Source: Synechococcus sp. BL107 (GTDB taxonomy: Bacteria > Cyanobacteriota > Cyanobacteriia > PCC-6307 > Cyanobiaceae). From it: 64,000 nt of DNA. The notes under the pieces were generated by a model that saw nothing but the letters and a program-made list of their open reading frames with translations, had not been told where the DNA came from and did no database searches. Location: NCBI RefSeq assembly GCF_000153805.1, contig NZ_DS022298.1, positions 8,616 to 72,615 of the forward strand, given 5' to 3'. The position numbers and the translations under genes are program-made. Positions 1 through 64,000 of the stretch are shown here, piece by piece. Every line of letters starts with the position of its first letter. The stretch's first letter is position 1.

Positions 1-117
1 CGTCGCGAGAGCCGAGGAGGCCATTTTCGCATTGATGCCCCAGTAGCCCTGCCTCAATGGCAGTGCCACTCTCGACAATGCCTCCAGCACGGGATCCGAA
101 CCCGGGCCATACGGCAC
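1..117 (-). CDS. 5' fragment of an unidentified gene
   Basis: An open frame begins with GTG at 117, five bases after the stop of the VKOR gene on the same strand, and runs 39 codons off the window edge without a stop. It starts VPYGPGSDPVLEALSRVALP. The tight spacing suggests the next cistron of the VKOR operon. The fragment is too short for me to assign a family. The frame is also open upstream, so the exact start is uncertain, and a chance open frame is possible. Confidence 0.35.
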   Translation of the reverse strand, partial: MPYGPGSDPVLEALSRVALPLRQGYWGINAKMASSALAT

Positions 118-121
118 TAGA

Positions 122-1051
122 TCAGAACTCGCGATCTCCCTTGTAGCCACTGAGATCAGCGAGGGTATCGAGTGACTTCACACCGGAATCGATCTCTCCA
201 CTAATTTCCCAGCTTGGGAAACCCTCCAACCCCTTGCTACGACACAAATCAGCCTGGTTGTTCTGGCCATCAGCGGCGCACTCCACCACCTGCAACTGCT
301 GGCTGGCCTCCTTCCCGAACATCTCTTTCTGGTCATGGCAGTGCGGGCACCAATAAGCCGAGTACATCACGGCACCGCCAGCGGTGAGATGTTCAGCCAA
401 TGCCACCGTCGCCGGGGTGCTTTCCTGTGTCACCGCTGGGGCGACGCCTGGCCCTGTTGCAACAGATTCAGGCCGGTCTGGATCAACCACAGACACCCAA
501 ATCAGTCCCCCTAACAACACGGCAAGGGCTAAGAGCACACCCCGAAAGATCAAGGTGCCAGGGTCGTCCCATCCACCGCCAACCACCGACAGCACCAAAA
601 GAGCGAGGGACAGAACTGCTGAAAGAACACAGAAAAAACAAAACGCCTGAATTTTGAAGACCATCAGGCCCAACAAAACTCCGCTGAACACCGCCATTCC
701 TGTGGAGACCATGAACAGTCCCCACCACGTGCGACGCGACAATTCCGACTTGTTTTCCTGGAGCCCTGGCAACAAGGGCAACAAAGCCATCAACAGCACA
801 GCGGCATAGGCAATCAGACCGGCCAACGACAGCGGAATGCCATCGGCCAGCGAACCCCAAGCACTGTTGAGCACCTTGTCGCACCCGTCAGCACCCATCG
901 GACAGGTGAGATCCCCAAGAAATCCCCAACGCTTCAGCGTGATCGACCCCGTATCAATGACGCCGATCGTGGCCAGCACGGCCATCGCAATGCGGGCCCA
1001 CTTGGCTCCAGGGTCTTGACGACGACGACTAACGAGACGGGTGCTGCCCAT
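122..1051 (-). CDS. VKOR-thioredoxin fusion disulfide oxidoreductase
   Basis: Membrane protein of about 309 aa that should make disulfide bonds in periplasmic or lumenal proteins, using quinone as acceptor. Counting from the ATG at 1051, there are about five membrane segments with a loop Cys pair (C50, C57) and the VKOR active site CFFC (C138, C141). After a linker comes a thioredoxin-like tail with WCPHC (C235, C238) and a cis-Pro region GFPSW. This VKOR-Trx architecture is known in cyanobacteria and plant plastids, where it helps assemble photosystems. An upstream start at 1072 is possible; 1051 removes a short non-conserved leader. It is divergent from rimO and lies immediately upstream of a possible partial gene. 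Confidence 0.9.
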   Translation of the reverse strand: MGSTRLVSRRRQDPGAKWARIAMAVLATIGVIDTGSITLKRWGFLGDLTCPMGADGCDKVLNSAWGSLADGIPLSLAGLIAYAAVLLMALLPLLPGLQENKSELSRRTWWGLFMVSTGMAVFSGVLLGLMVFKIQAFCFFCVLSAVLSLALLVLSVVGGGWDDPGTLIFRGVLLALAVLLGGLIWVSVVDPDRPESVATGPGVAPAVTQESTPATVALAEHLTAGGAVMYSAYWCPHCHDQKEMFGKEASQQLQVVECAADGQNNQADLCRSKGLEGFPSWEISGEIDSGVKSLDTLADLSGYKGDREF

Positions 1052-1136
1052 CCATGACCAACAAGTGGGCAAATTCTGTCAGCTAGTGCCCCATTCGTCC
1101 TCTCCCTAGGCTGATGGGAGGCTTGACGGCGCAGAG

Positions 1137-2549
1137 ATGACGAGCACGACAACTGAACCCACGACTCAACCAATGGCGAAACCCACTGAAAAGCCAACGG
1201 TGGCCTTCGCCCACTTGGGCTGCGAAAAAAACCGTGTTGACACAGAACACATGGTGGGACTCCTGGCTGAGGCGGGCTACGGCGTCAGCACCGATGAAGA
1301 GGATGCCTCTGTTGTTGTGGTGAACACCTGCAGCTTCATTCAAGACGCAAGAGAAGAATCGGTTCGCACCCTCGTGGGGCTCGCGGAACAGGGAAAAGAG
1401 CTAATCATCGCGGGCTGCTTGGCGCAGCACTTTCAGGAAGAATTGCTCGAGTCGATTCCAGAAGCGAAAGCAATCGTTGGCACCGGCGACTACCAGCACA
1501 TCGTGGATGTGCTGCAGCGGGTGGAATCTGGCGAACGGGTCAACCGCGTCAGCGCCGTTCCGAGCTTTGTGGGCGATGAGCATCTGCCACGCCAGCGCAC
1601 CACAGATCAAGCTGTGGCTTACCTCAAAGTGGCAGAAGGCTGCGATTACCGCTGCGCTTTTTGCATCATTCCCAAATTAAGAGGTGACCAGCGCAGCCGA
1701 CCGATCGAATCGATCGTGGCCGAAGCCCACCAATTGGCCGAGCAAGGGGTTCAAGAACTGATTCTGATTAGCCAAATCACAACCAACTACGGACTGGATC
1801 TCTACGGCAAACCGAAGTTGGCGGAGCTTTTGCGAGCCCTTGGCGAGGTGGAAATTCCCTGGATACGAGTGCACTACGCCTACCCAACAGGACTAACACC
1901 TGCAGTTGTGGCCGCGTACCGCGACGTACCCAACGTGGTGCCTTATCTGGATCTTCCGCTCCAACACAGCCACCCTGATGTGCTGCGGGCCATGAACCGT
2001 CCTTGGCAAGCGGATGTGAATGAAAGGCTGCTCGATCAGATCAGAGAGCAACTACCGGATGCCGTGTTGCGCACCACCTTGATCGTGGGATTTCCAGGCG
2101 AAACCGAAGAACACTTCCAACACCTGGCGACCTTCTTAGAAACGCAACGCTTTGATCATGTGGGGATCTTCACGTTTTCACCAGAAGACGGGACTGCCGC
2201 TGCCGATCTTCCAAATCGCGTGGACCCCGATGTGGCGCAAGCCAGAAAAGATGCCCTGATGGCACTGCAACAACCCATCGCAGCAGAGCGCAACCAGCGC
2301 TGGGTGGGCAAAACGGTTGATGTCTTGATCGAACAGCACAACCCACAAACCGGCGAGATGATCGGCCGATGCTCCCGCTTTGCACCAGAGGTGGATGGGG
2401 AAGTACATGTTCAACCTGGCGATGACGGACAACAGGCCGCACCAGGCAGTTTTGTTCCGGTAAAAATTACTGGCGCCGATATCTACGACCTGACCGGACA
2501 CATCGTTGGTGCTCGCGCGATGGTGGCGGAAGCCAGAGTGCAGGATTGA
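1137..2549 (+). CDS. rimO: Ribosomal protein S12 methylthiotransferase RimO
   Basis: 470-aa radical-SAM enzyme that adds a methylthio group to the conserved Asp of ribosomal protein S12. The N-terminal UPF0004 domain carries the auxiliary Fe-S cysteines C29 ([10 protein letters not shown]), C65 (NTCSF) and C94 (AGCLAQ). The radical-SAM motif is C169-x3-C173-x2-C176 (GCDYRCAFC). A C-terminal TRAM-like region begins near residue 375. The [10 protein letters not shown] opening is typical of RimO rather than MiaB. An internal ATG at codon 13 is an alternative start. The stop overlaps the TTG start of the MFS gene, which implies translational coupling. Confidence 0.96.
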
Positions 2550-3772
2550 GCGTTTTCCAACTGCAGCCTGAGCAGCAACGCCGGCTGTTTTTAATCGCCT
2601 CTGGCGTGAGTACCGCTGGATCTTTCGCTGGCATCACCGCTAAAGGCTGGATCTTGATGGATGGCAGCGCCGATCCATTTCTGCTCGCTTTGAATTTTGC
2701 AGCGCTGTCGCTGCCGACGCTTCTGATCAGTGGGCCAGCGGGGGTCCGCACCGATCGTGTTGGCTGTGAGCGAGTACTTGTGCAATCACAATGGGCTCTC
2801 TTAGCCGCTGCAGGATTAGGGGCTCTAGCCATACCCCTTTTTGAGGGCATGGCGCAGGTGGTTTTGCTCCTCAGCAGCACGCTGCTTGTGGGGATCGCAG
2901 GGGCCTATGAACTCACAGCACGCAACAAATACTGTTCAATCCTCGTGGGACCCAGGCAGTTGGGGAGCTACCTCACAAGCTTTTCCGTGGTGTTCAACGT
3001 TGGGAAACTCGTAGGTCCGCCGATCGGCGGCTGGCTACTGGCCGCAACGGGACCCGCTTGGGCATTGGGCATCGATGCTGCCAGTTATTTACTGCCCATT
3101 GCCAGCGTGATGTTTCTTCTGCAGCCTGATCGCTCGAGGGAAGTACGCAGCACCAATGGAAACAATGCAGGTTTGATGAGTGCTTGGCGCGAGTGCGGAC
3201 CCACGTTGCAAGGCGTGCTCACCCTGACGGCTGTGATGTGTTTGGTGGGTTTTTTCCATCCTGGATTAGCGCCGCTGATTGCCTTTGACGTGCTGGGAGG
3301 AAAACCCACCGACCTCGGCCTCTTCACCAGCGTGCTTGCTGCAGGCAGCATTGCTGGTGGGCTAGTGCTGCAACGCAACAGCGCCAAATTCAGCCATCGC
3401 CCCTTTCTCACCCTCGGAGGGTTCGGAATGATTACAGCCATTGCCCAACTGGGCATGTCCAGAAGCCCAGGGGTGGGGTTCAGCCTGGCCATGGCCTTTC
3501 TGATCGGTGCCGGCACCGCAGGTCTCTTGAGCAGCTGCAACCTGATCACTCAAATCGGCTCAGATCCAGTGATAAGGGGACGAATGGCCGGTCTGAGTCA
3601 AATCGCTTTTCTCGGCGGGGGAGGGCTCAGTGGCCTCTTAGTGGCTGGAGTCGTAGTGGCGAGCAATCTTTCAACAGCCTTTGCCCTATGCGGAGGAATC
3701 AGCCTGGTGGTGGCAATTCGTTGGATCTCGACCAGCGGCCAGAAAACACTGGATCCGATCAGATCAGCTTGA
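2546..3772 (+). CDS. MFS transporter, probable exporter
   Basis: 408-aa major facilitator superfamily protein with about 10-12 hydrophobic segments. The substrate is not evident. It starts with TTG inside the rimO stop (TTGA overlap at 2546-2549), so it is probably translated by reinitiation after rimO. The layout resembles bacterial MFS exporters (for example the enterobactin exporter-like group), with paired six-helix halves and a Gly-rich [10 protein letters not shown] segment late in the protein. Its last 14 bases overlap convergently with petL on the other strand. Confidence 0.85.
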
Positions 3773-3851
3773 TTCCCTTCAGAAGCTTGGTGAGCACGAA
3801 GGCAACAACGAGACCAGTTCCAACGAGTCCGAGGTAGATACCAACGCCCAT
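3759..3851 (-). CDS. petL: Cytochrome b6f complex subunit 6 (PetL-like)
   Basis: 30-codon gene. It encodes one hydrophobic helix after MGVGIYLGLVG and ends KGIKLI; the IKLI ending is typical of cyanobacterial PetL, a single-span stabilising subunit of the cytochrome b6f complex in the thylakoid. Cyanobacterial PetL is about 30-32 aa, so the length fits. The 3' end overlaps the convergent MFS gene by 14 bp. No strong Shine-Dalgarno sequence is seen; the leader is GGGGACTTCC-rich. It could instead be another one-helix photosynthesis peptide, because such short sequences carry little signal. Confidence 0.7.
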   Translation of the reverse strand: MGVGIYLGLVGTGLVVAFVLTKLLKGIKLI

Positions 3852-4078
3852 GAGCAAATAAGGAAGTCCCCACCATTACATCAGAGATTCAGTAGCAAGA
3901 GGGTGAGGACCGACAGGCTTTGCGAAATTGCGACGTTTGCCTCTAAAAAACGTCGCCAATCTCCGATCACGAACACCTCATTCACCACAGCTCAACGTTG
4001 CGGGGACGATCGTTAATCCGCAGACATCACTGCCGCCAGAACCTCCAACACACGAGCAGGAGTTTGGACAGGCGCAGC

Positions 4079-4483
4079 TCAATCCTGAACGTATGACGTT
4101 CCCTCGATCAAGCAAACCTCAGCTTTCTGAAGCTCACGCCCCAAATAGAAAGCATGGTCCAGAGAACTCAGCGGATGGGGTCCATCACTCTCGGTGAGTT
4201 GGATTCCGATTTGTTTCGCAGTCAAACCTCGATAGACACGGGACGGTTTCCTTTGTCCGTTGCCGCCTTTACAACTCAGCACTTCCCCCGTCTCAGGATC
4301 ATGGGCTAGTCCCTTGTCATCGATGGTGTTGCCGTAATGCTCCAGCACCAGCTCCGCTGAGGCATGGTCCACCTTGATCAGGAAGTAACCCTTGGGATCG
4401 AGCGCAATAAATCTCTGCGACAAACGATCATCCAACTCTGCACGAGCTTCGGATCGCGAGACAACTTCGGAAAGCTTCGCCAT
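4079..4483 (-). CDS. DUF4346 family protein
   Basis: 134-aa soluble cyanobacterial protein. The core FIALDPKGYFLIKVDHASAE and the later HAFYLGRELQKAEVCLIEG match what I remember of the DUF4346 family, whose domain also occurs fused to dihydropteroate synthase-like proteins; its biochemical role is unknown. It lies 9 bp downstream of the acyltransferase gene on the same strand and is probably co-transcribed with it. The family assignment is from pattern memory, and the function is not known. Confidence 0.65.
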   Translation of the reverse strand: MAKLSEVVSRSEARAELDDRLSQRFIALDPKGYFLIKVDHASAELVLEHYGNTIDDKGLAHDPETGEVLSCKGGNGQRKPSRVYRGLTAKQIGIQLTESDGPHPLSSLDHAFYLGRELQKAEVCLIEGTSYVQD

Positions 4484-4492
4484 CGCCTGAAT

Positions 4493-5668
4493 TTACAAAG
4501 TCAAGGTGGGGGACTCTGCCTTGAAGGGCAGCTCGGCATTGATCGCATCGATCTCTTCCAACATCAACCCGTTCACCTTGGGTAACCAAGCGCGGATCAA
4601 TGCATCCATCTGTGGTTCATACCAACGGTGCAAGCTGGCATGCGGCTGTGCCACAAAGCCACGGCGACGCTTGTGGCTGCCTCCTGCGCCGGGATCAAAT
4701 GAATCGATCCCCTGCTGAAGAGCCCATTCAATGGGTGCGTAGTAACAAACCTCGAAATGTAAGCAGTCAATTTGTTCATGCGTCCCCCAATATCGACCCC
4801 ATAGACGGGAGGCATCACGCACACAAAGCGACATCGCGACCGGATCACGCGGATCACCTCGATGAGCCGAAAATAATACAATATTGTCGCAATATTGATC
4901 AGCCAACGATGCAAAAAACTTCGGCTCAAGATATTTACTTCCCCATGGTCCCCACTGAGCACAGTGTTGCTCATAGAAGCGATACATGATCCCTAAAAGT
5001 TCACTATCAAGTTGATCACCAGTGAGGGGCGTCACCATGACACCAGCTTTTAAAACCGACTTACGCTCTCGCTTGATATTACGACGCTGATTAGCATTAA
5101 AACCCTGAAGATAATCACCAAAAGTTTGATCATTTCCACGGCTCCAAAGACTCTGTTGATTCAGCCACGCCGCGCAACCTGAGGCCTCAGCCAGAGGGCG
5201 CCAAGACGGATCAACATATAGAAAGTTACAGCTAAGGATCCCATTCTTCTCACAAAACTGATCGATTGTTTGAAGCAAGACAACCGTGAGCTGCGCTTCA
5301 TCCTCCCCAGGGAGCATATGAAATCGATAGCCGGTTACTGGGCTGACAGGGCTCATCCCCAAGAGCTTCGGGTAGTAGCGCAAACCAAGATCTGCGGCCA
5401 ATCGCGCAAAGGTCTGATCGAAAACAAATTCGCCATAGCTATGCCCCTTCACATATAAGGGCGCAACAGCAATGGGAGTGTCTTCCCGCCAAAGGGCAAG
5501 GTGAAGCGGTTGCCAACCCTGATCAGGGACGGTGCTTCCTGAACTTTCAAGAGCGTGGAGCCATTCCCATTGATAAAAAGGCAGGGCATCTCTCCACAGC
5601 AACTCAATCCATTGCTGTGGAGAGATTTCCGCTACAGAGCGGTGCCAGCGCGCAGTAAGCGCGGTCAT
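4493..5668 (-). CDS. GNAT-fold N-acyltransferase (FemAB-like, COG3146 type)
   Basis: 391-aa protein of the family often annotated 'peptidogalycan biosynthesis' or GNAT N-acetyltransferase. Supporting signals are the N-terminal QWIELLWRDALPFYQWEWLHAL, a central GFNANQRRNIKRERK basic motif, a LWGRYWGTHEQIDCLHFEVCY stretch and a DPGAGGSHKRRRGF segment, all characteristic of the family. It probably transfers an acyl or aminoacyl group in envelope or small-molecule metabolism; the substrate is unknown. The middle of the gene (about 4860-5260) is visibly richer in A+T than its neighbours. It is followed closely by the DUF4346 gene. Confidence 0.8.
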   Translation of the reverse strand: MTALTARWHRSVAEISPQQWIELLWRDALPFYQWEWLHALESSGSTVPDQGWQPLHLALWREDTPIAVAPLYVKGHSYGEFVFDQTFARLAADLGLRYYPKLLGMSPVSPVTGYRFHMLPGEDEAQLTVVLLQTIDQFCEKNGILSCNFLYVDPSWRPLAEASGCAAWLNQQSLWSRGNDQTFGDYLQGFNANQRRNIKRERKSVLKAGVMVTPLTGDQLDSELLGIMYRFYEQHCAQWGPWGSKYLEPKFFASLADQYCDNIVLFSAHRGDPRDPVAMSLCVRDASRLWGRYWGTHEQIDCLHFEVCYYAPIEWALQQGIDSFDPGAGGSHKRRRGFVAQPHASLHRWYEPQMDALIRAWLPKVNGLMLEEIDAINAELPFKAESPTLTL

Positions 5669-5954
5669 AGGTCCAACCCAAAGCTTCGGAGTTAATTGAC
5701 ACTAACGAAAGAGAACAAGCCCGGAAGCCCGATTCCGATCAATGTGATCAGTCTGCGGCAAAAGCATTAAACCCACAGTGACATCAAAATCCAGTTCGGC
5801 GAGCCTGTTTATTAGGGGCAGGCATCCCCCTTAAGTTGTCTTTTTGTTTGTCTGACCGATCAATCATCACGTCTTTATTCCCAATTCCGACTCGCAGCCG
5901 AATTTTTGTTCCGGATTATGCCCTTCATGCAACGGAAAGCGACCGATGGGTCAA
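5669..5954. other. 286-bp intergenic region, nothing recognised
   Basis: Lies upstream of the acyltransferase and downstream of the RibD-type gene, both on the minus strand. It should hold the acyltransferase promoter. I see no convincing small ORF, RNA or terminator-grade hairpin. Confidence 0.5.
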
Positions 5955-6653
5955 CTAATGCAGCCGTTGCCTCCGGTAGCGAAGCATCATTTCGCCATCA
6001 CCCAAATCTTCGACTCCATCACAGCCCCAAGCCCCAAGCTCCATCATTTGAACCGGGAGTAGACCCTGCTCAACAGGCAACCACGTGTGGTCTCCACCCA
6101 GCAGAGTCGGCACCAGCGTGAGCTGGAGAGCATCCACGCAATCGGCTTGCAGCAATTCCGCCGCCAAGGATGCTCCCCCCAACAGAACGAGGCGACGCAC
6201 CCCAAGCGAACGCAGAGCCCCAAGGCGATCGGGCCAAGAGCTGCCCAATGGAATCCAGCGATCGAAACCTTGAGCGGGCGCTTTCGGTGCCAACAACCAC
6301 CGCTCTAAAGGCTGCCGAAAAAACCGCCATTGCTGAGGGAAATCGTGGCTGCGACTCACTACCACCACTGCGGGCTGAACGGATCGACCTTGATCAACGC
6401 GTTGTTGAAGCAAGGCCCGATCACGGATCAAACAAGTGCTTTCATGCGCCCGTAACGTCCCTGCTCCCATCAAAGAGGCGTCCGCCCAGGCCAGCGAGGC
6501 ATCAAGGACACGTCGATCGCCCTGCCCCCCCAGTTGGGCCGCACCACCTTCAGCAGGCGCTAGCCGACCGTCTAACGATATGGCTAAAACCAACCGTGTT
6601 TCTGGCCGCTCTAGCGCTGGGGCCGTGATGTCGTCAGACCGCTGCAACCGCAT
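5955..6653 (-). CDS. RibD C-terminal-domain reductase
   Basis: 232-aa protein of the RibD_C / dihydrofolate-reductase-like fold, which in riboflavin synthesis reduces the ribosyl group of 5-amino-6-(ribosylamino)uracil phosphate with NADPH. The motifs RLVLAISLDGRLAP at the N-terminus, GDRRVLDASLAWADASLMGAGTL, LRSLGVRRLVLLGGASLAAELL and LTLVPTLLGG are typical. There is no deaminase domain, so a separate RibD deaminase would be needed elsewhere. The gene starts inside the 3' end of the PTPS gene (20-bp overlap). Both handle GTP-derived pterin/pyrimidine-type compounds, which makes the pairing sensible. Confidence 0.85.
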   Translation of the reverse strand: MRLQRSDDITAPALERPETRLVLAISLDGRLAPAEGGAAQLGGQGDRRVLDASLAWADASLMGAGTLRAHESTCLIRDRALLQQRVDQGRSVQPAVVVVSRSHDFPQQWRFFRQPLERWLLAPKAPAQGFDRWIPLGSSWPDRLGALRSLGVRRLVLLGGASLAAELLQADCVDALQLTLVPTLLGGDHTWLPVEQGLLPVQMMELGAWGCDGVEDLGDGEMMLRYRRQRLH

Positions 6654-7554
6654 CCATCGCAGCCGGAAGCATCTCTAGCTGGGGCACTTCGGCATACACC
6701 TCTGCAGCGTTGTTCGGGCTCTCTTGGAGGCGCACCTTATGCAGCTGAGCTCCAATGGCTTTAATCGGACTCGAGAGTCGGTCAGCAATATGCAGAGCAA
6801 TATTTTCCGCAGTGGGAACGCACTCAGCAAAAAACGGCACGTCCTTGTTCAGGAAGGTGTGGTCAAAGGGTTCAACAACCAGATCATCAACCAACCGTTG
6901 CAGGGCCGACAAATCGCAAACCATTCCCGTGCGTGGGTCGATGCTTCCACGAACGGTGATGTCCACCAAATAATTGTGGCCATGGCCGTGAGGCCTCGCG
7001 CACTTGCCGTAAATCTGCTCGTTTTCTTCCTGACTCAACTCCGGACGAGCCAAGCGGTGGGCTGCAGCGAAGTGGGTACGAATGGTGAGGAATGCATCCA
7101 TGGGATCTCCGAGATAGTCGGCCCAGAGGCCCGGTTGTTCGTAGAGGCGTAAAGCCGTAATTGGAAGGTGGGGTCGAAGGCGATGCCAAATCGTTCGAAC
7201 CAGTGCCTCAGTGGTCGGGAGGCAGCCCTCCGGACACGACACATCAAACTCCGGCCAAGCTTCATTTAGGAAGCGGAAGTCGAGCTGACCGGTCACCTCA
7301 GAACGGATCGCATGTTTCACCTCAGAGAGGTTCAAAACCATGCCATCGGCGTCCAAGTCGCCCGCCATCGAAACAATCAACTCATAGTTGTGGCCATGAC
7401 CTGGCGCGAAACTACAAGGACCAAAGCGAGCAGCATTGTCATCTGCTGATAACTCTGGCAACCAGTAACGATGGCTGGCACTAAAACAGGCTCGCCGCGT
7501 TATGACGCAAGAACGACCCTGGCCGTGCCGAGCAATCGACTTCGTTTCAGTCAT
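6634..7554 (-). CDS. Tandem two-domain 6-pyruvoyltetrahydropterin synthase / QueD homologue
   Basis: 306 aa made of two PTPS/QueD domains. Domain 1 (about residues 15-140) has putative zinc His H28, H53 and H55 with Cys C47. Domain 2 (about 155-295) has H166, H191 and H193 with C185. Both keep the FLNE/FLNK segment and the PTTEALV/PTAENIA motif, so both look intact. Single-domain homologues (about 120-150 aa) make 6-carboxytetrahydropterin for queuosine or pyruvoyltetrahydropterin for pterins. Which reaction applies here cannot be told from sequence alone. It overlaps the downstream RibD-type gene and is divergent from aroK. Confidence 0.88.
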   Translation of the reverse strand: MTETKSIARHGQGRSCVITRRACFSASHRYWLPELSADDNAARFGPCSFAPGHGHNYELIVSMAGDLDADGMVLNLSEVKHAIRSEVTGQLDFRFLNEAWPEFDVSCPEGCLPTTEALVRTIWHRLRPHLPITALRLYEQPGLWADYLGDPMDAFLTIRTHFAAAHRLARPELSQEENEQIYGKCARPHGHGHNYLVDITVRGSIDPRTGMVCDLSALQRLVDDLVVEPFDHTFLNKDVPFFAECVPTAENIALHIADRLSSPIKAIGAQLHKVRLQESPNNAAEVYAEVPQLEMLPAAMDAVAAV

Positions 7555-7605
7555 GTGACATTCCGGCCGGAGAGCATCCTAATGAGCTAGCTGCATTTTC
7601 GAGCG

Positions 7606-8181
7606 ATGACAGATCCCATTCTTTCTCTCAAAGAACGCTTAGGCGGACGCAGCATCTATCTCATCGGAATGATGGGGAGCGGAAAAACGAGTACTGGACG
7701 CCCCCTTGCGAAAAGACTGGGGTATGGCTTTGTTGATGCCGATGCTGTGATCGAACAGGTGGCCAACTGCACGATTCCGGAGATTTTTGAACGGGATGGG
7801 GAGGAAGGCTTCCGCTTGATCGAAAGCCAAGTGCTCAATGCGATCAGTCAGCGCCATTCCTTGGTGGTGGCTACAGGCGGGGGCGTGGTCACCAAACCAG
7901 AAAACTGGGGACAACTACACAGCGGCATCGTCGTTTGGCTTGATGTGGATCGGCTCCAGCTCATCGAACGTTTGCGGGGCGATGCAACCCAAAGACCGCT
8001 GTTGCAACAACCAGACCCCGAAGCAGCCTTAGACGCCCTCCTCCTGCAAAGACGCCCTCTTTATGACGAAGCTGATCTCACGGTGGTCATCCAAGACGAA
8101 ACACCCGATGACGTCGCTGATGGCATCCTGCAACTCCTTCCAACGCTCATCAAGGACCCATCCCAACAACGCGAGCGTTGA
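7606..8181 (+). CDS. aroK: Shikimate kinase
   Basis: 191-aa kinase that phosphorylates shikimate at O3 with ATP in the aromatic amino-acid pathway. It has a P-loop ([19 protein letters not shown], residues about 21-39), a shikimate-binding DADAVIE segment, GGGVV substrate-binding glycines and a lid region [10 protein letters not shown]. Length is normal for cyanobacterial AroK. It is divergent from the PTPS gene and convergent with the CRR7-like gene. Confidence 0.96.
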
Positions 8182-8212
8182 TTGACAGGAGCGACCACGG
8201 CGACAAATTTGA

Positions 8213-8473
8213 CTAAGACGGTGGCTCTAAGCGAACCGCGAACCACTGAATCGAGACTCCCGGGCTGAGCTCCAAATCACAGGCCGTATCCAACAATCGC
8301 TGGGCAGCAGCCTCCACACTCGACAGATCGGCCAAGTCAGCTGGCAACTGATCCATCGTCTGCAACCATCGACTCAGCCATGCCAGGGTATTTGGGACGT
8401 CGAGCAGCTGTTCTGGCTTGCCGGGTTCCAGCACCACGTAATCATCACAAGCACGAATCAAGGGATCAGACAT
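8213..8473 (-). CDS. CRR7-like protein
   Basis: 86-aa soluble protein, starting MSDPLIRACDDYVVLEPG and ending SPGVSIQWFAVRLEPPS. These two ends match the CRR7 (chlororespiratory reduction 7) family of cyanobacteria and plastids, named from plant work on the thylakoid NDH complex; the cyanobacterial role is unclear. I chose the ATG at 8473 rather than an upstream in-frame start because the conserved part begins there. Its start codon overlaps the start codon of the gene on the plus strand by two bases (CATG at 8471-8474). Confidence 0.78.
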   Translation of the reverse strand: MSDPLIRACDDYVVLEPGKPEQLLDVPNTLAWLSRWLQTMDQLPADLADLSSVEAAAQRLLDTACDLELSPGVSIQWFAVRLEPPS

Positions 8474-9146
8474 GGGCGGTAATTTGCTTGCGCTTCTGAT
8501 CGGTTTCTCCATCCTGCTCGGTGGATCCCCCGCATGGGCATCGCCTTTGGAGCAAAGGCTGGAGCTTTGGCCGAATTGGACGTTGCCGGCACCTCTCAGC
8601 CGCCCCTCCAGCCGTGATGACCTGATCTATCCGCAATGGTTCCAGGGCCGATGGGAGGTGCAAAGTGTCGACCTCGACGACCTTGACCAGCCCGCCATCA
8701 CCCACGAGGCGCGCTTCATTTCCGACAGCCAAAACAGGCTGGTGGGGGATCGCGCCTTCAACGCCAATGCCATCGGTCGGGCCCTGCTCGGCGAACAGTT
8801 GCTGCGGGTCGAAGACGACCCCAAGTCATCCAATCGTCAGATGGCGCAGCTCACAGGTGATCGACGATTGGAAACCACCGTGACGGGCAGACAGCAGCAG
8901 TCCCCCAATTCCGACACGTTTTTAGCCGATGAGTTGGTTCTCCAAATCCTCCACGCACCCGGGCCGCCAAGGTTGAGTCAGGTGGAAACCCTGAGCCGAT
9001 ATCAACGCTGCGGTTCAGGAATCTGCGCCGAACAGTGGCAAGGGGTTTACCCGCCACCAGGAGAAAAGTTGCGCGATTCCGTTCAAAGCAGCCACCACTA
9101 TCAGCTGCGATTCACACCTCTTCCAGCGTCCGCTCCATCAACTTGA
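8472..9146 (+). CDS. Exported DUF6816-type protein
   Basis: 224-aa protein with an N-terminal signal peptide (hydrophobic LLALLIGFSILLGG, then PAWA-S as a plausible cleavage site), so probably lumenal or periplasmic. The body contains WPNWTLPAPLSRPSSRDDL and YPQWFQGRWEVQSVDL, followed by beta-rich sequence suggesting a lipocalin-like barrel. I recall this pattern from the cyanobacterial and plastid DUF6816 family, with unknown function. It is divergent from the CRR7-like gene with overlapping start codons, and the 3' end overlaps the GST gene by 35 bp. Confidence 0.7.
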   Translation: MGGNLLALLIGFSILLGGSPAWASPLEQRLELWPNWTLPAPLSRPSSRDDLIYPQWFQGRWEVQSVDLDDLDQPAITHEARFISDSQNRLVGDRAFNANAIGRALLGEQLLRVEDDPKSSNRQMAQLTGDRRLETTVTGRQQQSPNSDTFLADELVLQILHAPGPPRLSQVETLSRYQRCGSGICAEQWQGVYPPPGEKLRDSVQSSHHYQLRFTPLPASAPST

Positions 9147-9837
9147 GCTCGAGTGAGTCGCGCCATTGGAAAAGGGCCTGCAACTTTGGGTGGTCGCTCA
9201 AGCCAGGTACACCTTTTCCCGCCAAAGCAGCACCCGCAGACGATGGAAAGTTCAACAACGAGAGTTGAGCGGCTACAGATAAGTCGGCCATCGACATGGC
9301 ATCTCCCACCAGCCAAGGACTTTGTTGAACTGAGGCAGACAACTTCTCGAGGCTGGTGAGCAAATCCGCACGATCGTTCTGATTCACCAACTCAGTCACG
9401 CTGCCAACCCAGCCACCGGGGATCGCACCCATCACCGTGCGCACCGGATCAGGGAGATCATCGGGGAGTAGTGCAACACGCAGCGATGGATCCATGGCCG
9501 CCGCCTGAACGAGGGCAGAGCGTCCAGCTGCGGCCAATGTTGTATCGGCCCAATCCTCAATCAGTTGCACCTGAGCCGCCTCACGCACATCGTCAGGAAT
9601 CAGTGCAGGACTGGGTTCTCGTTGTTCGAGGTGTCGAGCAATCGCTGACGAATCGGCCACCACAACGTCACCATCCACCAGGACAGGAACCTGGCGCTGG
9701 CCAGATATTCGAAAGACAGCGACCTGGCCAATCCCCGGTGTGACTTCAACGGTGCGGTAGCTGAGGCCTTTGGCCTGTAGCACCATTCGAACCTTCAGGC
9801 AGAAAGCGGAATGGCGAAATTGATGCAGTTCCATCAT
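9112..9837 (-). CDS. Glutathione S-transferase family protein
   Basis: About 241 aa. The N-terminal thioredoxin-fold domain reads MELHQFRHSAFCLKVRMVLQ, with a Cys/Ser-type active site near HSAFCLK, a QVPVLVDGDVVVADSSAIARHL glutathione-binding segment (cis-Pro and the Ser pair), and then an all-helical C-terminal domain. It probably conjugates glutathione to an electrophile or acts as a thiol-handling enzyme; the substrate is unknown. Two Met codons at 9837 and 9834 are the likely starts; an upstream ATG at 9852 adds five residues. It is convergent with the DUF6816-type gene. Confidence 0.85.
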   Translation of the reverse strand: MMELHQFRHSAFCLKVRMVLQAKGLSYRTVEVTPGIGQVAVFRISGQRQVPVLVDGDVVVADSSAIARHLEQREPSPALIPDDVREAAQVQLIEDWADTTLAAAGRSALVQAAAMDPSLRVALLPDDLPDPVRTVMGAIPGGWVGSVTELVNQNDRADLLTSLEKLSASVQQSPWLVGDAMSMADLSVAAQLSLLNFPSSAGAALAGKGVPGLSDHPKLQALFQWRDSLELKLMERTLEEV

Positions 9838-9896
9838 CACCGAAGGTCCCATGAGGCCGGCAGAGTAGCTATTAGAAACCAGAGCTCGCCAGCACC

Positions 9897-10103
9897 ATGC
9901 GGGAGTTTTTCCTCAACGTCACCCGTTATCCGCGTTATTTAGTGACCTTCACGCTCGGGGTGATGAACTCCGTGGCTGAACCCCTCGCCCAGCGACGCAG
10001 CAATCCGGTGACGGCGGTAGCCATGATCGGAGCCCTCATCAGCGGTTTCATCAGCCTCTCGTTGGTGCTCCGTGCGATGGTGAATGGAGTACCGATGGCG
10101 TAA
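9897..10103 (+). CDS. ycf33: Ycf33 / DUF751 family small membrane protein
   Basis: 68 aa with two hydrophobic segments (about 15-25 and 42-62) separated by AQRRSNPVT. The pattern [19 protein letters not shown] is typical of the DUF751/Ycf33 family found in cyanobacteria and some plastid genomes; function unknown. The stop TAA shares its last A with the rbfA start ATG, so the two are translationally coupled. Confidence 0.85.
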
Positions 10104-10507
10104 TGGCTCAGGGGCGTCGGGTAGAGCGGGTCGCAGCCCTGATCCGCAAAGAAACCAGCGAACTATTGATCAATGGCATCCGCGACGAACGGGTGCACAA
10201 AGGAATGGTGAGCATCACCTCCGTGGAAGTGGCTGGGGATCTTCAACACTGCAAGATTTTTGTGAGCATTTTTGGTGAACCCAACGACCAAAATGAAGTC
10301 ATGGAGGGGCTTGAAGCCGCGAGCGGTTATTTGAGGGGTGAACTTGGGCGTCGTCTCCAGATGCGTCGGGCACCGGAGGTGAAATTTCAATTGGATCGCG
10401 GCCTCGAAAAGGGAACATCCGTGCTTGGGCTCCTTAACCAACTCGAAGATCAACGCCAAGAACGCGGTGAAATCCCCCTGGGAAGCGATGAGCTACAGCC
10501 CGACTGA
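10103..10507 (+). CDS. rbfA: Ribosome-binding factor A
   Basis: 134-aa KH-like protein that assists late 16S rRNA maturation in the 30S subunit. The N-terminus [18 protein letters not shown], the central [22 protein letters not shown] and [16 protein letters not shown] are all RbfA hallmarks. It is coupled to ycf33 upstream (1-bp overlap), and its last 20 bp overlap the start of the GH3 gene, forming a three-gene run. Confidence 0.95.
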
Positions 10508-12104
10508 TCGATTGGGGCAACAGGTTGCCGAGCTGATCGTGGTTCGAGCCAGTGGCCACCTCTGCGACCAACAACGTCGCTACCCACGCTGGGAACTCAA
10601 CAACGCCAACCTGGCACGTCTCCTGCATCAGGGCGTCGGGGGGGTGATCCTCCTGGGGGGAAGCGCTGTGGAATTACAGCAGCGCACTGAGATGTTGCGG
10701 CGATGGAGTGATCAACCTCTTTTGCTTTGTGCCGACGTTGAAGAGGGCGTTGGCCAACGCTTTGAAGGCGCAAGCTGGCTCGTCCCACCGTTAGCCCTCG
10801 GCTTGTTGTTTAAGGGCGAGCCTCAGCGAGCCTTGGACTTGGCTGAGCGTTACGGCCGTTGCACTGGAAACCAAGCGCGTCGCTGCGGACTGAACTGGGT
10901 GCTTGGACCTGTTTGCGACGTCAACAACAACCCCGCCAACCCGGTGATCAATGTGCGGGCTTGGGGTGAAGATGCCGCCACAGCAGGTGCCCTTGCTGCT
11001 GCATTCCAAAGGGGACTCAGCCGAGCTGGTGTGCTGGGCTGTGCCAAGCACTTTCCAGGCCACGGAGACACCAGCAGCGACTCCCACTTGGACTTACCCG
11101 TCCTTCCCCATAACCGGGAGCGCTTGGCCGAAATTGAACTCCCACCCTTTCAGGAGGTGATCGCCGCCGGAGTGGACAGCGTCATGACAGCGCATCTACT
11201 GCTTCCCGAATTAGATCAAGACCATCCCGCAACGCTCTCAAAGACAGTGCTCACCAACCTGTTGCGGAACGACTTGTGCTTTGACGGCTTGGTGGTGACG
11301 GACGCCCTGGTGATGGAAGCGATCACCAAGCGCTATGGCTCTGCAGAGGCGGCGGTGTTGGCCTTTGAGGCCGGAGCTGATCTGATCTTGATGCCCGCCG
11401 ATGCCGATGCGGCGATCCAGGGTTTATGTGAGGCCTTTCGCAGCGGCCGGCTACCCAAGCAGCGACTCGAGGACTCACGAGAGCGGCGCCATCAGGCGCT
11501 GAGGCGAAGCCAACGGCACCATCCAAACGACTCATCACAGGACACCCCAATCCCATCAGAGTCCGAGCGACAACTGGAACAGGAGCTCGTCACTGCCTGT
11601 CTTCATCTGCAACCCGGCACCGGCATCAACAGCAGCCAAGGCATCAATCTGATTCGGGTGGATGGCATCGTTCCTTGCCCAGTTCTCACTGGAACAGCGC
11701 CCGCGCTTCGCCTACCCGAAGCTGAAGGATTCAAGAGCCTGGTGATCCACAGCCAAGGCCTCTCCCCTTGGTAACCAGAACCGGATTACCCCCTTGCCTT
11801 GGATCGACTTGGGGAGGGTCCGGTGCTGCTGCAACTATTTATCCGTGGCAATCCTTTTCGCGGCTCGCAAGACAGCATCGAACCTTGGTTGGCTGCAGTG
11901 CAGCAGCTCCAAAAGCTCGATCGGCTGGCCGGTCTTGTCGTCTACGGCAGCCCCTACGTGTGGGAGCAGTTGAGAATCGTCCTGAAGCCCGACATCCCTG
12001 CTGCCTACAGCCCAGGACAAATGCCGGAAGCACAACGACAAGTGCTGAAGAGTCTGCTGAACCGCTCACACAGCGCAATGGGTAACGCTGATTTCACCGA
12101 CTAG
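10488..12104 (+). pseudogene. GH3 beta-N-acetylhexosaminidase (NagZ-like) interrupted by an in-frame TAA
   Basis: Family 3 glycoside hydrolase, about 538 codons from the ATG at 10488. The NagZ signature KHFPGHGDTSSDSHLDLP lies near residue 190 and the catalytic Asp in VVTDALVMEAI is D272. NagZ removes N-acetylglucosamine from muropeptides during wall recycling. Codon 429 is TAA (11772-11774), but the same frame continues as PEPDYPLALDRLGEGPVLLQ and on to the stop at 12104 in coding-quality sequence. A single C-to-T change (CAA to TAA) would explain it. The catalytic domain is complete before the stop; the lost part is the C-terminal accessory region. Real nonsense mutation or sequencing error cannot be separated here. 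Confidence 0.85.
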
Positions 12105-12140
12105 GCGCTTTAACCTCGGCCGATCCAGCGGCCCCAACTG

Positions 12141-13343
12141 ATGCTCAGCCTTTCCATGATCGTGCGCAACGAAGAGGCACGACTGGCAAAATGCTTAGCC
12201 TCCGTAGAGGGGTTCGCCGATGAAATCGTCGTGGTGGACACCGGTTCCATTGACGGCACCGTGGCAATCGCCGAACAAGCCGGGGCCCGCATCGATCAGA
12301 TGGAGTGGCCTGGGGATTTTGCCCCTGCCCGAAACCATGCTCTGAAATTCCTCACGGGCGATTGGGTGCTGGTGCTGGATGCAGATGAACAACTTCGGCC
12401 TGAGGTGATTCCGTCTTTAAAAGCCCTGATGGCCCAGCCCGATGTGCTGGTGATCAACCTGCTTCGCTATGAGATCGGGGCGGCCATGGCTCCCTATTCC
12501 AGCGTCAGTCGGTTGTTTCGACGTCATCCCAGCATCCAGTGGAGTCGCCCTTATCACTCGATGATCGATGAGAGCGTTCAGGCGCTGATTTCGTCTGAGC
12601 CTCAGTGGCGTATCGCGAATTGCAGCGAACCAGCCATCCTTCATGACGGTTACAGGCCCGAACTTCTCGCTGGCTCCGACAAAGCCGATCGGCTGCGTGA
12701 GGCCATGGAGGACGACCTCAAACGACACCCTGGCGATCCCTACGCAAGCGCCAAACTCGGTGGACTCTTGATCAGCGAAGGCCGCGCGTCCGAGGCCATT
12801 CCGCTCTTGCGACAAGGCCTTGAAAATGCAACCGCCCAGAGCAGCGAACGTTATGAATTACTCCTTCATCTCGGTTTAGCGCTCAGCGAATCCGATCCAG
12901 ACGAAGCCGTGGCCTTCTATCGCCAAGCCCTGGACATCCCGCTCGACACCCGCATCACCCTTGGTGCTCGCCTCAACCTGGCAGCGCGATTAATGGAACA
13001 GAACCAACTCGATGAGGCGATCCAGCTCACGCAAACCGCCACGCAACGGGCTCCGGAAGTGGCCTTGGGTTGGTACAACCTCGGCTTGATGCTCCGCAAA
13101 AAAGGAGAGATCGCCGCGGCCCTCGAGTCCTATGGCCGTTCCCTTGCCTTGGATCCCAACAATGCTGCTTGTCATCAAAACCATGCCGTAGCCAGGTTGC
13201 TCGGCGGGGATATCGAAGCCGCCCGCAACGGGTTTCGGACAGCGATTGAACTGTTGGCGGCCCAAGGTCGTACCGATGAGGCCCGCCAACTGCGCGACAA
13301 CGTTCAAGGAATCGTGAAACTTGATACGGAGCTGGTGACGTGA
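12141..13343 (+). CDS. GT2 glycosyltransferase with C-terminal TPR repeats
   Basis: 400 aa. Residues 1 to about 200 form a GT-A domain of family 2: LSLSMIVRNEEARLAKCL, then VDTGSIDGT, WPGDFAPARNHAL and the metal-binding LDADEQL. Residues about 205-390 are tetratricopeptide repeats (for example GWYNLGLMLRKKGEIAAALE and AACHQNHAVARLLGGDIEAA). It is probably cytoplasmic and transfers a sugar in surface glycan synthesis; donor and acceptor are unknown. Its stop overlaps the GTG start of hemD (GTGA). Confidence 0.9.
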   Translation: MLSLSMIVRNEEARLAKCLASVEGFADEIVVVDTGSIDGTVAIAEQAGARIDQMEWPGDFAPARNHALKFLTGDWVLVLDADEQLRPEVIPSLKALMAQPDVLVINLLRYEIGAAMAPYSSVSRLFRRHPSIQWSRPYHSMIDESVQALISSEPQWRIANCSEPAILHDGYRPELLAGSDKADRLREAMEDDLKRHPGDPYASAKLGGLLISEGRASEAIPLLRQGLENATAQSSERYELLLHLGLALSESDPDEAVAFYRQALDIPLDTRITLGARLNLAARLMEQNQLDEAIQLTQTATQRAPEVALGWYNLGLMLRKKGEIAAALESYGRSLALDPNNAACHQNHAVARLLGGDIEAARNGFRTAIELLAAQGRTDEARQLRDNVQGIVKLDTELVT

Positions 13344-14158
13344 GCCTCCCCGCCTCAAGATCGGACCAGCCACTACAACATCGCACCGTGGTCGTCACCC
13401 GCGCGGCTGAGCAGCAGGGAGAAGCCAGAGAACTCTTGGAGGCAAAGGGTGCGAACGTTCTGGACCTACCAGCTTTGGTGATTGTTCCGCCAGATCACTG
13501 GGGACCACTGGACGATGCATTGGCTGACCTCGACAACTTCCATTGGCTGGTGTTTTCCAGTGCCAATGGTGTTTTGGCCGTTGAACAACGACTTCAACGA
13601 CAGCAGCGCAGCCTCTGCCGGCTACCGAGAAGCCTAAAAATTGCAGCCGTTGGACGCAAAACAGCAAGACTTCTCGAGGAGCTGGGAGCCCCTGCCGATT
13701 TCGTTCCTCCCAGCTTTGTTGCTGAGAGTTTGATTGATCATTTCCCGGTATCCGGCTGGGGGTTAACCATGCTTCTGCCCAGGGTTCAGCACGGTGGCAG
13801 AACGGTCTTGGCAGATGCCTTCGGTGAAGCGGGGGTGCGCGTCGTGGAGGTTGCTGCCTACGACTCCCGCTGCCCAGACCACATTGCGGAACCAGCCGCC
13901 ACGGCCCTAGCCGATGGTGCCGTGGATGTGATCGCCTTCACCAGTGGTAAGACCGCAACGCATACCGCCCAGCTCATGGAGAGACGCTTCGGAAGCGAAT
14001 GGGAACAACATTTTAACGGAGTGGCCGTGGTGTCGATCGGTCCTCAAACCAGCCGCTGCTGCCGTGAGCACTTCGGCCGAGTGGATGCAGAAGCCGACCC
14101 GCACGACCTAGAAGGATTGGTGGAGGCCTGCGCTCAAGCGATACAGAGCAAATCCTGA
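13340..14158 (+). CDS. hemD: Uroporphyrinogen-III synthase
   Basis: 272 aa, GTG start overlapping the stop of the GT2 gene. The enzyme closes and inverts ring D of hydroxymethylbilane to give uroporphyrinogen III, the branch point of haem, chlorophyll, bilin and cobalamin synthesis. Visible features are the N-terminal RTVVVTRAAEQQGEARELL, WLVFSSANGV, KIAAVGRKTA and, in the second half, VDVIAFTSGKTATH and VVSIGPQTSR, all conserved in HemD. It is convergent with a lipoprotein gene (25-bp overlap). Confidence 0.93.
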   Translation: MSLPASRSDQPLQHRTVVVTRAAEQQGEARELLEAKGANVLDLPALVIVPPDHWGPLDDALADLDNFHWLVFSSANGVLAVEQRLQRQQRSLCRLPRSLKIAAVGRKTARLLEELGAPADFVPPSFVAESLIDHFPVSGWGLTMLLPRVQHGGRTVLADAFGEAGVRVVEVAAYDSRCPDHIAEPAATALADGAVDVIAFTSGKTATHTAQLMERRFGSEWEQHFNGVAVVSIGPQTSRCCREHFGRVDAEADPHDLEGLVEACAQAIQSKS

Positions 14159-14634
14159 GCTTTGCCATTTTCAGCCAGCTGAACACACCCTTTTTGACCA
14201 TCAATGTTCAACACCGACCAACCCTCAGGCAAGACGAGGGGGTGATCCTGAGAACAACGCCCGCGGGGGCCAACACAAATCTCACCACGACTGGTCCCGA
14301 AGGAGAACAACGCCCGCGTTTGGGAGCCAACGGTGAGGACACCCAATAAACGGGAACCACCCGCGGCAGGTTGATCGGCAGCGGTTGCAACCGGTAGGGG
14401 ACTAAAAGGATCAGCACGGCCAGATGGGACCGCACCCTGAACTTGCTGAGCTGTCGGCAGTGGCTTTAAACCGGTCGCCCCGGGAATCGATGACGGCGGC
14501 GTTGATGGTGGGCTGCTCTGCTGGGACTGCGGAGCCAATGCTGGAGCGTCTTGTTCAGCAAAGGGGGCAATGGACGACTGGTCTCCACAGGACGAGAGGC
14601 CGAGGGCGAGCAACAGCCATCCAAGGGAATGCAC
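14134..14634 (-). CDS. Putative lipoprotein, unknown function
   Basis: 166 aa from a GTG at 14634. The N-terminus HSLGWLLLALGLSSCGDQS is a lipoprotein signal with lipobox LSSC, so the Cys is probably lipidated. A Pro/Ser/Gln-rich linker follows, then a globular tail from about residue 85 with SRLLGVLTVGSQTRALFSFG and PLVLPEGWSVLNIDGQKGCV. I do not recognise the family. A start at 14682 would overlap the upstream cistron and place the lipobox unusually far in. It is third in the crtQ operon, 10 bp after the SRPBCC gene. Confidence 0.7.
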   Translation of the reverse strand: MHSLGWLLLALGLSSCGDQSSIAPFAEQDAPALAPQSQQSSPPSTPPSSIPGATGLKPLPTAQQVQGAVPSGRADPFSPLPVATAADQPAAGGSRLLGVLTVGSQTRALFSFGTSRGEICVGPRGRCSQDHPLVLPEGWSVLNIDGQKGCVQLAENGKAQDLLCIA

Positions 14635-14644
14635 CAGGCGTGCA

Positions 14645-15085
14645 TTAGTCGACGACTTCCACCAAATCACGGAAACGGTCAAGATTCGCCTGAAGCTCCT
14701 TCGTCACAATCCCACCCAAGATGCTTGGGTCCATCAACGGTGCCAAGACCCTGGGGAGTTCGTAACTCACGCTCAGCTTCACCACGGTGCAGTCCTGCGT
14801 CTGGGGGTAAAAGCGCACAGCACCCTTGGTAGGCAGCCCACCGACGGATGCCCAGTGCAGTTGTTGCTCTTCTACCCGCTGGGTAATCCGCGCTTTCCAG
14901 GTGAAACGAAAACCCTGGGCCGCCAAAATCCAATCAGTGAGATCGGGATCATCTTTTTGGGTTTTCACCGATTCGATCCAGCGCATCCACTTCGGCATCG
15001 CCTCAAGGTCGCTCCACACCGCCCAAACCTTCTCTGCAGAAGCCTGGACTTCCGTTGTGACCGTATTTTCTAGCCAGCGTCCCAT
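14645..15085 (-). CDS. SRPBCC (START/cyclase-like) family protein
   Basis: 146 aa with a single START-like hydrophobic-pocket domain: an N-terminal strand with VQASAEKVWAVWSDLEAMP, a WMRWIESVK segment and a long C-terminal helix. Members bind lipids or hydrophobic small molecules. Here the gene starts immediately after the crtQ stop (TAG then ATG, no spacer), which suggests a link to carotenoid or membrane lipid handling; that link is inference. Confidence 0.85.
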   Translation of the reverse strand: MGRWLENTVTTEVQASAEKVWAVWSDLEAMPKWMRWIESVKTQKDDPDLTDWILAAQGFRFTWKARITQRVEEQQLHWASVGGLPTKGAVRFYPQTQDCTVVKLSVSYELPRVLAPLMDPSILGGIVTKELQANLDRFRDLVEVVD

Positions 15086-16552
15086 CTAGGCCACCGCTGC
15101 GTTGGTCGCCAACCTGACCGGCTGATCGAGAATGGCAGCGGCCGCCAAATGGCCACTCATCGTGGCCCCTTCCATGGAGTCGATGTAGTCCTGCTTGGTG
15201 TAACTGCCAGCCAAAAAGAAATTACCAATGGGGGTGCGCTGATCGGGGCGATAGGGCTCCATACCAGGAGCCTCGCGATACAACGATTGAGCCAGTTTCA
15301 CAACATTGCTCCAGGTGAGCTTCAGGTTGTGAGCGGAGGGAAAAAGAGCGCGCACCTGGCGATCTGTATGGGCAACAATTTCATCCACCGACTTGGGGAT
15401 CCAAGGATCACCTGGTGTGAGCACACATTGCAAAAGCGATCCCTCCCCCTCTTTGCGGTAATCCTCGGGACTAGCGAGAGCGAGATCAGCAAAACAGCTG
15501 AAATCCGCATCAGCCGTGTAGAGCAAGTTGTTTAACCCGGTGGGGTTGTTGAGATCTCGACGCTGGCTCTCATGCTCTTCATTGAGTTCCGTCACCCACC
15601 CGTCGTAACGCAGCTGCACCGTGGCCACTGGTACGGCTTCAAGCTGGTGAATTGCCTCGAATTGAGGGAATTTGCGCCAAGCCTCGGGCAATAGTTTCTG
15701 GATGCCCGGAACGTCACATGCGGCCAAATAAATATCAGCTTCAACCTTAGTTTCACCCTCCGGTGTTCCCAACAAAAGACCTGTCACGACTGGATTTTCA
15801 CCGTCCGAAAACTGAACATCTTTCACCCGATGGCGCAAATGCAATTTGGCGCCACGGGCCTGGATGTAGTCGAGGATTGGACCCGTAAGCCAGCGATGGG
15901 GTGACCCCTTAAGCAAATTCAACTTCGATGCTTCGGTTTTCGAAGCAAACATCATGAAAATCGTGAGCATGCAGCGGGCCGAAATCGCCTCGCAATCGAT
16001 GAATCCCAGCGCATACGCAATTGGATTCCACATCCGTCGAATGCTCTCAGGACTCCCGCCATGGCCCACAAACCAATCCTGGAAGCTGACTGAATCCAAG
16101 GCGCGAATCGTACGCATCGCACCCTCGTAGTCCACCAACCCACGCACGATTGGGCTGGTACCTAGCGCTAGGGCGTTGCGCAGCTTGTCGATCCAACTGA
16201 GCTGCGGCGTTGTGAAAAACGCCTTCAGACCATTGAACGGAGCACCAATCGGGAAGCGAAAATCAAGTTCACGTAAGTCACCGCCCTCATTCACGAACAA
16301 ATGGGTGTGGTCCTTCGGCAGGAGATTTTCGAAAGCCCCCACCTTCTTCATCAAGGCGAAGAGATTGGCGTAGTTGAAGAAGAAGACGTGGAGCCCCATC
16401 TCGATGTGGTTGCCATCGGGGTCTTCCCAACTGCCTACCTTGCCGCCCATAAAAGGACGTGCCTCGTAGAGGTTCACCTCATGGCCCGCATCGACAAGAT
16501 CTACTGCTGCGGTAAGGCCAGCGAGACCGGAACCGACAATCGCGACCCGCAC
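15086..16552 (-). CDS. crtQ: Zeta-carotene desaturase
   Basis: 488-aa FAD-dependent desaturase converting zeta-carotene through neurosporene to lycopene in the poly-cis plant-type pathway. It has a dinucleotide-binding start [19 protein letters not shown] with [17 protein letters not shown] and a C-terminal [19 protein letters not shown] flavin motif. ZDS is distinguished from phytoene desaturase by this C-terminal version and by the [16 protein letters not shown] region. It is the first gene of an operon with the SRPBCC and lipoprotein genes and divergent from an IscA/SufA-type gene. An inverted repeat sits in the shared upstream region. Confidence 0.95.
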
Positions 16553-16574
16553 CTTGAGACGTTCAACTCAGTCG

Positions 16575-16600
16575 ACTCTATGTATGAACCTCCATAGAGT
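16575..16600. promoter_or_regulatory. Inverted repeat between crtQ and the IscA-type gene
   Basis: ACTCTATG (16575-16582) and CATAGAGT (16593-16600) are perfect inverted 8-mers separated by 10 bp. They are centred in the 70-bp gap between the two divergent start codons, almost equidistant from both. This is operator-like geometry; the binding protein is unknown. Confidence 0.45.
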
Positions 16601-16622
16601 GGGAGTCGAGCACGCGGCAACG

Positions 16623-17015
16623 ATGACCACCACACCCACCACGATGCCGGCCCATACCGCCAAAGACGGCAAGGGCATTTTGATTACAGAACCGGCAATG
16701 CAACAGCTAGCAAAGCTCTGCGGAGAGCAAGGCACCAATCAGGTTCTGCGCGTTGGTGTGCGCTCCGGTGGCTGCAGCGGCATGAGCTACACGATGGATT
16801 TCGTGCCTGCCTCCGACACCCTGGACGACGACGAGAGCTACGACTACGAATCATCCGATGGCCAAGGTTTCCGTGTGATCTGTGATCCAAAGAGCCTGCT
16901 TTACATCTACGGCATGCAGTTGGACTTCAGTACCGCACTGATTGGCGGTGGCTTCAACTTCACCAACCCCAACGCCACGCAAACCTGCGGCTGTGGAAGT
17001 TCGTTCGCTGTTTGA
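16623..17015 (+). CDS. Fe-S cluster assembly A-type carrier (IscA/SufA family)
   Basis: 130 aa from the ATG at 16623; an in-frame start at 16554 would swallow the divergent promoter and is not conserved-looking. The protein carries ILITEPAMQQLAKL, LRVGVRSGGCSGMSY (first Cys) and the C-terminal NATQTCGCGSSF with the CGC pair. These three cysteines bind iron or Fe-S clusters for transfer to apoproteins. The acidic insert DDDESYDYES is typical of cyanobacterial members. It is divergent from crtQ. Confidence 0.93.
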   Translation: MTTTPTTMPAHTAKDGKGILITEPAMQQLAKLCGEQGTNQVLRVGVRSGGCSGMSYTMDFVPASDTLDDDESYDYESSDGQGFRVICDPKSLLYIYGMQLDFSTALIGGGFNFTNPNATQTCGCGSSFAV

Positions 17016-17071
17016 TTGAAACGAGGAAGTCGCATGGGAATCTGAATAGATACAACGCCTCTTCACCGTCG

Positions 17072-17491
17072 ATGGAGACCTCCGCGGACAACCTGTTCGA
17101 TCAGGCCATGGCTCGTTATCAGGCGGGTGCAGCAGCGTCTGAGGTGCTGCCTGACTTTCTACAGATCACCGAAGCTTCACCAGGGCAATCAGCAGGTTGG
17201 ACCTGTTTGTCTTGGTTGCAATTGCTTTGTGACCAGCCGGAGGATGCCCTTCGCTCGGCTCGGCTCGCCGTGAAATTCAATGCTCAAGACCCTCAAGCAA
17301 GAATCAATCTCAGCCTGGCGCTACTCGAAACGAAGTCCAAGGGAGTCCGCGATCACATCCAGGTAGTTCAACAGGTAATCGCCTTTGCTCCGGAAGCTGC
17401 CGGCGACCTCAAAACTTCGATTAACGATGGCTTGCAACGGAAACCGGGATGGAAAGCGCTTGAAAAAGTCAAGGCTTGGCTCGATTTCTAA
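17072..17491 (+). CDS. Small TPR-like protein, unknown function
   Basis: 139 aa from the ATG at 17072; an earlier in-frame start at 17012 overlaps the IscA-type gene. Sequence such as GWTCLSWLQLLCDQPEDALRSARLAVKFNAQDPQARINLSLALLE has TPR-type helix spacing. There is no signal peptide. The family is seen in picocyanobacteria as a conserved hypothetical. No function can be assigned beyond probable protein interaction. Confidence 0.75.
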   Translation: METSADNLFDQAMARYQAGAAASEVLPDFLQITEASPGQSAGWTCLSWLQLLCDQPEDALRSARLAVKFNAQDPQARINLSLALLETKSKGVRDHIQVVQQVIAFAPEAAGDLKTSINDGLQRKPGWKALEKVKAWLDF

Positions 17492-17577
17492 ATCCAGTAC
17501 ATCCTTCCCAGGGATCAGATCGTTTTTGGATTCGAGGACCGTTCTGATTTGAATCCAGTCTTGGCAGAATGGTTGGG

Positions 17578-17736
17578 ATGTGGACGATCACCCGACTTCC
17601 TTCCGAGTCCAGCCGCCACGCCGCAAAAGAACGGGCCAATCAACGTCGCGACGAACACTTGGCCCGGGCGGCCCAACGACTCAAAATGACAAGGGAAGCC
17701 AATGGCATTCCTGATCCTTCCACCTGGATGTGGTGA
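17578..17736 (+). CDS. 52-aa conserved-type small protein
   Basis: ORF starting MWTITRLPSESSRHAAKERA and ending PDPSTWMWstop. It is highly charged, with a predicted central helix rich in Arg, Glu and Ala and a Trp-rich tail. Its TGA is followed at once by the ATG of the LpxB-like gene (no gap), an operon-like arrangement that argues it is translated. The function is unknown; it could also be an upstream leader ORF. Confidence 0.6.
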   Translation: MWTITRLPSESSRHAAKERANQRRDEHLARAAQRLKMTREANGIPDPSTWMW

Positions 17737-18918
17737 ATGGGACGCATTCTTTTATTGAGTAATGGCCACGGCGAAGATCTGTCCGGATCGTTACTTGGTA
17801 GTGCGCTTCGGACCCTTGGCCATGAGGTCACCGCCCTTCCCCTAGCCGGCCTGGGAAACCCTTACGCCCAAGCCACGATCCCTTTACTGGGCAGCAGCCA
17901 TGAATTCAGCACAGGCGGGATCGGATACACCAGCCTGCAGGGACGTCTGACAGAACTCATCCAAGGACAAATTCTGTATCTGCTGCGTCGTCTGCTTCGC
18001 CTCCTACGGCACGCCCATCGGTTTGATCTGATTGTGGTGGTGGGAGACGTGATTCCTGTGATTGCTGCGTGGCTCACCCGTCGTCCAGTGGCGACCTATC
18101 TCGTGGCCTACTCCAGCCATTACGAGGGCCAGCTTCGACTGCCCTGGCCCTGTAAGCCCATGCTGTCTGGAAAGAATTTTCGTGCCGTTTTCAGCCGGGA
18201 TCAACTCACTGCAGACGATCTGAGTGAACAGCTGGGACGACCTGTGCAATTTCTCGGCAATCCTTTTATGGACCCGGTGTTGCTCCCAACACCATCGACA
18301 GCCAACACTCCAGCACAAATCGGTCTGCTACCCGGCAGCCGTCGCCCAGAGCTGGAGGCCAACCTCCAGTTGCTTCTCAGGATGAGCGCTCAACTCCCGG
18401 ACAACATGGGGATCTCACTTGAGTTAGCCCTCGTTTCCAGCCTTGATGACACGGGTTTAAATCGTTGTGCAAAAGGTGTTGGCTGGCAACTTCGGGATGG
18501 TCGACTTGAGCGCCATGGATGCCCTGCCGTTCGGGTTCGTCGTGGGGCCTTTCAAGCGGTTTTACAACAGAGTGATCTCGTGATCAGCATGGCCGGCACG
18601 GCAGCCGAACAGGCCGTTGGCCTAGCCAAACCAGTTCTGCAACTTCCAGGCCAGGGGCCCCAGTTCACAGCATCCTTTGCTGAAGCGCAGCGACGCCTTC
18701 TCGGACCCACAGTGTTCTGCGCCCCAGGCGATAGCGGAAGTCAGGACAACCTTTCCACCTCTGCACAAATGGCCTTACAGCTGCTGAAGCGAATCCAGCA
18801 CAACATTGACTTCCAACAGCAGTGCCACACCGAAGCACAGCGCAGGTTGGGCAGCAGCGGAGGAGGCCTGAGAATGGCTTCAGCCATTGGCGGCCTTTGT
18901 CCATCAACAGCACCATGA
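17737..18918 (+). CDS. Lipid-A-disaccharide synthase-related protein (LpxB-like)
   Basis: 393-aa GT-B-fold protein. N-terminal ILLLSNGHGEDLSGSLLGSAL, then VVVGDVIPVIAAWLTRRPVATYLVA and C-terminal VISMAGTAAEQAVGLAKPVLQLPGQGPQF fit the cyanobacterial 'lipid-A-disaccharide synthase-related' family, a group distinct from true LpxB. It is likely to be a glycosyltransferase acting on a lipid at the membrane; the substrate is unproven. It follows the 52-aa ORF without a gap and overlaps the next small membrane gene by 4 bp (ATGA). Confidence 0.85.
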   Translation: MGRILLLSNGHGEDLSGSLLGSALRTLGHEVTALPLAGLGNPYAQATIPLLGSSHEFSTGGIGYTSLQGRLTELIQGQILYLLRRLLRLLRHAHRFDLIVVVGDVIPVIAAWLTRRPVATYLVAYSSHYEGQLRLPWPCKPMLSGKNFRAVFSRDQLTADDLSEQLGRPVQFLGNPFMDPVLLPTPSTANTPAQIGLLPGSRRPELEANLQLLLRMSAQLPDNMGISLELALVSSLDDTGLNRCAKGVGWQLRDGRLERHGCPAVRVRRGAFQAVLQQSDLVISMAGTAAEQAVGLAKPVLQLPGQGPQFTASFAEAQRRLLGPTVFCAPGDSGSQDNLSTSAQMALQLLKRIQHNIDFQQQCHTEAQRRLGSSGGGLRMASAIGGLCPSTAP

Positions 18919-19187
18919 CGGCAGGAACGGAACCCACTTGGAAACGCTGGCTGGATCGGCTCCTGATGCTGAATGTGCTGGTGGTGTTTCTTGGCGCAGG
19001 ATTTTTTGTAGCGGCTGTGGTTGCCCAAAGCCAGGGACAGTCAGGTCTGATGGATCTTTTTCAACAGCTATGGCAACCCTTATTCACCCCAGCAATCAGC
19101 CTGTTGATCATGGCGGCTGTCTTGAGTGGAATCCTTAGCTGGTGGCAGCGGCGAGGGCTGAAGCCAAGGTCGGGTAGCGGAAGCTAA
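18915..19187 (+). CDS. Small two-span membrane protein
   Basis: 90 aa from the ATG at 18915, which overlaps the stop of the LpxB-like gene. Two hydrophobic segments (LLMLNVLVVFLGAGFFVAAVVA and ISLLIMAAVLSGILSWW) flank a short loop, and the tail is basic (QRRGLKPRSGSGS). No known domain. Translational coupling suggests it works with the LpxB-like protein at the membrane. The 3' end overlaps the convergent epimerase gene by 53 bp. Confidence 0.7.
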   Translation: MTAGTEPTWKRWLDRLLMLNVLVVFLGAGFFVAAVVAQSQGQSGLMDLFQQLWQPLFTPAISLLIMAAVLSGILSWWQRRGLKPRSGSGS

Positions 19188-20064
19188 ATCCCAAGGAGTC
19201 CAGCCGCTCAGAGGCCACCTGCTGACCTTCAAGCACGACCTTGGCACCATCGCCAAGGAGAAGCTGCAGCACGGGTCCGGGAACAGGCAAAAGGCTGGGG
19301 CGATTAAGGCTGCGTCCCAACTGCTTCGAGAACACAGTCATCGACACGGGTTCCGGCGCCACCGCATTCACCACACCAGACCAAGACTGATCAGTCAGCG
19401 CTGTCTGAATCAGGCCGCATAGATCGCTGCGATGGATCCAGCTCATCCATTGCTTGCCACTTCCAATCGGCCCACCAAAACCAGTGCGAAAAATGGGCAA
19501 CATTTTTCCGAGTGCACCGCCATCAGAAGCCAAAACGATGCCGATCCGAAGGCTCACCTGACGGACAGAATTTGGCACTGCGGAAGCAGCCGTCTCCCAG
19601 CGTTGACACAACGAGGCGAGGAAATCGGCCCCTGCTGGACTGGACTCGACAAATTTGGCGGTGGGGCTGGTGCCAAAAAAGCCGATCGCTGATGCATTGA
19701 TCAAAACAGCCGGGGGTGACGCTAAAGCGACCATCGCATCGACCAAAAAGCGGGTTGTCTCCAAGCGACTGTCTTCCAACACCTTGCGATGGGGGGCTGT
19801 CCAACGTTTTTCGGCGATGGGCTCACCGGCCAGATTCACGACGGCATCCGAAGTGGAGAGGGCCTTAACCAGCTCAGGGGTTTGCCATGAAACAGATTTA
19901 GAGGGATCCAGCTGCAACCACATGAGTCGTCCATCGGCGCGTTCTGCCTCGTAGCCCCGCGCCAAGCGTCGGCTCACCAACGTGAGCTGATGATCCGCCT
20001 CCAACAAGGCTGGGACCAGCTCACGGCCAACAAAGCCAGTGCAGCCAAGCAGCAACAGACGCAT
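19135..20064 (-). CDS. TIGR01777-type NAD-dependent epimerase/dehydratase
   Basis: 309 aa, extended SDR fold. It begins MRLLLLGCTGFVGRELVPAL (Rossmann glycines GCTGFVG), contains VVNLAGEPIAEKRWT, LINASAIGFFG and a C-terminal DUF1731-type segment LPVPGPVLQLLLGDGAKVVLEGQQV. These define the SDR39U1/TIGR01777 group, related to plant GC1 and SulA-like proteins; the substrate is unknown. The protein is full length. It lies downstream of the broken antiporter on the same strand. Confidence 0.9.
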   Translation of the reverse strand: MRLLLLGCTGFVGRELVPALLEADHQLTLVSRRLARGYEAERADGRLMWLQLDPSKSVSWQTPELVKALSTSDAVVNLAGEPIAEKRWTAPHRKVLEDSRLETTRFLVDAMVALASPPAVLINASAIGFFGTSPTAKFVESSPAGADFLASLCQRWETAASAVPNSVRQVSLRIGIVLASDGGALGKMLPIFRTGFGGPIGSGKQWMSWIHRSDLCGLIQTALTDQSWSGVVNAVAPEPVSMTVFSKQLGRSLNRPSLLPVPGPVLQLLLGDGAKVVLEGQQVASERLDSLGFSFRYPTLASALAAATS

Positions 20065-20091
20065 GGGGCGGGAATTCCAGAGGACGAAAGG

Positions 20092-21325
20092 TTAAGTGGG
20101 TTCCGCTTCTTCCGACGGCAACACCAGCCCCAAACGATGGGCGATCGGCGCCAATGCAAATCCTTGAAGTAGCAAGCCAAACAACACCACGGCCAAGGCG
20201 AGGGGTGGCATCAACTTCCCCCAGGGGGCGGGCGATGCCCAAGCCTGAATTGCCATTGCAATGGGAACCGCCCCACGTAAACCCGTCCATGCCACAAAGC
20301 GTTTTTCACTGCTTTGAAAATCCGCTCGAAGCAACAACAGCTGCACCATCAGCCACCGCACCAGCTGCATCGCCAGCACCAGAAGGAGAGCCCATCCGGC
20401 AGCCTCAACAACATTTTGGGGGGCGACAACCAAGCCCAGACATAAAAAAAGCAGCAGCTCAGCCATTTTCGCGAAGCTGGAATGGGCTTCTTCGAGCACC
20501 TCTTGGGCGGCAGCACGGCTATTGCCCAACACAAGGCCCGCCACATAGGCCGCCAAGAGCGGACTTCCGCCCATCAACGTTGTGCCCCCTGACAACACCA
20601 ACAGGAGAGCCAAGCTCACCACCGGCAGCATGGAGCCCCGGGTGAGCGATTGACTGCCCATCAGCAGCTGGGAAATCATGCTGCCGCCAATAAATCCAAG
20701 CAGTCCACCCAAAAGGAATTGCCGGATCACATCCGTCACCAAATCGGCTGTGGCCAAACCCGTCCCACCGGCTAAGGCCAAGGCAACATTGGCCAAAACC
20801 ACCGCCATTGGATCGTTAATGGTGGATTCCATTTCGATCAAATCGAGGACCCGCTGAGGCAAGCGACCAGCCAGTGGTCGCAACAGTGAAAGGGCTGCTG
20901 AAGCATCTGTACTGCTCAACATGGCCCCAACAAACAACACCTGAGCGAGCAATCCCACCTGCCATTTCCCCTGGACGATGAGAGCCCCCACGCCAATCAG
21001 CGTGAGCAACCCAGCCGTCAGCAACACACCAAGACTGGCGAGCCGAGCTGCTGGTCGGATCACAGATTTCATCCGCGTCCAATTGGTGGTGAGCCCTCCA
21101 AAAAAAGAGCACCAGAATCAAAGCCGACTGGGTGATCCGATCCGCCCGGACGAGCGACAGCAATGGCTCACTGGTCGAGCGCAAGTCGTTGTCGACCAGC
21201 AATCCCAAGGCCAACACCAGAAGAATTCCTGGCAATTTGACGCGATCAGCCAGGTCATCAAGCAGCACTGCCGCCAAGAGCAGACCGCCAAATGCCATCA
21301 AGTAGAGGGCTAAGTGATCGTGCAC
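20092..21325 (-). pseudogene. Na+/H+ antiporter (CPA1-type) split by a frameshift at an A7 run
   Basis: Cation/proton antiporter of about 410 aa after correction. The GTG start at 21325 gives MHDHLALYLMAFGGLLLAAV and continues to LILVLFF (residue 75), where a run of seven T on the coding strand (A7 at 21100-21106) shifts the frame. Removing one T restores LVLFFGGLTTNWTRMKSVIRP and the rest of the protein to the stop at 20092, including SSTDASAALSLLRP, EMESTINDPMAVVL and WTGLRGAVPIAMAIQA. The fragments are otherwise well preserved. Candidates are sequencing error, recent inactivation, or slippage-based on/off switching. Confidence 0.87.
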
Positions 21326-21381
21326 AGGGTTGGTGGCTTCATCCCGTTGGTTTTAGCCTGCTGATGTCTTCTGGACCTGAA

Positions 21382-21636
21382 ATGGCCGACTCCGACACCA
21401 GCGCACCCGCGAAAGCCAAACCGGCAGCCCTACGAAAAGGTGCGCTGGTGAAAGTGAACCGGAAGGCCTATTCCGCCAGCATCGAAGCTGCTGCCAGTGA
21501 TCCCACACCACCGGACTACATCTTTGATGGTCCTGGAGAACTGCTTGTCGTGAAGGGTGACTACGGACAAGTGCGCTGGAATCGCCCCGTACCGGACGTA
21601 TGGCTACGCATGGATCAGTTAGAGGCCTACTCCTGA
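21382..21636 (+). CDS. ndhO: NDH-1 subunit O
   Basis: 84 aa from [13 protein letters not shown]; an in-frame ATG at 21364 would add six residues. NdhO is a small peripheral subunit of the cyanobacterial NDH-1 complex on the cytoplasmic arm. The core [20 protein letters not shown] and [20 protein letters not shown], followed by [10 protein letters not shown], is diagnostic. It is divergent from the antiporter gene, and its 3' end overlaps the GT39 gene by 10 bp. Confidence 0.95.
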
Positions 21637-23672
21637 TCGGAGCTCTCCAAGCCCGCTTCAACGGACGTCACAGCGGCGGGAACACTGTTCAAAGCAGCGG
21701 GAAATCTCCAAACAGCTCCGGACAACACACCGCTCAGATCACCGAGGGCCCGGAGCACAGGTTCCTGGTGCTGTTTTACGGCGCTGTCAGCGACAGACAT
21801 TGCCGCCCATGGATTCCATCCAGCGAGATTCACAACGCTGCGGTACGCCGCAGGCCAGGGGTTCTCAGGGATCAGCGTCTGAAGCTGAGCAAATTGCTCT
21901 GAAGCCTCATTCGGCCGATTCGCCAAGACGGCCAGTAAGGCCAGGGTCCAACGAGCTTGTTGATCCTTGGGATTGATCTTTAAGCGCCGGGTCGCCTCAA
22001 GGAACACCGGCTGTCGATAACTGAAATGGCCATCCAGCATGTGTTCCAGCGCAACGGCGCTGAAAACAGGATCGAGACCCGCAGGTCCCTTGGCCATGCC
22101 GAGGGCAAGCTGTGGAAAACGTTCGGCAAAACTTGGCCCGCTCACAGGCTGGTTGCCGCGCCGACGCCATAGGGAATAACTCCCTCCTTGGGGGCGCTGA
22201 AATTGCTCCACCTGCTCGAAGACACCACTACGACGGACGGCGCGATCGAGACGACGGGCAGCCTTCCGGACCGAACCCTGATCGCCTTCAGCGAGGACAA
22301 CCCAGTCAGCTCGTGCCAACACAGGGTCGCGGTCTGCATCATTGCCCCCCAATTGGCGACCCACCACATGCCCTCCATGGCGACGGCCGTAGTAAGACAC
22401 GTTGTGCTGGTTGAGATCTGGCGTACTCGGCACCACAATCAAAGTGCGCGCTGGCACTGCAGCGTCAGCACCACCTGCGGCATCCACCAGCGCCTCAAGG
22501 GGACCCCGAGGGCGATCCCCCAAGCGTTCCAGCTGGGTTGAAAAACCGGCTGGAGTACATGCCAGCAAGCCTGCCGCTAGCCATGGACGCATCCAACGGA
22601 GGCCCTTGTGCTGCCACCAAAGGCCCCACTGCCACCAACCACGGGCCAACAACAGCACCAGCATGGGCAACAGCGGAGCGATGTAGCGGTCTCCTTTGTT
22701 CGGACTCAACGTGGTGAGGATCCAAGCTGCCAAAAGATTGATCACCAGCCAGCGCCAAGACCAAGTGCGATCTGTACTGGGATCATGGCGGCGGAGCCAC
22801 CAGAGCATCAGTCCGGAGACACCAACAGCGAGGAGCACCACCCCGAGCTGCTCCGGCAGTAAGCGGGGATACCAGAGCCAACTCGCCCAACTAAGAACGC
22901 CGGGATCCCCCTCCCGCACAGCCGATTCGAACACGGCTCGATTGGTACCTCCCAAGCTCGTAATCCAGTTATGACGCAACCACGGTCCGAGCAGGGCCGC
23001 ACCCATCAACGGCAGAAGCATGGCTTGCCGCAACCAGTGGCCCCGACGACGGAACACGACATACAAGGCACCCAGGCCAGCAGGGGTGAGCACCAGAAAA
23101 GCGCTTTGCTTCACCAACAACGCCGCCAAGGCGGCAAGCGTGCAACCCCATGCCTGGTTCCAACGCCCTCCGCCGGAGGGGTCACACCACACATCCAGCC
23201 GCCAAAGCGCCAAGGTGCAAACAGCTGTGAGTGGCATCTCTAAGACGTAATCCGTTCGCAGCTCCAGGAACGCTGGAACCATTGCGATGAGTCCGCAGGC
23301 CAGCCAAGCAAAACCTGGGCCATACAAACGACGGCCCCACCCCGCAACAGCGATCAAGAGCAGGCCATGCCAAAGGCTGAGACTCCACGCCGCCTGATCA
23401 GGTGCTCCGCCGCTCACTGCCATCACGCTGCCGTTCACCAAGGACGCGAGAGGTGGAATTTTTGGCGACAGATCCAACAGCGCATTCCACCCTTGCCAGC
23501 CACCTCCAGGAAGCAGTCCGAGCGCACGACCATGATCCAGGGCGCTGTTGAGATAGTCAGCCTGGTCCCAGGCGGGAACGCCACCCTGCAAAGTCCACCA
23601 CAGCCGATCCGCCAGGGTGGCAAGGAGCCAAATCAGGGCCACTCCTCCCCAAAAGCGGCAACGCTGGCTCAC
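21627..23672 (-). CDS. GT39/ArnT-like membrane glycosyltransferase with TPR-like tail
   Basis: 681 aa. It is a GT-C-fold polytopic protein: the first loop holds the acidic motif [16 protein letters not shown], followed by about ten membrane segments. The C-terminal 200 residues are soluble with TPR-like repeats ([20 protein letters not shown]). It should transfer a sugar from a polyprenyl-phosphate donor on the periplasmic side; the acceptor is unknown. The GTG start overlaps the J-domain gene stop (GTGA at 23669-23672). Related GT-C genes lie at 29-34 kb. Confidence 0.85.
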
Positions 23673-24337
23673 AGAATGTCCAGGCGCCGACGTTCGTCCT
23701 GCAGCCGTTTTCGGCGCTGTTTGGCTTCCCTCAGCATCTCGCGACCATCGTGGAGGTAATTGTCCACGTACCCCATCGTGTAGCGCTCGAGTTCAGCCAG
23801 GGCATCCTCCACCTCCGATAAACAGTGATAAACACTCAAACCGAAGCCACGCGCCGAAGCCGGGGTTGGTAGCGACTGAAATAACGTCTTCACCCGTTCC
23901 ATCTTGCGGGAACTGGTTTCTAAGTAACTGCAAAAGGCCTCCATCAGCTCGTCGTCATAGGGGTCTGCCGACAACGCCTTGAACTGCGCAGGAAAGGGAT
24001 TGATCACCTCTCCGATCATGCGATCAATCGGGGCATACACCCGACGCAGCCATTCCACCAAAGCATCGTCTGCCGCAACCGAATGATTGTGGGCCGATCT
24101 GGCTCGACGAAGATCAGGTTGTCGGGATGCTGAGGGTGGAGAAATCCGAGTGCGATCAAACTTGCGGCGACGGTCTTGATCGCCCAAAACCTCCCAGGCA
24201 GCGTTCAGCGCCAACATCCGTTGATCATCGCCACCCGCATCCGGGTGGTGCTGTTTCACCAAGCGTCGATAAGCAGCCTTGATTTCGGCCGCTGATGCAT
24301 GACTGCTGACTTCGAGCACCGTGTAGGGATCATTCAT
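23669..24337 (-). CDS. J-domain (DnaJ-like) protein
   Basis: 222 aa. Residues 1-65 are a J domain: [20 protein letters not shown], the HPD motif at 31-33 that triggers Hsp70 ATPase, and FDRTRI at the end. The remaining 150 residues are helical with no zinc-finger or client-binding domain, ending in a basic coiled coil ([18 protein letters not shown]). It is a specialised Hsp70 co-chaperone rather than DnaJ itself. It sits between cysK (10 bp upstream) and GT39 (overlapping). Confidence 0.9.
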
Positions 24338-24347
24338 CGTTCAGTCC

Positions 24348-25316
24348 TTACACCTGTCCATCGCGTCGCGCTGGCAGAACTGAGCCCCGACTAAACATCG
24401 GCGTGGATAAATATCGCTCGCCATAACTGGCCAGGATCACCACCATTCGCTTGTTGGCCATCGCTGGTTGTTGCGCCAACTGAAGAGCAGCTGCGATGGC
24501 TGCACCACTGCTTATTCCGCAGAGCAAACCTTCCTCTCTCGCCAACCGTCGCCCCATCTCCATGGCGTCGTCATCGCTCACGGTGACGACCAAATCAATG
24601 AGATCGAAGTCCAAAACCTCGGGGACAAAACCAGCCCCAATGCCCTGGATCCGATGGGCCCCAGGCGACCCGCCAGACAACACCGGACTCGCCTCTGGCT
24701 CCACTGCCACTACTTGCAACTGAGGATTTCTCTGCTTCAAAGCGCGGGCGCAGCCGGTAATTGTGCCTCCGGTACCTACACCGGCAACAAGAACATCGAG
24801 CGCCCCATCACAGTCGGTCCAAATCTCCTCCGCTGTGGTGCGCTCATGCACTGCTGGGTTGGCGGGATTATCAAACTGCTGAAGCAGATAGGCCTCGGGA
24901 ATCTCAGCCACGAGGTCTTTAGCTAAAGCAATCGCACCCCTCATCCCTTCCGATCCATCGGTGAGCTGCAACTCAGCGCCATAGGCGCGGAGCATCGCTC
25001 GACGCTCGGTACTCATCGATTCGGGCATGGTGAGAATCAAGCGGTACCCCCTTGCGGCAGCCACCATCGCCAGGGCAATACCGGTATTACCACTTGTGGG
25101 CTCTACCAGCACAGTGCGGCCAGGGGCGATCGTGCCGGCCTGCTCCGCCTCAAGCACCATGGCGCTAGCGATGCGGTCCTTCACTGAAGCCGAAGGATTG
25201 AAACTCTCCAATTTGGCCAGAATCTCAGCTTGTGAACCGCAGGCCTGAGGCAGACGATTCAGCCGAACCAACGGTGTTCCGCCGATCAAAGCCGTGATAT
25301 CTGCAGCGATCGCCAT
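24348..25316 (-). CDS. cysK: Cysteine synthase A
   Basis: 322-aa PLP enzyme making cysteine from O-acetylserine and sulfide. The PLP lysine is K46 in [12 protein letters not shown]; the substrate loop [15 protein letters not shown] and the phosphate-binding [10 protein letters not shown] are present. Length matches CysK. It lies downstream of the porin terminator on the same strand and so needs its own promoter in the short gap 25317-25346. Confidence 0.96.
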
Positions 25317-25346
25317 GGAGGCAGCTTGTGGTCTCGTACACCATAA

Positions 25347-25373
25347 AAAAACCCCCCGAAGTGGGGGGTTTGG
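25347..25373 (-). terminator. Rho-independent terminator of porin 1
   Basis: On the minus strand, AAACCCCCC-ACTTC-GGGGGGTTT followed by a T run: a nine-pair stem plus U-tract, 41 bp after the porin 1 stop. It separates the porin from cysK. Confidence 0.9.
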
Positions 25374-25413
25374 AACAACGTGAGGGCAACCAAAGTTGCC
25401 CTTCGAGGGTTGA

Positions 25414-26961
25414 TCAGAACTTGAAGGTGGTTTTGATCAGGCCGCTCATGGCGTTGAGGCCATCGGAATCCTGGCCTGCGTAAGGCTTGCTCAGGTAGTG
25501 GACTGCAGGGGTAACCGTGATGTTGTCGGTGACCTGGAACTTGTAGAAGAATTCCCAAGCGTAGCCAGATCCAGCGATGTAATCGCTCTCGTTTTTGCGA
25601 CCCTTGACATCAATATCGGTGATGAAAGTGGGCTGACCGACGGCCATACCGAAGGAATTACCTTCGATGAATACGTCGCTCCACTCAAGTCCGACGTACC
25701 AGGACTGGGAGGTAGCGCTGCGAACTCCAGACAGATTGCTGTTTGAGACATCCGTTAAGCCCCAGCCAGTGGAGATTGAAGGAATCCAACCAGAATCTTC
25801 GGGTGTCCACCAGGCGCTCAAGCCAACGCTATTGGTGTTGCCGGACTGGGAGATGGCGACAGCACCAGGAGTGCCATTACCGCCATAAAGAGCTCCACCA
25901 CCTTCAGCGCCCGAAGCGTAGGTATAGGCAGCAGCAAGGCCCCAACCCTCTGGTGCATAGGCAATCTGGGTAGTTGCACTAGTACCAGCAGCATCGGTAG
26001 CAACACCACCAACGTTGGGGTCGCTCAGATTTCCATCAGTCGAGATGTAGCTGGTAGAAATGCTGAAACCACCTTCGGTCTGCCAGTAGACACCTGCACC
26101 ACCGCCGAGGGTCAGGTTGTAAGCACCAGGCGCACCTGCATAGGTGAAGAAGTCCATCGTCATGTCTGACGGATAGGCGCTAGGCCACACGGGCAGCATG
26201 TCGTCCATACGCACAACAGGGCCACCAACAATGGTGAACTCGTCACCAACGGGGAAGCTGTAGTACAGGCGGTTGACTTTGACAGTGTTGCCAGAGTCGA
26301 AGCCATACTCCTGAGCGAACAGGCCTACGCCGTTACCGCCGTAGATGTTGTTCATGTTGCCGGAACGCAGGCGCGTATACAGCAAATCCTTACCGGTGAA
26401 GCTGGTTTCCAGGTTCAGGGCGAGGTTGTAGCTGAAAGAGGTGCCGCCGTTGTTTTTAGCTGCGTTCTTGCTGCCCTGGCCGTGGTACTTGGCAGCGCCA
26501 AGAACCCAGTTGGTGACACCCTTGAGCTTGGTGGTGGTGGAGAACTGGGTTGCTTCCAGTTCGCCAACACGAGCTTCGAGGCCGTCAACGCGTCCGCGGA
26601 GGATGGCGAGCTCGGTTTCGAATTCTTCAAGAAGGCGACGCAGTTCGTCGGTGACTTCAGTGATGCGGTCGAGACATGCGTTCAGCAGTGCTGCAGCCTC
26701 GTAACGGGTCATCGCCCGGTTGCCGCGGAAGGTGCCGTTGGGGTAACCAGCGACGCAGCCGTACTGCTCAACCAAGTTGCTGAGCGCCTGATAGGCCCAG
26801 TCAGTTGGGTAAACGTCGGAGAATTGGGTAACGCTGGTGACTTGATCGGCAGAAGCCGCGTAGTCAGAAACGCCGTTGATGTTGAGCTCGGCGGCATTGG
26901 CGCCGGAGGCCAGAAGGCCCAGGGCGGCAGGAGCCACCAGCATTTGCTGGAAAAGCTTCAT
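25414..26961 (-). CDS. SLH-OprB outer-membrane porin, copy 1
   Basis: 515 aa from the ATG at 26961. It has a signal peptide [20 protein letters not shown] ending ANA-AE, an SLH domain at about 45-115 ([20 protein letters not shown]), a coiled coil with [20 protein letters not shown], and an OprB-type beta barrel ending in Phe (GLIKTTFKF). This is the cyanobacterial Som porin layout: SLH and coil bind peptidoglycan-linked polymer, and the barrel passes solutes or ions across the outer membrane. The first about 150 codons are identical in DNA to copy 2, whereas the barrel middle diverges. An upstream extension to 27168 is open but lies in the intergenic palindrome region. Confidence 0.93.
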
Positions 26962-26983
26962 TGAATAGTTCCTCACACAGGAA
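26519..26983. repeat. 465-bp exact repeat, copy A (porin 1 5' part)
   Basis: Base-for-base identical, by direct reading, to 28278-28742 (offset 1759). It covers about 22 bp of leader, the signal peptide, the SLH domain and the coiled coil. Identity stops abruptly at the start of the barrel. Confidence 0.95.
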
Positions 26984-27057
26984 ATGGGCGCAACTACGCC
27001 ACATGTGAATTGTGGAAGAACCGAACGGTATAACCCAATACGGATGTGACAGAAAGC

Positions 27058-27093
27058 ACAACGGCTATGCATCAATTGATGCATAGCCGTTGT
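27058..27093. promoter_or_regulatory. 36-bp perfect palindrome between the porins
   Basis: ACAACGGCTATGCATCAATT at 27058-27077 and its complement through 27093 form an uninterrupted palindrome (no loop). It is about 97 bp upstream of the porin 1 start. Flanking GAAAG and CTTTC can extend the stem past a one-base bulge. It is either an operator or a terminator-like cruciform. Confidence 0.6.
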
Positions 27094-27140
27094 CTTTCTT
27101 TGAAAGAGGCCCGCAACGTTCAAGATGTTCGTTGCGGGCC
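27094..27140 (-). terminator. Probable terminator of porin 2
   Basis: GGCCCGCAACG (27108-27118) pairs with CGTTGCGGGCC (27130-27140). On the minus strand an interrupted T-rich tail (TCTTTC) follows. It starts 38 bp after the porin 2 stop. The U-tract is imperfect, so read-through into porin 1 is possible. Confidence 0.65.
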
Positions 27141-27178
27141 AACTGCCTGAGCAACCGAAGTTGCCCAACGAGGGTTGA

Positions 27179-28720
27179 TCAGAACTTGAAGGTAGTTTTG
27201 ATCAGACCGCTCATGGCGTTGAGGCCATCGGAATCCTGGCTTGCGTAAGGCTTGCTCAGGTAGTGGATGGCAGGGGTAACTGTGATGTTGTCGGTGACCT
27301 GGAACTTATAGAAGAATTCCCAGGCGTAGCCTGAACCAGCGACGAAATCGTCAACACCCTTCTTGGTATCGACGTCGGAGATGAAGGTGGGCTGACCAAC
27401 CGCCATACCGAGGGAGTTGCCCTCAACGAACACATCACTCCATTCCAAGCCGACATACCAGGACTGGGTGGTTGCGTCCTTTACCCCGCTGATGGCGGGA
27501 TCAGGAATATCCGTCAAGCCCCAACCAGCGCTAATAGAAGGGATCAATCCAGAATCCTCAGGCATCCACCAAGCGCTCAATCCGTAGCTATAGGTGTTGC
27601 CGGAACCAGAAAGAGCAACAGCACCAGGAGTGCCATTACCGCCATAAAGGGCACCACCGCCCTCACCACCGGATGCATAAGTAAATGCACCAGCAATACC
27701 CCAATTCTCAGGCGCATAAGCGATCTGAGTGGTGGCGCTTGTACCTGCTGCATCCGTCAGCAAACCACCAGCATTGGGGTCACTGAGTTCAGCATCTGTT
27801 GAGAGGTAGCTGGTGGAAATGCTGAAACCACCTTCGGTTTGCCAGTAGATACCTGCACCACCGCCGAGGGCGAGGTTGTAGGCACCAGGTGCACCGGCGT
27901 AGGTGAAGAAGTCCATCGTCATGTCTGACGGATAGGCGCTAGGCCATACGGGCAGCATGTTGTCCATACGGACGCGAGGGCCACCAACGATGGTGAACTC
28001 GTCACCGAGGGGGAAGCTATAGAACAAACGGTCGATGACGACAGCGTTTCCTGTATCCACGCCGTACTCCTGGCCGAACAGGCCTACGCCACCGCCACCG
28101 AAGATGTTATTCATGTTGCCGGAACGCAGACGCGTTACCAAGCTGTCTTTGCCGGTGAAGCTGGTCTCAAGAGCAAGACGGAGGTCGTAGCTGAAGGACG
28201 TACCACCGTTAGCAGTTGCCTCGGCCTTGCTTCCTTCGCCGTGGTACTTGGCAGCGCCAAGAACCCAGTGCGTGGTGCCCTTGAGCTTGGTGGTGGTGGA
28301 GAACTGGGTTGCTTCCAGTTCGCCAACACGAGCTTCGAGGCCGTCAACGCGTCCGCGGAGGATGGCGAGCTCGGTTTCGAATTCTTCAAGAAGGCGACGC
28401 AGTTCGTCGGTGACTTCAGTGATGCGGTCGAGACATGCGTTCAGCAGTGCTGCAGCCTCGTAACGGGTCATCGCCCGGTTGCCGCGGAAGGTGCCGTTGG
28501 GGTAACCAGCGACGCAGCCGTACTGCTCAACCAAGTTGCTGAGCGCCTGATAGGCCCAGTCAGTTGGGTAAACGTCGGAGAATTGGGTAACGCTGGTGAC
28601 TTGATCGGCAGAAGCCGCGTAGTCAGAAACGCCGTTGATGTTGAGCTCGGCGGCATTGGCGCCGGAGGCCAGAAGGCCCAGGGCGGCAGGAGCCACCAGC
28701 ATTTGCTGGAAAAGCTTCAT
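27179..28720 (-). CDS. SLH-OprB outer-membrane porin, copy 2
   Basis: 513 aa from the ATG at 28720, preceded by GTGAGGAAC as ribosome-binding site. The signal peptide, SLH domain and coiled coil are identical to copy 1. The barrel is similar but has different loop sequences (for example the region around VIDRLFYSFPLGDEF and the SGVKDATTQSWYVG part). It ends GLIKTTFKF. It presumably forms an outer-membrane pore as in the Som family; two isoforms may differ in selectivity or phage sensitivity. It is the upstream member of the tandem pair and has its own leader. Confidence 0.93.
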   Translation of the reverse strand: MKLFQQMLVAPAALGLLASGANAAELNINGVSDYAASADQVTSVTQFSDVYPTDWAYQALSNLVEQYGCVAGYPNGTFRGNRAMTRYEAAALLNACLDRITEVTDELRRLLEEFETELAILRGRVDGLEARVGELEATQFSTTTKLKGTTHWVLGAAKYHGEGSKAEATANGGTSFSYDLRLALETSFTGKDSLVTRLRSGNMNNIFGGGGVGLFGQEYGVDTGNAVVIDRLFYSFPLGDEFTIVGGPRVRMDNMLPVWPSAYPSDMTMDFFTYAGAPGAYNLALGGGAGIYWQTEGGFSISTSYLSTDAELSDPNAGGLLTDAAGTSATTQIAYAPENWGIAGAFTYASGGEGGGALYGGNGTPGAVALSGSGNTYSYGLSAWWMPEDSGLIPSISAGWGLTDIPDPAISGVKDATTQSWYVGLEWSDVFVEGNSLGMAVGQPTFISDVDTKKGVDDFVAGSGYAWEFFYKFQVTDNITVTPAIHYLSKPYASQDSDGLNAMSGLIKTTFKF

Positions 28721-28742
28721 TGAATAGTTCCTCACACAGGAA
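28278..28742. repeat. 465-bp exact repeat, copy B (porin 2 5' part)
   Basis: Partner of 26519-26983. Both copies are in the same orientation, so recombination between them could delete or amplify one porin and the spacer. Confidence 0.95.
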
Positions 28743-29074
28743 GTGGGCTTAATACCCACAACCATTAATCCTTTCAATGATCAACTTTCAGCAGAAGATG
28801 TGACACAAGGGGCCATGTCTGGTATCGAAAACGACAGAAAAAAGGCGACTTGGTTCATTTGACTACAAATTGCCAGGGAATTTGGGACAAATCGCGAGGC
28901 TCTATTGGGCACAATTACAGGACTCATTGCTTGAAAAGCGTGCAACTTTGGTAGCAAATCAAACATTATCCGCTCAAAACCCTTGACTTCATGCACCTAA
29001 GGCTTTGTCGCATCAAAAGAACCTTTTTAGTTGCACAGGCAACAATATTTGAATAAGTACGCACCCTGATCGCA
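28743..29074. other. 332-bp AT-rich intergenic region
   Basis: Lies between the divergent starts of porin 2 and the first DUF2079 gene. GTGGG (28743-28747) and CCCAC (28755-28759) form a small inverted repeat just upstream of the porin ribosome-binding site. I see no gene or RNA. It presumably contains both promoters. Confidence 0.5.
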
Positions 29075-30721
29075 GTGCCTCAACGGCCGTTCGTATCTCG
29101 CCGGATCCTTCTCGTAGCGACAGGGTTTTCCTTGGCTCTGCTTGCGCTTCAGGGCTGGCGTTCATGGGTGTTACTCGCGAGCTACGACCAGGGAATTTTT
29201 CAACAAGTGCTTTGGAACAGCCTTGATGGGCACTGGCTTGAAAGCACTCTTTCTTCTCAGCTCTCCACCAACGTCATCCACGACGGCGCAGTGCCTTCCG
29301 TCGGCTACGCACGTCTTGGTCAACACTTCACACCAACCTTGTTGATTTGGGCGCCCTTGGTGGGGCTCATCGGCGGAGCGGCCCTTCCCTTGGTTCAGGT
29401 AGGGCTGATCACGGCGGCTGGACTTGTGCTTCACCGGCTGGCCAATCAGCTCGTGCCTGAACGCACAGCCCATTGGATCACCTACGGCTATTTCGCAGGC
29501 AATGCCTTAATCGGCCCAACGCTGGGAAATTTCACCGATCTCTGCCAGTTGCCCTTGGCGGTGTTTGCACTGCTGCTCGGCTTGCAGGAAAAGCGGCGGT
29601 GGTTGGTTGTGCTTTCTGCCCTATTAATGCCCCTAATCCGTGAAGACACAGGCGTGCTTTTGGTCGCCATTGGAGCCTGGCTTGCGGTGCGTGAGCGTCA
29701 TCGTTGGCCGCTGGCTTTGGCCTTCATCGCCTGGGGTGGGGGTTGGGTAATGGCCTGTACCAACCTGCTGATGCCGATGTTCTCCGACGACAATGCCAAG
29801 CGCTTCATGGTGGAGAACTTTGGTCAGTACCTCGGTGAAGATCATGCAAGCGGGAGTAGCAGCCTTGGAACACTGCGACAGGTTTTAAGCCAGCCCGCCC
29901 TGCTGCTTCAACAGCTTGTCGACCCTCCAGGTCAAACCCTTCTTTATCTGCTCGGGCAAGGGCTGCCCTTTCTATTTATCCCCCTAATCAGCCTGGATAC
30001 AGCGCTGTTGGCGGGTCCCAGCCTGCTCGGCCTCTTCTTAGCCCAAGGGGCCAACGATCCCTTATCGATCACGATCCGCTACACCCTGCTTGTGGTGCCA
30101 GGGTTTGCCCTAGGAGCCCTGTTTTGGTGGGCTCGTCGGCCGAATCCAAACCTTGGGTCCAAGGTTCGTCTGGCCTGGGGTTGTGCGTTAACCCTCTCGC
30201 TACTTCTAACGATTAGCAGCAATCCCCACAGAAGCCTTTCCGTCTTGATCCCCGACAGCATTGATCCGTGGGTTCACAGTGATTGGTCAAACCAGTGGGC
30301 TCACGGGAAAGCCGCTCGAGACGCCCTGCAAGTGATTCCTGCAACGGCCTCTGTTGCGGCGAACACACCACTAATTCCGCTGCTCGCTCGACGGTCGGTG
30401 GTGGTGCGCTTTCCATTCAGCACGGACTATCAAGACAGAGAAGGTTCCATCAAAGCCGTTGATTGGATCGCGGTTGATCTTGATTTTTTAAACCGCTATG
30501 GCGTTGCTTTCCGGGGGGATTGGAAGCAACTTCGCAACAGCAAACGCTGGATCGAAAACAACCGAGACACCTACAGCGTTCAAGCCTTGAAGGATGGCGT
30601 CGTTGTGATGGAACGGACGACCAAGCGTGAAGCAAGCCACAACCTGAAGCTTGAAAGCGCCCTTAACGAACTTCTGGCGACACCACTTCCCAAAGACCCC
30701 AAACGGCGCTCAAAACCTTGA
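29075..30721 (+). CDS. DUF2079 polytopic membrane protein 1 (GT-C-like)
   Basis: 548 aa with about ten or more membrane helices, GTG start at 29075. The first loop has SYDQGIFQQVLWNSLDG and LGQHFTPTLLIWAPL, the hallmarks of DUF2079, a family resembling GT-C glycosyltransferases with the acidic residue in the first external loop. The C-terminal soluble part (VDWIAVDLDFLNRYGVAF) is periplasmic-looking. It probably transfers or flips a lipid-linked sugar; no substrate is known. A second member lies at 32476. Confidence 0.85.
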   Translation: MPQRPFVSRRILLVATGFSLALLALQGWRSWVLLASYDQGIFQQVLWNSLDGHWLESTLSSQLSTNVIHDGAVPSVGYARLGQHFTPTLLIWAPLVGLIGGAALPLVQVGLITAAGLVLHRLANQLVPERTAHWITYGYFAGNALIGPTLGNFTDLCQLPLAVFALLLGLQEKRRWLVVLSALLMPLIREDTGVLLVAIGAWLAVRERHRWPLALAFIAWGGGWVMACTNLLMPMFSDDNAKRFMVENFGQYLGEDHASGSSSLGTLRQVLSQPALLLQQLVDPPGQTLLYLLGQGLPFLFIPLISLDTALLAGPSLLGLFLAQGANDPLSITIRYTLLVVPGFALGALFWWARRPNPNLGSKVRLAWGCALTLSLLLTISSNPHRSLSVLIPDSIDPWVHSDWSNQWAHGKAARDALQVIPATASVAANTPLIPLLARRSVVVRFPFSTDYQDREGSIKAVDWIAVDLDFLNRYGVAFRGDWKQLRNSKRWIENNRDTYSVQALKDGVVVMERTTKREASHNLKLESALNELLATPLPKDPKRRSKP

Positions 30722-30738
30722 CAGGCAAACAAAACGAT

Positions 30739-30797
30739 GCCCCCGACCAGAAACTGGCCGGGGGCTCTCGCCGGGTCCGCTTTTGTCGCGGAACCGG
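30739..30797 (-). terminator. Pair of hairpins between DUF2079-1 and the micro-ORF
   Basis: Hairpin one: 30739-30750 with 30754-30765 (12-bp stem, one mismatch, loop AAA). Hairpin two: 30771-30780 with 30788-30797 (one mismatch). On the minus strand the first is followed by ATCGTTTTGTTTG. The structure could end the plus-strand DUF2079 transcript as well as a minus-strand small transcript. Confidence 0.65.
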
Positions 30798-30819
30798 ATG
30801 ATCAATCAGAAAGCGCCGT

Positions 30820-30873
30820 TCAGCCGGCGTTCTCCGCGATCAGCAGACCCTGAATCAAAGAACTGGAAATCAT
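30820..30873 (-). CDS. 17-codon ORF with perfect Shine-Dalgarno
   Basis: MISSSLIQGLLIAENAG, stop TGA. It is preceded by AGGAGGAGGTGTCC, the strongest ribosome-binding site seen in the window, with good spacing. Two hairpins follow on the same strand. The amphipathic to hydrophobic peptide has no recognised family. It may be a micro-protein, a leader peptide or the coding part of a dual-function small RNA. Confidence 0.45.
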   Translation of the reverse strand: MISSSLIQGLLIAENAG

Positions 30874-30970
30874 GGACACCTCCTCCTAAGTGGATTGTTG
30901 AGCGCCGGCGATGCATTCGGTGGTGTCCAGAACCCGAAGGTCCGAAGATGCCACCACATCACTGCGATCA

Positions 30971-30998
30971 GGACACTTGAACACTAACGGAAGTGTCC
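30971..30998 (+). promoter_or_regulatory. Inverted repeat abutting the GT39 ribosome-binding site
   Basis: GGACACTT (30971-30978) and AAGTGTCC (30991-30998) are perfect inverted 8-mers with a 12-nt loop. AGGAG begins right at the end of the stem, five bases before the ATG at 31004. It could be an RNA hairpin tuning translation, or an operator. Confidence 0.45.
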
Positions 30999-31003
30999 AG
31001 GAG

Positions 31004-32500
31004 ATGAAACGTCCGCAGCAAGGCCGTCGCTGGTTGACACCAGTTCTTCTGTGGATCATCACTCTCTGCCTCTGGCTGCCGGGTCTCGGCAACCTGCCAC
31101 TCCGAGATTGGGATGAAGGACGCGTCGCGACGGTGGCGCGATCCACCACAGGAGTGCTTCCGATGAAATGGGAGCGGTCGTATCTCAACAAGCCCCCAGG
31201 TCTGCATTGGCCGATGGGCCAACTCATTCGAACCAAGGGTGAGCAGGAGAGCGTTGTAAGGCTGTTACCAGCCCTCTTCTCCAGCCTGGCGATCCCCTTG
31301 ATCGTGTTGCTTCGACGGAGCCTGGGGGGACAGGGGCGTGATCAATCCGCCCTGCTATCTGGACTCGTGCTGATGACGCTGTTGCCGATGGCTCGCCATG
31401 GACGACTCGCCATGCTCGATGGCACCCTGATCAGCTGCAGTCTTTTGCTCTGGTGGGGCTGGCTTGGCTGCAGACGGTCGTCCGGTCGAGCGTTAGCAGC
31501 AGGCTTGGCATGTAGCGGCGTCCTTCTACTGAAGCCCCCCGCACTTTTGGGATTCGCTGTGATCGCCCTGTTCGCAGGCGGTATCCACCTCCACCCCACA
31601 GGACGCCGATGGTGGGCATTCATCGTTGGGCTCCTACCCGGCGCGGGCTGGCACCTTTGGCATTGGTTCGTTCGCGGTGACAACGCTTTTTTGATGTGGG
31701 GAGGACAGGGTTTGGCCCGACTCACCACAACGGTGGGAGATGGCTTCGGTTGGTGGACGCCCTGGGTCGAACTGTTGGAAGGTGGATGGCCCTGGTTGCT
31801 GCTTCTACCAGCTGGAATCGGCTGGACTTGGGCCCATCGCCGCGAGAGCGCAGCCCGCTGGCAATTGGTCCTACTGGTCGGTAGCGCAGTGATGGTGTTG
31901 CCTCTACGCACTCAGCTCCCCTGGTACAGCCATCTTTTATGGCCACCAATTGCCTTGATTTGTGCCGAAGGGCTGCACAAGCTGCTGGAACAAGGACGGC
32001 CCCATTGGGTTTCTCAAACGTGGCAGGTGATGGGAAGCGTTCTCGCCATCGTCGGCTGCGTTGTGATCGTCAACCAAAGCAGCACAGTTCCAGGACTCAG
32101 CCTTGGATTGGCAGGGCTTGGGATTGCAGTGGGCGGATGGACACTGCAAGCCAACGCAAGACGGCGTCGATTGCAAGGGTTGGGGATTCTTGTGGTTGGC
32201 TGGGGGTTAGCACTACTGGCTCTATGGAGCAGCCAACTTTGGTTGTGGGAGCTCAATGAAAGCTGGGATCCCAGGCCTGTGGCAGCAGCAATCAAAACCT
32301 TGCCCTCAGAAGCTGAGGTATTCCTGAAGGGGCCAACCCGTCCCTCGCTCGGTTGGTATGCCAACAAGGAGCTCGGCCGATTTCGCCAAAACGATCGTCC
32401 AGATGGAGAACATTGGGTGGTGAGCAACCGTCCAATATCTGGATGTCGACGGCATGATCCAAGCGTCGATAGTGGATGGCAGCTTTGGCAGTGCGATTGA
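31004..32500 (+). CDS. GT39/ArnT-like membrane glycosyltransferase
   Basis: 498 aa from the ATG at 31004 with CAGGAG upstream; an earlier in-frame start at 30911 lacks support. About eleven membrane helices. First loop PLRDWDEGRVATVARSTTG has the Asp-Glu motif of GT-C enzymes of the ArnT/PMT group, and YLNKPPGLHWPMGQL is conserved in the family. It is likely to move a sugar from a polyprenyl carrier to a surface lipid or glycan. Its 3' end overlaps the second DUF2079 gene by 25 bp, so the two are coupled. Confidence 0.87.
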   Translation: MKRPQQGRRWLTPVLLWIITLCLWLPGLGNLPLRDWDEGRVATVARSTTGVLPMKWERSYLNKPPGLHWPMGQLIRTKGEQESVVRLLPALFSSLAIPLIVLLRRSLGGQGRDQSALLSGLVLMTLLPMARHGRLAMLDGTLISCSLLLWWGWLGCRRSSGRALAAGLACSGVLLLKPPALLGFAVIALFAGGIHLHPTGRRWWAFIVGLLPGAGWHLWHWFVRGDNAFLMWGGQGLARLTTTVGDGFGWWTPWVELLEGGWPWLLLLPAGIGWTWAHRRESAARWQLVLLVGSAVMVLPLRTQLPWYSHLLWPPIALICAEGLHKLLEQGRPHWVSQTWQVMGSVLAIVGCVVIVNQSSTVPGLSLGLAGLGIAVGGWTLQANARRRRLQGLGILVVGWGLALLALWSSQLWLWELNESWDPRPVAAAIKTLPSEAEVFLKGPTRPSLGWYANKELGRFRQNDRPDGEHWVVSNRPISGCRRHDPSVDSGWQLWQCD

Positions 32501-33882
32501 CGCCCCATCGCCGCACCCCAGCAGCACTTTGGTGGTGTTCCGCCGTCTTGGGTTTTTTGGGTTGGGGTTGCTCTGCACTGCGCCATGACTTGCTGCAGAG
32601 CAATGCCTATGACCTAGGACTTTTTGATCAATGGGTCTGGCTGATCGGGCGTGGACTCGAGCCTGTGTCATCCATGGAACACGTGCACGTGTTGGCGGAC
32701 CACGGCGCCTGGCTGCTCTATGGAGCTGGGGCGGCCTATGGCCTTCTGCCTGGAGTGCATTGGCTATTGGCCTCACAAGCCATCGCCCTGAGCTTCACCG
32801 CAATTCCAATTTGGTGGCTTGGCCAGCAGGCGGGACTCACACCCAAACACTGTTGGCTCGCTTGTGCACTTTGGTGGCTGCAGCCGGTTGTGTTCAACAC
32901 CATCCTGTTTGATTTCCACCCTGAAACATGGGTCATGCCTGCGTTTGCCCTGGCGCTTTGGGCTGAACGCGCCGCAAAACCGCGGCTCTGGTTGGCCCTG
33001 CTTTTACTGATGCTGGGAGCCCGCGATGGTCTCATCCTGGTGATCGCCGGGATGGCCCTTGACTTGGGCTGGCGTCAACGGTGGCGTTGGTGCGCAGCAG
33101 CAGGAGGGCTATCCGTCGGATGGCTATTGATCCTGAGCCAAGGCCTCTATCCCTTGCTCAGAGGTGGGAGCGGACCCAAGGCTGCCGAACGCATGTTCGG
33201 ACATCTCGGCGGTGGATTTTTAAGCCTTCTCAGCAGCCTTGAGTGGGGAGAAATCGCGTTCTATCTGCTGATTCTCAGCCTGCCGTTGGGCTGGCTTTGG
33301 CGCCGGTCGTCACGATCAACCTTGCTGATCGGAAGCCCACTTCTACTTGTGAATCTGCTCTCAGCATCGGCCAGTTATCGCACCTTGGTGCACCACTACA
33401 GCTTGCCCTTGGCCCTGATTGCTGTGGTTGCAGCCATCCGAGGGGGGCTCCAATCACCCTCTCGTCGCGGTACTCCGACTTGGGGTTTGATTTGGGCAAC
33501 AGCCTGCTGGCTAGCCCTGGCAAAACCTTGGTTTTTCACTGGTCCATATCTTGAGCGCCAATCCGATGTTGGGGACGTCAAAAATGCCATCTCACTGATC
33601 CAACAAAACGATTCCGTTCTCACCACCAGTTATTTGGTCCCCCAACTCAGCCATCGCGAAACAATCGCATTTCCAAAACGATCGTTCGAACACTCCCTCT
33701 CGGACACCAACTGGTCGGTTCTGCTCCTGAATCCAAAGGACCCAGGCTGGGGATCATCGGCGCGGGTGCAACGATCACTCCTCAATCAAGCCCAAACCAA
33801 TGGCTGGACCTGCCAAACCTGGCCCTCAAACCTGAGCCTTTGCCAAAAAGGTGAGACCAAGACCAACGCCTCTAAACCTTGA
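32476..33882 (+). CDS. DUF2079 polytopic membrane protein 2 (GT-C-like)
   Basis: 468 aa. First loop NAYDLGLFDQWVWLIGRG with HVHVLADHGAWLLYGAGA, then about nine membrane segments including FDFHPETWVMPAFALALW, typical of DUF2079. The soluble tail (ISLIQQNDSVLTTSYLVPQL) is short. It starts within the GT39 gene, giving a coupled GT39-DUF2079 pair downstream of another DUF2079 gene; all three probably serve the same envelope glycan pathway. Confidence 0.85.
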   Translation: MAALAVRLTPHRRTPAALWWCSAVLGFLGWGCSALRHDLLQSNAYDLGLFDQWVWLIGRGLEPVSSMEHVHVLADHGAWLLYGAGAAYGLLPGVHWLLASQAIALSFTAIPIWWLGQQAGLTPKHCWLACALWWLQPVVFNTILFDFHPETWVMPAFALALWAERAAKPRLWLALLLLMLGARDGLILVIAGMALDLGWRQRWRWCAAAGGLSVGWLLILSQGLYPLLRGGSGPKAAERMFGHLGGGFLSLLSSLEWGEIAFYLLILSLPLGWLWRRSSRSTLLIGSPLLLVNLLSASASYRTLVHHYSLPLALIAVVAAIRGGLQSPSRRGTPTWGLIWATACWLALAKPWFFTGPYLERQSDVGDVKNAISLIQQNDSVLTTSYLVPQLSHRETIAFPKRSFEHSLSDTNWSVLLLNPKDPGWGSSARVQRSLLNQAQTNGWTCQTWPSNLSLCQKGETKTNASKP

Positions 33883-33935
33883 GACCTGATGTCAAAGCCA
33901 AACCTTTGCCAAGACAACTAGAGAACTTGATCGTT

Positions 33936-34886
33936 CTAATTACCTGAAGAGACGGAATCAACGGAGGACATATCAGGCTGACTTAAATATAAATAAACAA
34001 CATGTATAAACACACCAACAGCAAATAAAAATTCAGCAATTTCCTGCTCTCTCGTGTGCAGATAAATCAGATCGATACCATTTTTTTCAGCCACCACACC
34101 CCAATACATCAAAGCAGCAACTCCGAAGTAACTAGCCGTACAACCAAGGGGCAAAATGACATCTATCCAAGACCCCAATCGGATTGAGCCTGAGCACCGA
34201 ACTAAAAATCCACAAACCGAAAGGAGGAACAAAAGAGTAAACACACAGGCTGCGACAGTCCATGTATGAGAGTGCCAAAAAGAAAGATTATGAATATTGG
34301 TTTCATGCTGAACATTGTGCTCATTTAAAGTTGCTGGCGTACCCCAATTAAAAATCATCTGCCCCCAGCTCATCTCCTCCATCGACAAGACAAATAGACC
34401 TACGCTTCCAGATCGAATCAACAGCTTCAATCCATTGCTAGAAGCCTGAACAGCGGCTTTCCACAACAAGCACGCAGCCGCCAGCAGGAGAAGAAAGCCC
34501 AACCATTCCACCAAACTTCCTTCCGATATTCGCCTCAGATAGCTCTTCAGATCAGAGATCTGCACCCTATAAAGCAGAAAGAAGGGCCAAATCATTAGGG
34601 GAATTAAAAATATATTAAGTCGCTTGGCAGAGTCATTCGCTAGTGCCAACACAGCTCTCGCCACATCCCCACGAATCACAAGCGCAAGAAATAGCGCCCC
34701 AAGGCACCCCTGAAGAATTTGCGCCCACGAAACGTTTCGCACTCCTGCGGTGCCATTCCCGAGCACATTTGCCACGAGAACACCAAGCATTGCAAGGCCC
34801 AACAATGCAATAAAAATGCCCAATGATCGAGCCAAAAAATGCTTTCGCTCTTCCACCAAAGCTGATCGACTCATCCCCGCACCCAT
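33936..34886 (-). CDS. Uncharacterised polytopic membrane protein with EExSWGQ motif
   Basis: About 316 aa from the ATG at 34886; TTG 34904 and ATG 34874 are alternatives. About seven membrane helices. A conserved block SMEEMSWGQMIFNWGTP (about residues 168-184) is followed by NEHNVQHETNIHN, and late in the protein REQEIAEFLFAVGVF. I recall the pattern EExSWGQR...TP...N.Q.E.N.HN from many uncharacterised bacterial membrane proteins. The clustered Glu, His and Asn suggest a metal or catalytic site near the membrane surface; this is inference. Codon use is richer in A+T than the neighbours. It is divergent from the next gene with 69 bp between starts. Confidence 0.7.
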   Translation of the reverse strand: MGAGMSRSALVEERKHFLARSLGIFIALLGLAMLGVLVANVLGNGTAGVRNVSWAQILQGCLGALFLALVIRGDVARAVLALANDSAKRLNIFLIPLMIWPFFLLYRVQISDLKSYLRRISEGSLVEWLGFLLLLAAACLLWKAAVQASSNGLKLLIRSGSVGLFVLSMEEMSWGQMIFNWGTPATLNEHNVQHETNIHNLSFWHSHTWTVAACVFTLLFLLSVCGFLVRCSGSIRLGSWIDVILPLGCTASYFGVAALMYWGVVAEKNGIDLIYLHTREQEIAEFLFAVGVFIHVVYLYLSQPDMSSVDSVSSGN

Positions 34887-34955
34887 GAATTCACCACGCA
34901 CCAAGCTTTAACTTGGATTTAAACACGGGCCTTTCGCGCCGATTGCCCTGGGGCC

Positions 34956-35630
34956 ATGACGACACGCAAACTCAGAGCCATTCTGCTGACCATCAGCGGC
35001 ACTCTCTTTGCCGCACACCTAGTGGGTGAGGTTGGCATCTACGCCTTTGATGCCGACAAAAACTGGCTTCTTCCATTCAACATGGACCGTGAGTTCAACA
35101 TACCGACTTTATTTTCCAGCAGCATCATGCTGGCTTGTGCATACACACTGAACGAAATCAAAAAAGTCTCAGAAAAACATACATCCAAAGACTGGGGACT
35201 TCTTAGCAAGATTTTTATCTTTCTTGCAATCGATGAACTCTTTCAAATTCATGAGATTTTCATCATCCCAGACTTAAGGCCTTATCTATCCCCAGCGCTG
35301 GGATCAACCTGGGTGATACCTTACACAGCACTTGTGATCTACTTGGGTTGGAGGTTTAACAAGTTTTTACGCTCTCTCAAAAAACAAACTCGTCAAAAAT
35401 TTCTGCAATCAGCCACTATCTTTTTAACCGGTGCTGTCGGAATGGAGGTGGTTGGCAGTTATTTGGTTCGATCTGGAAATATTCGATTGCATAGCATCTG
35501 GTACGGGTCCATCACAGGACTAGAGGAATTACTTGAGCTTCTAGGCCTCATCATGTTCCTAATAGCCCTTGCAAACTATTTAATCAAGAAGAATGGAGCC
35601 ATCCATTTAGATGTATCAATATACATCTGA
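34956..35630 (+). CDS. Uncharacterised polytopic membrane protein with AIDELFQIHE motif
   Basis: 224 aa, about six membrane helices. Two intramembrane acidic motifs stand out: AIDELFQIHE (residues 91-100: D93, E94, H99, E100) and GLEELLELLG (188-197: E190, E191, E194). M163-E164 and E25 also lie in helices. I remember a similar 'LDExxxxHE ... EExxE' pattern in uncharacterised proteins of actinobacteria and cyanobacteria. The function is unknown; a buried metal site is possible. AT-rich, divergent from the EExSWGQ gene. Confidence 0.7.
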   Translation: MTTRKLRAILLTISGTLFAAHLVGEVGIYAFDADKNWLLPFNMDREFNIPTLFSSSIMLACAYTLNEIKKVSEKHTSKDWGLLSKIFIFLAIDELFQIHEIFIIPDLRPYLSPALGSTWVIPYTALVIYLGWRFNKFLRSLKKQTRQKFLQSATIFLTGAVGMEVVGSYLVRSGNIRLHSIWYGSITGLEELLELLGLIMFLIALANYLIKKNGAIHLDVSIYI

Positions 35631-35835
35631 ACATGTGCAATGATTCTTGAGCTAATTTTTTAAAATAGAGCTGAAATCTAGTTTTTTCCAGCAAAAGCTA
35701 AGAGCACATTCTCGAAGCAAATTTTTATCAAAAAGATGGGATCCTTTTCCATTATAAGATTTAAAGCAAACTAAAGTCAAGAGTCTTACCACAGGCACGC
35801 AAAATTAAAAATTACTAAACCGTAACAGGGAAAAG

Positions 35836-36435
35836 CTATTGATTCATGATATTTATTGGGATCGAGATCCTCAAATCTCTGGACTTATTTTGCTCAACTT
35901 CATGCATCAACCATGCCGGGAAAATATATAATGAACCCGAATCAGGTTTAATGCCCAGCTTTTGTCTGCCCAAAATTTTTCCCTGGAAGCAATCATAATG
36001 ATTTGCAAAAAAAGCCTGAGAGCGCGGATCATGGAAAACTAGTGACCCGGCTCCAGGAGGAGCAGAAATATAGTAGACACTGGCCAGTATCGCATTTGCA
36101 TGATTATGGGCAGTATTATATCCACCAAATCCCTGAATATTTGCACCTGAACTTTGTACTCTCAGGCTTTTAATATTTACAGACAGAATTTCAGAACAAA
36201 CCTCAGCAACAAAAGCTCCCAAAGACGCCCAAAGAGGATTCTCTCTCAAGTCATCAATTTCAGCGGATTTCCAACCATTCACAAGAGATCGTGAAGTATT
36301 ATCAAGACCAGCATCGGCCATTTGATCTAATAGGAATTCACCAAAACGCGAGTTTTCTTCCTTAGCACGCGGATAAATGCTTTTCCATATAGGCGTTGAG
36401 AAGATCATTGAACGACTTGAAATATTTTTGCCCAT
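35836..36435 (-). CDS. 2OG-Fe(II) oxygenase-like protein (PF13759/TIGR02466 type)
   Basis: 199 aa from the ATG at 36435; 36408 (MIFSTPIWKSIY) or 36453 are alternatives. The family layout is visible: N-terminal FSTPIWKSIYP, W(K) helix region, then YNTAHNHANAILASVYYISA with candidate iron ligands H110/H112, SLVFHDPRSQ, and GSLYIFPAWLMHEVEQNKS with H178 and R189 before SIPINI. Such enzymes hydroxylate proteins or small molecules with 2-oxoglutarate and O2 and are common in cyanophages. The gene starts in the U-tract of the psbD terminator and is AT-rich, suggesting acquisition; the substrate is unknown. Confidence 0.75.
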   Translation of the reverse strand: MGKNISSRSMIFSTPIWKSIYPRAKEENSRFGEFLLDQMADAGLDNTSRSLVNGWKSAEIDDLRENPLWASLGAFVAEVCSEILSVNIKSLRVQSSGANIQGFGGYNTAHNHANAILASVYYISAPPGAGSLVFHDPRSQAFFANHYDCFQGKILGRQKLGIKPDSGSLYIFPAWLMHEVEQNKSRDLRISIPINIMNQ

Positions 36436-36461
36436 AAAAAAAGTGCCTGTCAAGGCACTTT
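36435..36461 (-). terminator. Terminator of psbD
   Basis: AAAGTGCC-TTGACA-GGCACTTT plus a T run on the minus strand, 22 bp after the psbD stop. The U-tract abuts the first ATG of the oxygenase gene. Confidence 0.88.
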
Positions 36462-36482
36462 ATAGGTTAAGAAAAAATCTAA

Positions 36483-37538
36483 TTAGAGAGCGTTACCGCG
36501 GGGCAGAACCTCTTCAGGGAAGACGAAGTTTTCATGCGGCTGGTCAGCCGGTGCCATCCAGGCACGCAGACCTTCATTCAGAAGAATGTTCTTGGTGTAG
36601 AAGGTCTCAAATTCGGGGTCCTCAGCAGCGCGGATTTCCTGTGACACGAAGTCATAGGCACGCAGGTTGAGGGCCAGACCGATGATGCCGATGGAGCTAG
36701 TCCAGAGGCCCATCACTGGCACGAACAGCATGAAGAAGTGCAGCCAGCGCTTGTTGGAGAACGCAATTCCGAAGATTTGGCTCCAGAAGCGGTTGGCGGT
36801 GACCATGGAATAGGTCTCTTCTTCCTGGGTGGGTTCGAACGCCTTAAAGGTGTTCGCTTGCTCACCATCCTCGAACAGTGTGTTTTCCACGGTTGCACCG
36901 TGAATCGCACACAACAGAGCGCCGCCCAAGATGCCGGCCACTCCCATCATGTGGAAGGGGTTCAGCGTCCAGTTGTGGAAGCCCTGCAAGAAGAGGAGGA
37001 AGCGGAAGATCGCTGCCACACCGAAGGATGGCGCGAAGAACCAGCTGCTCTGGCCGAGGGGGTACATCAGGAAAACACTGACGAACACCGCAATCGGGCC
37101 GGAGAAGGCGATGGCGTTGTAAGGACGAATGCCGACGAGACGAGCAATTTCGAACTGACGCAGCATGAAGCCGATCAGTGCGAAAGCACCGTGCAGGGCA
37201 ACAAAAGCCCAGAGGCCGCCGAGTTGACACCAGCGGACGAAATCGCCCTGGGCTTCTGGGCCCCAGAGCAGCAGCAAGCTGTGACCCATCGCGTCAGCGG
37301 GGGTCGAAACAGCAGCGGTGAGAAAGTTGCAACCTTCGAGGTACGACGACGCGATGCCGTGGGTGTACCAGGAGGTGACAAACGTGGTGCCGGTCAGCCA
37401 GCCACCGATAGCCATGTAGGCCGTCGGGAGCAGAAGAAGGCCAGACCAGCCAATGAATACGAAGCGGTCGCGCTTGAGCCAGTCATCGAGGACGTCAAAC
37501 CATCCCCGCTGAGGCGCGCGTCCTACAGCAATTGTCAT
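36483..37538 (-). CDS. psbD: Photosystem II D2 protein, stand-alone copy
   Basis: 351-aa reaction-centre protein D2: starts [20 protein letters not shown], contains the five-helix core with [17 protein letters not shown] (His ligand region) and ends [14 protein letters not shown], which separates it from D1. It binds the P680 partner chlorophyll, the accessory pheophytin, QA and the non-haem iron. No psbC follows; a terminator and an oxygenase gene do, so this is the monocistronic psbD2-type copy usually additional to psbDC. The leader lacks a clear Shine-Dalgarno sequence and contains a palindrome at 37547-37560. Confidence 0.97.
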
Positions 37539-37546
37539 GAGAGAGG

Positions 37547-37560
37547 CGCTTCATGAAGCG
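37547..37560. promoter_or_regulatory. Palindrome in the psbD leader
   Basis: CGCTTCATGAAGCG is a perfect 14-bp palindrome, 8 bases before the psbD start, where a ribosome-binding site would lie. Just beyond it, GTTACATC on the plus strand resembles one half of an HLR1 (RpaB) site; I see no second half at the right spacing. Confidence 0.4.
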
Positions 37561-37703
37561 TTACATCTGCGAGCCTAGGGGCAGAAATGCGAAATGGGGA
37601 CTGCTCTTTGCGCTGATTCGTAGGGATAAGTGAAAATGCCTACGCATGAACAGCCGAAGCTGCGCTCCCTTCGCGAAGATGCATACACATTGAACGGATT
37701 GCT

Positions 37704-37967
37704 GTGTACGTCATCGAGCTAACTCTTCGGATGAGCCCAATTCCAGTGTCTGTGCAACGAAAAGAACCGAGCGATGCAGAGGCGCTTTATCAAGAGATTC
37801 GCCAAGCCATCGATCACGGGCAGCCCCGCCTCATCGATCTCACTTGCGAGAAAGTAGAGGGGAAAAAAGCCTCGCTCCTCATCAGTGAAGTTCTCGCTGT
37901 TCAGCTTTATGAGAAAGCTTCAGCAGCAGGTGGCAGCAAACGGCCTGGCTTCTCCCTTGAGTCCTGA
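37704..37967 (+). CDS. UPF0367 family protein
   Basis: 87 aa, GTG start. [20 protein letters not shown] and [20 protein letters not shown] are the conserved core of the cyanobacterial UPF0367 family; no function is established. Soluble, no signal peptide. It is divergent from psbD with 165 bp between starts, and its 3' end overlaps the ABC ATPase gene. Confidence 0.9.
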
Positions 37968-38646
37968 TCAAGGACACGCCGAACTTCATGTCGATTCAGT
38001 CAGCCATCGCTGGCAGAACGGTGACCCTGTTCTGAATCGCTGCAACCTGACAATCCAGAGGCCAGGCCTTTGGATGTTGGTGGGCAGCAATGGCAGCGGC
38101 AAAAGCACGTTATTTCGCCTGATCGCTGGCTTGCTTGAACTGCAAGCTGGGTCCATCGAATGCAAACAACGGGCTGCGCTGGTTTTTCAAAATCCTGATC
38201 ACCAATTACTCCTTCCGAGTTGTGGCAGCGACGTTTTATTAGGAATCGGATCGAATCAATCGATGGATCAACGGCGGATGAAGGTGGAAGCCTGCCTTGA
38301 TCAACTTGGGCTTCATGGCCTAGCAACCCGGCCTATCCATACCCTCAGCGGAGGGCAGAAACAACGGCTTGCCATCGCCGGCGCCCTGGCTAGCAATGCT
38401 GGACTTCTCCTTCTAGACGAACCCACCGCTCTGCTTGACCCGCAAAGCCAGCGCACCGTCCTTACGGCGGTCCACACGCTTTGCCATCACCCCACAAGAC
38501 CGATCACCGCCCTTTGGATTACCCATCGACTGGAGGAACTCGATGAAGCGGACGGCGCTGCGCAGATGGACCATGGACGCATTGGCCCTTGGAGCACTGG
38601 GCGAGAACTTCGCCAACGCTTGCAGTCTGGGAGGTCTGACAGGTAA
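37909..38646 (+). CDS. ABC transporter ATP-binding protein
   Basis: About 245 aa: Walker [14 protein letters not shown]-loop VFQNPDHQ, signature [15 protein letters not shown], Walker [13 protein letters not shown] and H-loop WITHRLEEL are all intact. The QNPDHQLL Q-loop resembles energy-coupling-factor or cobalt-type ATPases, so a vitamin or metal importer partner is plausible; no permease is adjacent. The start is unsure: ATG 37909, ATG 37885 or TTG 37957 (which would overlap UPF0367 by only 11 bp). It ends 16 bp before tRNA-Asn. Confidence 0.88.
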
Positions 38647-38662
38647 GTTCTTCGAGTCTCAT

Positions 38663-38734
38663 TCCTCGGTAGCTCAGCGGTAGAGCGGTCGACTGTTAAT
38701 CGATTGGTCGCAGGTTCGAATCCCGCCCGGGGAG
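38663..38734 (+). tRNA. trnN: tRNA-Asn (GUU)
   Basis: 72-nt cloverleaf: acceptor TCCTCGG/CCGGGGA with discriminator G, D-arm GCTC...GAGC, anticodon arm GTCGA-CTGTTAA-TCGAT giving anticodon GUU, and T-arm with TTCGAAT. CCA is not encoded. A T run and a terminator follow directly. Confidence 0.96.
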
Positions 38735-38742
38735 TTTTTTGT

Positions 38743-38770
38743 AAGCCACAGCCCACGCTGTGGCTTTTTT
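38743..38770 (+). terminator. Terminator after tRNA-Asn
   Basis: AAGCCACAG-CCCACG-CTGTGGCTT followed by TTTT: nine-pair stem and U-tract. It ends the ABC ATPase/tRNA transcription unit. Confidence 0.9.
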
Positions 38771-39020
38771 ATTGACGGCAAAAGAAATTTCATGACAGCT
38801 GGTTGCTGGAAGCGGAAGACTTCCTGAACAGATCCGACGGCGAGCCCAAGGGGAGAAACGACCATATGCTTTGCAGCGCAATGGTTTTCATCTCCTAACA
38901 AGACACAGCTGCATCCGACTGAAATCTGCAGAAACCAGAAAAGCTTGAGAGAATCTGCGCAGCGTTGCTCAACCATCCGAACCACGCTCTCAATCCTCCA
39001 ACTGTTCCTCTGCCGAACCG

Positions 39021-39800
39021 ATGAAGCCCTGCATCCTGTTGATCGAAGACGACCAGGACATGCGCGACCTGGTAAGCGGCCACTTAGAGCACAGCGGCTT
39101 CGACGTTCAGCGCGCAGACGACGGGATCAAAGGGCAGGCGCTGGCTTTGCAATACATCCCAGATTTAATCCTTCTTGATCTGATGCTGCCCAAAGTGGAC
39201 GGCCTCACTTTGTGCCAACGCTTGCGTCGAGACGAGCGCACCGCAGGCATTCCAATCTTGATGCTCACCGCTCTCGGTGGAACCAAAGACAAAGTGAGCG
39301 GTTTCAACTCCGGTGCCGACGATTACCTCACCAAACCTTTCGACCTTGAGGAACTTCAAGTTCGTATCAAGGCTCTGCTCCGCCGCAGTGATCGCGCTCC
39401 ATTGGGAGCCAGCAATCAGAACGAAATCCTCAGCTACGGCCCTCTCACCCTTGTTCCTGAAAGATTTGAAGCGATCTGGTTTGACAGCCCAGTTCGTTTA
39501 ACTCATCTGGAATTCGAATTGCTGCATTGCCTCCTGCAGCGCCATGGACAAACTGTGGCCCCATCATTGATTTTGAAGGAAGTCTGGGGATACGAACCCG
39601 ATGACGACATCGAAACAATCCGTGTACATGTCCGACACCTACGCACCAAACTCGAGCCCGATCCACGCAAACCTCGGTTCATCAAAACGGTGTATCGGGC
39701 GGGTTATTGCCTAGAGCTTCCCTCCGGTGGACAACTCGATGATGTGGTGTCGCTTGCTCGGGAAGAGCGCAAACAGCAGGGCGACCGCGCAACCGCATAA
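39021..39800 (+). CDS. rpaA: Response regulator RpaA
   Basis: 259-aa OmpR-type regulator. The receiver domain has D53 (LLDLMLP) as phosphate acceptor and K at YLTKPF; the winged-helix domain reads [20 protein letters not shown] and [17 protein letters not shown]. The linker and [19 protein letters not shown] are RpaA-specific. RpaA is the main output regulator of the Kai clock through SasA in cyanobacteria and also affects phycobilisome association. It is preceded by 250 bp without a gene and convergent with holB. Confidence 0.93.
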
Positions 39801-39805
39801 AACTA

Positions 39806-40762
39806 TTAAGCCAAAGCAGCGTTTGCATCTGTCGTTAGATCCAACAGCGCCACTTCCCAGGCCAGTCTTGGTTGTACGAACGACAACAAATGACGCCGTA
39901 ATGTCTCCAACCGTTTGAGGGAGTGAACATCTCCAGAAGCCGCCCATAACGCTTGTTGCCACCAATCGATCAGCCACAGTTGCTGCTCGCCATCCAACGC
40001 TTCGCACACGTCGCGTGCCAAACCGAGGGCATGCATGGGTTCTTTGGGCAACTGCCGTAGCCGAGGCATCAACTCCGTCGGAAGAGCAGCCCAGCGACTC
40101 CGATGGTCAAGAAGTGCTCCAGGAGAACCCGCCGCCATAGCCAGGAGCTCTGGCGGATCGTGCTCGACAGCATCCAAACGATGTAAGACCTGAGCAACCG
40201 AAGCAACATCGAGCCGAACAAACCGGATCAACTGGCAACGCGAACGGATTGTGCTGAGAAGGCGCTCAGGAGCGGCCGTTAGCAAGATCAAGAGTCCGTG
40301 CCCAGGCTCCTCCAACGTTTTGAGCAAAGCATTCGCCGCGGCTTCCGCCATGGCTTCAGCGGATTCAATCACCACCATTCCACGGGTGGATTCCACAGGC
40401 TGACGAGCAAGCGCACGACTGACGCCACGGATCTGCTCGAGCCGCAACTGTGGTGGTGTTCGTCGGCTCACTCCAGCCTCCACCGCCTCATCGCGCGTGA
40501 GAAGCCGACCTTGATGCTGAAAGGTGGGCTCAATCCAAACGAGGTCAGGATGGTTTCGCGCCTCAAGACGACGCCTCGCACGCTCGCAACCCGCACCCTC
40601 ACTTAATACTCCCTCTAGAAAACGCAACGCCGCTAAACGTCGCCCGACCCCGTCTGGCCCAGCGAACAGATAAGCGGGAGCAACACGCTTGTGTTGAAGG
40701 GCCGCATCAAGCAAATGAACAGCTAACGGCTGCCCAACCAAGCCATCAAACAGTGCACTCAC
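39806..40762 (-). CDS. holB: DNA polymerase III delta-prime subunit
   Basis: 318 aa from the GTG at 40762, overlapping the tmk stop (GTGA). It is an AAA+ clamp-loader subunit: LVGQPLAVHLLDAALQHKR, a degenerate P-loop FAGPDGVGRRLAALR (Arg where Lys is usual, as expected for non-hydrolysing delta-prime), MVVIESAEAMAEAAANALLK and EEPGHGLLILLTAAPERLL with the SRC-type sensor IRSRCQLIRF. The zinc module of tau-type subunits is not evident. It is the third gene of copA-tmk-holB. Confidence 0.9.
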   Translation of the reverse strand: MSALFDGLVGQPLAVHLLDAALQHKRVAPAYLFAGPDGVGRRLAALRFLEGVLSEGAGCERARRRLEARNHPDLVWIEPTFQHQGRLLTRDEAVEAGVSRRTPPQLRLEQIRGVSRALARQPVESTRGMVVIESAEAMAEAAANALLKTLEEPGHGLLILLTAAPERLLSTIRSRCQLIRFVRLDVASVAQVLHRLDAVEHDPPELLAMAAGSPGALLDHRSRWAALPTELMPRLRQLPKEPMHALGLARDVCEALDGEQQLWLIDWWQQALWAASGDVHSLKRLETLRRHLLSFVQPRLAWEVALLDLTTDANAALA

Positions 40763-41388
40763 TGCAAGGACTCCCGCAAGATTTGTTCCAACTCCTGACT
40801 GAGTTGCGACACGGACTGCTGTGCATCCAACCGACACCAATTGCGTTGCTCAGCAAGGGCTGAAAAACCATCAGCGACGCGGTGCAAAAAAGCACGACCC
40901 TCGGCTTCGATTCGATCCTCTTTCTCCCCATGACGACGCTGCAAACTCACCTCCACGGGCACCATCAACCAGACGGTTAGATCTGGCTCTAAGCCAGTGG
41001 TCGCAATCGATTCCAAACGTGTAATCAACGGACGATCCAAGCCGCGGCCATAGCCCTGATAAGCAAGAGTGGATCCTGCGAAGCGATCGCTCAACACCCA
41101 ATCCCCCCGTAGAAGAGCCGGTCGAATCACCGAATCCACGTGCTGGGCACGATCTGCGGCATAGAGAAGAAGCTCCGCTGTCACCGATGGCACCTGATCA
41201 GCTTCGGTGTGCAGTAACAACTCGCGAATCGACTGACCCAAGGGAGTCCCGCCAGGCTCACGGGTACAGACCAATCGCGCCGTGGAAGGCATTAGGCCAC
41301 TCGCCGGCAACCATTGGGCTAGATGACGAATCTGAGTGGATTTACCGCAACCGTCGATCCCGTCGAGAACGATGAAGCGGCCAGTCAT
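40759..41388 (-). CDS. tmk: Thymidylate kinase
   Basis: 209 aa from the ATG at 41388, which overlaps the copA stop (ATGA); longer upstream starts run into copA. It phosphorylates dTMP to dTDP. P-loop FIVLDGIDGCGKSTQI, the REPGGTPLGQSIRELLL motif with the DR(E) Arg, and DRFAGSTLAYQGYGRGL are diagnostic. Confidence 0.96.
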   Translation of the reverse strand: MTGRFIVLDGIDGCGKSTQIRHLAQWLPASGLMPSTARLVCTREPGGTPLGQSIRELLLHTEADQVPSVTAELLLYAADRAQHVDSVIRPALLRGDWVLSDRFAGSTLAYQGYGRGLDRPLITRLESIATTGLEPDLTVWLMVPVEVSLQRRHGEKEDRIEAEGRAFLHRVADGFSALAEQRNWCRLDAQQSVSQLSQELEQILRESLQ

Positions 41389-43712
41389 ATCCGTAATGCC
41401 AAAGCATTCACCACCACTGTGATCGAGCTCAAAGCCATCAACAATGCCGCGAAAGGGGGGGAGAGCAACAAACCCTGACTTGGCAGCAACACACCGGCTG
41501 CAATGGGAAGAGCAATCAGGTTGTACCCAAAAGCCCAAAAGAGGTTTTGACGGACTTTATTCAGAGTTCGCCGCGCCAATGAAAGCGCTTCAGGAAGGTT
41601 GTCCAAACGATCGCCAAGCAAAACAAGATCGGCGGTGTCTTGAGCAATCTGTGTTCCTGTGCCAATGGCAATGCCCAAATCAGCCGCGGCCAAAGCAGGA
41701 GCGTCGTTGATGCCATCACCCACCATCGCCACTCGCCCTTCTTGACGGAGCTGCTCCAATCGCTCGAGTTTCTGTTGAGGAAGCATCTGCCAACCCAGGT
41801 CAGCTTCGGCAAAGCCCAGCCTCTCGCCGAGGCGACGTACCGCCACTTCACGATCACCACTGAAGATGGCGAGCTTGAGACCGGAGGTACGAAGCCGATC
41901 CAATGACGGGGCTACATCAGGCCGTTGCTGGTCTTCAACTTGCAGTAATCCGACCAAAACTTGTCCAACCGAAACCGCGACCACCGATCCCTGAGCCGCG
42001 GCCAACCAAGCCGTTGCTGCAGCGGAGAAGTCGACACCGAAACTCTGCAACCAAGCTGGCTTACCAACCCGTAGGTCACCGGCCACCCCATCCAGCTCAC
42101 CGCAAAGGCCTTCCCCAGACACTGTGGACACACGGGTGGCATCGATCAACGCCAATTCACGCCGTTGCGCCTCTTGCAGCAGCGCGTAGGCCAGCGGATG
42201 GCGGCTGCTCTGCTCCAGGCTCGCGGCCCACTGCAACAAGCGATCGGGATCATCACCAAACACGTCGGTGACCAACGGCCGCCCCAACGTGAGCGTGCCG
42301 GTCTTATCGAAGACCACCTGATCCAGGGCTGCTGCGGTTTCGATCACATCTCCACCCCGAAACAACCAACCGCGTCGCGCTGCCAAACCGGTGGACACAG
42401 TGATCACGGTGGGAGTTGCCAAGCCCAACGCACAGGGGCATGCCACCACAAGCACCGCAATCGTGAGTTGGAGCGCTAAGCCGATCGGCGTGGTGGCACC
42501 ACTGCCCAATCCACTGTGATGGGACTGAGCGCCATGGACCATGCCGTGAGCCATGCCATGGGCATGGGGCAGACCTGGAGCATCGGCCTGCAACACCTGG
42601 GGCCAATGCGACGCACCAAACAGCCACCAAAACAAAAAGGTTGCAAGGGCCAAGGCCATCACGCCGTAGCAGAACCGTCCTGCTACCCGATCCGCCAACC
42701 CTTGAATGGGTGCTCGACGCGCCTGGGCCTGCTCAACCAACCGGATAATGCGAGCGAGAGCGGTGTCGGAACCCACCCTGCTCACCTCAAGAACAAGCGG
42801 CGCTTCCAAATTCAAACTGCCGGACGACAGTTCAGTACCAGGTTCCACTTGGAGGGGCATTGGTTCTCCGGTGAGGCTGGAAACATCCACCGCAGAAAGC
42901 CCCTCGCGAACCACTCCATCAACAGGAATGCGATCTCCAGCCAAAAGCTGGACACGTTCTCCTGGCCGCAGAGCACCAACTCGGACCTCACGAATCTCTC
43001 CATCCGTCAAAACCAAACGAGCCGTTTCGGGCTGCAATTGCGCTAGTTGCTGCAACGCCTGCCCCGTTCGGAAACGAGCCCGTTCTTCGAGGAAGCGCCC
43101 CAAAAGCACGAATCCCAGCAACATCACCGGCTCGTTGAAAAAGCACGGCCAACCCACCTTGGGCCACACCAAGGCCACCAAGCTGGCCAGATAAGCGCTA
43201 CCCACCCCCAGCCCCACCAGGGTGTCCATGCTCGGGGCTCCGACACGGGCTGCTTTTATGCCCCCAACCAGGATCTGGCGGCCTGGGCCAAACAAGGCGA
43301 CCGTCGCCAAGCCAGCGTGGAACGAAAGGCTGCCAATCACCGGCACCGACAATTGACCGGCTTCGCTGAGGTGCCCCATCACCGACAGCAGCAGCAGCAC
43401 CAGCGCAACCATCAACTGACGCCACTGACGCCACCAACTCAAGCCAGGGGATCCAGTCGTCCCGTTAAGACCCGGCTGAAACTCCAAGGAACGTTCACGG
43501 GCTGGGAATCCCCGCGCCGCCAAAGCTGCCAGTACATCGTCGACATTGCCGTCTGACTCAGCCAAATCCAGCCAAGCAGCACGACTGACCAAGTTCACAT
43601 CAGCCCGCTGCACACCCGGCTGCTCAAGCAACGTGCGTTCAACCGCGGACACGCAACCGCCACACTTCATCCCTTCCACATCCAGGACGACGGTCTGCAT
43701 CGCAGAACTCAC
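41385..43712 (-). CDS. Copper-type P1B ATPase
   Basis: 775 aa. N-terminal HMA domain with GMKCGGC (C17, C20), eight-helix layout, intramembrane [13 protein letters not shown], phosphorylation site DKTGTLT, and [19 protein letters not shown]. The CPC motif and HMA point to Cu(I) transport: either export, or PacS/CtaA-type delivery to thylakoid plastocyanin and cytochrome oxidase. A His/Met-rich external loop (about 42508-42576) precedes the CPC helix. It is the first gene of an operon with tmk and holB, divergent from ycf3, which makes photosynthetic copper supply plausible. Confidence 0.93.
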
Positions 43713-43787
43713 AAGCGATCAATCGTTACGACCACGCTAGGTCGGATGACAGGCCCGTCAGGATGGAGTGACATCAACCGGCGCGCC

Positions 43788-44309
43788 GTGCCCCGCAGCA
43801 ACCGCAACGACAACTTCATCGACAAAAGCTTCACGGTGATGGCGGACTTAATCGTCAAGCTGCTGCCGATCAATGCCCGCTCGAAAGAGGCCTACGTCTA
43901 TTACCGAGACGGACTGTCCGCCCAAAACGATGGTGACTATGCCGAAGCACTTGAAAACTACGACGAAGCCCTAAAGCTTGAAACCGACCCCACCGACCGT
44001 GGTGAAACCCTCAAGAACATGGCCATCATTTACATGTCGAACGGTGAGGAGGAACGGGCGATCGAGACCTACCAGAAAGCTCTGGATGAAAACCCAAAAC
44101 AACCCTCATGCCTCAAAAACATGGGGCTGATCTTTGAGAAGTGGGGCCGTATCGCTGAAGAAAGTGGTCAACAGGATGATGCGGATCGCTGGTTTGACCA
44201 AGCTGCAGACGTCTGGACTCAAGCGGTACGACTCAATCCCGGTGGTTATCTCGATATCGAAAACTGGTTGAAATCCACCGGTCGCAGCAACGTCGACGTG
44301 TACTTCTAG
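43788..44309 (+). CDS. ycf3: Photosystem I assembly protein Ycf3
   Basis: 173 aa from the GTG at 43788 ([20 protein letters not shown]), the usual Ycf3 length; an upstream start at 43746 is not needed. Three TPR motifs, including [20 protein letters not shown] and [20 protein letters not shown], bind PsaA/PsaB during photosystem I assembly. Convergent with radA and divergent from the copper ATPase. Confidence 0.96.
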
Positions 44310-44313
44310 AGGG

Positions 44314-45711
44314 CTAATTCTGGTCAGTCCGCACCTCATCGCCGAGCGCTAAAACAAGCGCCTCGGTGACATTGGCGGCCTCAAGCAAGGCCAGATCCAA
44401 CCCAGAAGCCAGTGCCCCTAAACCACTGCCGGACGGCACCACAGCCCGACGGAACCCCAGCCGAGCCGCTTCTTGCAACCGCAGTTCAAGTTGACCGACT
44501 GGTCTGAGTTGCCCCCCCAACCCGAGTTCTCCGATCAACACGGTTCCCGGGGGGAGGGTGAGGTCTCGAAAACTCGCCACAACCGCAGCTGCCACTCCAA
44601 GGTCGGCAGCTGGCTCCTCCACATCCAAACCGCCAGCCACGGCGAGATAGCAATCGAAACGGGACAGGGGAATACCCATGTGCTTCTCCAACACCGCCAA
44701 GATCTGGTGCAACCGATTGGTGCCGATGCCCGTAGCCGTTCGGCGTGGACTGGCGTAGCTGGTGACATTCACCAACGCCTGAAGATCCACCACCAGGGAC
44801 CGGGTGCCCTCACAGGCCACGATGGTGGCCACCCCTGATGCACGGGCATCACTGAGGAACAGCTCACTGGGGTTCCCCACTTCCGCCAAACCTCCTGCCT
44901 GCATCTCAAACAAGCCCAATTCGTGGGTGGCACCAAAACGATTTTTCACCGCACGTAGCAATCGATGGCTGGCAAATCGGTCACCTTCAAAAGTGAGCAC
45001 CGCATCGACTAAGTGCTCAAGCACCTTGGGACCCGCCAACATCCCTTCCTTCGTGACATGTCCCACCAACAGAAGGGCCGTGTTCTGGCGCTTGGCCAAG
45101 CGCTGCAGTGATGCAGCACATTCCCGTACCTGACCAACGGATCCTGGGGCGCTGGTGAGGTTGGGGTCGTGCAACGCCTGAATGCTGTCAATGATCGCGA
45201 CCGCCGGGCGGAGGGCCTCAAGTTCCTCCAAAACCAAGTCGAGATCGGTCTCGGCCAGCAGTTGTAGATCGGAGGTCTCCCCTGCCAAGCGCTGCCAACG
45301 CAATTTCACTTGTTGCGCGGATTCCTCAGCACTCACATAGAGCACAGAACTGTGAGCTGCCATGGCCGAAGCGCTTTGCAGAAGAAGGGTGCTTTTGCCA
45401 ATGCCTGGATCCCCTCCAACGAGCACAAGCGACCCGGGCACCAAACCGCTCCCCAAAACGCGGTCAAACTCAGTCGATCCCGTCTGCAAACGCTGCAGAG
45501 GTTGGTCGTCCAGCGACGCCATCGCGGTGGAACGTCGGGGGGAAGGAGCACTCTCCTGATTGGGCGCAGCACGGCGGCGGCGGCCATCGGTGGATGGCTG
45601 GGATTGCTCAACCAGGGAGTTCCAACTCCCGCACTCAGGACAACGTCCAAAGAACTGTCGCGCCTTCGCACCACAGGCTTGACAAACAAAAATGGCGGTG
45701 GGCTTAGGCAA
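44314..45711 (-). CDS. radA: DNA repair protein RadA
   Basis: 465 aa. N-terminal zinc finger CQACGAKARQFFGRCPECGSW, RecA-like ATPase with Walker A GGDPGIGKSTLLLQ, the RadA-specific KNRFGATHELG, and a C-terminal Lon-protease-like domain (GLDVEEPAADLGVAAAVVAS). It drives branch migration in recombinational repair. Convergent with ycf3; divergent from rpaB with 89 bp between starts. Confidence 0.96.
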   Translation of the reverse strand: MPKPTAIFVCQACGAKARQFFGRCPECGSWNSLVEQSQPSTDGRRRRAAPNQESAPSPRRSTAMASLDDQPLQRLQTGSTEFDRVLGSGLVPGSLVLVGGDPGIGKSTLLLQSASAMAAHSSVLYVSAEESAQQVKLRWQRLAGETSDLQLLAETDLDLVLEELEALRPAVAIIDSIQALHDPNLTSAPGSVGQVRECAASLQRLAKRQNTALLLVGHVTKEGMLAGPKVLEHLVDAVLTFEGDRFASHRLLRAVKNRFGATHELGLFEMQAGGLAEVGNPSELFLSDARASGVATIVACEGTRSLVVDLQALVNVTSYASPRRTATGIGTNRLHQILAVLEKHMGIPLSRFDCYLAVAGGLDVEEPAADLGVAAAVVASFRDLTLPPGTVLIGELGLGGQLRPVGQLELRLQEAARLGFRRAVVPSGSGLGALASGLDLALLEAANVTEALVLALGDEVRTDQN

Positions 45712-45734
45712 TGCGAACTGTGAAGAAAGTTGCT

Positions 45735-45778
45735 GTTACGTGAACCAAAGGGGGTCTGCCCTTTTATTTGTTACGTGA
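45735..45778 (+). promoter_or_regulatory. Direct repeats upstream of rpaB
   Basis: GTTACGTGA occurs at 45735-45743 and again at 45770-45778, each preceded by T, 35 bp apart, in the radA-rpaB gap. The sequence partly resembles the GTTACA core of RpaB-bound HLR1 sites, but the spacing differs from that of HLR1. Confidence 0.4.
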
Positions 45779-45800
45779 CCCACGCTGCGTCACAGCCTTC

Positions 45801-46547
45801 ATGACGGCCACGGCTCCCTCTAAGGAAACAATTCTCGTGGTCGATGACGAGGCCTCGATCAGAAGGATTCTGGAAACCAGACTCTCCATGATTGGGTACA
45901 ACGTCGTGACCGCCTGCGACGGCACGGAGGCCCTGGAGTTGTTTCCCAACTGCATGCCCGACCTGGTGGTGCTCGACGTGATGATGCCAAAGCTTGATGG
46001 CTATGGCGTTTGCCAGGAACTCCGCAAGGAATCGGATGTTCCGATCGTGATGCTGACAGCCCTCGGCGATGTCGCCGACCGGATCACCGGCCTTGAGCTC
46101 GGGGCTGACGACTATGTGGTGAAACCATTCAGCCCGAAAGAGCTAGAAGCGAGGATCCGCTGCGTTCTTCGCCGGGTTGAGAAGGAAGCGATCGCCGGGA
46201 TACCCAACTCCGGTGTGATTCAGGTATCCGACCTACGCATCGACACCAACAAACGCCAGGTGTTTCGCAACGACGAGCGCATCCGGCTCACGGGCATGGA
46301 ATTCAGCCTGTTGGAACTCCTGGTGAGTCGCTCAGGAGAACCGTTTAACCGTGGCGAAATTCTCAAAGAAGTCTGGGGTTATACCCCTGAGCGCCACGTT
46401 GATACTCGTGTGGTTGATGTTCATATCTCCCGGCTTCGTTCCAAACTGGAAGATGATCCCGCCAACCCTGAGTTAATCCTCACGGCTCGCGGTACCGGCT
46501 ACCTGTTCCAGCGCATCATCGACTCCGTTGCTTCCGAAGGACCCTGA
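45801..46547 (+). CDS. rpaB: Response regulator RpaB (Ycf27)
   Basis: 248 aa from the ATG at 45801. OmpR-type: receiver with D59 (VVLDVMMPKLDG) and YVVKPFSPKELEARI; DNA-binding domain with RLTGMEFSLLELLVSRSGEP and HVDTRVVDVHISRLRSKLED. The RCVLRRVEKE and IDTNKRQVFRNDERIRL linker is typical of RpaB. RpaB, with the kinase NblS, controls high-light and photosystem genes through HLR1 sites and is generally essential. plsX starts inside its last 20 bp. Confidence 0.93.
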   Translation: MTATAPSKETILVVDDEASIRRILETRLSMIGYNVVTACDGTEALELFPNCMPDLVVLDVMMPKLDGYGVCQELRKESDVPIVMLTALGDVADRITGLELGADDYVVKPFSPKELEARIRCVLRRVEKEAIAGIPNSGVIQVSDLRIDTNKRQVFRNDERIRLTGMEFSLLELLVSRSGEPFNRGEILKEVWGYTPERHVDTRVVDVHISRLRSKLEDDPANPELILTARGTGYLFQRIIDSVASEGP

Positions 46548-47835
46548 TTCCTCCCGGGCCCCTGAGCCCCGGAGCAAGAGCACAAGACCGCGTGCCATCC
46601 GCCGTCTTGTGATTTGGTACCGGCGGAACTCCGCCGTGACCACAATTGTTGATGGTGCGGCCAGCTCAGCGTCTGCAGCAGGAACCGTTGCAGGGACTGT
46701 TGTTTCTGGTGCCGGCACTGTTGCGAGCAGCGTTCTTCAGCCCTTGGTGTTTGATCCTCTTCGCCGCCTGCAGGGTGGGAATGATGAAAACGACATCAAA
46801 GACGAAGATCGCCTTTGGGTCGCTGTTGATGGCATGGGAGGCGACAATGCCCCTGGTCCCATTCTTGAGGGATGCCTCCAGGCGATTGAGCGCCTGCCCT
46901 TAAAAATTCGGTTTGTTGGCGAGCAGGATCGGGTGCGCGCTGCAGCAGCCGATCTAGAACTTGAAGCCACCTTGGAAAGAGCTCAAGCATCAGGCCACTT
47001 GGAGTTAGTGCCGAGCGGCCCCTCTATCGGCATGGATGACGAAGCGACGGCCGTTCGCCGAAAACGCGATGCAAGCATCAACGTGGCGATGGACCTAGTG
47101 AAGCAAGGTCGTGCCACGGCGGTTTACTCCGCCGGCAACTCCGGAGCTGTCATGGCTTCTGCAATCTTCCGTCTTGGACGACTCAAAGGAATCGACCGGC
47201 CTGCCATTGGCGCCTTGTTTCCCACCAAAGACCCTGGACAACCAGTACTGGTGCTTGATGCGGGGGCCAACATGGATTGCAAACCAACCTATCTGCATCA
47301 ATTCGCCCTGCTCGGAAACATCTACAGCCGAGATGTTCTTCAGGTTGAAAAACCGAGGGTTGGTCTTCTCAACATCGGAGAAGAGGAGTGCAAAGGGAAC
47401 GAACTCTCTTTGAAAACCTTCGAACTGCTTAAAGAGGAGTCCAGGCTCAACTTCGCCGGCAATTGCGAAGGCCGCGATGTGTTGTCGGGTGAATTTGACG
47501 TGGTGGTTTGCGATGGTTTTACCGGCAATGTGCTCTTGAAATTCTTGGAGTCGGTGGGCAGCGTTTTGCTCGGTGTTTTGAAGGCAGAACTTCCTCGAGG
47601 ACGTCGCGGCAAGGTGGGGTCAGCGTTTCTGATCAGCAACCTCAAACGCATCAAAAAACGCCTTGATCACGCCGAACACGGCGGAGCTCTTCTCTTGGGA
47701 GTGAACGGCATCGCCGTGATCGGGCACGGCAGCAGCAAGGCTCTTTCTGTCGTGAGTGCCCTACGCATCGCCCATTCGGCCGCAAGCCATGGCGTTATGG
47801 ACGATCTGGCTGCATTGCAGAGCGGCTGTGATTGA
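46528..47835 (+). CDS. plsX: Phosphate acyltransferase PlsX
   Basis: 435 aa from a TTG at 46528. The catalytic part begins only at about residue 97 with LWVAVDGMGGDNAPG and includes SIGMDDEATAVRRKRDASIN and AVYSAGNSGAVMASAIF. PlsX makes acyl-phosphate from acyl-ACP, the first step of phospholipid synthesis. The 95-residue N-terminal extension contains a basic stretch and an Ala/Gly/Val-rich segment (about 43-72) that could lie on the membrane. The start is tentative; a shorter product from a later start is possible. It couples to fabH by a TTGA overlap. Confidence 0.93.
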   Translation: MLPKDPDSSRAPEPRSKSTRPRAIRRLVIWYRRNSAVTTIVDGAASSASAAGTVAGTVVSGAGTVASSVLQPLVFDPLRRLQGGNDENDIKDEDRLWVAVDGMGGDNAPGPILEGCLQAIERLPLKIRFVGEQDRVRAAAADLELEATLERAQASGHLELVPSGPSIGMDDEATAVRRKRDASINVAMDLVKQGRATAVYSAGNSGAVMASAIFRLGRLKGIDRPAIGALFPTKDPGQPVLVLDAGANMDCKPTYLHQFALLGNIYSRDVLQVEKPRVGLLNIGEEECKGNELSLKTFELLKEESRLNFAGNCEGRDVLSGEFDVVVCDGFTGNVLLKFLESVGSVLLGVLKAELPRGRRGKVGSAFLISNLKRIKKRLDHAEHGGALLLGVNGIAVIGHGSSKALSVVSALRIAHSAASHGVMDDLAALQSGCD

Positions 47836-48881
47836 CTGACGCCAACTTGGATCCCACCGCTTTGGTCGAGCCGCTCCACAACACCAGCGGTGTGTTGCTC
47901 CGGGGAAGCGGGAGTGCCACCCCAACGCGATCGATCAGCAATGACGAATTGGGCAAACGCGTGGACACCAACGATGCGTGGATCCGCAGCCGGACTGGCA
48001 TTGCCGCTCGTCGGGTGGTGGGTGCCGATGAATCCTTAGGAGAACTAAGTGGTTTGGCGGCAGAGCGAGCCCTTGAAATGGCGGGCTGGCAAGCGGACAG
48101 CCTCGACTTGATCGTGCTGGCCACTTCAACCCCCGACGATCTTTTCGGTTCCGCACCGCGTCTGCAAGCCCGCATTGGGGCCGTCAATGCCGTGGCCTTT
48201 GATCTCACCGCGGCCTGCAGTGGGTTTTTATTTGGTCTCGTTACCGCAGCTCAGTACATCCGCAGCGGTGCCATGCGCCGCATCTTGGTTGTCGGTGCTG
48301 ATCAACTCAGCCGCTGGGTGGACTGGGATGACCGTCGATCCTGTGTGCTCTTCGGGGATGCCGCAGGAGCACTTGTGATGGAAGCCTCGACCGACGGCAA
48401 AGACGATCTAGAAGGATTTTTATTGCGATCGGACGGAAGTCGGGGTGGAGTCTTACAACTTCCGCAGGTGACAGAACGACGCGAACTGATCGGAGACGCC
48501 AGCCATCAACGCGGTGGATTTGAACCAATCCAAATGAACGGCCAAGAGGTCTACAAATTCGCAGTGCGGGAAGTGCCAGCAATCCTTGCGTCGTTGCTTA
48601 ACAGCACTGGAACTAGCCCAGAAAACATCGACTGGTTGTTGCTGCATCAAGCCAACCAACGCATCCTTGATGCGGTCGCCGAGCGCTTCAAGATTCCCAA
48701 CGAACAAGTGCTCAGCAACCTCGCCGCCTATGGCAACACCTCTGCTGCGACCATTCCACTCATGCTGGATGAAGCCGTCCGCGATGGTCGTATCCATCCG
48801 GGGCATCGCATCGCCAGCAGTGGCTTCGGTGCAGGGTTGAGTTGGGGAGCAGCGCTTCTGCAATGGAGCGGGCCCGCCTAA
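47832..48881 (+). CDS. fabH: 3-oxoacyl-ACP synthase III
   Basis: 349 aa, TTG start overlapping the plsX stop. It condenses acetyl-CoA with malonyl-ACP to start fatty-acid synthesis. Active-site Cys in DLTAACSGFLFG, His in LLHQANQRI and Asn in AAYGNTSAATIP form the FabH triad. The GFGAGLSWGAALLQW tail is typical. The operon continues with fabD after 28 bp. Confidence 0.95.
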   Translation: MTDANLDPTALVEPLHNTSGVLLRGSGSATPTRSISNDELGKRVDTNDAWIRSRTGIAARRVVGADESLGELSGLAAERALEMAGWQADSLDLIVLATSTPDDLFGSAPRLQARIGAVNAVAFDLTAACSGFLFGLVTAAQYIRSGAMRRILVVGADQLSRWVDWDDRRSCVLFGDAAGALVMEASTDGKDDLEGFLLRSDGSRGGVLQLPQVTERRELIGDASHQRGGFEPIQMNGQEVYKFAVREVPAILASLLNSTGTSPENIDWLLLHQANQRILDAVAERFKIPNEQVLSNLAAYGNTSAATIPLMLDEAVRDGRIHPGHRIASSGFGAGLSWGAALLQWSGPA

Positions 48882-48909
48882 TCTCCGGCACTATCTGCGT
48901 TGATCAACG

Positions 48910-49806
48910 ATGGCAATCGCCTGGGTGTTCCCTGGTCAGGGCTCGCAGAAAGTGGGCATGGCCGATCCTCTTCTCAGCTTGAGCGGGGCCAATGAACGGT
49001 TTAGCCAGGCTTCAGAGCTGCTCGGACGCGATCTACTCGCTATCTGCCAGGGAGACAGTGGCCGTGGGGAGGGTCCAGATGACCTCAACGACACCCGAAA
49101 CACCCAACCAGCTCTCTTTGTCATCGAGTCGCTTCTGGTCGACAATTTGATCCAGCAGGGCCGAGATGCCTCTTTGGTTGCTGGTCATAGCCTGGGAGAA
49201 CTCGTGGCTCTCTATGGGGCAGGGGCCTTCAACTTGGAGACAGGCCTCCAGCTCATGAAGGTGCGTTCAGAGCTCATGGCTGCAGCTGGTGGGGGCGCCA
49301 TGACAGCGGTGATTGGTTTTAACCGAAACCAGCTGGAGGAGCTTGTGGGTTCAACGGAAGGTGTAAGCATCGCGAACGACAACAGCGACGCCCAAGTGGT
49401 GATTTCTGGTCGTCCCGATGCCGTTGCAGCGGTCAGCGAACAACTCACCTGCAAACGTGCCATCCCCCTCGCGGTATCGGGAGCCTTCCACTCGCCGTTC
49501 ATGGCAGAAGCGGCACAGCAATTCTCAGCCACTCTGGATGCCATGGCCTTTCACGACACCAGCATCCCGGTGTTGAGCAACTGCGACCCTCGTGCCACCA
49601 ACACAGGGAGCGAACTGAAAGACCGGCTTAAACAACAGATGACCACAGGTGTGCGCTGGCGAGAAACCATGGCAGCCATGACCGAACAAGGCGTCGACAC
49701 CCTGGTGGAAATCGGCCCCGGCAACGTGCTCAGCGGTCTGGCGAAACGAAGCATGAAAGGCGTCACCACAGCACAAATCAGTTCATCGGGTGATCTCGGC
49801 CAATGA
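48910..49806 (+). CDS. fabD: Malonyl-CoA:ACP transacylase
   Basis: 298 aa. VFPGQGSQKVGM oxyanion loop, nucleophile Ser in GHSLGELVALYGAGA, and the C-terminal VEIGPGNVLSGL. It loads malonyl groups onto ACP for fatty-acid elongation. Its stop overlaps the plsC start (ATGA). Confidence 0.96.
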   Translation: MAIAWVFPGQGSQKVGMADPLLSLSGANERFSQASELLGRDLLAICQGDSGRGEGPDDLNDTRNTQPALFVIESLLVDNLIQQGRDASLVAGHSLGELVALYGAGAFNLETGLQLMKVRSELMAAAGGGAMTAVIGFNRNQLEELVGSTEGVSIANDNSDAQVVISGRPDAVAAVSEQLTCKRAIPLAVSGAFHSPFMAEAAQQFSATLDAMAFHDTSIPVLSNCDPRATNTGSELKDRLKQQMTTGVRWRETMAAMTEQGVDTLVEIGPGNVLSGLAKRSMKGVTTAQISSSGDLGQ

Positions 49807-50462
49807 GCAACAGCTCCCAGATCATGTCCACGTCACCGTCGCCAAGCCTCACCTATCGGCTGGTGAGCGGACTCTTGGTTTTCCCCATCTTTCGGGGCCT
49901 CTTCCGGGGATCAACCCATGGCAATGCGAATGTTCCTAAGCAGGGTGCTCTCGTGGTGGCGGCCAACCATGGGTCCCATCTTGATCCTCCAATCCTTGGG
50001 CATGCCCTAGGGCGCCCAGTGGCTTTTATGGCCAAAGCTGAATTGTTTGATGTGCCGTTGCTTGGACGGCTGATTCGAGCCCTTGGGGCTTATCCCGTCC
50101 GTAGGGGTGCCAGCGACAGGGAGGCCATTCGAACCGCAACGGCCACCCTCGAAGCCGGCTGGGCGACGGGGGTGTTCCTCGATGGCACCCGACAGGCCAA
50201 TGGACGGGTGAACGCCCCGTTACCAGGGGCTGCCCTACTCGCGGCACGCAGCGGTGCTCCACTGCTGCCGGTCGCGATTCTCAACAGCCATCGTGCCCTC
50301 GGGAGTCGTCAGTTTTTGCCGCGCCTCGTTCCAATTCAGTTGCGGATCGGCACGCCTATTCCGCCTCCAGTCAGCCGACGTCGTGCTGATCTCGACGCAA
50401 CGACCGCTCTTCTCCAAGAACGCATTAACGCGCTTCTGGACCAGGGTTTGCAGCATCCCTGA
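49803..50462 (+). CDS. plsC: 1-acyl-sn-glycerol-3-phosphate acyltransferase
   Basis: 219-aa PlsC-type acyltransferase forming phosphatidic acid. Block I NHGSHLDPP has the H-x4-D catalytic motif; FLDGTRQANGRV corresponds to the substrate-binding block III; a membrane-associated segment (LVSGLLVFPIFRGLF) precedes. Last gene of plsX-fabH-fabD-plsC, which therefore spans acyl chain initiation to phosphatidate. Convergent with the YdcF gene by 38 bp. Confidence 0.92.
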   Translation: MSNSSQIMSTSPSPSLTYRLVSGLLVFPIFRGLFRGSTHGNANVPKQGALVVAANHGSHLDPPILGHALGRPVAFMAKAELFDVPLLGRLIRALGAYPVRRGASDREAIRTATATLEAGWATGVFLDGTRQANGRVNAPLPGAALLAARSGAPLLPVAILNSHRALGSRQFLPRLVPIQLRIGTPIPPPVSRRRADLDATTALLQERINALLDQGLQHP

Positions 50463-51000
50463 GATCTCGGCCTGTGATGACCCAAGCCATCGCTCGCAGC
50501 CAGTCGCTGATTTGTTTTAAGCGACCCTCCTGCTCGCAATCTGGGGAACAGGCCACGGGCACACCAGTGAGGTGAATTCCCCGACTGCCTGCCACCACCT
50601 GACCCACTGCCATCGATCGGGGTAAATGGTTTTCGCTCGTAACGAGCAGAACATGCTGAATTCCCTCGCTCTGGAGCTCATCAACAAGGGAGGTGAAATT
50701 ACTGAGGGTGTCGCGAGCCCGGTAATCGAGGGTGACCCGCTCAGGGTTCAAGCGTTCCTCCTGCAACAGCCAGGTGGCATATTCCCGATTACTGCCCCCA
50801 CTCACAAGTAAGGGCAACTCCAATTGGCGCGCCAATCGCGCTCCCATCCGCTCTCGATCCACATCACCGCCCAACACAAGAACCAACTCAGGTGCGCGGC
50901 GATTCAACAAAGCGCGCCTGTACGGGGCCATGGGGCCAGGACCGAACAACCAAACCGTCAGGGCAACGCCCAAGACCATGCCTGTCCTTAGGCCTGCCAT
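50425..51000 (-). CDS. YdcF/DUF218 family protein
   Basis: 191 aa from the ATG at 51000, sharing one base with the tsaB stop. One N-terminal membrane segment (LRTGMVLGVALTVWLFG), then the DUF218 core ELVLVLGGDVDRERMGARLA and VLLVTSENHLPRSMAVGQVV. Relatives (SanA, YdcF) are envelope proteins of uncertain role. Downstream of tsaB in the same transcription unit. Confidence 0.85.
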   Translation of the reverse strand: MAGLRTGMVLGVALTVWLFGPGPMAPYRRALLNRRAPELVLVLGGDVDRERMGARLARQLELPLLVSGGSNREYATWLLQEERLNPERVTLDYRARDTLSNFTSLVDELQSEGIQHVLLVTSENHLPRSMAVGQVVAGSRGIHLTGVPVACSPDCEQEGRLKQISDWLRAMAWVITGRDLRDAANPGPEAR

Positions 51001-51623
51001 CAGACCTGGCCGACGGGTGAAGTGGGATAAATCGGCAACACCTCCGACCATGGCATCGCCTTGCCAGCTAAGTGGGCACGGCGCAACAGTTCCAATAAAC
51101 GCAAAACATCGGCGTGAACATCCTCCGCCGCCTCAACGATCGGGCCCAACGAGCGTCCCTTCGCCACCAAAGAAGGTTCCTCGATTTCGTTGACGTCATT
51201 GCCCTCGAGGCAATAACAACCGGCCACCAAGCCTCGACGCGGCAGCTCCCGCGCAATCCAAAACGGCTGACCGCGTTGTTCTTTGGGTAACTGGTTGTGA
51301 AGGCGTGGCGCCATCAACGCAAAGCTGCTGATCCCTAGAAGCGGACAGCGCAACTGTTCGGCCAAGGTTCTGGCCATCACCACCGATAAACGCGTTCCAG
51401 TAAATCCACCGGGGCCGGTCGCAACAGCAAGACCCTTGAAATTGGTCCAACGTTCCCGCGGCACCATCGCCGAAACACGGGTGATCAAGGTGTTGGACAA
51501 ACCACGGCCGTCATCGAACACCTCCACAGCTGAAGTGCCGGTCGACGACGTCGGATCAATCACTGCGACACCAAAGCTCTCCGTGGAGCTATGCAACGCC
51601 ATCAAAAGGGGGTTACCACTCAT
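51000..51623 (-). CDS. tsaB: tRNA threonylcarbamoyladenosine biosynthesis protein TsaB
   Basis: 207-aa ASKHA-fold protein that partners TsaD in t6A37 tRNA modification. LMALHSSTESFGVAVID at the N-terminus, VATGPGGFTGTRLSVVMA (the GPGSFTGxR-type motif) and LLGISSFALMAP are diagnostic. Its ATG overlaps the ycf34 stop (ATGA) and its stop overlaps the YdcF start, making a coupled three-gene unit. Confidence 0.93.
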   Translation of the reverse strand: MSGNPLLMALHSSTESFGVAVIDPTSSTGTSAVEVFDDGRGLSNTLITRVSAMVPRERWTNFKGLAVATGPGGFTGTRLSVVMARTLAEQLRCPLLGISSFALMAPRLHNQLPKEQRGQPFWIARELPRRGLVAGCYCLEGNDVNEIEEPSLVAKGRSLGPIVEAAEDVHADVLRLLELLRRAHLAGKAMPWSEVLPIYPTSPVGQV

Positions 51624-51871
51624 GTAGGAATCGCCTCACCAGGGCGTAGACGCTGCCATCGACCGACTTCAGCCTCAAAGCTGTCGCAAGCCCTGACATC
51701 CCACTCAACCCCCACCTGGCCATCGGGTAAATCCATCACAGAAATATGAATTTTGGGAGCTTTCGGTTCCAGGTCTGGCTCAGCAGAAAGGTGATCAACA
51801 CCATGCTGACGCTCGACTGCGTGATAGGCCTGACAACGGTCGACCCAGCGGCAATCCACGCAGATGCACAT
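51620..51871 (-). CDS. ycf34: Ycf34 family protein
   Basis: 83 aa from the ATG at 51871, with GGAGG immediately upstream. Starts MCICVDCRWVDRCQAYHAVE; the clustered cysteines (C2, C4, C7, C13) fit Ycf34, a cyanobacterial/plastid protein reported to bind an Fe-S cluster and to influence photosynthetic electron flow. The C-terminus KIHISVMDLPDGQVGVEWDV is typical. Longer frames upstream are not coding. Divergent from the CCA transferase gene. Confidence 0.9.
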   Translation of the reverse strand: MCICVDCRWVDRCQAYHAVERQHGVDHLSAEPDLEPKAPKIHISVMDLPDGQVGVEWDVRACDSFEAEVGRWQRLRPGEAIPT

Positions 51872-51902
51872 GCCTCCCAATGTCGACAGAGATTCCATTC
51901 TG

Positions 51903-53099
51903 ATGGCTGACGCTGCTCCCGACGAGCAGGCCCGGCTCTTGCTGAGACAGCTCGATCCAGACGCCTGGCCGATCTCCATCGACCAGCTGCCGGAAGGCAC
52001 AGCTCTCGTGGGCGGTGCTGTGCGTGATGCATTTCTTGGCCGCCACAACCCACATCCCGATCTTGATCTCGTTGTGCGCAGCGATGCTCTACGACACTCC
52101 GCCCGTCTTGCGAAGACTTTCGGGGGCAAGCATGTAGTGCTGGATGAGCAGAGAGACATCGCCCGACTCGTGATCAATGGATGGACCATCGATGTGGCCC
52201 GACAGGAGGGTGATGGCCTTGAAGACGACCTGTGGAGACGTGATTACAGCCTCAATGCCCTTGCTCTCCCACTCCAGCCGCTTGCCCCGCTATGTGACCC
52301 GACAGGAGGCTTAGAAGATCTGAAGCATGGACGCTTGCGCGCTGTACGCGAACAGAACCTCCTCGACGACCCTCTACGCCTTCTAAGAGGCCTGCGGTTT
52401 CTGGCGGAGATCCCTCTGGTGCTCGATGCCCAAACGGGGGAGTGGATCCAGCGACATCGCCAAGCCCTCGTGGTGTCAGCCCCTGAACGCATCCTGGCTG
52501 AACTGCAACGGCTCGTGAAAGGCCCCCATGCAGACCAAGCCCTTCACCTCCTGGAGCAATGGCCATTGCTCCAACCATGGGCCACAACAACACCAACAGC
52601 CGCTTCGTACGACACAACGCTGTTGAACGCCGAGGAGGCGACTATTGCCCTTCCCCTGGCTCGCTTAACAAAGCTCATCAGCGACGACGGCCTCAAGCGG
52701 CTCAAGGCCAGCAAGATGCTGCAACAGCGCTGTGCACGACTGCGCCACTGGGGTCTGCAAGCAAAACAGCAACCTGAGGCCTTACCAGAACAGGAACGAC
52801 TCCAACTGCATCTGGAGCTCGAAGGCGATCTTGCAGCTTTGATCCTTGATCTACCAAAGGAGCTGCAGCCGCAATGGCTGAAACGCTGGCGTGATCCAAA
52901 CGATCCCTTGTTTCACCCAACCATGCCCCTCGATGGAGGCAGCCTTCAAAAAGAACTGGGGTTGTCGGCTGGACCGACCATGGGGAAAGTTCTCGCCCAA
53001 CTTCGCCTTGAGCGAGCCTTTGGACGAATCCAGACTCGCGACGAAGCACTCAAAACGGCCCATCGCCTATGCGCCGAAATTGAGGCGGTCTGTGATTAA
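51903..53099 (+). CDS. CCA tRNA nucleotidyltransferase / poly(A) polymerase family
   Basis: 398 aa from the ATG at 51903; an in-frame ATG at 51864 would overlap ycf34. Class II nucleotidyltransferase: LVGGAVRDAFLGRHNPHPDL with the DLDLVV catalytic Asp pair, DDLWRRDYSLNALALPL, and DPLRLLRGLRFLAEI. It adds or repairs the 3' CCA of tRNAs; consistent with this, the tRNA-Asn in the window does not encode CCA. Confidence 0.9.
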   Translation: MADAAPDEQARLLLRQLDPDAWPISIDQLPEGTALVGGAVRDAFLGRHNPHPDLDLVVRSDALRHSARLAKTFGGKHVVLDEQRDIARLVINGWTIDVARQEGDGLEDDLWRRDYSLNALALPLQPLAPLCDPTGGLEDLKHGRLRAVREQNLLDDPLRLLRGLRFLAEIPLVLDAQTGEWIQRHRQALVVSAPERILAELQRLVKGPHADQALHLLEQWPLLQPWATTTPTAASYDTTLLNAEEATIALPLARLTKLISDDGLKRLKASKMLQQRCARLRHWGLQAKQQPEALPEQERLQLHLELEGDLAALILDLPKELQPQWLKRWRDPNDPLFHPTMPLDGGSLQKELGLSAGPTMGKVLAQLRLERAFGRIQTRDEALKTAHRLCAEIEAVCD

Positions 53100-53154
53100 C
53101 TTTGCATGTGTCAATGATGACAATCGGACACCGACAGATCGCCTCCCCTCCTTC

Positions 53155-53592
53155 ATGAGCATCCGCCTTTACATCGGCAATTTGCCGCAAACCTTTGAAG
53201 AACAGGAGCTTGCGGCTCTTTTGAAAGGCATTGGAGAAGGGATCCGGTTCAAGTCAGTGCTTGATCGAGACACGGGTAGCTGCCGTGGTTTCGGTTTCGC
53301 CAACGTTGACGACCCTAAGGTTGCCGATGCAGTCATCGAGCAACTCAACGGCAAAGAGTTCGGCGGCAGCACCCTTCGTGTTGAGCGTTCCGAGCGCCGC
53401 GAATCTGGCGGTAACAACCGCCGTGGTGGCGCCCCCGCACCAATGGGCGCAGGCCAACCTCAAGTGGCACGCAAAACCGTAAACAAGGTGGTGCATAGCG
53501 ATGCCCCTGGAGAAGGCGCACCCGACCCACGCTGGGCCGGAGAGCTCTCCAAATTGAAAGATTTGCTTGGCAACCAGAAAACAGCCGTTTAG
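53155..53592 (+). CDS. RRM-type RNA-binding protein
   Basis: 145 aa from the ATG at 53155. One RRM at residues 1-82 with RNP2 RLYIGNL and RNP1 CRGFGFANV, then a Gly/Arg/Asn-rich linker (SGGNNRRGGAPAPMG) and a C-terminal helix AGELSKLKDLLGNQK. Cyanobacterial Rbp proteins of this type bind mRNA and respond to cold or localise photosystem mRNAs. The upstream open frame (from 52891) is only a shadow of the CCA gene. A strong terminator follows. Confidence 0.92.
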   Translation: MSIRLYIGNLPQTFEEQELAALLKGIGEGIRFKSVLDRDTGSCRGFGFANVDDPKVADAVIEQLNGKEFGGSTLRVERSERRESGGNNRRGGAPAPMGAGQPQVARKTVNKVVHSDAPGEGAPDPRWAGELSKLKDLLGNQKTAV

Positions 53593-53612
53593 ATCACTTC
53601 CAACACAGATTT

Positions 53613-53645
53613 ATCCTGTCAGGGGAGGCCCTGACAGGATTTTTT
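53613..53645 (+). terminator. Terminator after the RRM gene
   Basis: ATCCTGTCAGGG-GAGG-CCCTGACAGGAT and then TTTTT: 12 perfect pairs with a tetraloop, 20 bp after the stop. Its stem may serve crtB from the other side as well. Confidence 0.93.
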
Positions 53646-53666
53646 ATTCGCGTTTATTTGATTGAT

Positions 53667-54581
53667 TTACCGGAATTGCGCTAGGGCATAGGAACGAGGT
53701 AAATCAAGCAATTTGTACACCTTGCCAACGTAGGCACGTCGATTAAAGACGTCGTAATCAATGCGTTCGATGGCATCCAAAATGCCTCGATACAACCTAA
53801 GAGACGTCCACACTGGCCAGCGAGCATCACCCGAAAGCCAACGAACCCCAGACTCAGAACGAGAGAACCATTCTCTTGCCCGTTCCAACTGGAAAGCCAT
53901 TAACTCACGCCAAGCTTCGTTCAATTTCCCGGCCATCAAATCGGATTCTGAATAACCAAAGCGATCTAAATCTTCCTGAGGAAGATAAATACGACCACGG
54001 CCACGATCTTCACCAACGTCTCGGAGAATATTGGTGAGCTGGTTTGCAATCCCCAAAGCAACCGCCGCATCCGAGGTGTCTGGACTATCACTCCAAGGAG
54101 CCGAGGTATAGGCCTGATCCACACCCATCACGCCTTGGGTCATCAAACCCACCGTCCCTGCGACGCGATAGCAATACAACTTGAGATCTTCAAACGTGGG
54201 ATATCGAGTCCACGTGAGATCCATGCGTTGCCCCTCAATCATGTCGAGGTAAGGCTGAATGTCTTGCGGAAAACGCTCCAGCGTGTCGGCCATGACGGCG
54301 TCGAGATCATTCGACACACGACCGTTAAAAAGATCACGCGTTTGCTGCTCCCAGCAATCCAATCGCTCAGCTAGTTCTTCCACTGAGCGTGATTGCGCCT
54401 CGACGCTATCCATCAATTCATCAGTGCGGCGACACCAGACGTAAATCGCCCAGATCGCCCGACGTTTCTCAAGCGGTAACAGCAGCGTTCCGAGGTAAAA
54501 GGTTTTTGCCCACTCAGCCGTCTCGAGACGACACGCTTCGTAGGCACCGTCGAGGTCCGTGGCCATAGATGCGATTGGCAT
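53667..54581 (-). CDS. crtB: Phytoene synthase
   Basis: 304-aa prenyl-condensing enzyme joining two geranylgeranyl diphosphates to phytoene. First Asp-rich motif DELMDSVEA, second DVGEDRGRGRIYLP, plus RVAGTVGLMTQGVMGVD. ATG at 54581; MATDLDG six codons later is an alternative. It starts 4 bp after the crtP stop, giving a crtP-crtB operon, the usual cyanobacterial order. Confidence 0.95.
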   Translation of the reverse strand: MPIASMATDLDGAYEACRLETAEWAKTFYLGTLLLPLEKRRAIWAIYVWCRRTDELMDSVEAQSRSVEELAERLDCWEQQTRDLFNGRVSNDLDAVMADTLERFPQDIQPYLDMIEGQRMDLTWTRYPTFEDLKLYCYRVAGTVGLMTQGVMGVDQAYTSAPWSDSPDTSDAAVALGIANQLTNILRDVGEDRGRGRIYLPQEDLDRFGYSESDLMAGKLNEAWRELMAFQLERAREWFSRSESGVRWLSGDARWPVWTSLRLYRGILDAIERIDYDVFNRRAYVGKVYKLLDLPRSYALAQFR

Positions 54582-54585
54582 CGCT

Positions 54586-56031
<1,446 letters not shown>

Positions 56032-56088
56032 TTAAGAGAGCCACCACCCCGACCGCTTCTTAAACTTGGCAAACGTCTCCGGTGCGAC

Positions 56089-56436
56089 ATGTCCGACACC
56101 CTGCTGAAGTGCACAACGCGGCATGTACGACTTTTCACCGCACGGGTGGACAACGATGACCTCGTTCCAAGTGCGAATGAACTCACCTTGGACCTCGATC
56201 CAGACAATGAGTTCATCTGGAGTGAAAGCAGCATTTCACAGGTACAGCAACGCTTTAAGCAGCTCGTGGACGCTGCCGCCGGCGGCGAACTCAGCGACTA
56301 CACCTTGCGTCGAATTGGAACGGACTTGGAAGGATTGATCCGGCAACTCCTTCAACGGGGCGAGCTCAGCTACAACCCTGACGCTCGTGTTCAAAACTTT
56401 TCGATGGGCCTTCCACGCACGCCTGAACTGCTGTGA
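56089..56436 (+). CDS. ndhM: NDH-1 subunit M
   Basis: 115 aa from [20 protein letters not shown]; a 23-codon upstream extension is probably the crtP leader. NdhM is a cyanobacterial/plastid-specific peripheral subunit of NDH-1. [20 protein letters not shown] and [12 protein letters not shown] are diagnostic. The stop overlaps the GTG start of the DUF3172 gene. Confidence 0.95.
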
Positions 56437-57056
56437 ATCGTTCCCGCTACGACAGCTATGACCGCCCCACAGGTGGAGGAAGGTATGAGCGCGGCGGCTA
56501 CGACGATCGGCGCAGTAGTAGTCGCGGAAGCCGACCCCCAGGACCACCGCCAGAAGGCGGCGGACCGGATTTCAATTTCAGCTCACGCACCGTGGCGGTG
56601 CTAGCGGGCGTGCTTGTGGTAGGTATCGGTATAGGGAGTGCCGTCACAAGCACTACTCAAGGAGATCAAGGCAATATCGCTAGTTCTCAGCAACTTGATA
56701 TGGCCGTGCCAGACCCGGAGTTCTGTCGGCAATGGGGAGCAAGCGCTTTTGTGATGGATATCGAGATGTACACAACACTGAATCCTTCCAGCAGCTTTGT
56801 CACCCAGCCAACCCTTCAGCCAGGCTGCGTCATTCGTCGGGAAAACTGGTCTGTGCTGCGCAAAGAGGGCGCCATCACAGGGGATCAGGAACGGGAATGC
56901 AAGCAAAGGATGAACACCTTTGCCTACATCGGCTCAGTACGAGATAAACCCGTGGTGCGCTGCGTTTATCAAACAGACATCTCGCAAAATCGCTTCCTCA
57001 CGAAAGGGATCGCCGACGACACCGTGGGCATCACACCGGAAGCGGATCAGTTCTGA
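56433..57056 (+). CDS. DUF3172 membrane-anchored protein
   Basis: 207 aa, GTG start (GTGA overlap). A disordered Arg/Gly/Tyr-rich N-terminus (about 1-45, [20 protein letters not shown]) precedes one membrane segment ([18 protein letters not shown], about 53-70) and a soluble domain with [20 protein letters not shown] and [17 protein letters not shown]. This layout is the cyanobacterial DUF3172 family; function unknown. Coupling to ndhM may hint at a thylakoid role. Convergent with rbcR (10-bp overlap). Confidence 0.88.
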
Positions 57057-58042
57057 GCCAGTTGATCGGCTGATAGATGCGGCACCGCTGGCGTCGCTCC
57101 TTTTTGTCGGATCGGACTGTCCGGGCTAGCAAAAACCGGCAGCACATCTTGGCGGAACGCAGCGGACGCCCTCGAGCAGTACCGCGCTGGATGGGTGATC
57201 AATTTCAACTGCCGCTTCACCTGCAAGTCAGCCACTTGGGGGCGATGGATCGTGCCTGCAGCGAGCTCACGATCAATCGATACAACAGGCACAAAGGCTG
57301 CTCCCAATCCGGCTTGCACCGCGTTTTTAATCGCCTCGAGGGAGTTGAGCTCCATCTCGATGCGCAAACGCTGTACATCAAGCCCAGAGCGGGCAAGCAA
57401 TTGGTCCACCATTTTTCGCGTGGTGGATTGGGCATCCAAGCAAACAAACCCAAGTCGGTAGAGATCTTCCTTTGTGAGCTCGGTGAGACGGGCCAACGGG
57501 TGCTTGACCGGAAGCACCAGAGCAAGTTCATCACTGGCATACGGCACCACCTGCAGAAGCTCGTTCAGCTCCGGCGGCAATTCCCCGCCAATGATGGCCA
57601 GATCAATCTGGCCATTCGCCACACTCCAACCGGTTCGTCGGGTGCTGTGCACTTGAAGCTGAACGGCCACGTCTGGATATTTCTGCCTGAATAATCCGAT
57701 CATCCGCGGCATCAAATAGGTGCCGGTGGTTTGACTCGCTCCAACAATCAACGATCCGCCCTTGAGGTTGTGAAGGTCATCCAGCGCACGGCAAGCTTCT
57801 GCGCACTGGCTGAGGATGCGATCGCAATAACTCAAGAGAAGATGACCCGCTTCGGTGAGTTGCGCTTTCCGGCCACCGCGATCGAAGAGGGATACCTCGA
57901 GTTGTTTCTCGAGATTTTGAATCTGAAGACTGACGGCAGGCTGCGTGACATAGAGGCCGTCGGCGGCCTTCTTAAAGCTTCCCTCACTCACGATCGCGCG
58001 CAGGATGCGGAGCTGATCAAGGGTGAACGGCAGATCAGCCAC
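57047..58042 (-). CDS. rbcR: LysR-type regulator RbcR (Ycf30)
   Basis: 331 aa. N-terminal winged helix [20 protein letters not shown] and [20 protein letters not shown], linker helix, and a two-lobed effector domain starting [20 protein letters not shown]. This is the RbcR/Ycf30 group that regulates carbon-fixation genes in cyanobacteria and red plastids, close to CmpR and NdhR. The adjacent ndhF/ndhD genes fit a CO2-responsive neighbourhood. Divergent from the NnrU-like gene (80 bp). Confidence 0.9.
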
Positions 58043-58122
58043 CGCGATACACCCGTCGGAAAAACCGAAATCTAAGCCCGGGATGACAGACCGCCAGAAT
58101 CACGGCCTAACGAGGCCCCTCC

Positions 58123-58854
58123 ATGGCAACCACTCACCACAGCAGCTTGGTCATGCTGGTGTTGCTGGTGCTCTTCGCGGTGATACACAGCGGAGGCGCC
58201 GCCCTGCGCATTCGAGCTGAAGCCGTCATCGGAGCACGAGCGTGGCGTTTGATCTTTGCAGCCGTCAGCATCCCTTCGGCGGTGGTGGTGATTGGCTGGT
58301 TTCTGGCCCATCGTTACGACGGTCTCCGACTTTGGAACCTGCAGGGCGTCCCTGGGATGGTGCCCATGGTGTGGATTGGCACCGCGATCAGTTTTCTATT
58401 CCTCTATCCAGCCACTTACAACCTGTTGGAAATCCCTGCAGTGTTGAAACCTCAGGTGCGCCTTTACGCCACAGGAATCATCAGAATCAGCCGGCATCCC
58501 CAGGCAGTTGGGCAAATCCTGTGGTGTTTCACCCATGCACTCTGGATTGGCAGCAGTTTCATGCTGGTGACCTGCGCAGGACTCATTGCCCACCACCTGT
58601 TCGCGGTTTGGCATGGGGATCGCCGCTTGAAGTTGCGCTTTGGAGATGCCTTTGATGAACTCAAAAACTCCACTTCATCGATGCCTTTTGTTGCGGTGCT
58701 CGATGGGCGACAAAAACTGGATTGGCGCGAGTTTGTCCGTCCAGCACAACTGGGAATTGCCATCGCAGTAGGCGTGTTTTGGTGGGCCCATCGCTTTATT
58801 CCCCAAGCCGGCGCATTGGTGCGCAACTCCGCACTCGAGTCTCTGTTCAGCTGA
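58123..58854 (+). CDS. NnrU family membrane protein, possible zeta-carotene isomerase (Z-ISO)
   Basis: 243 aa, about six membrane helices. FAVIHSGGAALRIRAEAVIG, GARAWRLIFAAVSIP and AHRYDGLRLWNLQG match what I recall of the plant Z-ISO and cyanobacterial NnrU family, in which conserved His residues bind haem. Z-ISO isomerises 9,15,9'-tri-cis-zeta-carotene between the PDS and ZDS steps. crtB, crtP and crtQ are all in this window, though not adjacent. The family assignment is firm; the isomerase role is inference. Confidence 0.8.
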   Translation: MATTHHSSLVMLVLLVLFAVIHSGGAALRIRAEAVIGARAWRLIFAAVSIPSAVVVIGWFLAHRYDGLRLWNLQGVPGMVPMVWIGTAISFLFLYPATYNLLEIPAVLKPQVRLYATGIIRISRHPQAVGQILWCFTHALWIGSSFMLVTCAGLIAHHLFAVWHGDRRLKLRFGDAFDELKNSTSSMPFVAVLDGRQKLDWREFVRPAQLGIAIAVGVFWWAHRFIPQAGALVRNSALESLFS

Positions 58855-58887
58855 GCTGCCTACACTCATTCCAATTGGTTGAAGTGG

Positions 58888-60897
58888 ATGCCCTCGGCAG
58901 CGGAACTCGCCTGGCTAATTCCTGTTCTTCCCCTTTTTGGGGCTCTAATTACAGGGCTTGGGCTGATCAGCTTCAACCGGACGGTGAATCGGTTGCGCAA
59001 ACCCGTTGCGCTGCTGCTCATCACATGCGTTGGGGCAGCCGCCGTGTTGAGTTACGCCATCCTGGCAAGTCAACTAGCCGGTTCTCCGCCGGTTGAACAT
59101 CTATTCGTCTGGGCCAGTGCGGGCGACTTCACATTGCCCATGGGCTATGTCGTTGACCCATTGGGCGCAGTGATGTTGTCACTGGTCACCACCATTGCCC
59201 TGTTGGTGATGGTGTATTCCCACGGATATATGGCCCACGACAAGGGCTACGTTCGATTTTTCACCTATCTCGCCCTTTTCAGCAGCTCGATGCTCGGGCT
59301 GATTATTAGTCCCAACCTGCTCGAGATTTATGTGTTCTGGGAGCTGGTGGGGATGTGTTCCTATCTGCTTGTTGGTTTCTGGTACGACAGAGACGGCGCG
59401 GCCCACGCGGCCCAAAAAGCATTCGTGGTGAACCGCGTTGGCGACTTTGGGCTTCTTCTCGGAATCCTGGGCCTCTTTTGGGCCACCGGAAGCTTTGATT
59501 TCCAAGGCATTGCCGATGGTTTGCAGCAAGGACTAGCCGATGGCAGCGTCGCGCCATGGGCTGCACTACTGCTCTGCCTCCTGGTGTTTATGGGCCCAAT
59601 GGCGAAATCGGCCCAATTCCCCCTCCACGTTTGGCTGCCCGATGCCATGGAAGGGCCAACGCCCATTTCGGCTCTCATTCACGCCGCAACGATGGTGGCG
59701 GCAGGGGTGTTCCTCGTCGCGCGGTTGGATCCGCTTTACACCCAATTCCCGGTTGTTCAAACGGTCATTGCAGTGGTTGGAACAATCACTTGCTTCCTTG
59801 GGGCCTCGATCGCCCTAACCCAGATGGACCTGAAAAAAGGTTTGGCCTACAGCACCGTGTCGCAACTCGGGTACATGATGCTGGCCATGGGGTGCGGTGC
59901 TCCGGTTGCCGGAATGTTCCATCTGGTGACGCACGCGTTTTTCAAAGCCATGCTCTTTTTGGGCTCGGGGTCTGTCATTCATGCCATGGAAGAGGTGGTG
60001 GGCCACGAACCCGTCTTGGCTCAGGACATGCGTCTCATGGGTGGCTTGCGCCAAAAGATGCCGATTACCGCCATCACCTTTTTTATCGGTTGCATCGCGA
60101 TCAGCGGGATCCCTCCCTTGGCAGGCTTTTGGAGCAAAGATGAAATCCTTGGCCAAGCCTTCAATGCCTTCCCTGTGCTGTGGCTTGTGGGGTTCCTCAC
60201 CGCCGGCATGACGGCCTTCTACATGTTCCGGCTTTATTTCCTCACCTTTGAAGGAGAGTTCCGTGGCAACGACAAGGCGATGCAAACATCGCTGCTTGCC
60301 GCCGTCGGAAAAGAAAACAAGGAGCATGGCGACCACGCCACCAGCGTTCATGAGTCGGCCTGGCCAATGACAGTCCCCCTTGCTGTTTTGGCTGTTCCAT
60401 CCGTGCTGATTGGTTTGCTGGGAACGCCTTGGAACAGTCGCTTTGCGGGTTTATTGAACCCTGAAGAAGCAGCGGAAATGGCCGAACATTTCAGCTGGGC
60501 GGAGTTCCTACCTCTCGCAGGGGCCTCAGTTGCCATTTCACTGGTGGGCATCACCCTTGCCGTTCTCGCATACGCCCTGCGCCGGATCGATCTAGGTCAG
60601 CTGGTCGCTGGTCGCTTCCCCACGATCAACGCCTTCCTTGCGAACAAGTGGTACCTCGATTCGATCAACGAAAAATTATTTGTTCGCGGTAGCCGGAAGC
60701 TCGCTAGAGAGGTACTTGAGGTGGACGCGAAGGTGGTGGATGGGGTGGTGAACCTCACCGGTTTGCTCACCCTCGGTAGCGGAGAAGGCTTGAAATACCT
60801 GGAAACTGGCCGTGCTCAGTTTTATGCCCTGATCGTGTTTGGCGGCGTCATTGCGATGGTTGTTTTGTTCGGTGTGATCGGCGGACCGATCAGCTGA
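58888..60897 (+). CDS. ndhF: NDH-1 subunit 5 (NdhF1)
   Basis: 669 aa from MPSAAELAWLIPVLPLFGAL; a TTG at 58879 is possible. Proton-pumping antiporter-like subunit of the thylakoid NDH-1 complex with about 16 helices. WELVGMCSYLLVGFW, FPLHVWLPDAMEGPTPISAL (the quinone/pump motif) and LIHAATMVAAGVFL are diagnostic. The NdhF1 form is for respiratory/cyclic NDH-1L. Followed by ndhD after 90 bp. Confidence 0.95.
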   Translation: MPSAAELAWLIPVLPLFGALITGLGLISFNRTVNRLRKPVALLLITCVGAAAVLSYAILASQLAGSPPVEHLFVWASAGDFTLPMGYVVDPLGAVMLSLVTTIALLVMVYSHGYMAHDKGYVRFFTYLALFSSSMLGLIISPNLLEIYVFWELVGMCSYLLVGFWYDRDGAAHAAQKAFVVNRVGDFGLLLGILGLFWATGSFDFQGIADGLQQGLADGSVAPWAALLLCLLVFMGPMAKSAQFPLHVWLPDAMEGPTPISALIHAATMVAAGVFLVARLDPLYTQFPVVQTVIAVVGTITCFLGASIALTQMDLKKGLAYSTVSQLGYMMLAMGCGAPVAGMFHLVTHAFFKAMLFLGSGSVIHAMEEVVGHEPVLAQDMRLMGGLRQKMPITAITFFIGCIAISGIPPLAGFWSKDEILGQAFNAFPVLWLVGFLTAGMTAFYMFRLYFLTFEGEFRGNDKAMQTSLLAAVGKENKEHGDHATSVHESAWPMTVPLAVLAVPSVLIGLLGTPWNSRFAGLLNPEEAAEMAEHFSWAEFLPLAGASVAISLVGITLAVLAYALRRIDLGQLVAGRFPTINAFLANKWYLDSINEKLFVRGSRKLAREVLEVDAKVVDGVVNLTGLLTLGSGEGLKYLETGRAQFYALIVFGGVIAMVVLFGVIGGPIS

Positions 60898-60911
60898 TCA
60901 AGAACGGCATG

Positions 60912-60941
60912 TGTGTCATCGCCTATCGAGGTGATGACACA
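60912..60941 (+). promoter_or_regulatory. Hairpin between ndhF and ndhD
   Basis: TGTGTCATCGCC and GGTGATGACACA form a 12-pair stem (one G-U) with a 6-nt loop, 15 bp after the ndhF stop. No U-tract follows, so it is more likely an mRNA stabiliser or processing site than a terminator. Confidence 0.6.
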
Positions 60942-60987
60942 GGCCCAGTGATTTCTACGATCCAGCCAGTGGAGAGCTGGGTAGTTC

Positions 60988-62634
60988 GTGATCGAGTTTG
61001 CAGTCGCCGGGCTGAGCGACCCCGTGCAAGCGACAGTTCCTTGGTTGAGCCTGTCGATTTTGGTGCCCATTGGCGGAGCGCTGCTCATCCCTTTCATCCC
61101 CGACCAGGGGGAAGGCAAGCAAATTCGCTGGTATGCCCTGATCGTCACCCTGATCACCTTTCTGATCACGGTTGCGGGGTATCTGACGGGTTATGACCCC
61201 AGCCTGAGCGGTCTGCAGCTCTTTGAACGCGTCAGTTGGTTGCCAGAGATCGGCCTGACCTGGACCGTCGGAGCCGACGGGCTATCGATGCCCCTCATCC
61301 TGCTAACGAGCTTCATCACCAGCCTTGCTTGCTTAGCGGCCTGGCCGGTGACGTTCAAACCGCGCTTGTTCTTTTTCCTGCTTCTGGCCATGGATGGCGG
61401 CCAAATCGCCGTTTTTGCCGTGCAAGACATGCTGCTTTTCTTCTTGGCATGGGAGCTGGAACTTCTCCCGGTTTATCTGCTACTTGCCATCTGGGGCGGC
61501 AAAAAACGCCAATATGCGGCCACCAAATTCATTCTCTACACCGCAGGAAGTTCCCTGTTCATCCTCTTGGCTGCTCTTGCCATGGGCTTTTTCGGAGGAG
61601 GAACGCCAAGCTTCGAATACACAGCACTGGCAGCGAAAGATTTTGGCAGTGGCTTCCAGTTGCTTTGTTACGCGGGACTACTCATCGCCTTCGGAGTCAA
61701 GCTGCCGATTGTGCCCCTGCATACCTGGCTACCGGATGCCCATGGAGAAGCCACAGCGCCCGTACACATGCTGCTGGCTGGCATCCTTCTGAAGATGGGT
61801 GGCTACGCCCTACTGCGATTCAACTGTGAGCTACTGCCAGCTGCCCATGCCCAGTTCGCACCACTGCTCATCGTTTTAGGAGTGGTGAATATCATTTATG
61901 CCGCCCTCACATCCTTCGCCCAGCGCAATCTCAAACGGAAAATTGCCTATAGCTCAATCAGCCATATGGGCTTTGTGTTGATTGGCATCGGCAGCTTCAG
62001 TGTTCTTGGAAGCAGCGGCGCGATGTTGCAGATGATCAGCCATGGGTTGATCGGTGCCAGCCTGTTCTTCCTCGTCGGAGCGACCTACGACCGCACCCAC
62101 ACGTTGCTACTGGATGAGATGGGCGGCATTGGCCAAAAAATGCGAATCATGTTCGCCCTTTGGACCGTTTGCGCCCTTGCCTCCCTTGCCCTGCCAGGGA
62201 TGAGCGGTTTCGTCAGCGAGCTGATGATTTTTGCAGGGTTCGCAACCGACGAGGCCTACACCCTTCCTTTCCGCGTGGTGATTTGCGGCCTAGCCGCTGT
62301 GGGCGTTGTTCTCACACCCGTTTACCTGCTCTCGATGCTGCGTGAAATCTTCTTTGGAAAAGAGAAAGCTGAACTGGTTTCCCACACCAACCTGGTAGAT
62401 GCCGAGCCTCGCGAGGTCTACATCATTGGCTGCTTGCTGGTTCCGATTATCGGCATCGGTTTGTATCCACGCCTGATGACCGATAGCTTCAGCAGCTCCA
62501 TCGAAGCTTTGGTGAGCCGTGATGTGACCGCTATGGAGCAACTCACGAAACCCACCGCCCCTTTAATTCGAGGTCAATCAGCGGTTCCAGCCATCTTGCG
62601 CGCTCCGAACCTCGGCACGCCAACTCCTAAGTGA
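60988..62634 (+). CDS. ndhD: NDH-1 subunit 4 (NdhD1)
   Basis: 548 aa, GTG start. Antiporter-like pump subunit of NDH-1: [20 protein letters not shown] (key Glu in helix 5), [20 protein letters not shown], and [20 protein letters not shown] are typical of chain 4. Pairing with ndhF is the NdhF1/NdhD1 arrangement of the NDH-1L complex used in respiration and cyclic electron flow. Confidence 0.95.
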
Positions 62635-62698
62635 CGTATCGATGCGGTGGCCTTATCGCTGGAACTTCTTAAGTTCGTTCGGCCGAGACGCCACATCC

Positions 62699-63070
62699 AT
62701 GCGCCAGATCAATTTCGGACTGATCTTCGTTTTCGGGCTGATCACCGTGTTTTTCACCCTTGAAAACACAGCTCCCACCACTGTTCATGTCTTACCAGGG
62801 ATGCAATACACCCTGCCTTTGGCCGGTCTGTTGCTGATGGTCGCCGGGATCGGTGCCGTATCCGCTTGGTTTTTCGCCACATGGACGGGGATGTTGAACA
62901 ACGTTGATCAGCTGAGCAAAGCCACTGAATTTGAAGCTCAACAGGTTCGCATTCAAGAGCTGGAAACCGATCTCAATCGATATCGTTCCACGGTCGAGAC
63001 GCAGCTCGGTCTGCTCCCCGCCACCACCGTGAGCAGCAGCGAAGCTGACACACCAACAGGAGACACCTGA
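62699..63070 (+). CDS. LapA/DUF1049-like small membrane protein
   Basis: 123 aa from the ATG at 62699; an ATG at 62642 adds 19 residues. Two membrane segments (FGLIFVFGLITVFFTLENTA and LAGLLLMVAGIGAVSAWFFA) and a cytoplasmic coiled coil (QQVRIQELETDLNRYRST) match LapA-domain proteins, which in E. coli tether LPS-assembly factors. The cyanobacterial role is unknown. It lies between ndhD and scpA on the same strand. Confidence 0.8.
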   Translation: MRQINFGLIFVFGLITVFFTLENTAPTTVHVLPGMQYTLPLAGLLLMVAGIGAVSAWFFATWTGMLNNVDQLSKATEFEAQQVRIQELETDLNRYRSTVETQLGLLPATTVSSSEADTPTGDT

Positions 63071-63140
63071 AGGAGATCGTCATGCAGGGCTAGCCGAGCA
63101 GCGATGGGATCGATACCTTTCGCCTAGTGAAGGGGTTCCA

Positions 63141-64000
63141 TTGCATCAGGCGGTCCCCAACGACGGTGCTGATGCCGGTGCCCGCCTCGCGATCCGTCTT
63201 CTTCAAGATGCTGCCGAGCGGGGCGATCTGGATCCTTGGGATGTGGATGTGATTGCCGTCGTCGACGGCTTTCTTGATCAACTCAGGCAACGCATTGAAG
63301 TGCCGCGTCAAATCGCAGCGGCTTTGGCGGGACGCGGTGGCAGCTATGAACGCGATCTTGCAGAAAGCAGCGAAGCCTTCCTGGCCGCCTCAGTGCTCGT
63401 AGGCCTGAAAGCAGAAGTTCTAGAAGCGAGCATGCTTCCACCGCCCCCAGACGTGGAGGAGTATTTCGAGGGCGACTTTGATGATCAGGGATGGCTGGAT
63501 CCCAGCTTCGATTTACCCCGACGACCTGAACGTCATCTCCTACGGCGTCCGGTGGCACCTCCACCGCTGAGGCGTCCAGTGACGCTCGGGGAACTCATTG
63601 AACAACTCGAGAGCATTGCCGGGCAGCTTGAATCCGATGAATTAGAGATGCGCCGCCGTCAACGGCGGAAACGGTTCAGCACCCGTGACGCCATCGCTCA
63701 GGTGGCCAACTTGGCGCACCGCGAAAAGTTACCGGAAACCACGGCCGCCCTCGGCGTGTTTCTGAATGGCTGGGAAGACGCCCTGGATTGGGTGGATTTT
63801 GAAGGCCTCGTTCAGCGCTGGGGCCAGGTGGCTGCAGCTGATCTGGATCAAGACAGGGTGGGCGTGTTCTGGGCCCTTCTATTTCTGTCCTCGCAAGGCA
63901 GTGTGGAGCTCGAACAATCGCAATGGCTGCACGGACCACTACGGCTCAAACGAATCCCCGCAGCTGGCATCCCAACGCAATTACCGATTAGCAGCCTCCA
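63141..64000 (+). CDS. scpA: Segregation and condensation protein A, 3' truncated by window
   Basis: Open frame to the window end (about 286 codons). ARLAIRLLQDAAERGDLDPW, DVDVIAVVDGFLDQLRQRIE and the ESSEAFLAASVLVGLKAEVL helix are the kleisin ScpA N-terminal domain that binds the SMC neck. SMC-ScpAB organises the chromosome. I chose TTG 63141, preceded by GAAGGGG at good spacing. The frame is open further upstream. A nearby ATG with AAGGAGATC at 63082 is in another frame and stops after three codons. Confidence 0.85.
   Translation, partial: MHQAVPNDGADAGARLAIRLLQDAAERGDLDPWDVDVIAVVDGFLDQLRQRIEVPRQIAAALAGRGGSYERDLAESSEAFLAASVLVGLKAEVLEASMLPPPPDVEEYFEGDFDDQGWLDPSFDLPRRPERHLLRRPVAPPPLRRPVTLGELIEQLESIAGQLESDELEMRRRQRRKRFSTRDAIAQVANLAHREKLPETTAALGVFLNGWEDALDWVDFEGLVQRWGQVAAADLDQDRVGVFWALLFLSSQGSVELEQSQWLHGPLRLKRIPAAGIPTQLPISSL

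Follow-up and report, generated by a model that had tools for sequence, protein, structure and literature searches.

The genome of Synechococcus sp. BL107 carries a nagZ-like GH3 gene that is interrupted by an in-frame TAA at codon 429, within the second of its two domains. The sequence shows this stop, a conserved remnant in the same frame beyond it and, elsewhere in the genome, an intact anmK gene; none of the relatives examined shares the stop. With moderate confidence, we favour a recent nonsense mutation that cuts translation short within domain 2 and reduces or removes activity. Under this proposal, codon 429 of a two-domain NagZ-type gene would have become a stop through a recent change of one base in the living BL107 strain. 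Translation would then stop at this codon, and the resulting 428-residue protein would keep its GH3 barrel intact but only a stub of domain 2. The enzyme would probably be lost or much reduced, such that recycling of GlcNAc-anhydroMurNAc ahead of AnmK would be impaired. The observation is correct and its biology is ordinary: like other nonsense-interrupted bacterial genes, this one has a single in-frame stop and a remnant that is conserved and in frame, and nothing distinctive was found when it was set against them.

The interrupted gene and its domains

The window, the whole stretch of 64,000 nucleotides that was analysed, covers positions 8616-72615 of a single-contig genome (G000; 2,285,034 bases). 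Within it, the nagZ-like frame opens at ATG 10488, and both the sequence and its translation place TGG at 11769-11771 and the stop at 11772-11774, in agreement with the earlier note. Past the TAA, the same frame reads PEPDYPLALDRLGEGPVLLQ and remains open for 109 codons to a TAG at 12102-12104. The features of the locus are as follows.

10103..10507, + strand: upstream neighbour, which we take to be rbfA-like; overlaps the nagZ start by 20 bases and has a match in 108 of the 109 loci other than the window's own
10488..11774, + strand: nagZ-like GH3 gene as now ended, 428 codons plus TAA (PF00933, E 4.1e-80)
10518..11486, + strand: GH3 N-terminal catalytic domain, residues 11-333 (PF00933)
11046..11087, + strand: KHFPGHG (187-193) ... 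DSH (198-200) motif, residues 187-200, in invariant alignment columns
11301..11303, + strand: codon of D272 (VVTDAL), the presumed nucleophile, invariant in the alignment
11631..12059, + strand: Bac_GH3_C domain (PF18034), residues 382-524, found by profile search and interrupted by the stop
11772..11774, + strand: in-frame TAA, codon 429, from the sequence and the genome surveys
11775..12104, + strand: conserved remnant of the C-terminal part, in frame with the gene (109 codons, then TAG) and ending FTD, recognised by profile and structure matches and by conservation
12141..13343, + strand: downstream neighbour, presumably glycosyltransferase/TPR-like; match in 94 of the 109 loci other than the window's own, some of these loci being short

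Profile search describes the read-through protein as one two-domain NagZ-type GH3 protein, with PF00933 at residues 11-333 and PF18034 at 382-524. The identity of the family is supported by the score to PF00933, the GH3 N-terminal domain (270 bits against a curated cut-off of 27), together with the KHFPGHG...DSH residues and D272, all of which are invariant in an alignment of 45 of 55 non-redundant relatives. We take the former to be the NagZ motif, with the role given to it in the NagZ literature, and D272 to be the catalytic Asp; both lie ahead of the stop, as had been claimed. Although PRK05337 (NF003740, the beta-N-acetylhexosaminidase equivalog) is the top NCBIfam model for the read-through protein, its score of 179 bits falls below the 207-bit cut-off, and the gene is thus filed as NagZ-type only. 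On sequence grounds, it is best read as encoding a two-domain NagZ-type beta-N-acetylglucosaminidase of peptidoglycan recycling.

The two sides of the stop are halves of one domain. Searched by itself, the front piece matches PF18034 as far as position 48 of the 137 in the profile, and the back piece by itself matches it from position 50 (E 2e-31), as well as matching PDB 3sql (E 1.3e-9). Accordingly, the domain is complete only in the read-through protein, whereas the translated product ends at profile position 48. This pattern marks a genuine interruption of a single gene, and it bears out the suggestion of the earlier note that the frame stays open and coding-like as far as 12104.

Among known structures, residues 9-531 match both domains of 3sql/3sqm with an E value of 5.6e-125 ('Glycoside Hydrolase from Synechococcus', 3sqm being solved with N-acetyl-D-glucosamine). 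The same pair is the top Foldseek match of the model of an intact relative (L032), at 42% identity. The solved protein is uninterrupted, whereas the window gene stops at codon 429; a literature search for 3SQL found no publication. Single-domain NagZ proteins such as 3gs6 have the GH3 catalytic domain in common with the window gene (window residues 35-315), but the 3gs6 chain has 340 residues and the window product possesses a linker and 47 residues of the broken domain 2 besides. Bacillus subtilis NagZ/YbbD (3bmx, 4gyj) is likewise a GH3 beta-N-acetylglucosaminidase with sequence beyond the barrel; it is named a lipoprotein, is uninterrupted and is 23% identical to the L032 model in structural alignment.

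Codon 429 and the C-terminal part in relatives

Loci were taken from 78 related genomes (70 with a match, with loci kept for 30 places) and from a scan of public genomes (the best 80 of 180 relatives). The 111 loci examined include two that are the window's own and eleven pairs that are duplicates. Three of the remaining 109 are cut by contig ends (L042, L078 and L096) and were left out of the conservation counts. Each of the 106 uncut loci continues without a stop to at least 526 residues. As for class-level relatives, 30 were searched and 20 fetched, and every one of the 20 extends beyond the stop position. Thus, the possibility that homologues normally end at this codon is ruled out. Among the places listed for 222 genomes of the family, only the window's own has an inner stop. 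A stop that is absent from close relatives, with a conserved remnant beyond it, is the pattern of a nonsense mutant.

The earlier note pointed out that CAA and TAA differ by one transition and asked if residue 429 is Gln in relatives. The three nearest distinct relatives do encode Gln at this column, with CAG in the nearest (88% identical) and CAA in the next two (85%), and this makes one such transition plausible. Gln does not predominate in the wider set, in which 97 of 98 distinct proteins have a residue at column 429: Ser is the commonest (56), followed by Gln (18), Arg (7), Lys (4), His (3), Gly (3), Ala (2), Glu (2), Thr (1) and Asn (1).

Relatives conserve the part of the protein beyond the stop. 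Across 95 of them, identity to the window protein averages 0.714 over residues 1-335, 0.256 over the linker (336-381), 0.504 over 382-428, 0.570 over 430-441, 0.656 over 442-524 and 0.274 over 525-538, and the 45-sequence alignment has RGNPF (453-457), Q511, A515 and Q516 as invariant residues of the lost part. Following a variable stretch, the protein ends in FTD (residues 536-538; 12093-12101). All 95 uncut distinct relatives likewise end in FT and one further residue (FTD in 85, FTN in six and others in four), as do seven of the 20 class-level relatives (FTD, FTT or FTN). This tail, which is predicted to be disordered in the AlphaFold model of L032, is possibly a docking or terminal recognition tail.

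Several other genomes drew attention during the survey. Stops first reported in G053 (TAG), G075 (TGA) and G070 (TGA) were rejected, none being inside the alignment on recheck. The nagZ of G053 (L254, G053:C68:2000-4300), a distant cyanobacterial relative with a 120-contig assembly, lies in two frames covering residues 9-111 and 113-526, with a frame change near residue 112, and the matches in G092 and G105 extend to contig ends. In a member of the family from another genus, a nagZ gene (L193, G265:C1:2056500-2060000, - strand) has a frameshift near codon 441 at a six-G run, in the same domain 2 loop as the window stop; this is either an independent event or a homopolymer error.

Coupling of nagZ and anmK

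AnmK is the next enzyme of the pathway and acts on the anhydroMurNAc product. One study states that NagZ frees GlcNAc from peptidoglycan fragments, and that almost all cyanobacteria have a NagZ-type enzyme (PMC12903740). A literature search on anhydroMurNAc kinase together with NagZ in cyanobacteria found no paper. Of the 222 family genomes, 152 have a match to nagZ and 153 a match to anmK (PF03702). All 152 genomes with nagZ also possess anmK, one (G028) matches anmK only, and 69 match neither, so that in 221 of the 222 the two genes share the same state, either present together or unmatched together. That nagZ is unmatched in 70 of these genomes indicates that it is dispensable in the family, and the pattern of absence looks like co-loss of a peptidoglycan-recycling pair. 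Of the 20 genomes listed from these 70, 17 belong to genus g57, which we take to be high-light Prochlorococcus, with genomes of 1.6-1.7 Mb.

This coupling speaks for a working nagZ being kept, as a rule, for as long as anmK is. The window's genome retains an open, intact anmK, and its one PF00933 place is the nagZ-like gene itself; no second GH3 copy was found in the genome, and hence there is no spare. The coupling accordingly makes a sequencing error, or else a very recent event, more likely. Should the stop be real, the strain would offer a natural test of NagZ loss with AnmK kept. This combination was otherwise seen once in the 222 family genomes, in G028, which has no close match to the downstream neighbour gene either and may thus reflect a larger deletion or a gap in the assembly. 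The BL107 nagZ call should be flagged wherever genome-based arguments on cell-wall recycling draw on it.

The short product and the origin of the stop

In the AlphaFold model of L032 (mean pLDDT 86.9), domain 2 has strands at residues 385-391, 415-420, 446-452, 480-487 and 505-508, of which the stop takes away the last three. The model of the 428-residue product retains the barrel, with 29 of the 34 ten-residue blocks up to residue 340 at 84 or above, as in the full-length L032 model. Across residues 371-428, the block values are 49-70 in the short product versus 69-92 in the full-length model, and the strands at 385-391 and 415-420 vanish. Because different sequences were modelled and AlphaFold does not test stability, these differences are an indication only, but they suggest that the domain 2 stub probably cannot fold.

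The earlier note proposed that the short product may still be active, and the complete catalytic domain does leave room for some activity. In its stronger form, this proposal makes the short product a functional, single-domain-like enzyme for which domain 2 has become dispensable, an explanation that overlaps with the nonsense mutation favoured here and that we consider unlikely. Its appeal is that NagZ enzymes without domain 2 exist: one report includes such enzymes among the characterised GH3 beta-N-acetylglucosaminidases (PMC6987092), 340-residue beta-hexosaminidase structures occur among the PDB matches (3gs6 and others), and the truncated model retains a confident barrel. The proposal is weakened by the leftover half-domain, which is modelled with low confidence, as the stop falls inside domain 2 and not at a domain border. 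Furthermore, the identity retained at 442-524 approaches that of residues 1-335 and far exceeds that of the linker, and the class-level relatives fetched all continue past this point. Bypass of the stop, either by readthrough or by downstream reinitiation giving a two-fragment split enzyme, is very improbable. The remnant does look constrained, and an in-frame GTG at 11823 (codon 446), with a GGGGAGGG stretch upstream, stands at the start of a domain 2 strand. However, this stretch also occurs in the intact L032 and L033 and is absent from the nearest relative, L003, while a start codon with an SD-like 4-mer is found there in 31 of 96 sequences, the window's included. Nine in-frame ATG, GTG or TTG codons follow the stop, three of them with a loose SD-like 4-mer within 20 bases; the best of these is the GTG at 11823, and a separate C-terminal gene is not supported. 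Nor did any signal for recoding stand out: RNA folding near the stop is unremarkable (z -0.19 to -0.90), Rfam gave no match in 9500-13500, the stretch 11400-12300 contains no promoter- or terminator-like site, and no conserved recoding element was found at the stop, which is itself present in none of the 106 uncut loci of relatives. Readthrough signals were rejected on these grounds, and a readthrough product or split enzyme is thus unlikely. TAA is also an ordinary terminator in this genome: of the 653 ORFs of at least 150 amino acids picked from the 800 kb read, not all of which need be genes, it ends 189. More doubtful still is a natural split NagZ that would reassemble from both in-frame pieces, produced through reinitiation near 11823 or a low level of readthrough.

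The remnant shows no sign of decay. For the window gene, pairwise dN/dS is 0.158 ahead of the stop and 0.244 past it in the comparison with L003; the two figures are 0.172 and 0.171 with L032, and 0.167 and 0.195 with L033. These values are like those of intact pairs at similar distance, for which the corresponding figures are 0.150 and 0.226 (L003-L032), 0.138 and 0.232 (L003-L033), and 0.095 and 0.642 (L032-L033, the latter from nine changes only). The branch leading to the window gene carries 34 synonymous and 14 non-synonymous changes ahead of the stop and seven and five past it (Fisher p 0.49), counts that are too small to separate a young mutation, an error and continued use. The lack of decay is what would be seen if the mutation were very young, if it were a sequencing error or if the remnant were still used; so the stop appears to be either very recent or absent from the living strain.

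A base-calling or assembly error, with the gene intact in the living strain, is the most serious competing explanation, and we hold it possible but doubtful. The lack of any sign of relaxed selection after the stop is compatible with it, and the tight coupling of nagZ to anmK predicts a working nagZ. The window's genome has N runs at 8547-8615 and 734581-734755 of G000, two within 800 kb, while none was found in 1.2 Mb of its sister, G006 (2,234,828 bases), presumably marine Synechococcus CC9902. A gene at about window positions 20095-21325 (- strand), which we take to be Na+/H+ antiporter-like, is frameshifted at a seven-A run (21100-21106; T on the coding strand), whereas the sister has six A and a single 410-residue frame; this is either a sequencing error or a second broken gene. 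With this homopolymer frameshift and two N runs, the window's genome is not of finished grade everywhere. Against an error at codon 429, the change is a substitution and involves no homopolymer indel, and the nearer N run is 11.8 kb away. Moreover, clean internal stops are rare. When coding-like genes in 800 kb of the window's genome and 1.2 Mb of the sister were scanned with codon-position and 10-93% position filters, internal stops were found in two of 511 comparable genes in the former (nagZ and one near an assembly gap) and in two of 524 in the latter, one of which is clean and mid-gene. Clean internal stops thus occur about once per 500 genes in both genomes (1/511 and 1/524), and the sequence is not generally error-ridden. 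The recent nonsense mutation is retained as the preferred reading.

The scan yielded further cases of broken or apparently broken genes. The many stops of a looser first scan were mostly in non-coding-like ORFs or near gene ends and were removed by the filters. In the window's genome, the stop at codon 444 of the counterpart of G006 gene 364772-366433 (764772-766433 in joined coordinates) lies about 13 codons before the N run at G000 8547 and was set aside as a gap-edge artefact. This 69-base run (8547-8615) adjoins window position 1, and the gene across it is broken near the gap edge. Unsorted frame changes number ten in the window's genome and five in the sister, several of them at gene starts or N runs. 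In G006, the second internal stop, at codon 60 of 354, coincides with a frame change and may be a frameshift instead of a stop. At G006 371904-372704, codon 200 of a 267-codon gene is a clean in-frame TAA, and the gene is open in the window's genome (G000:C1:906-1709).
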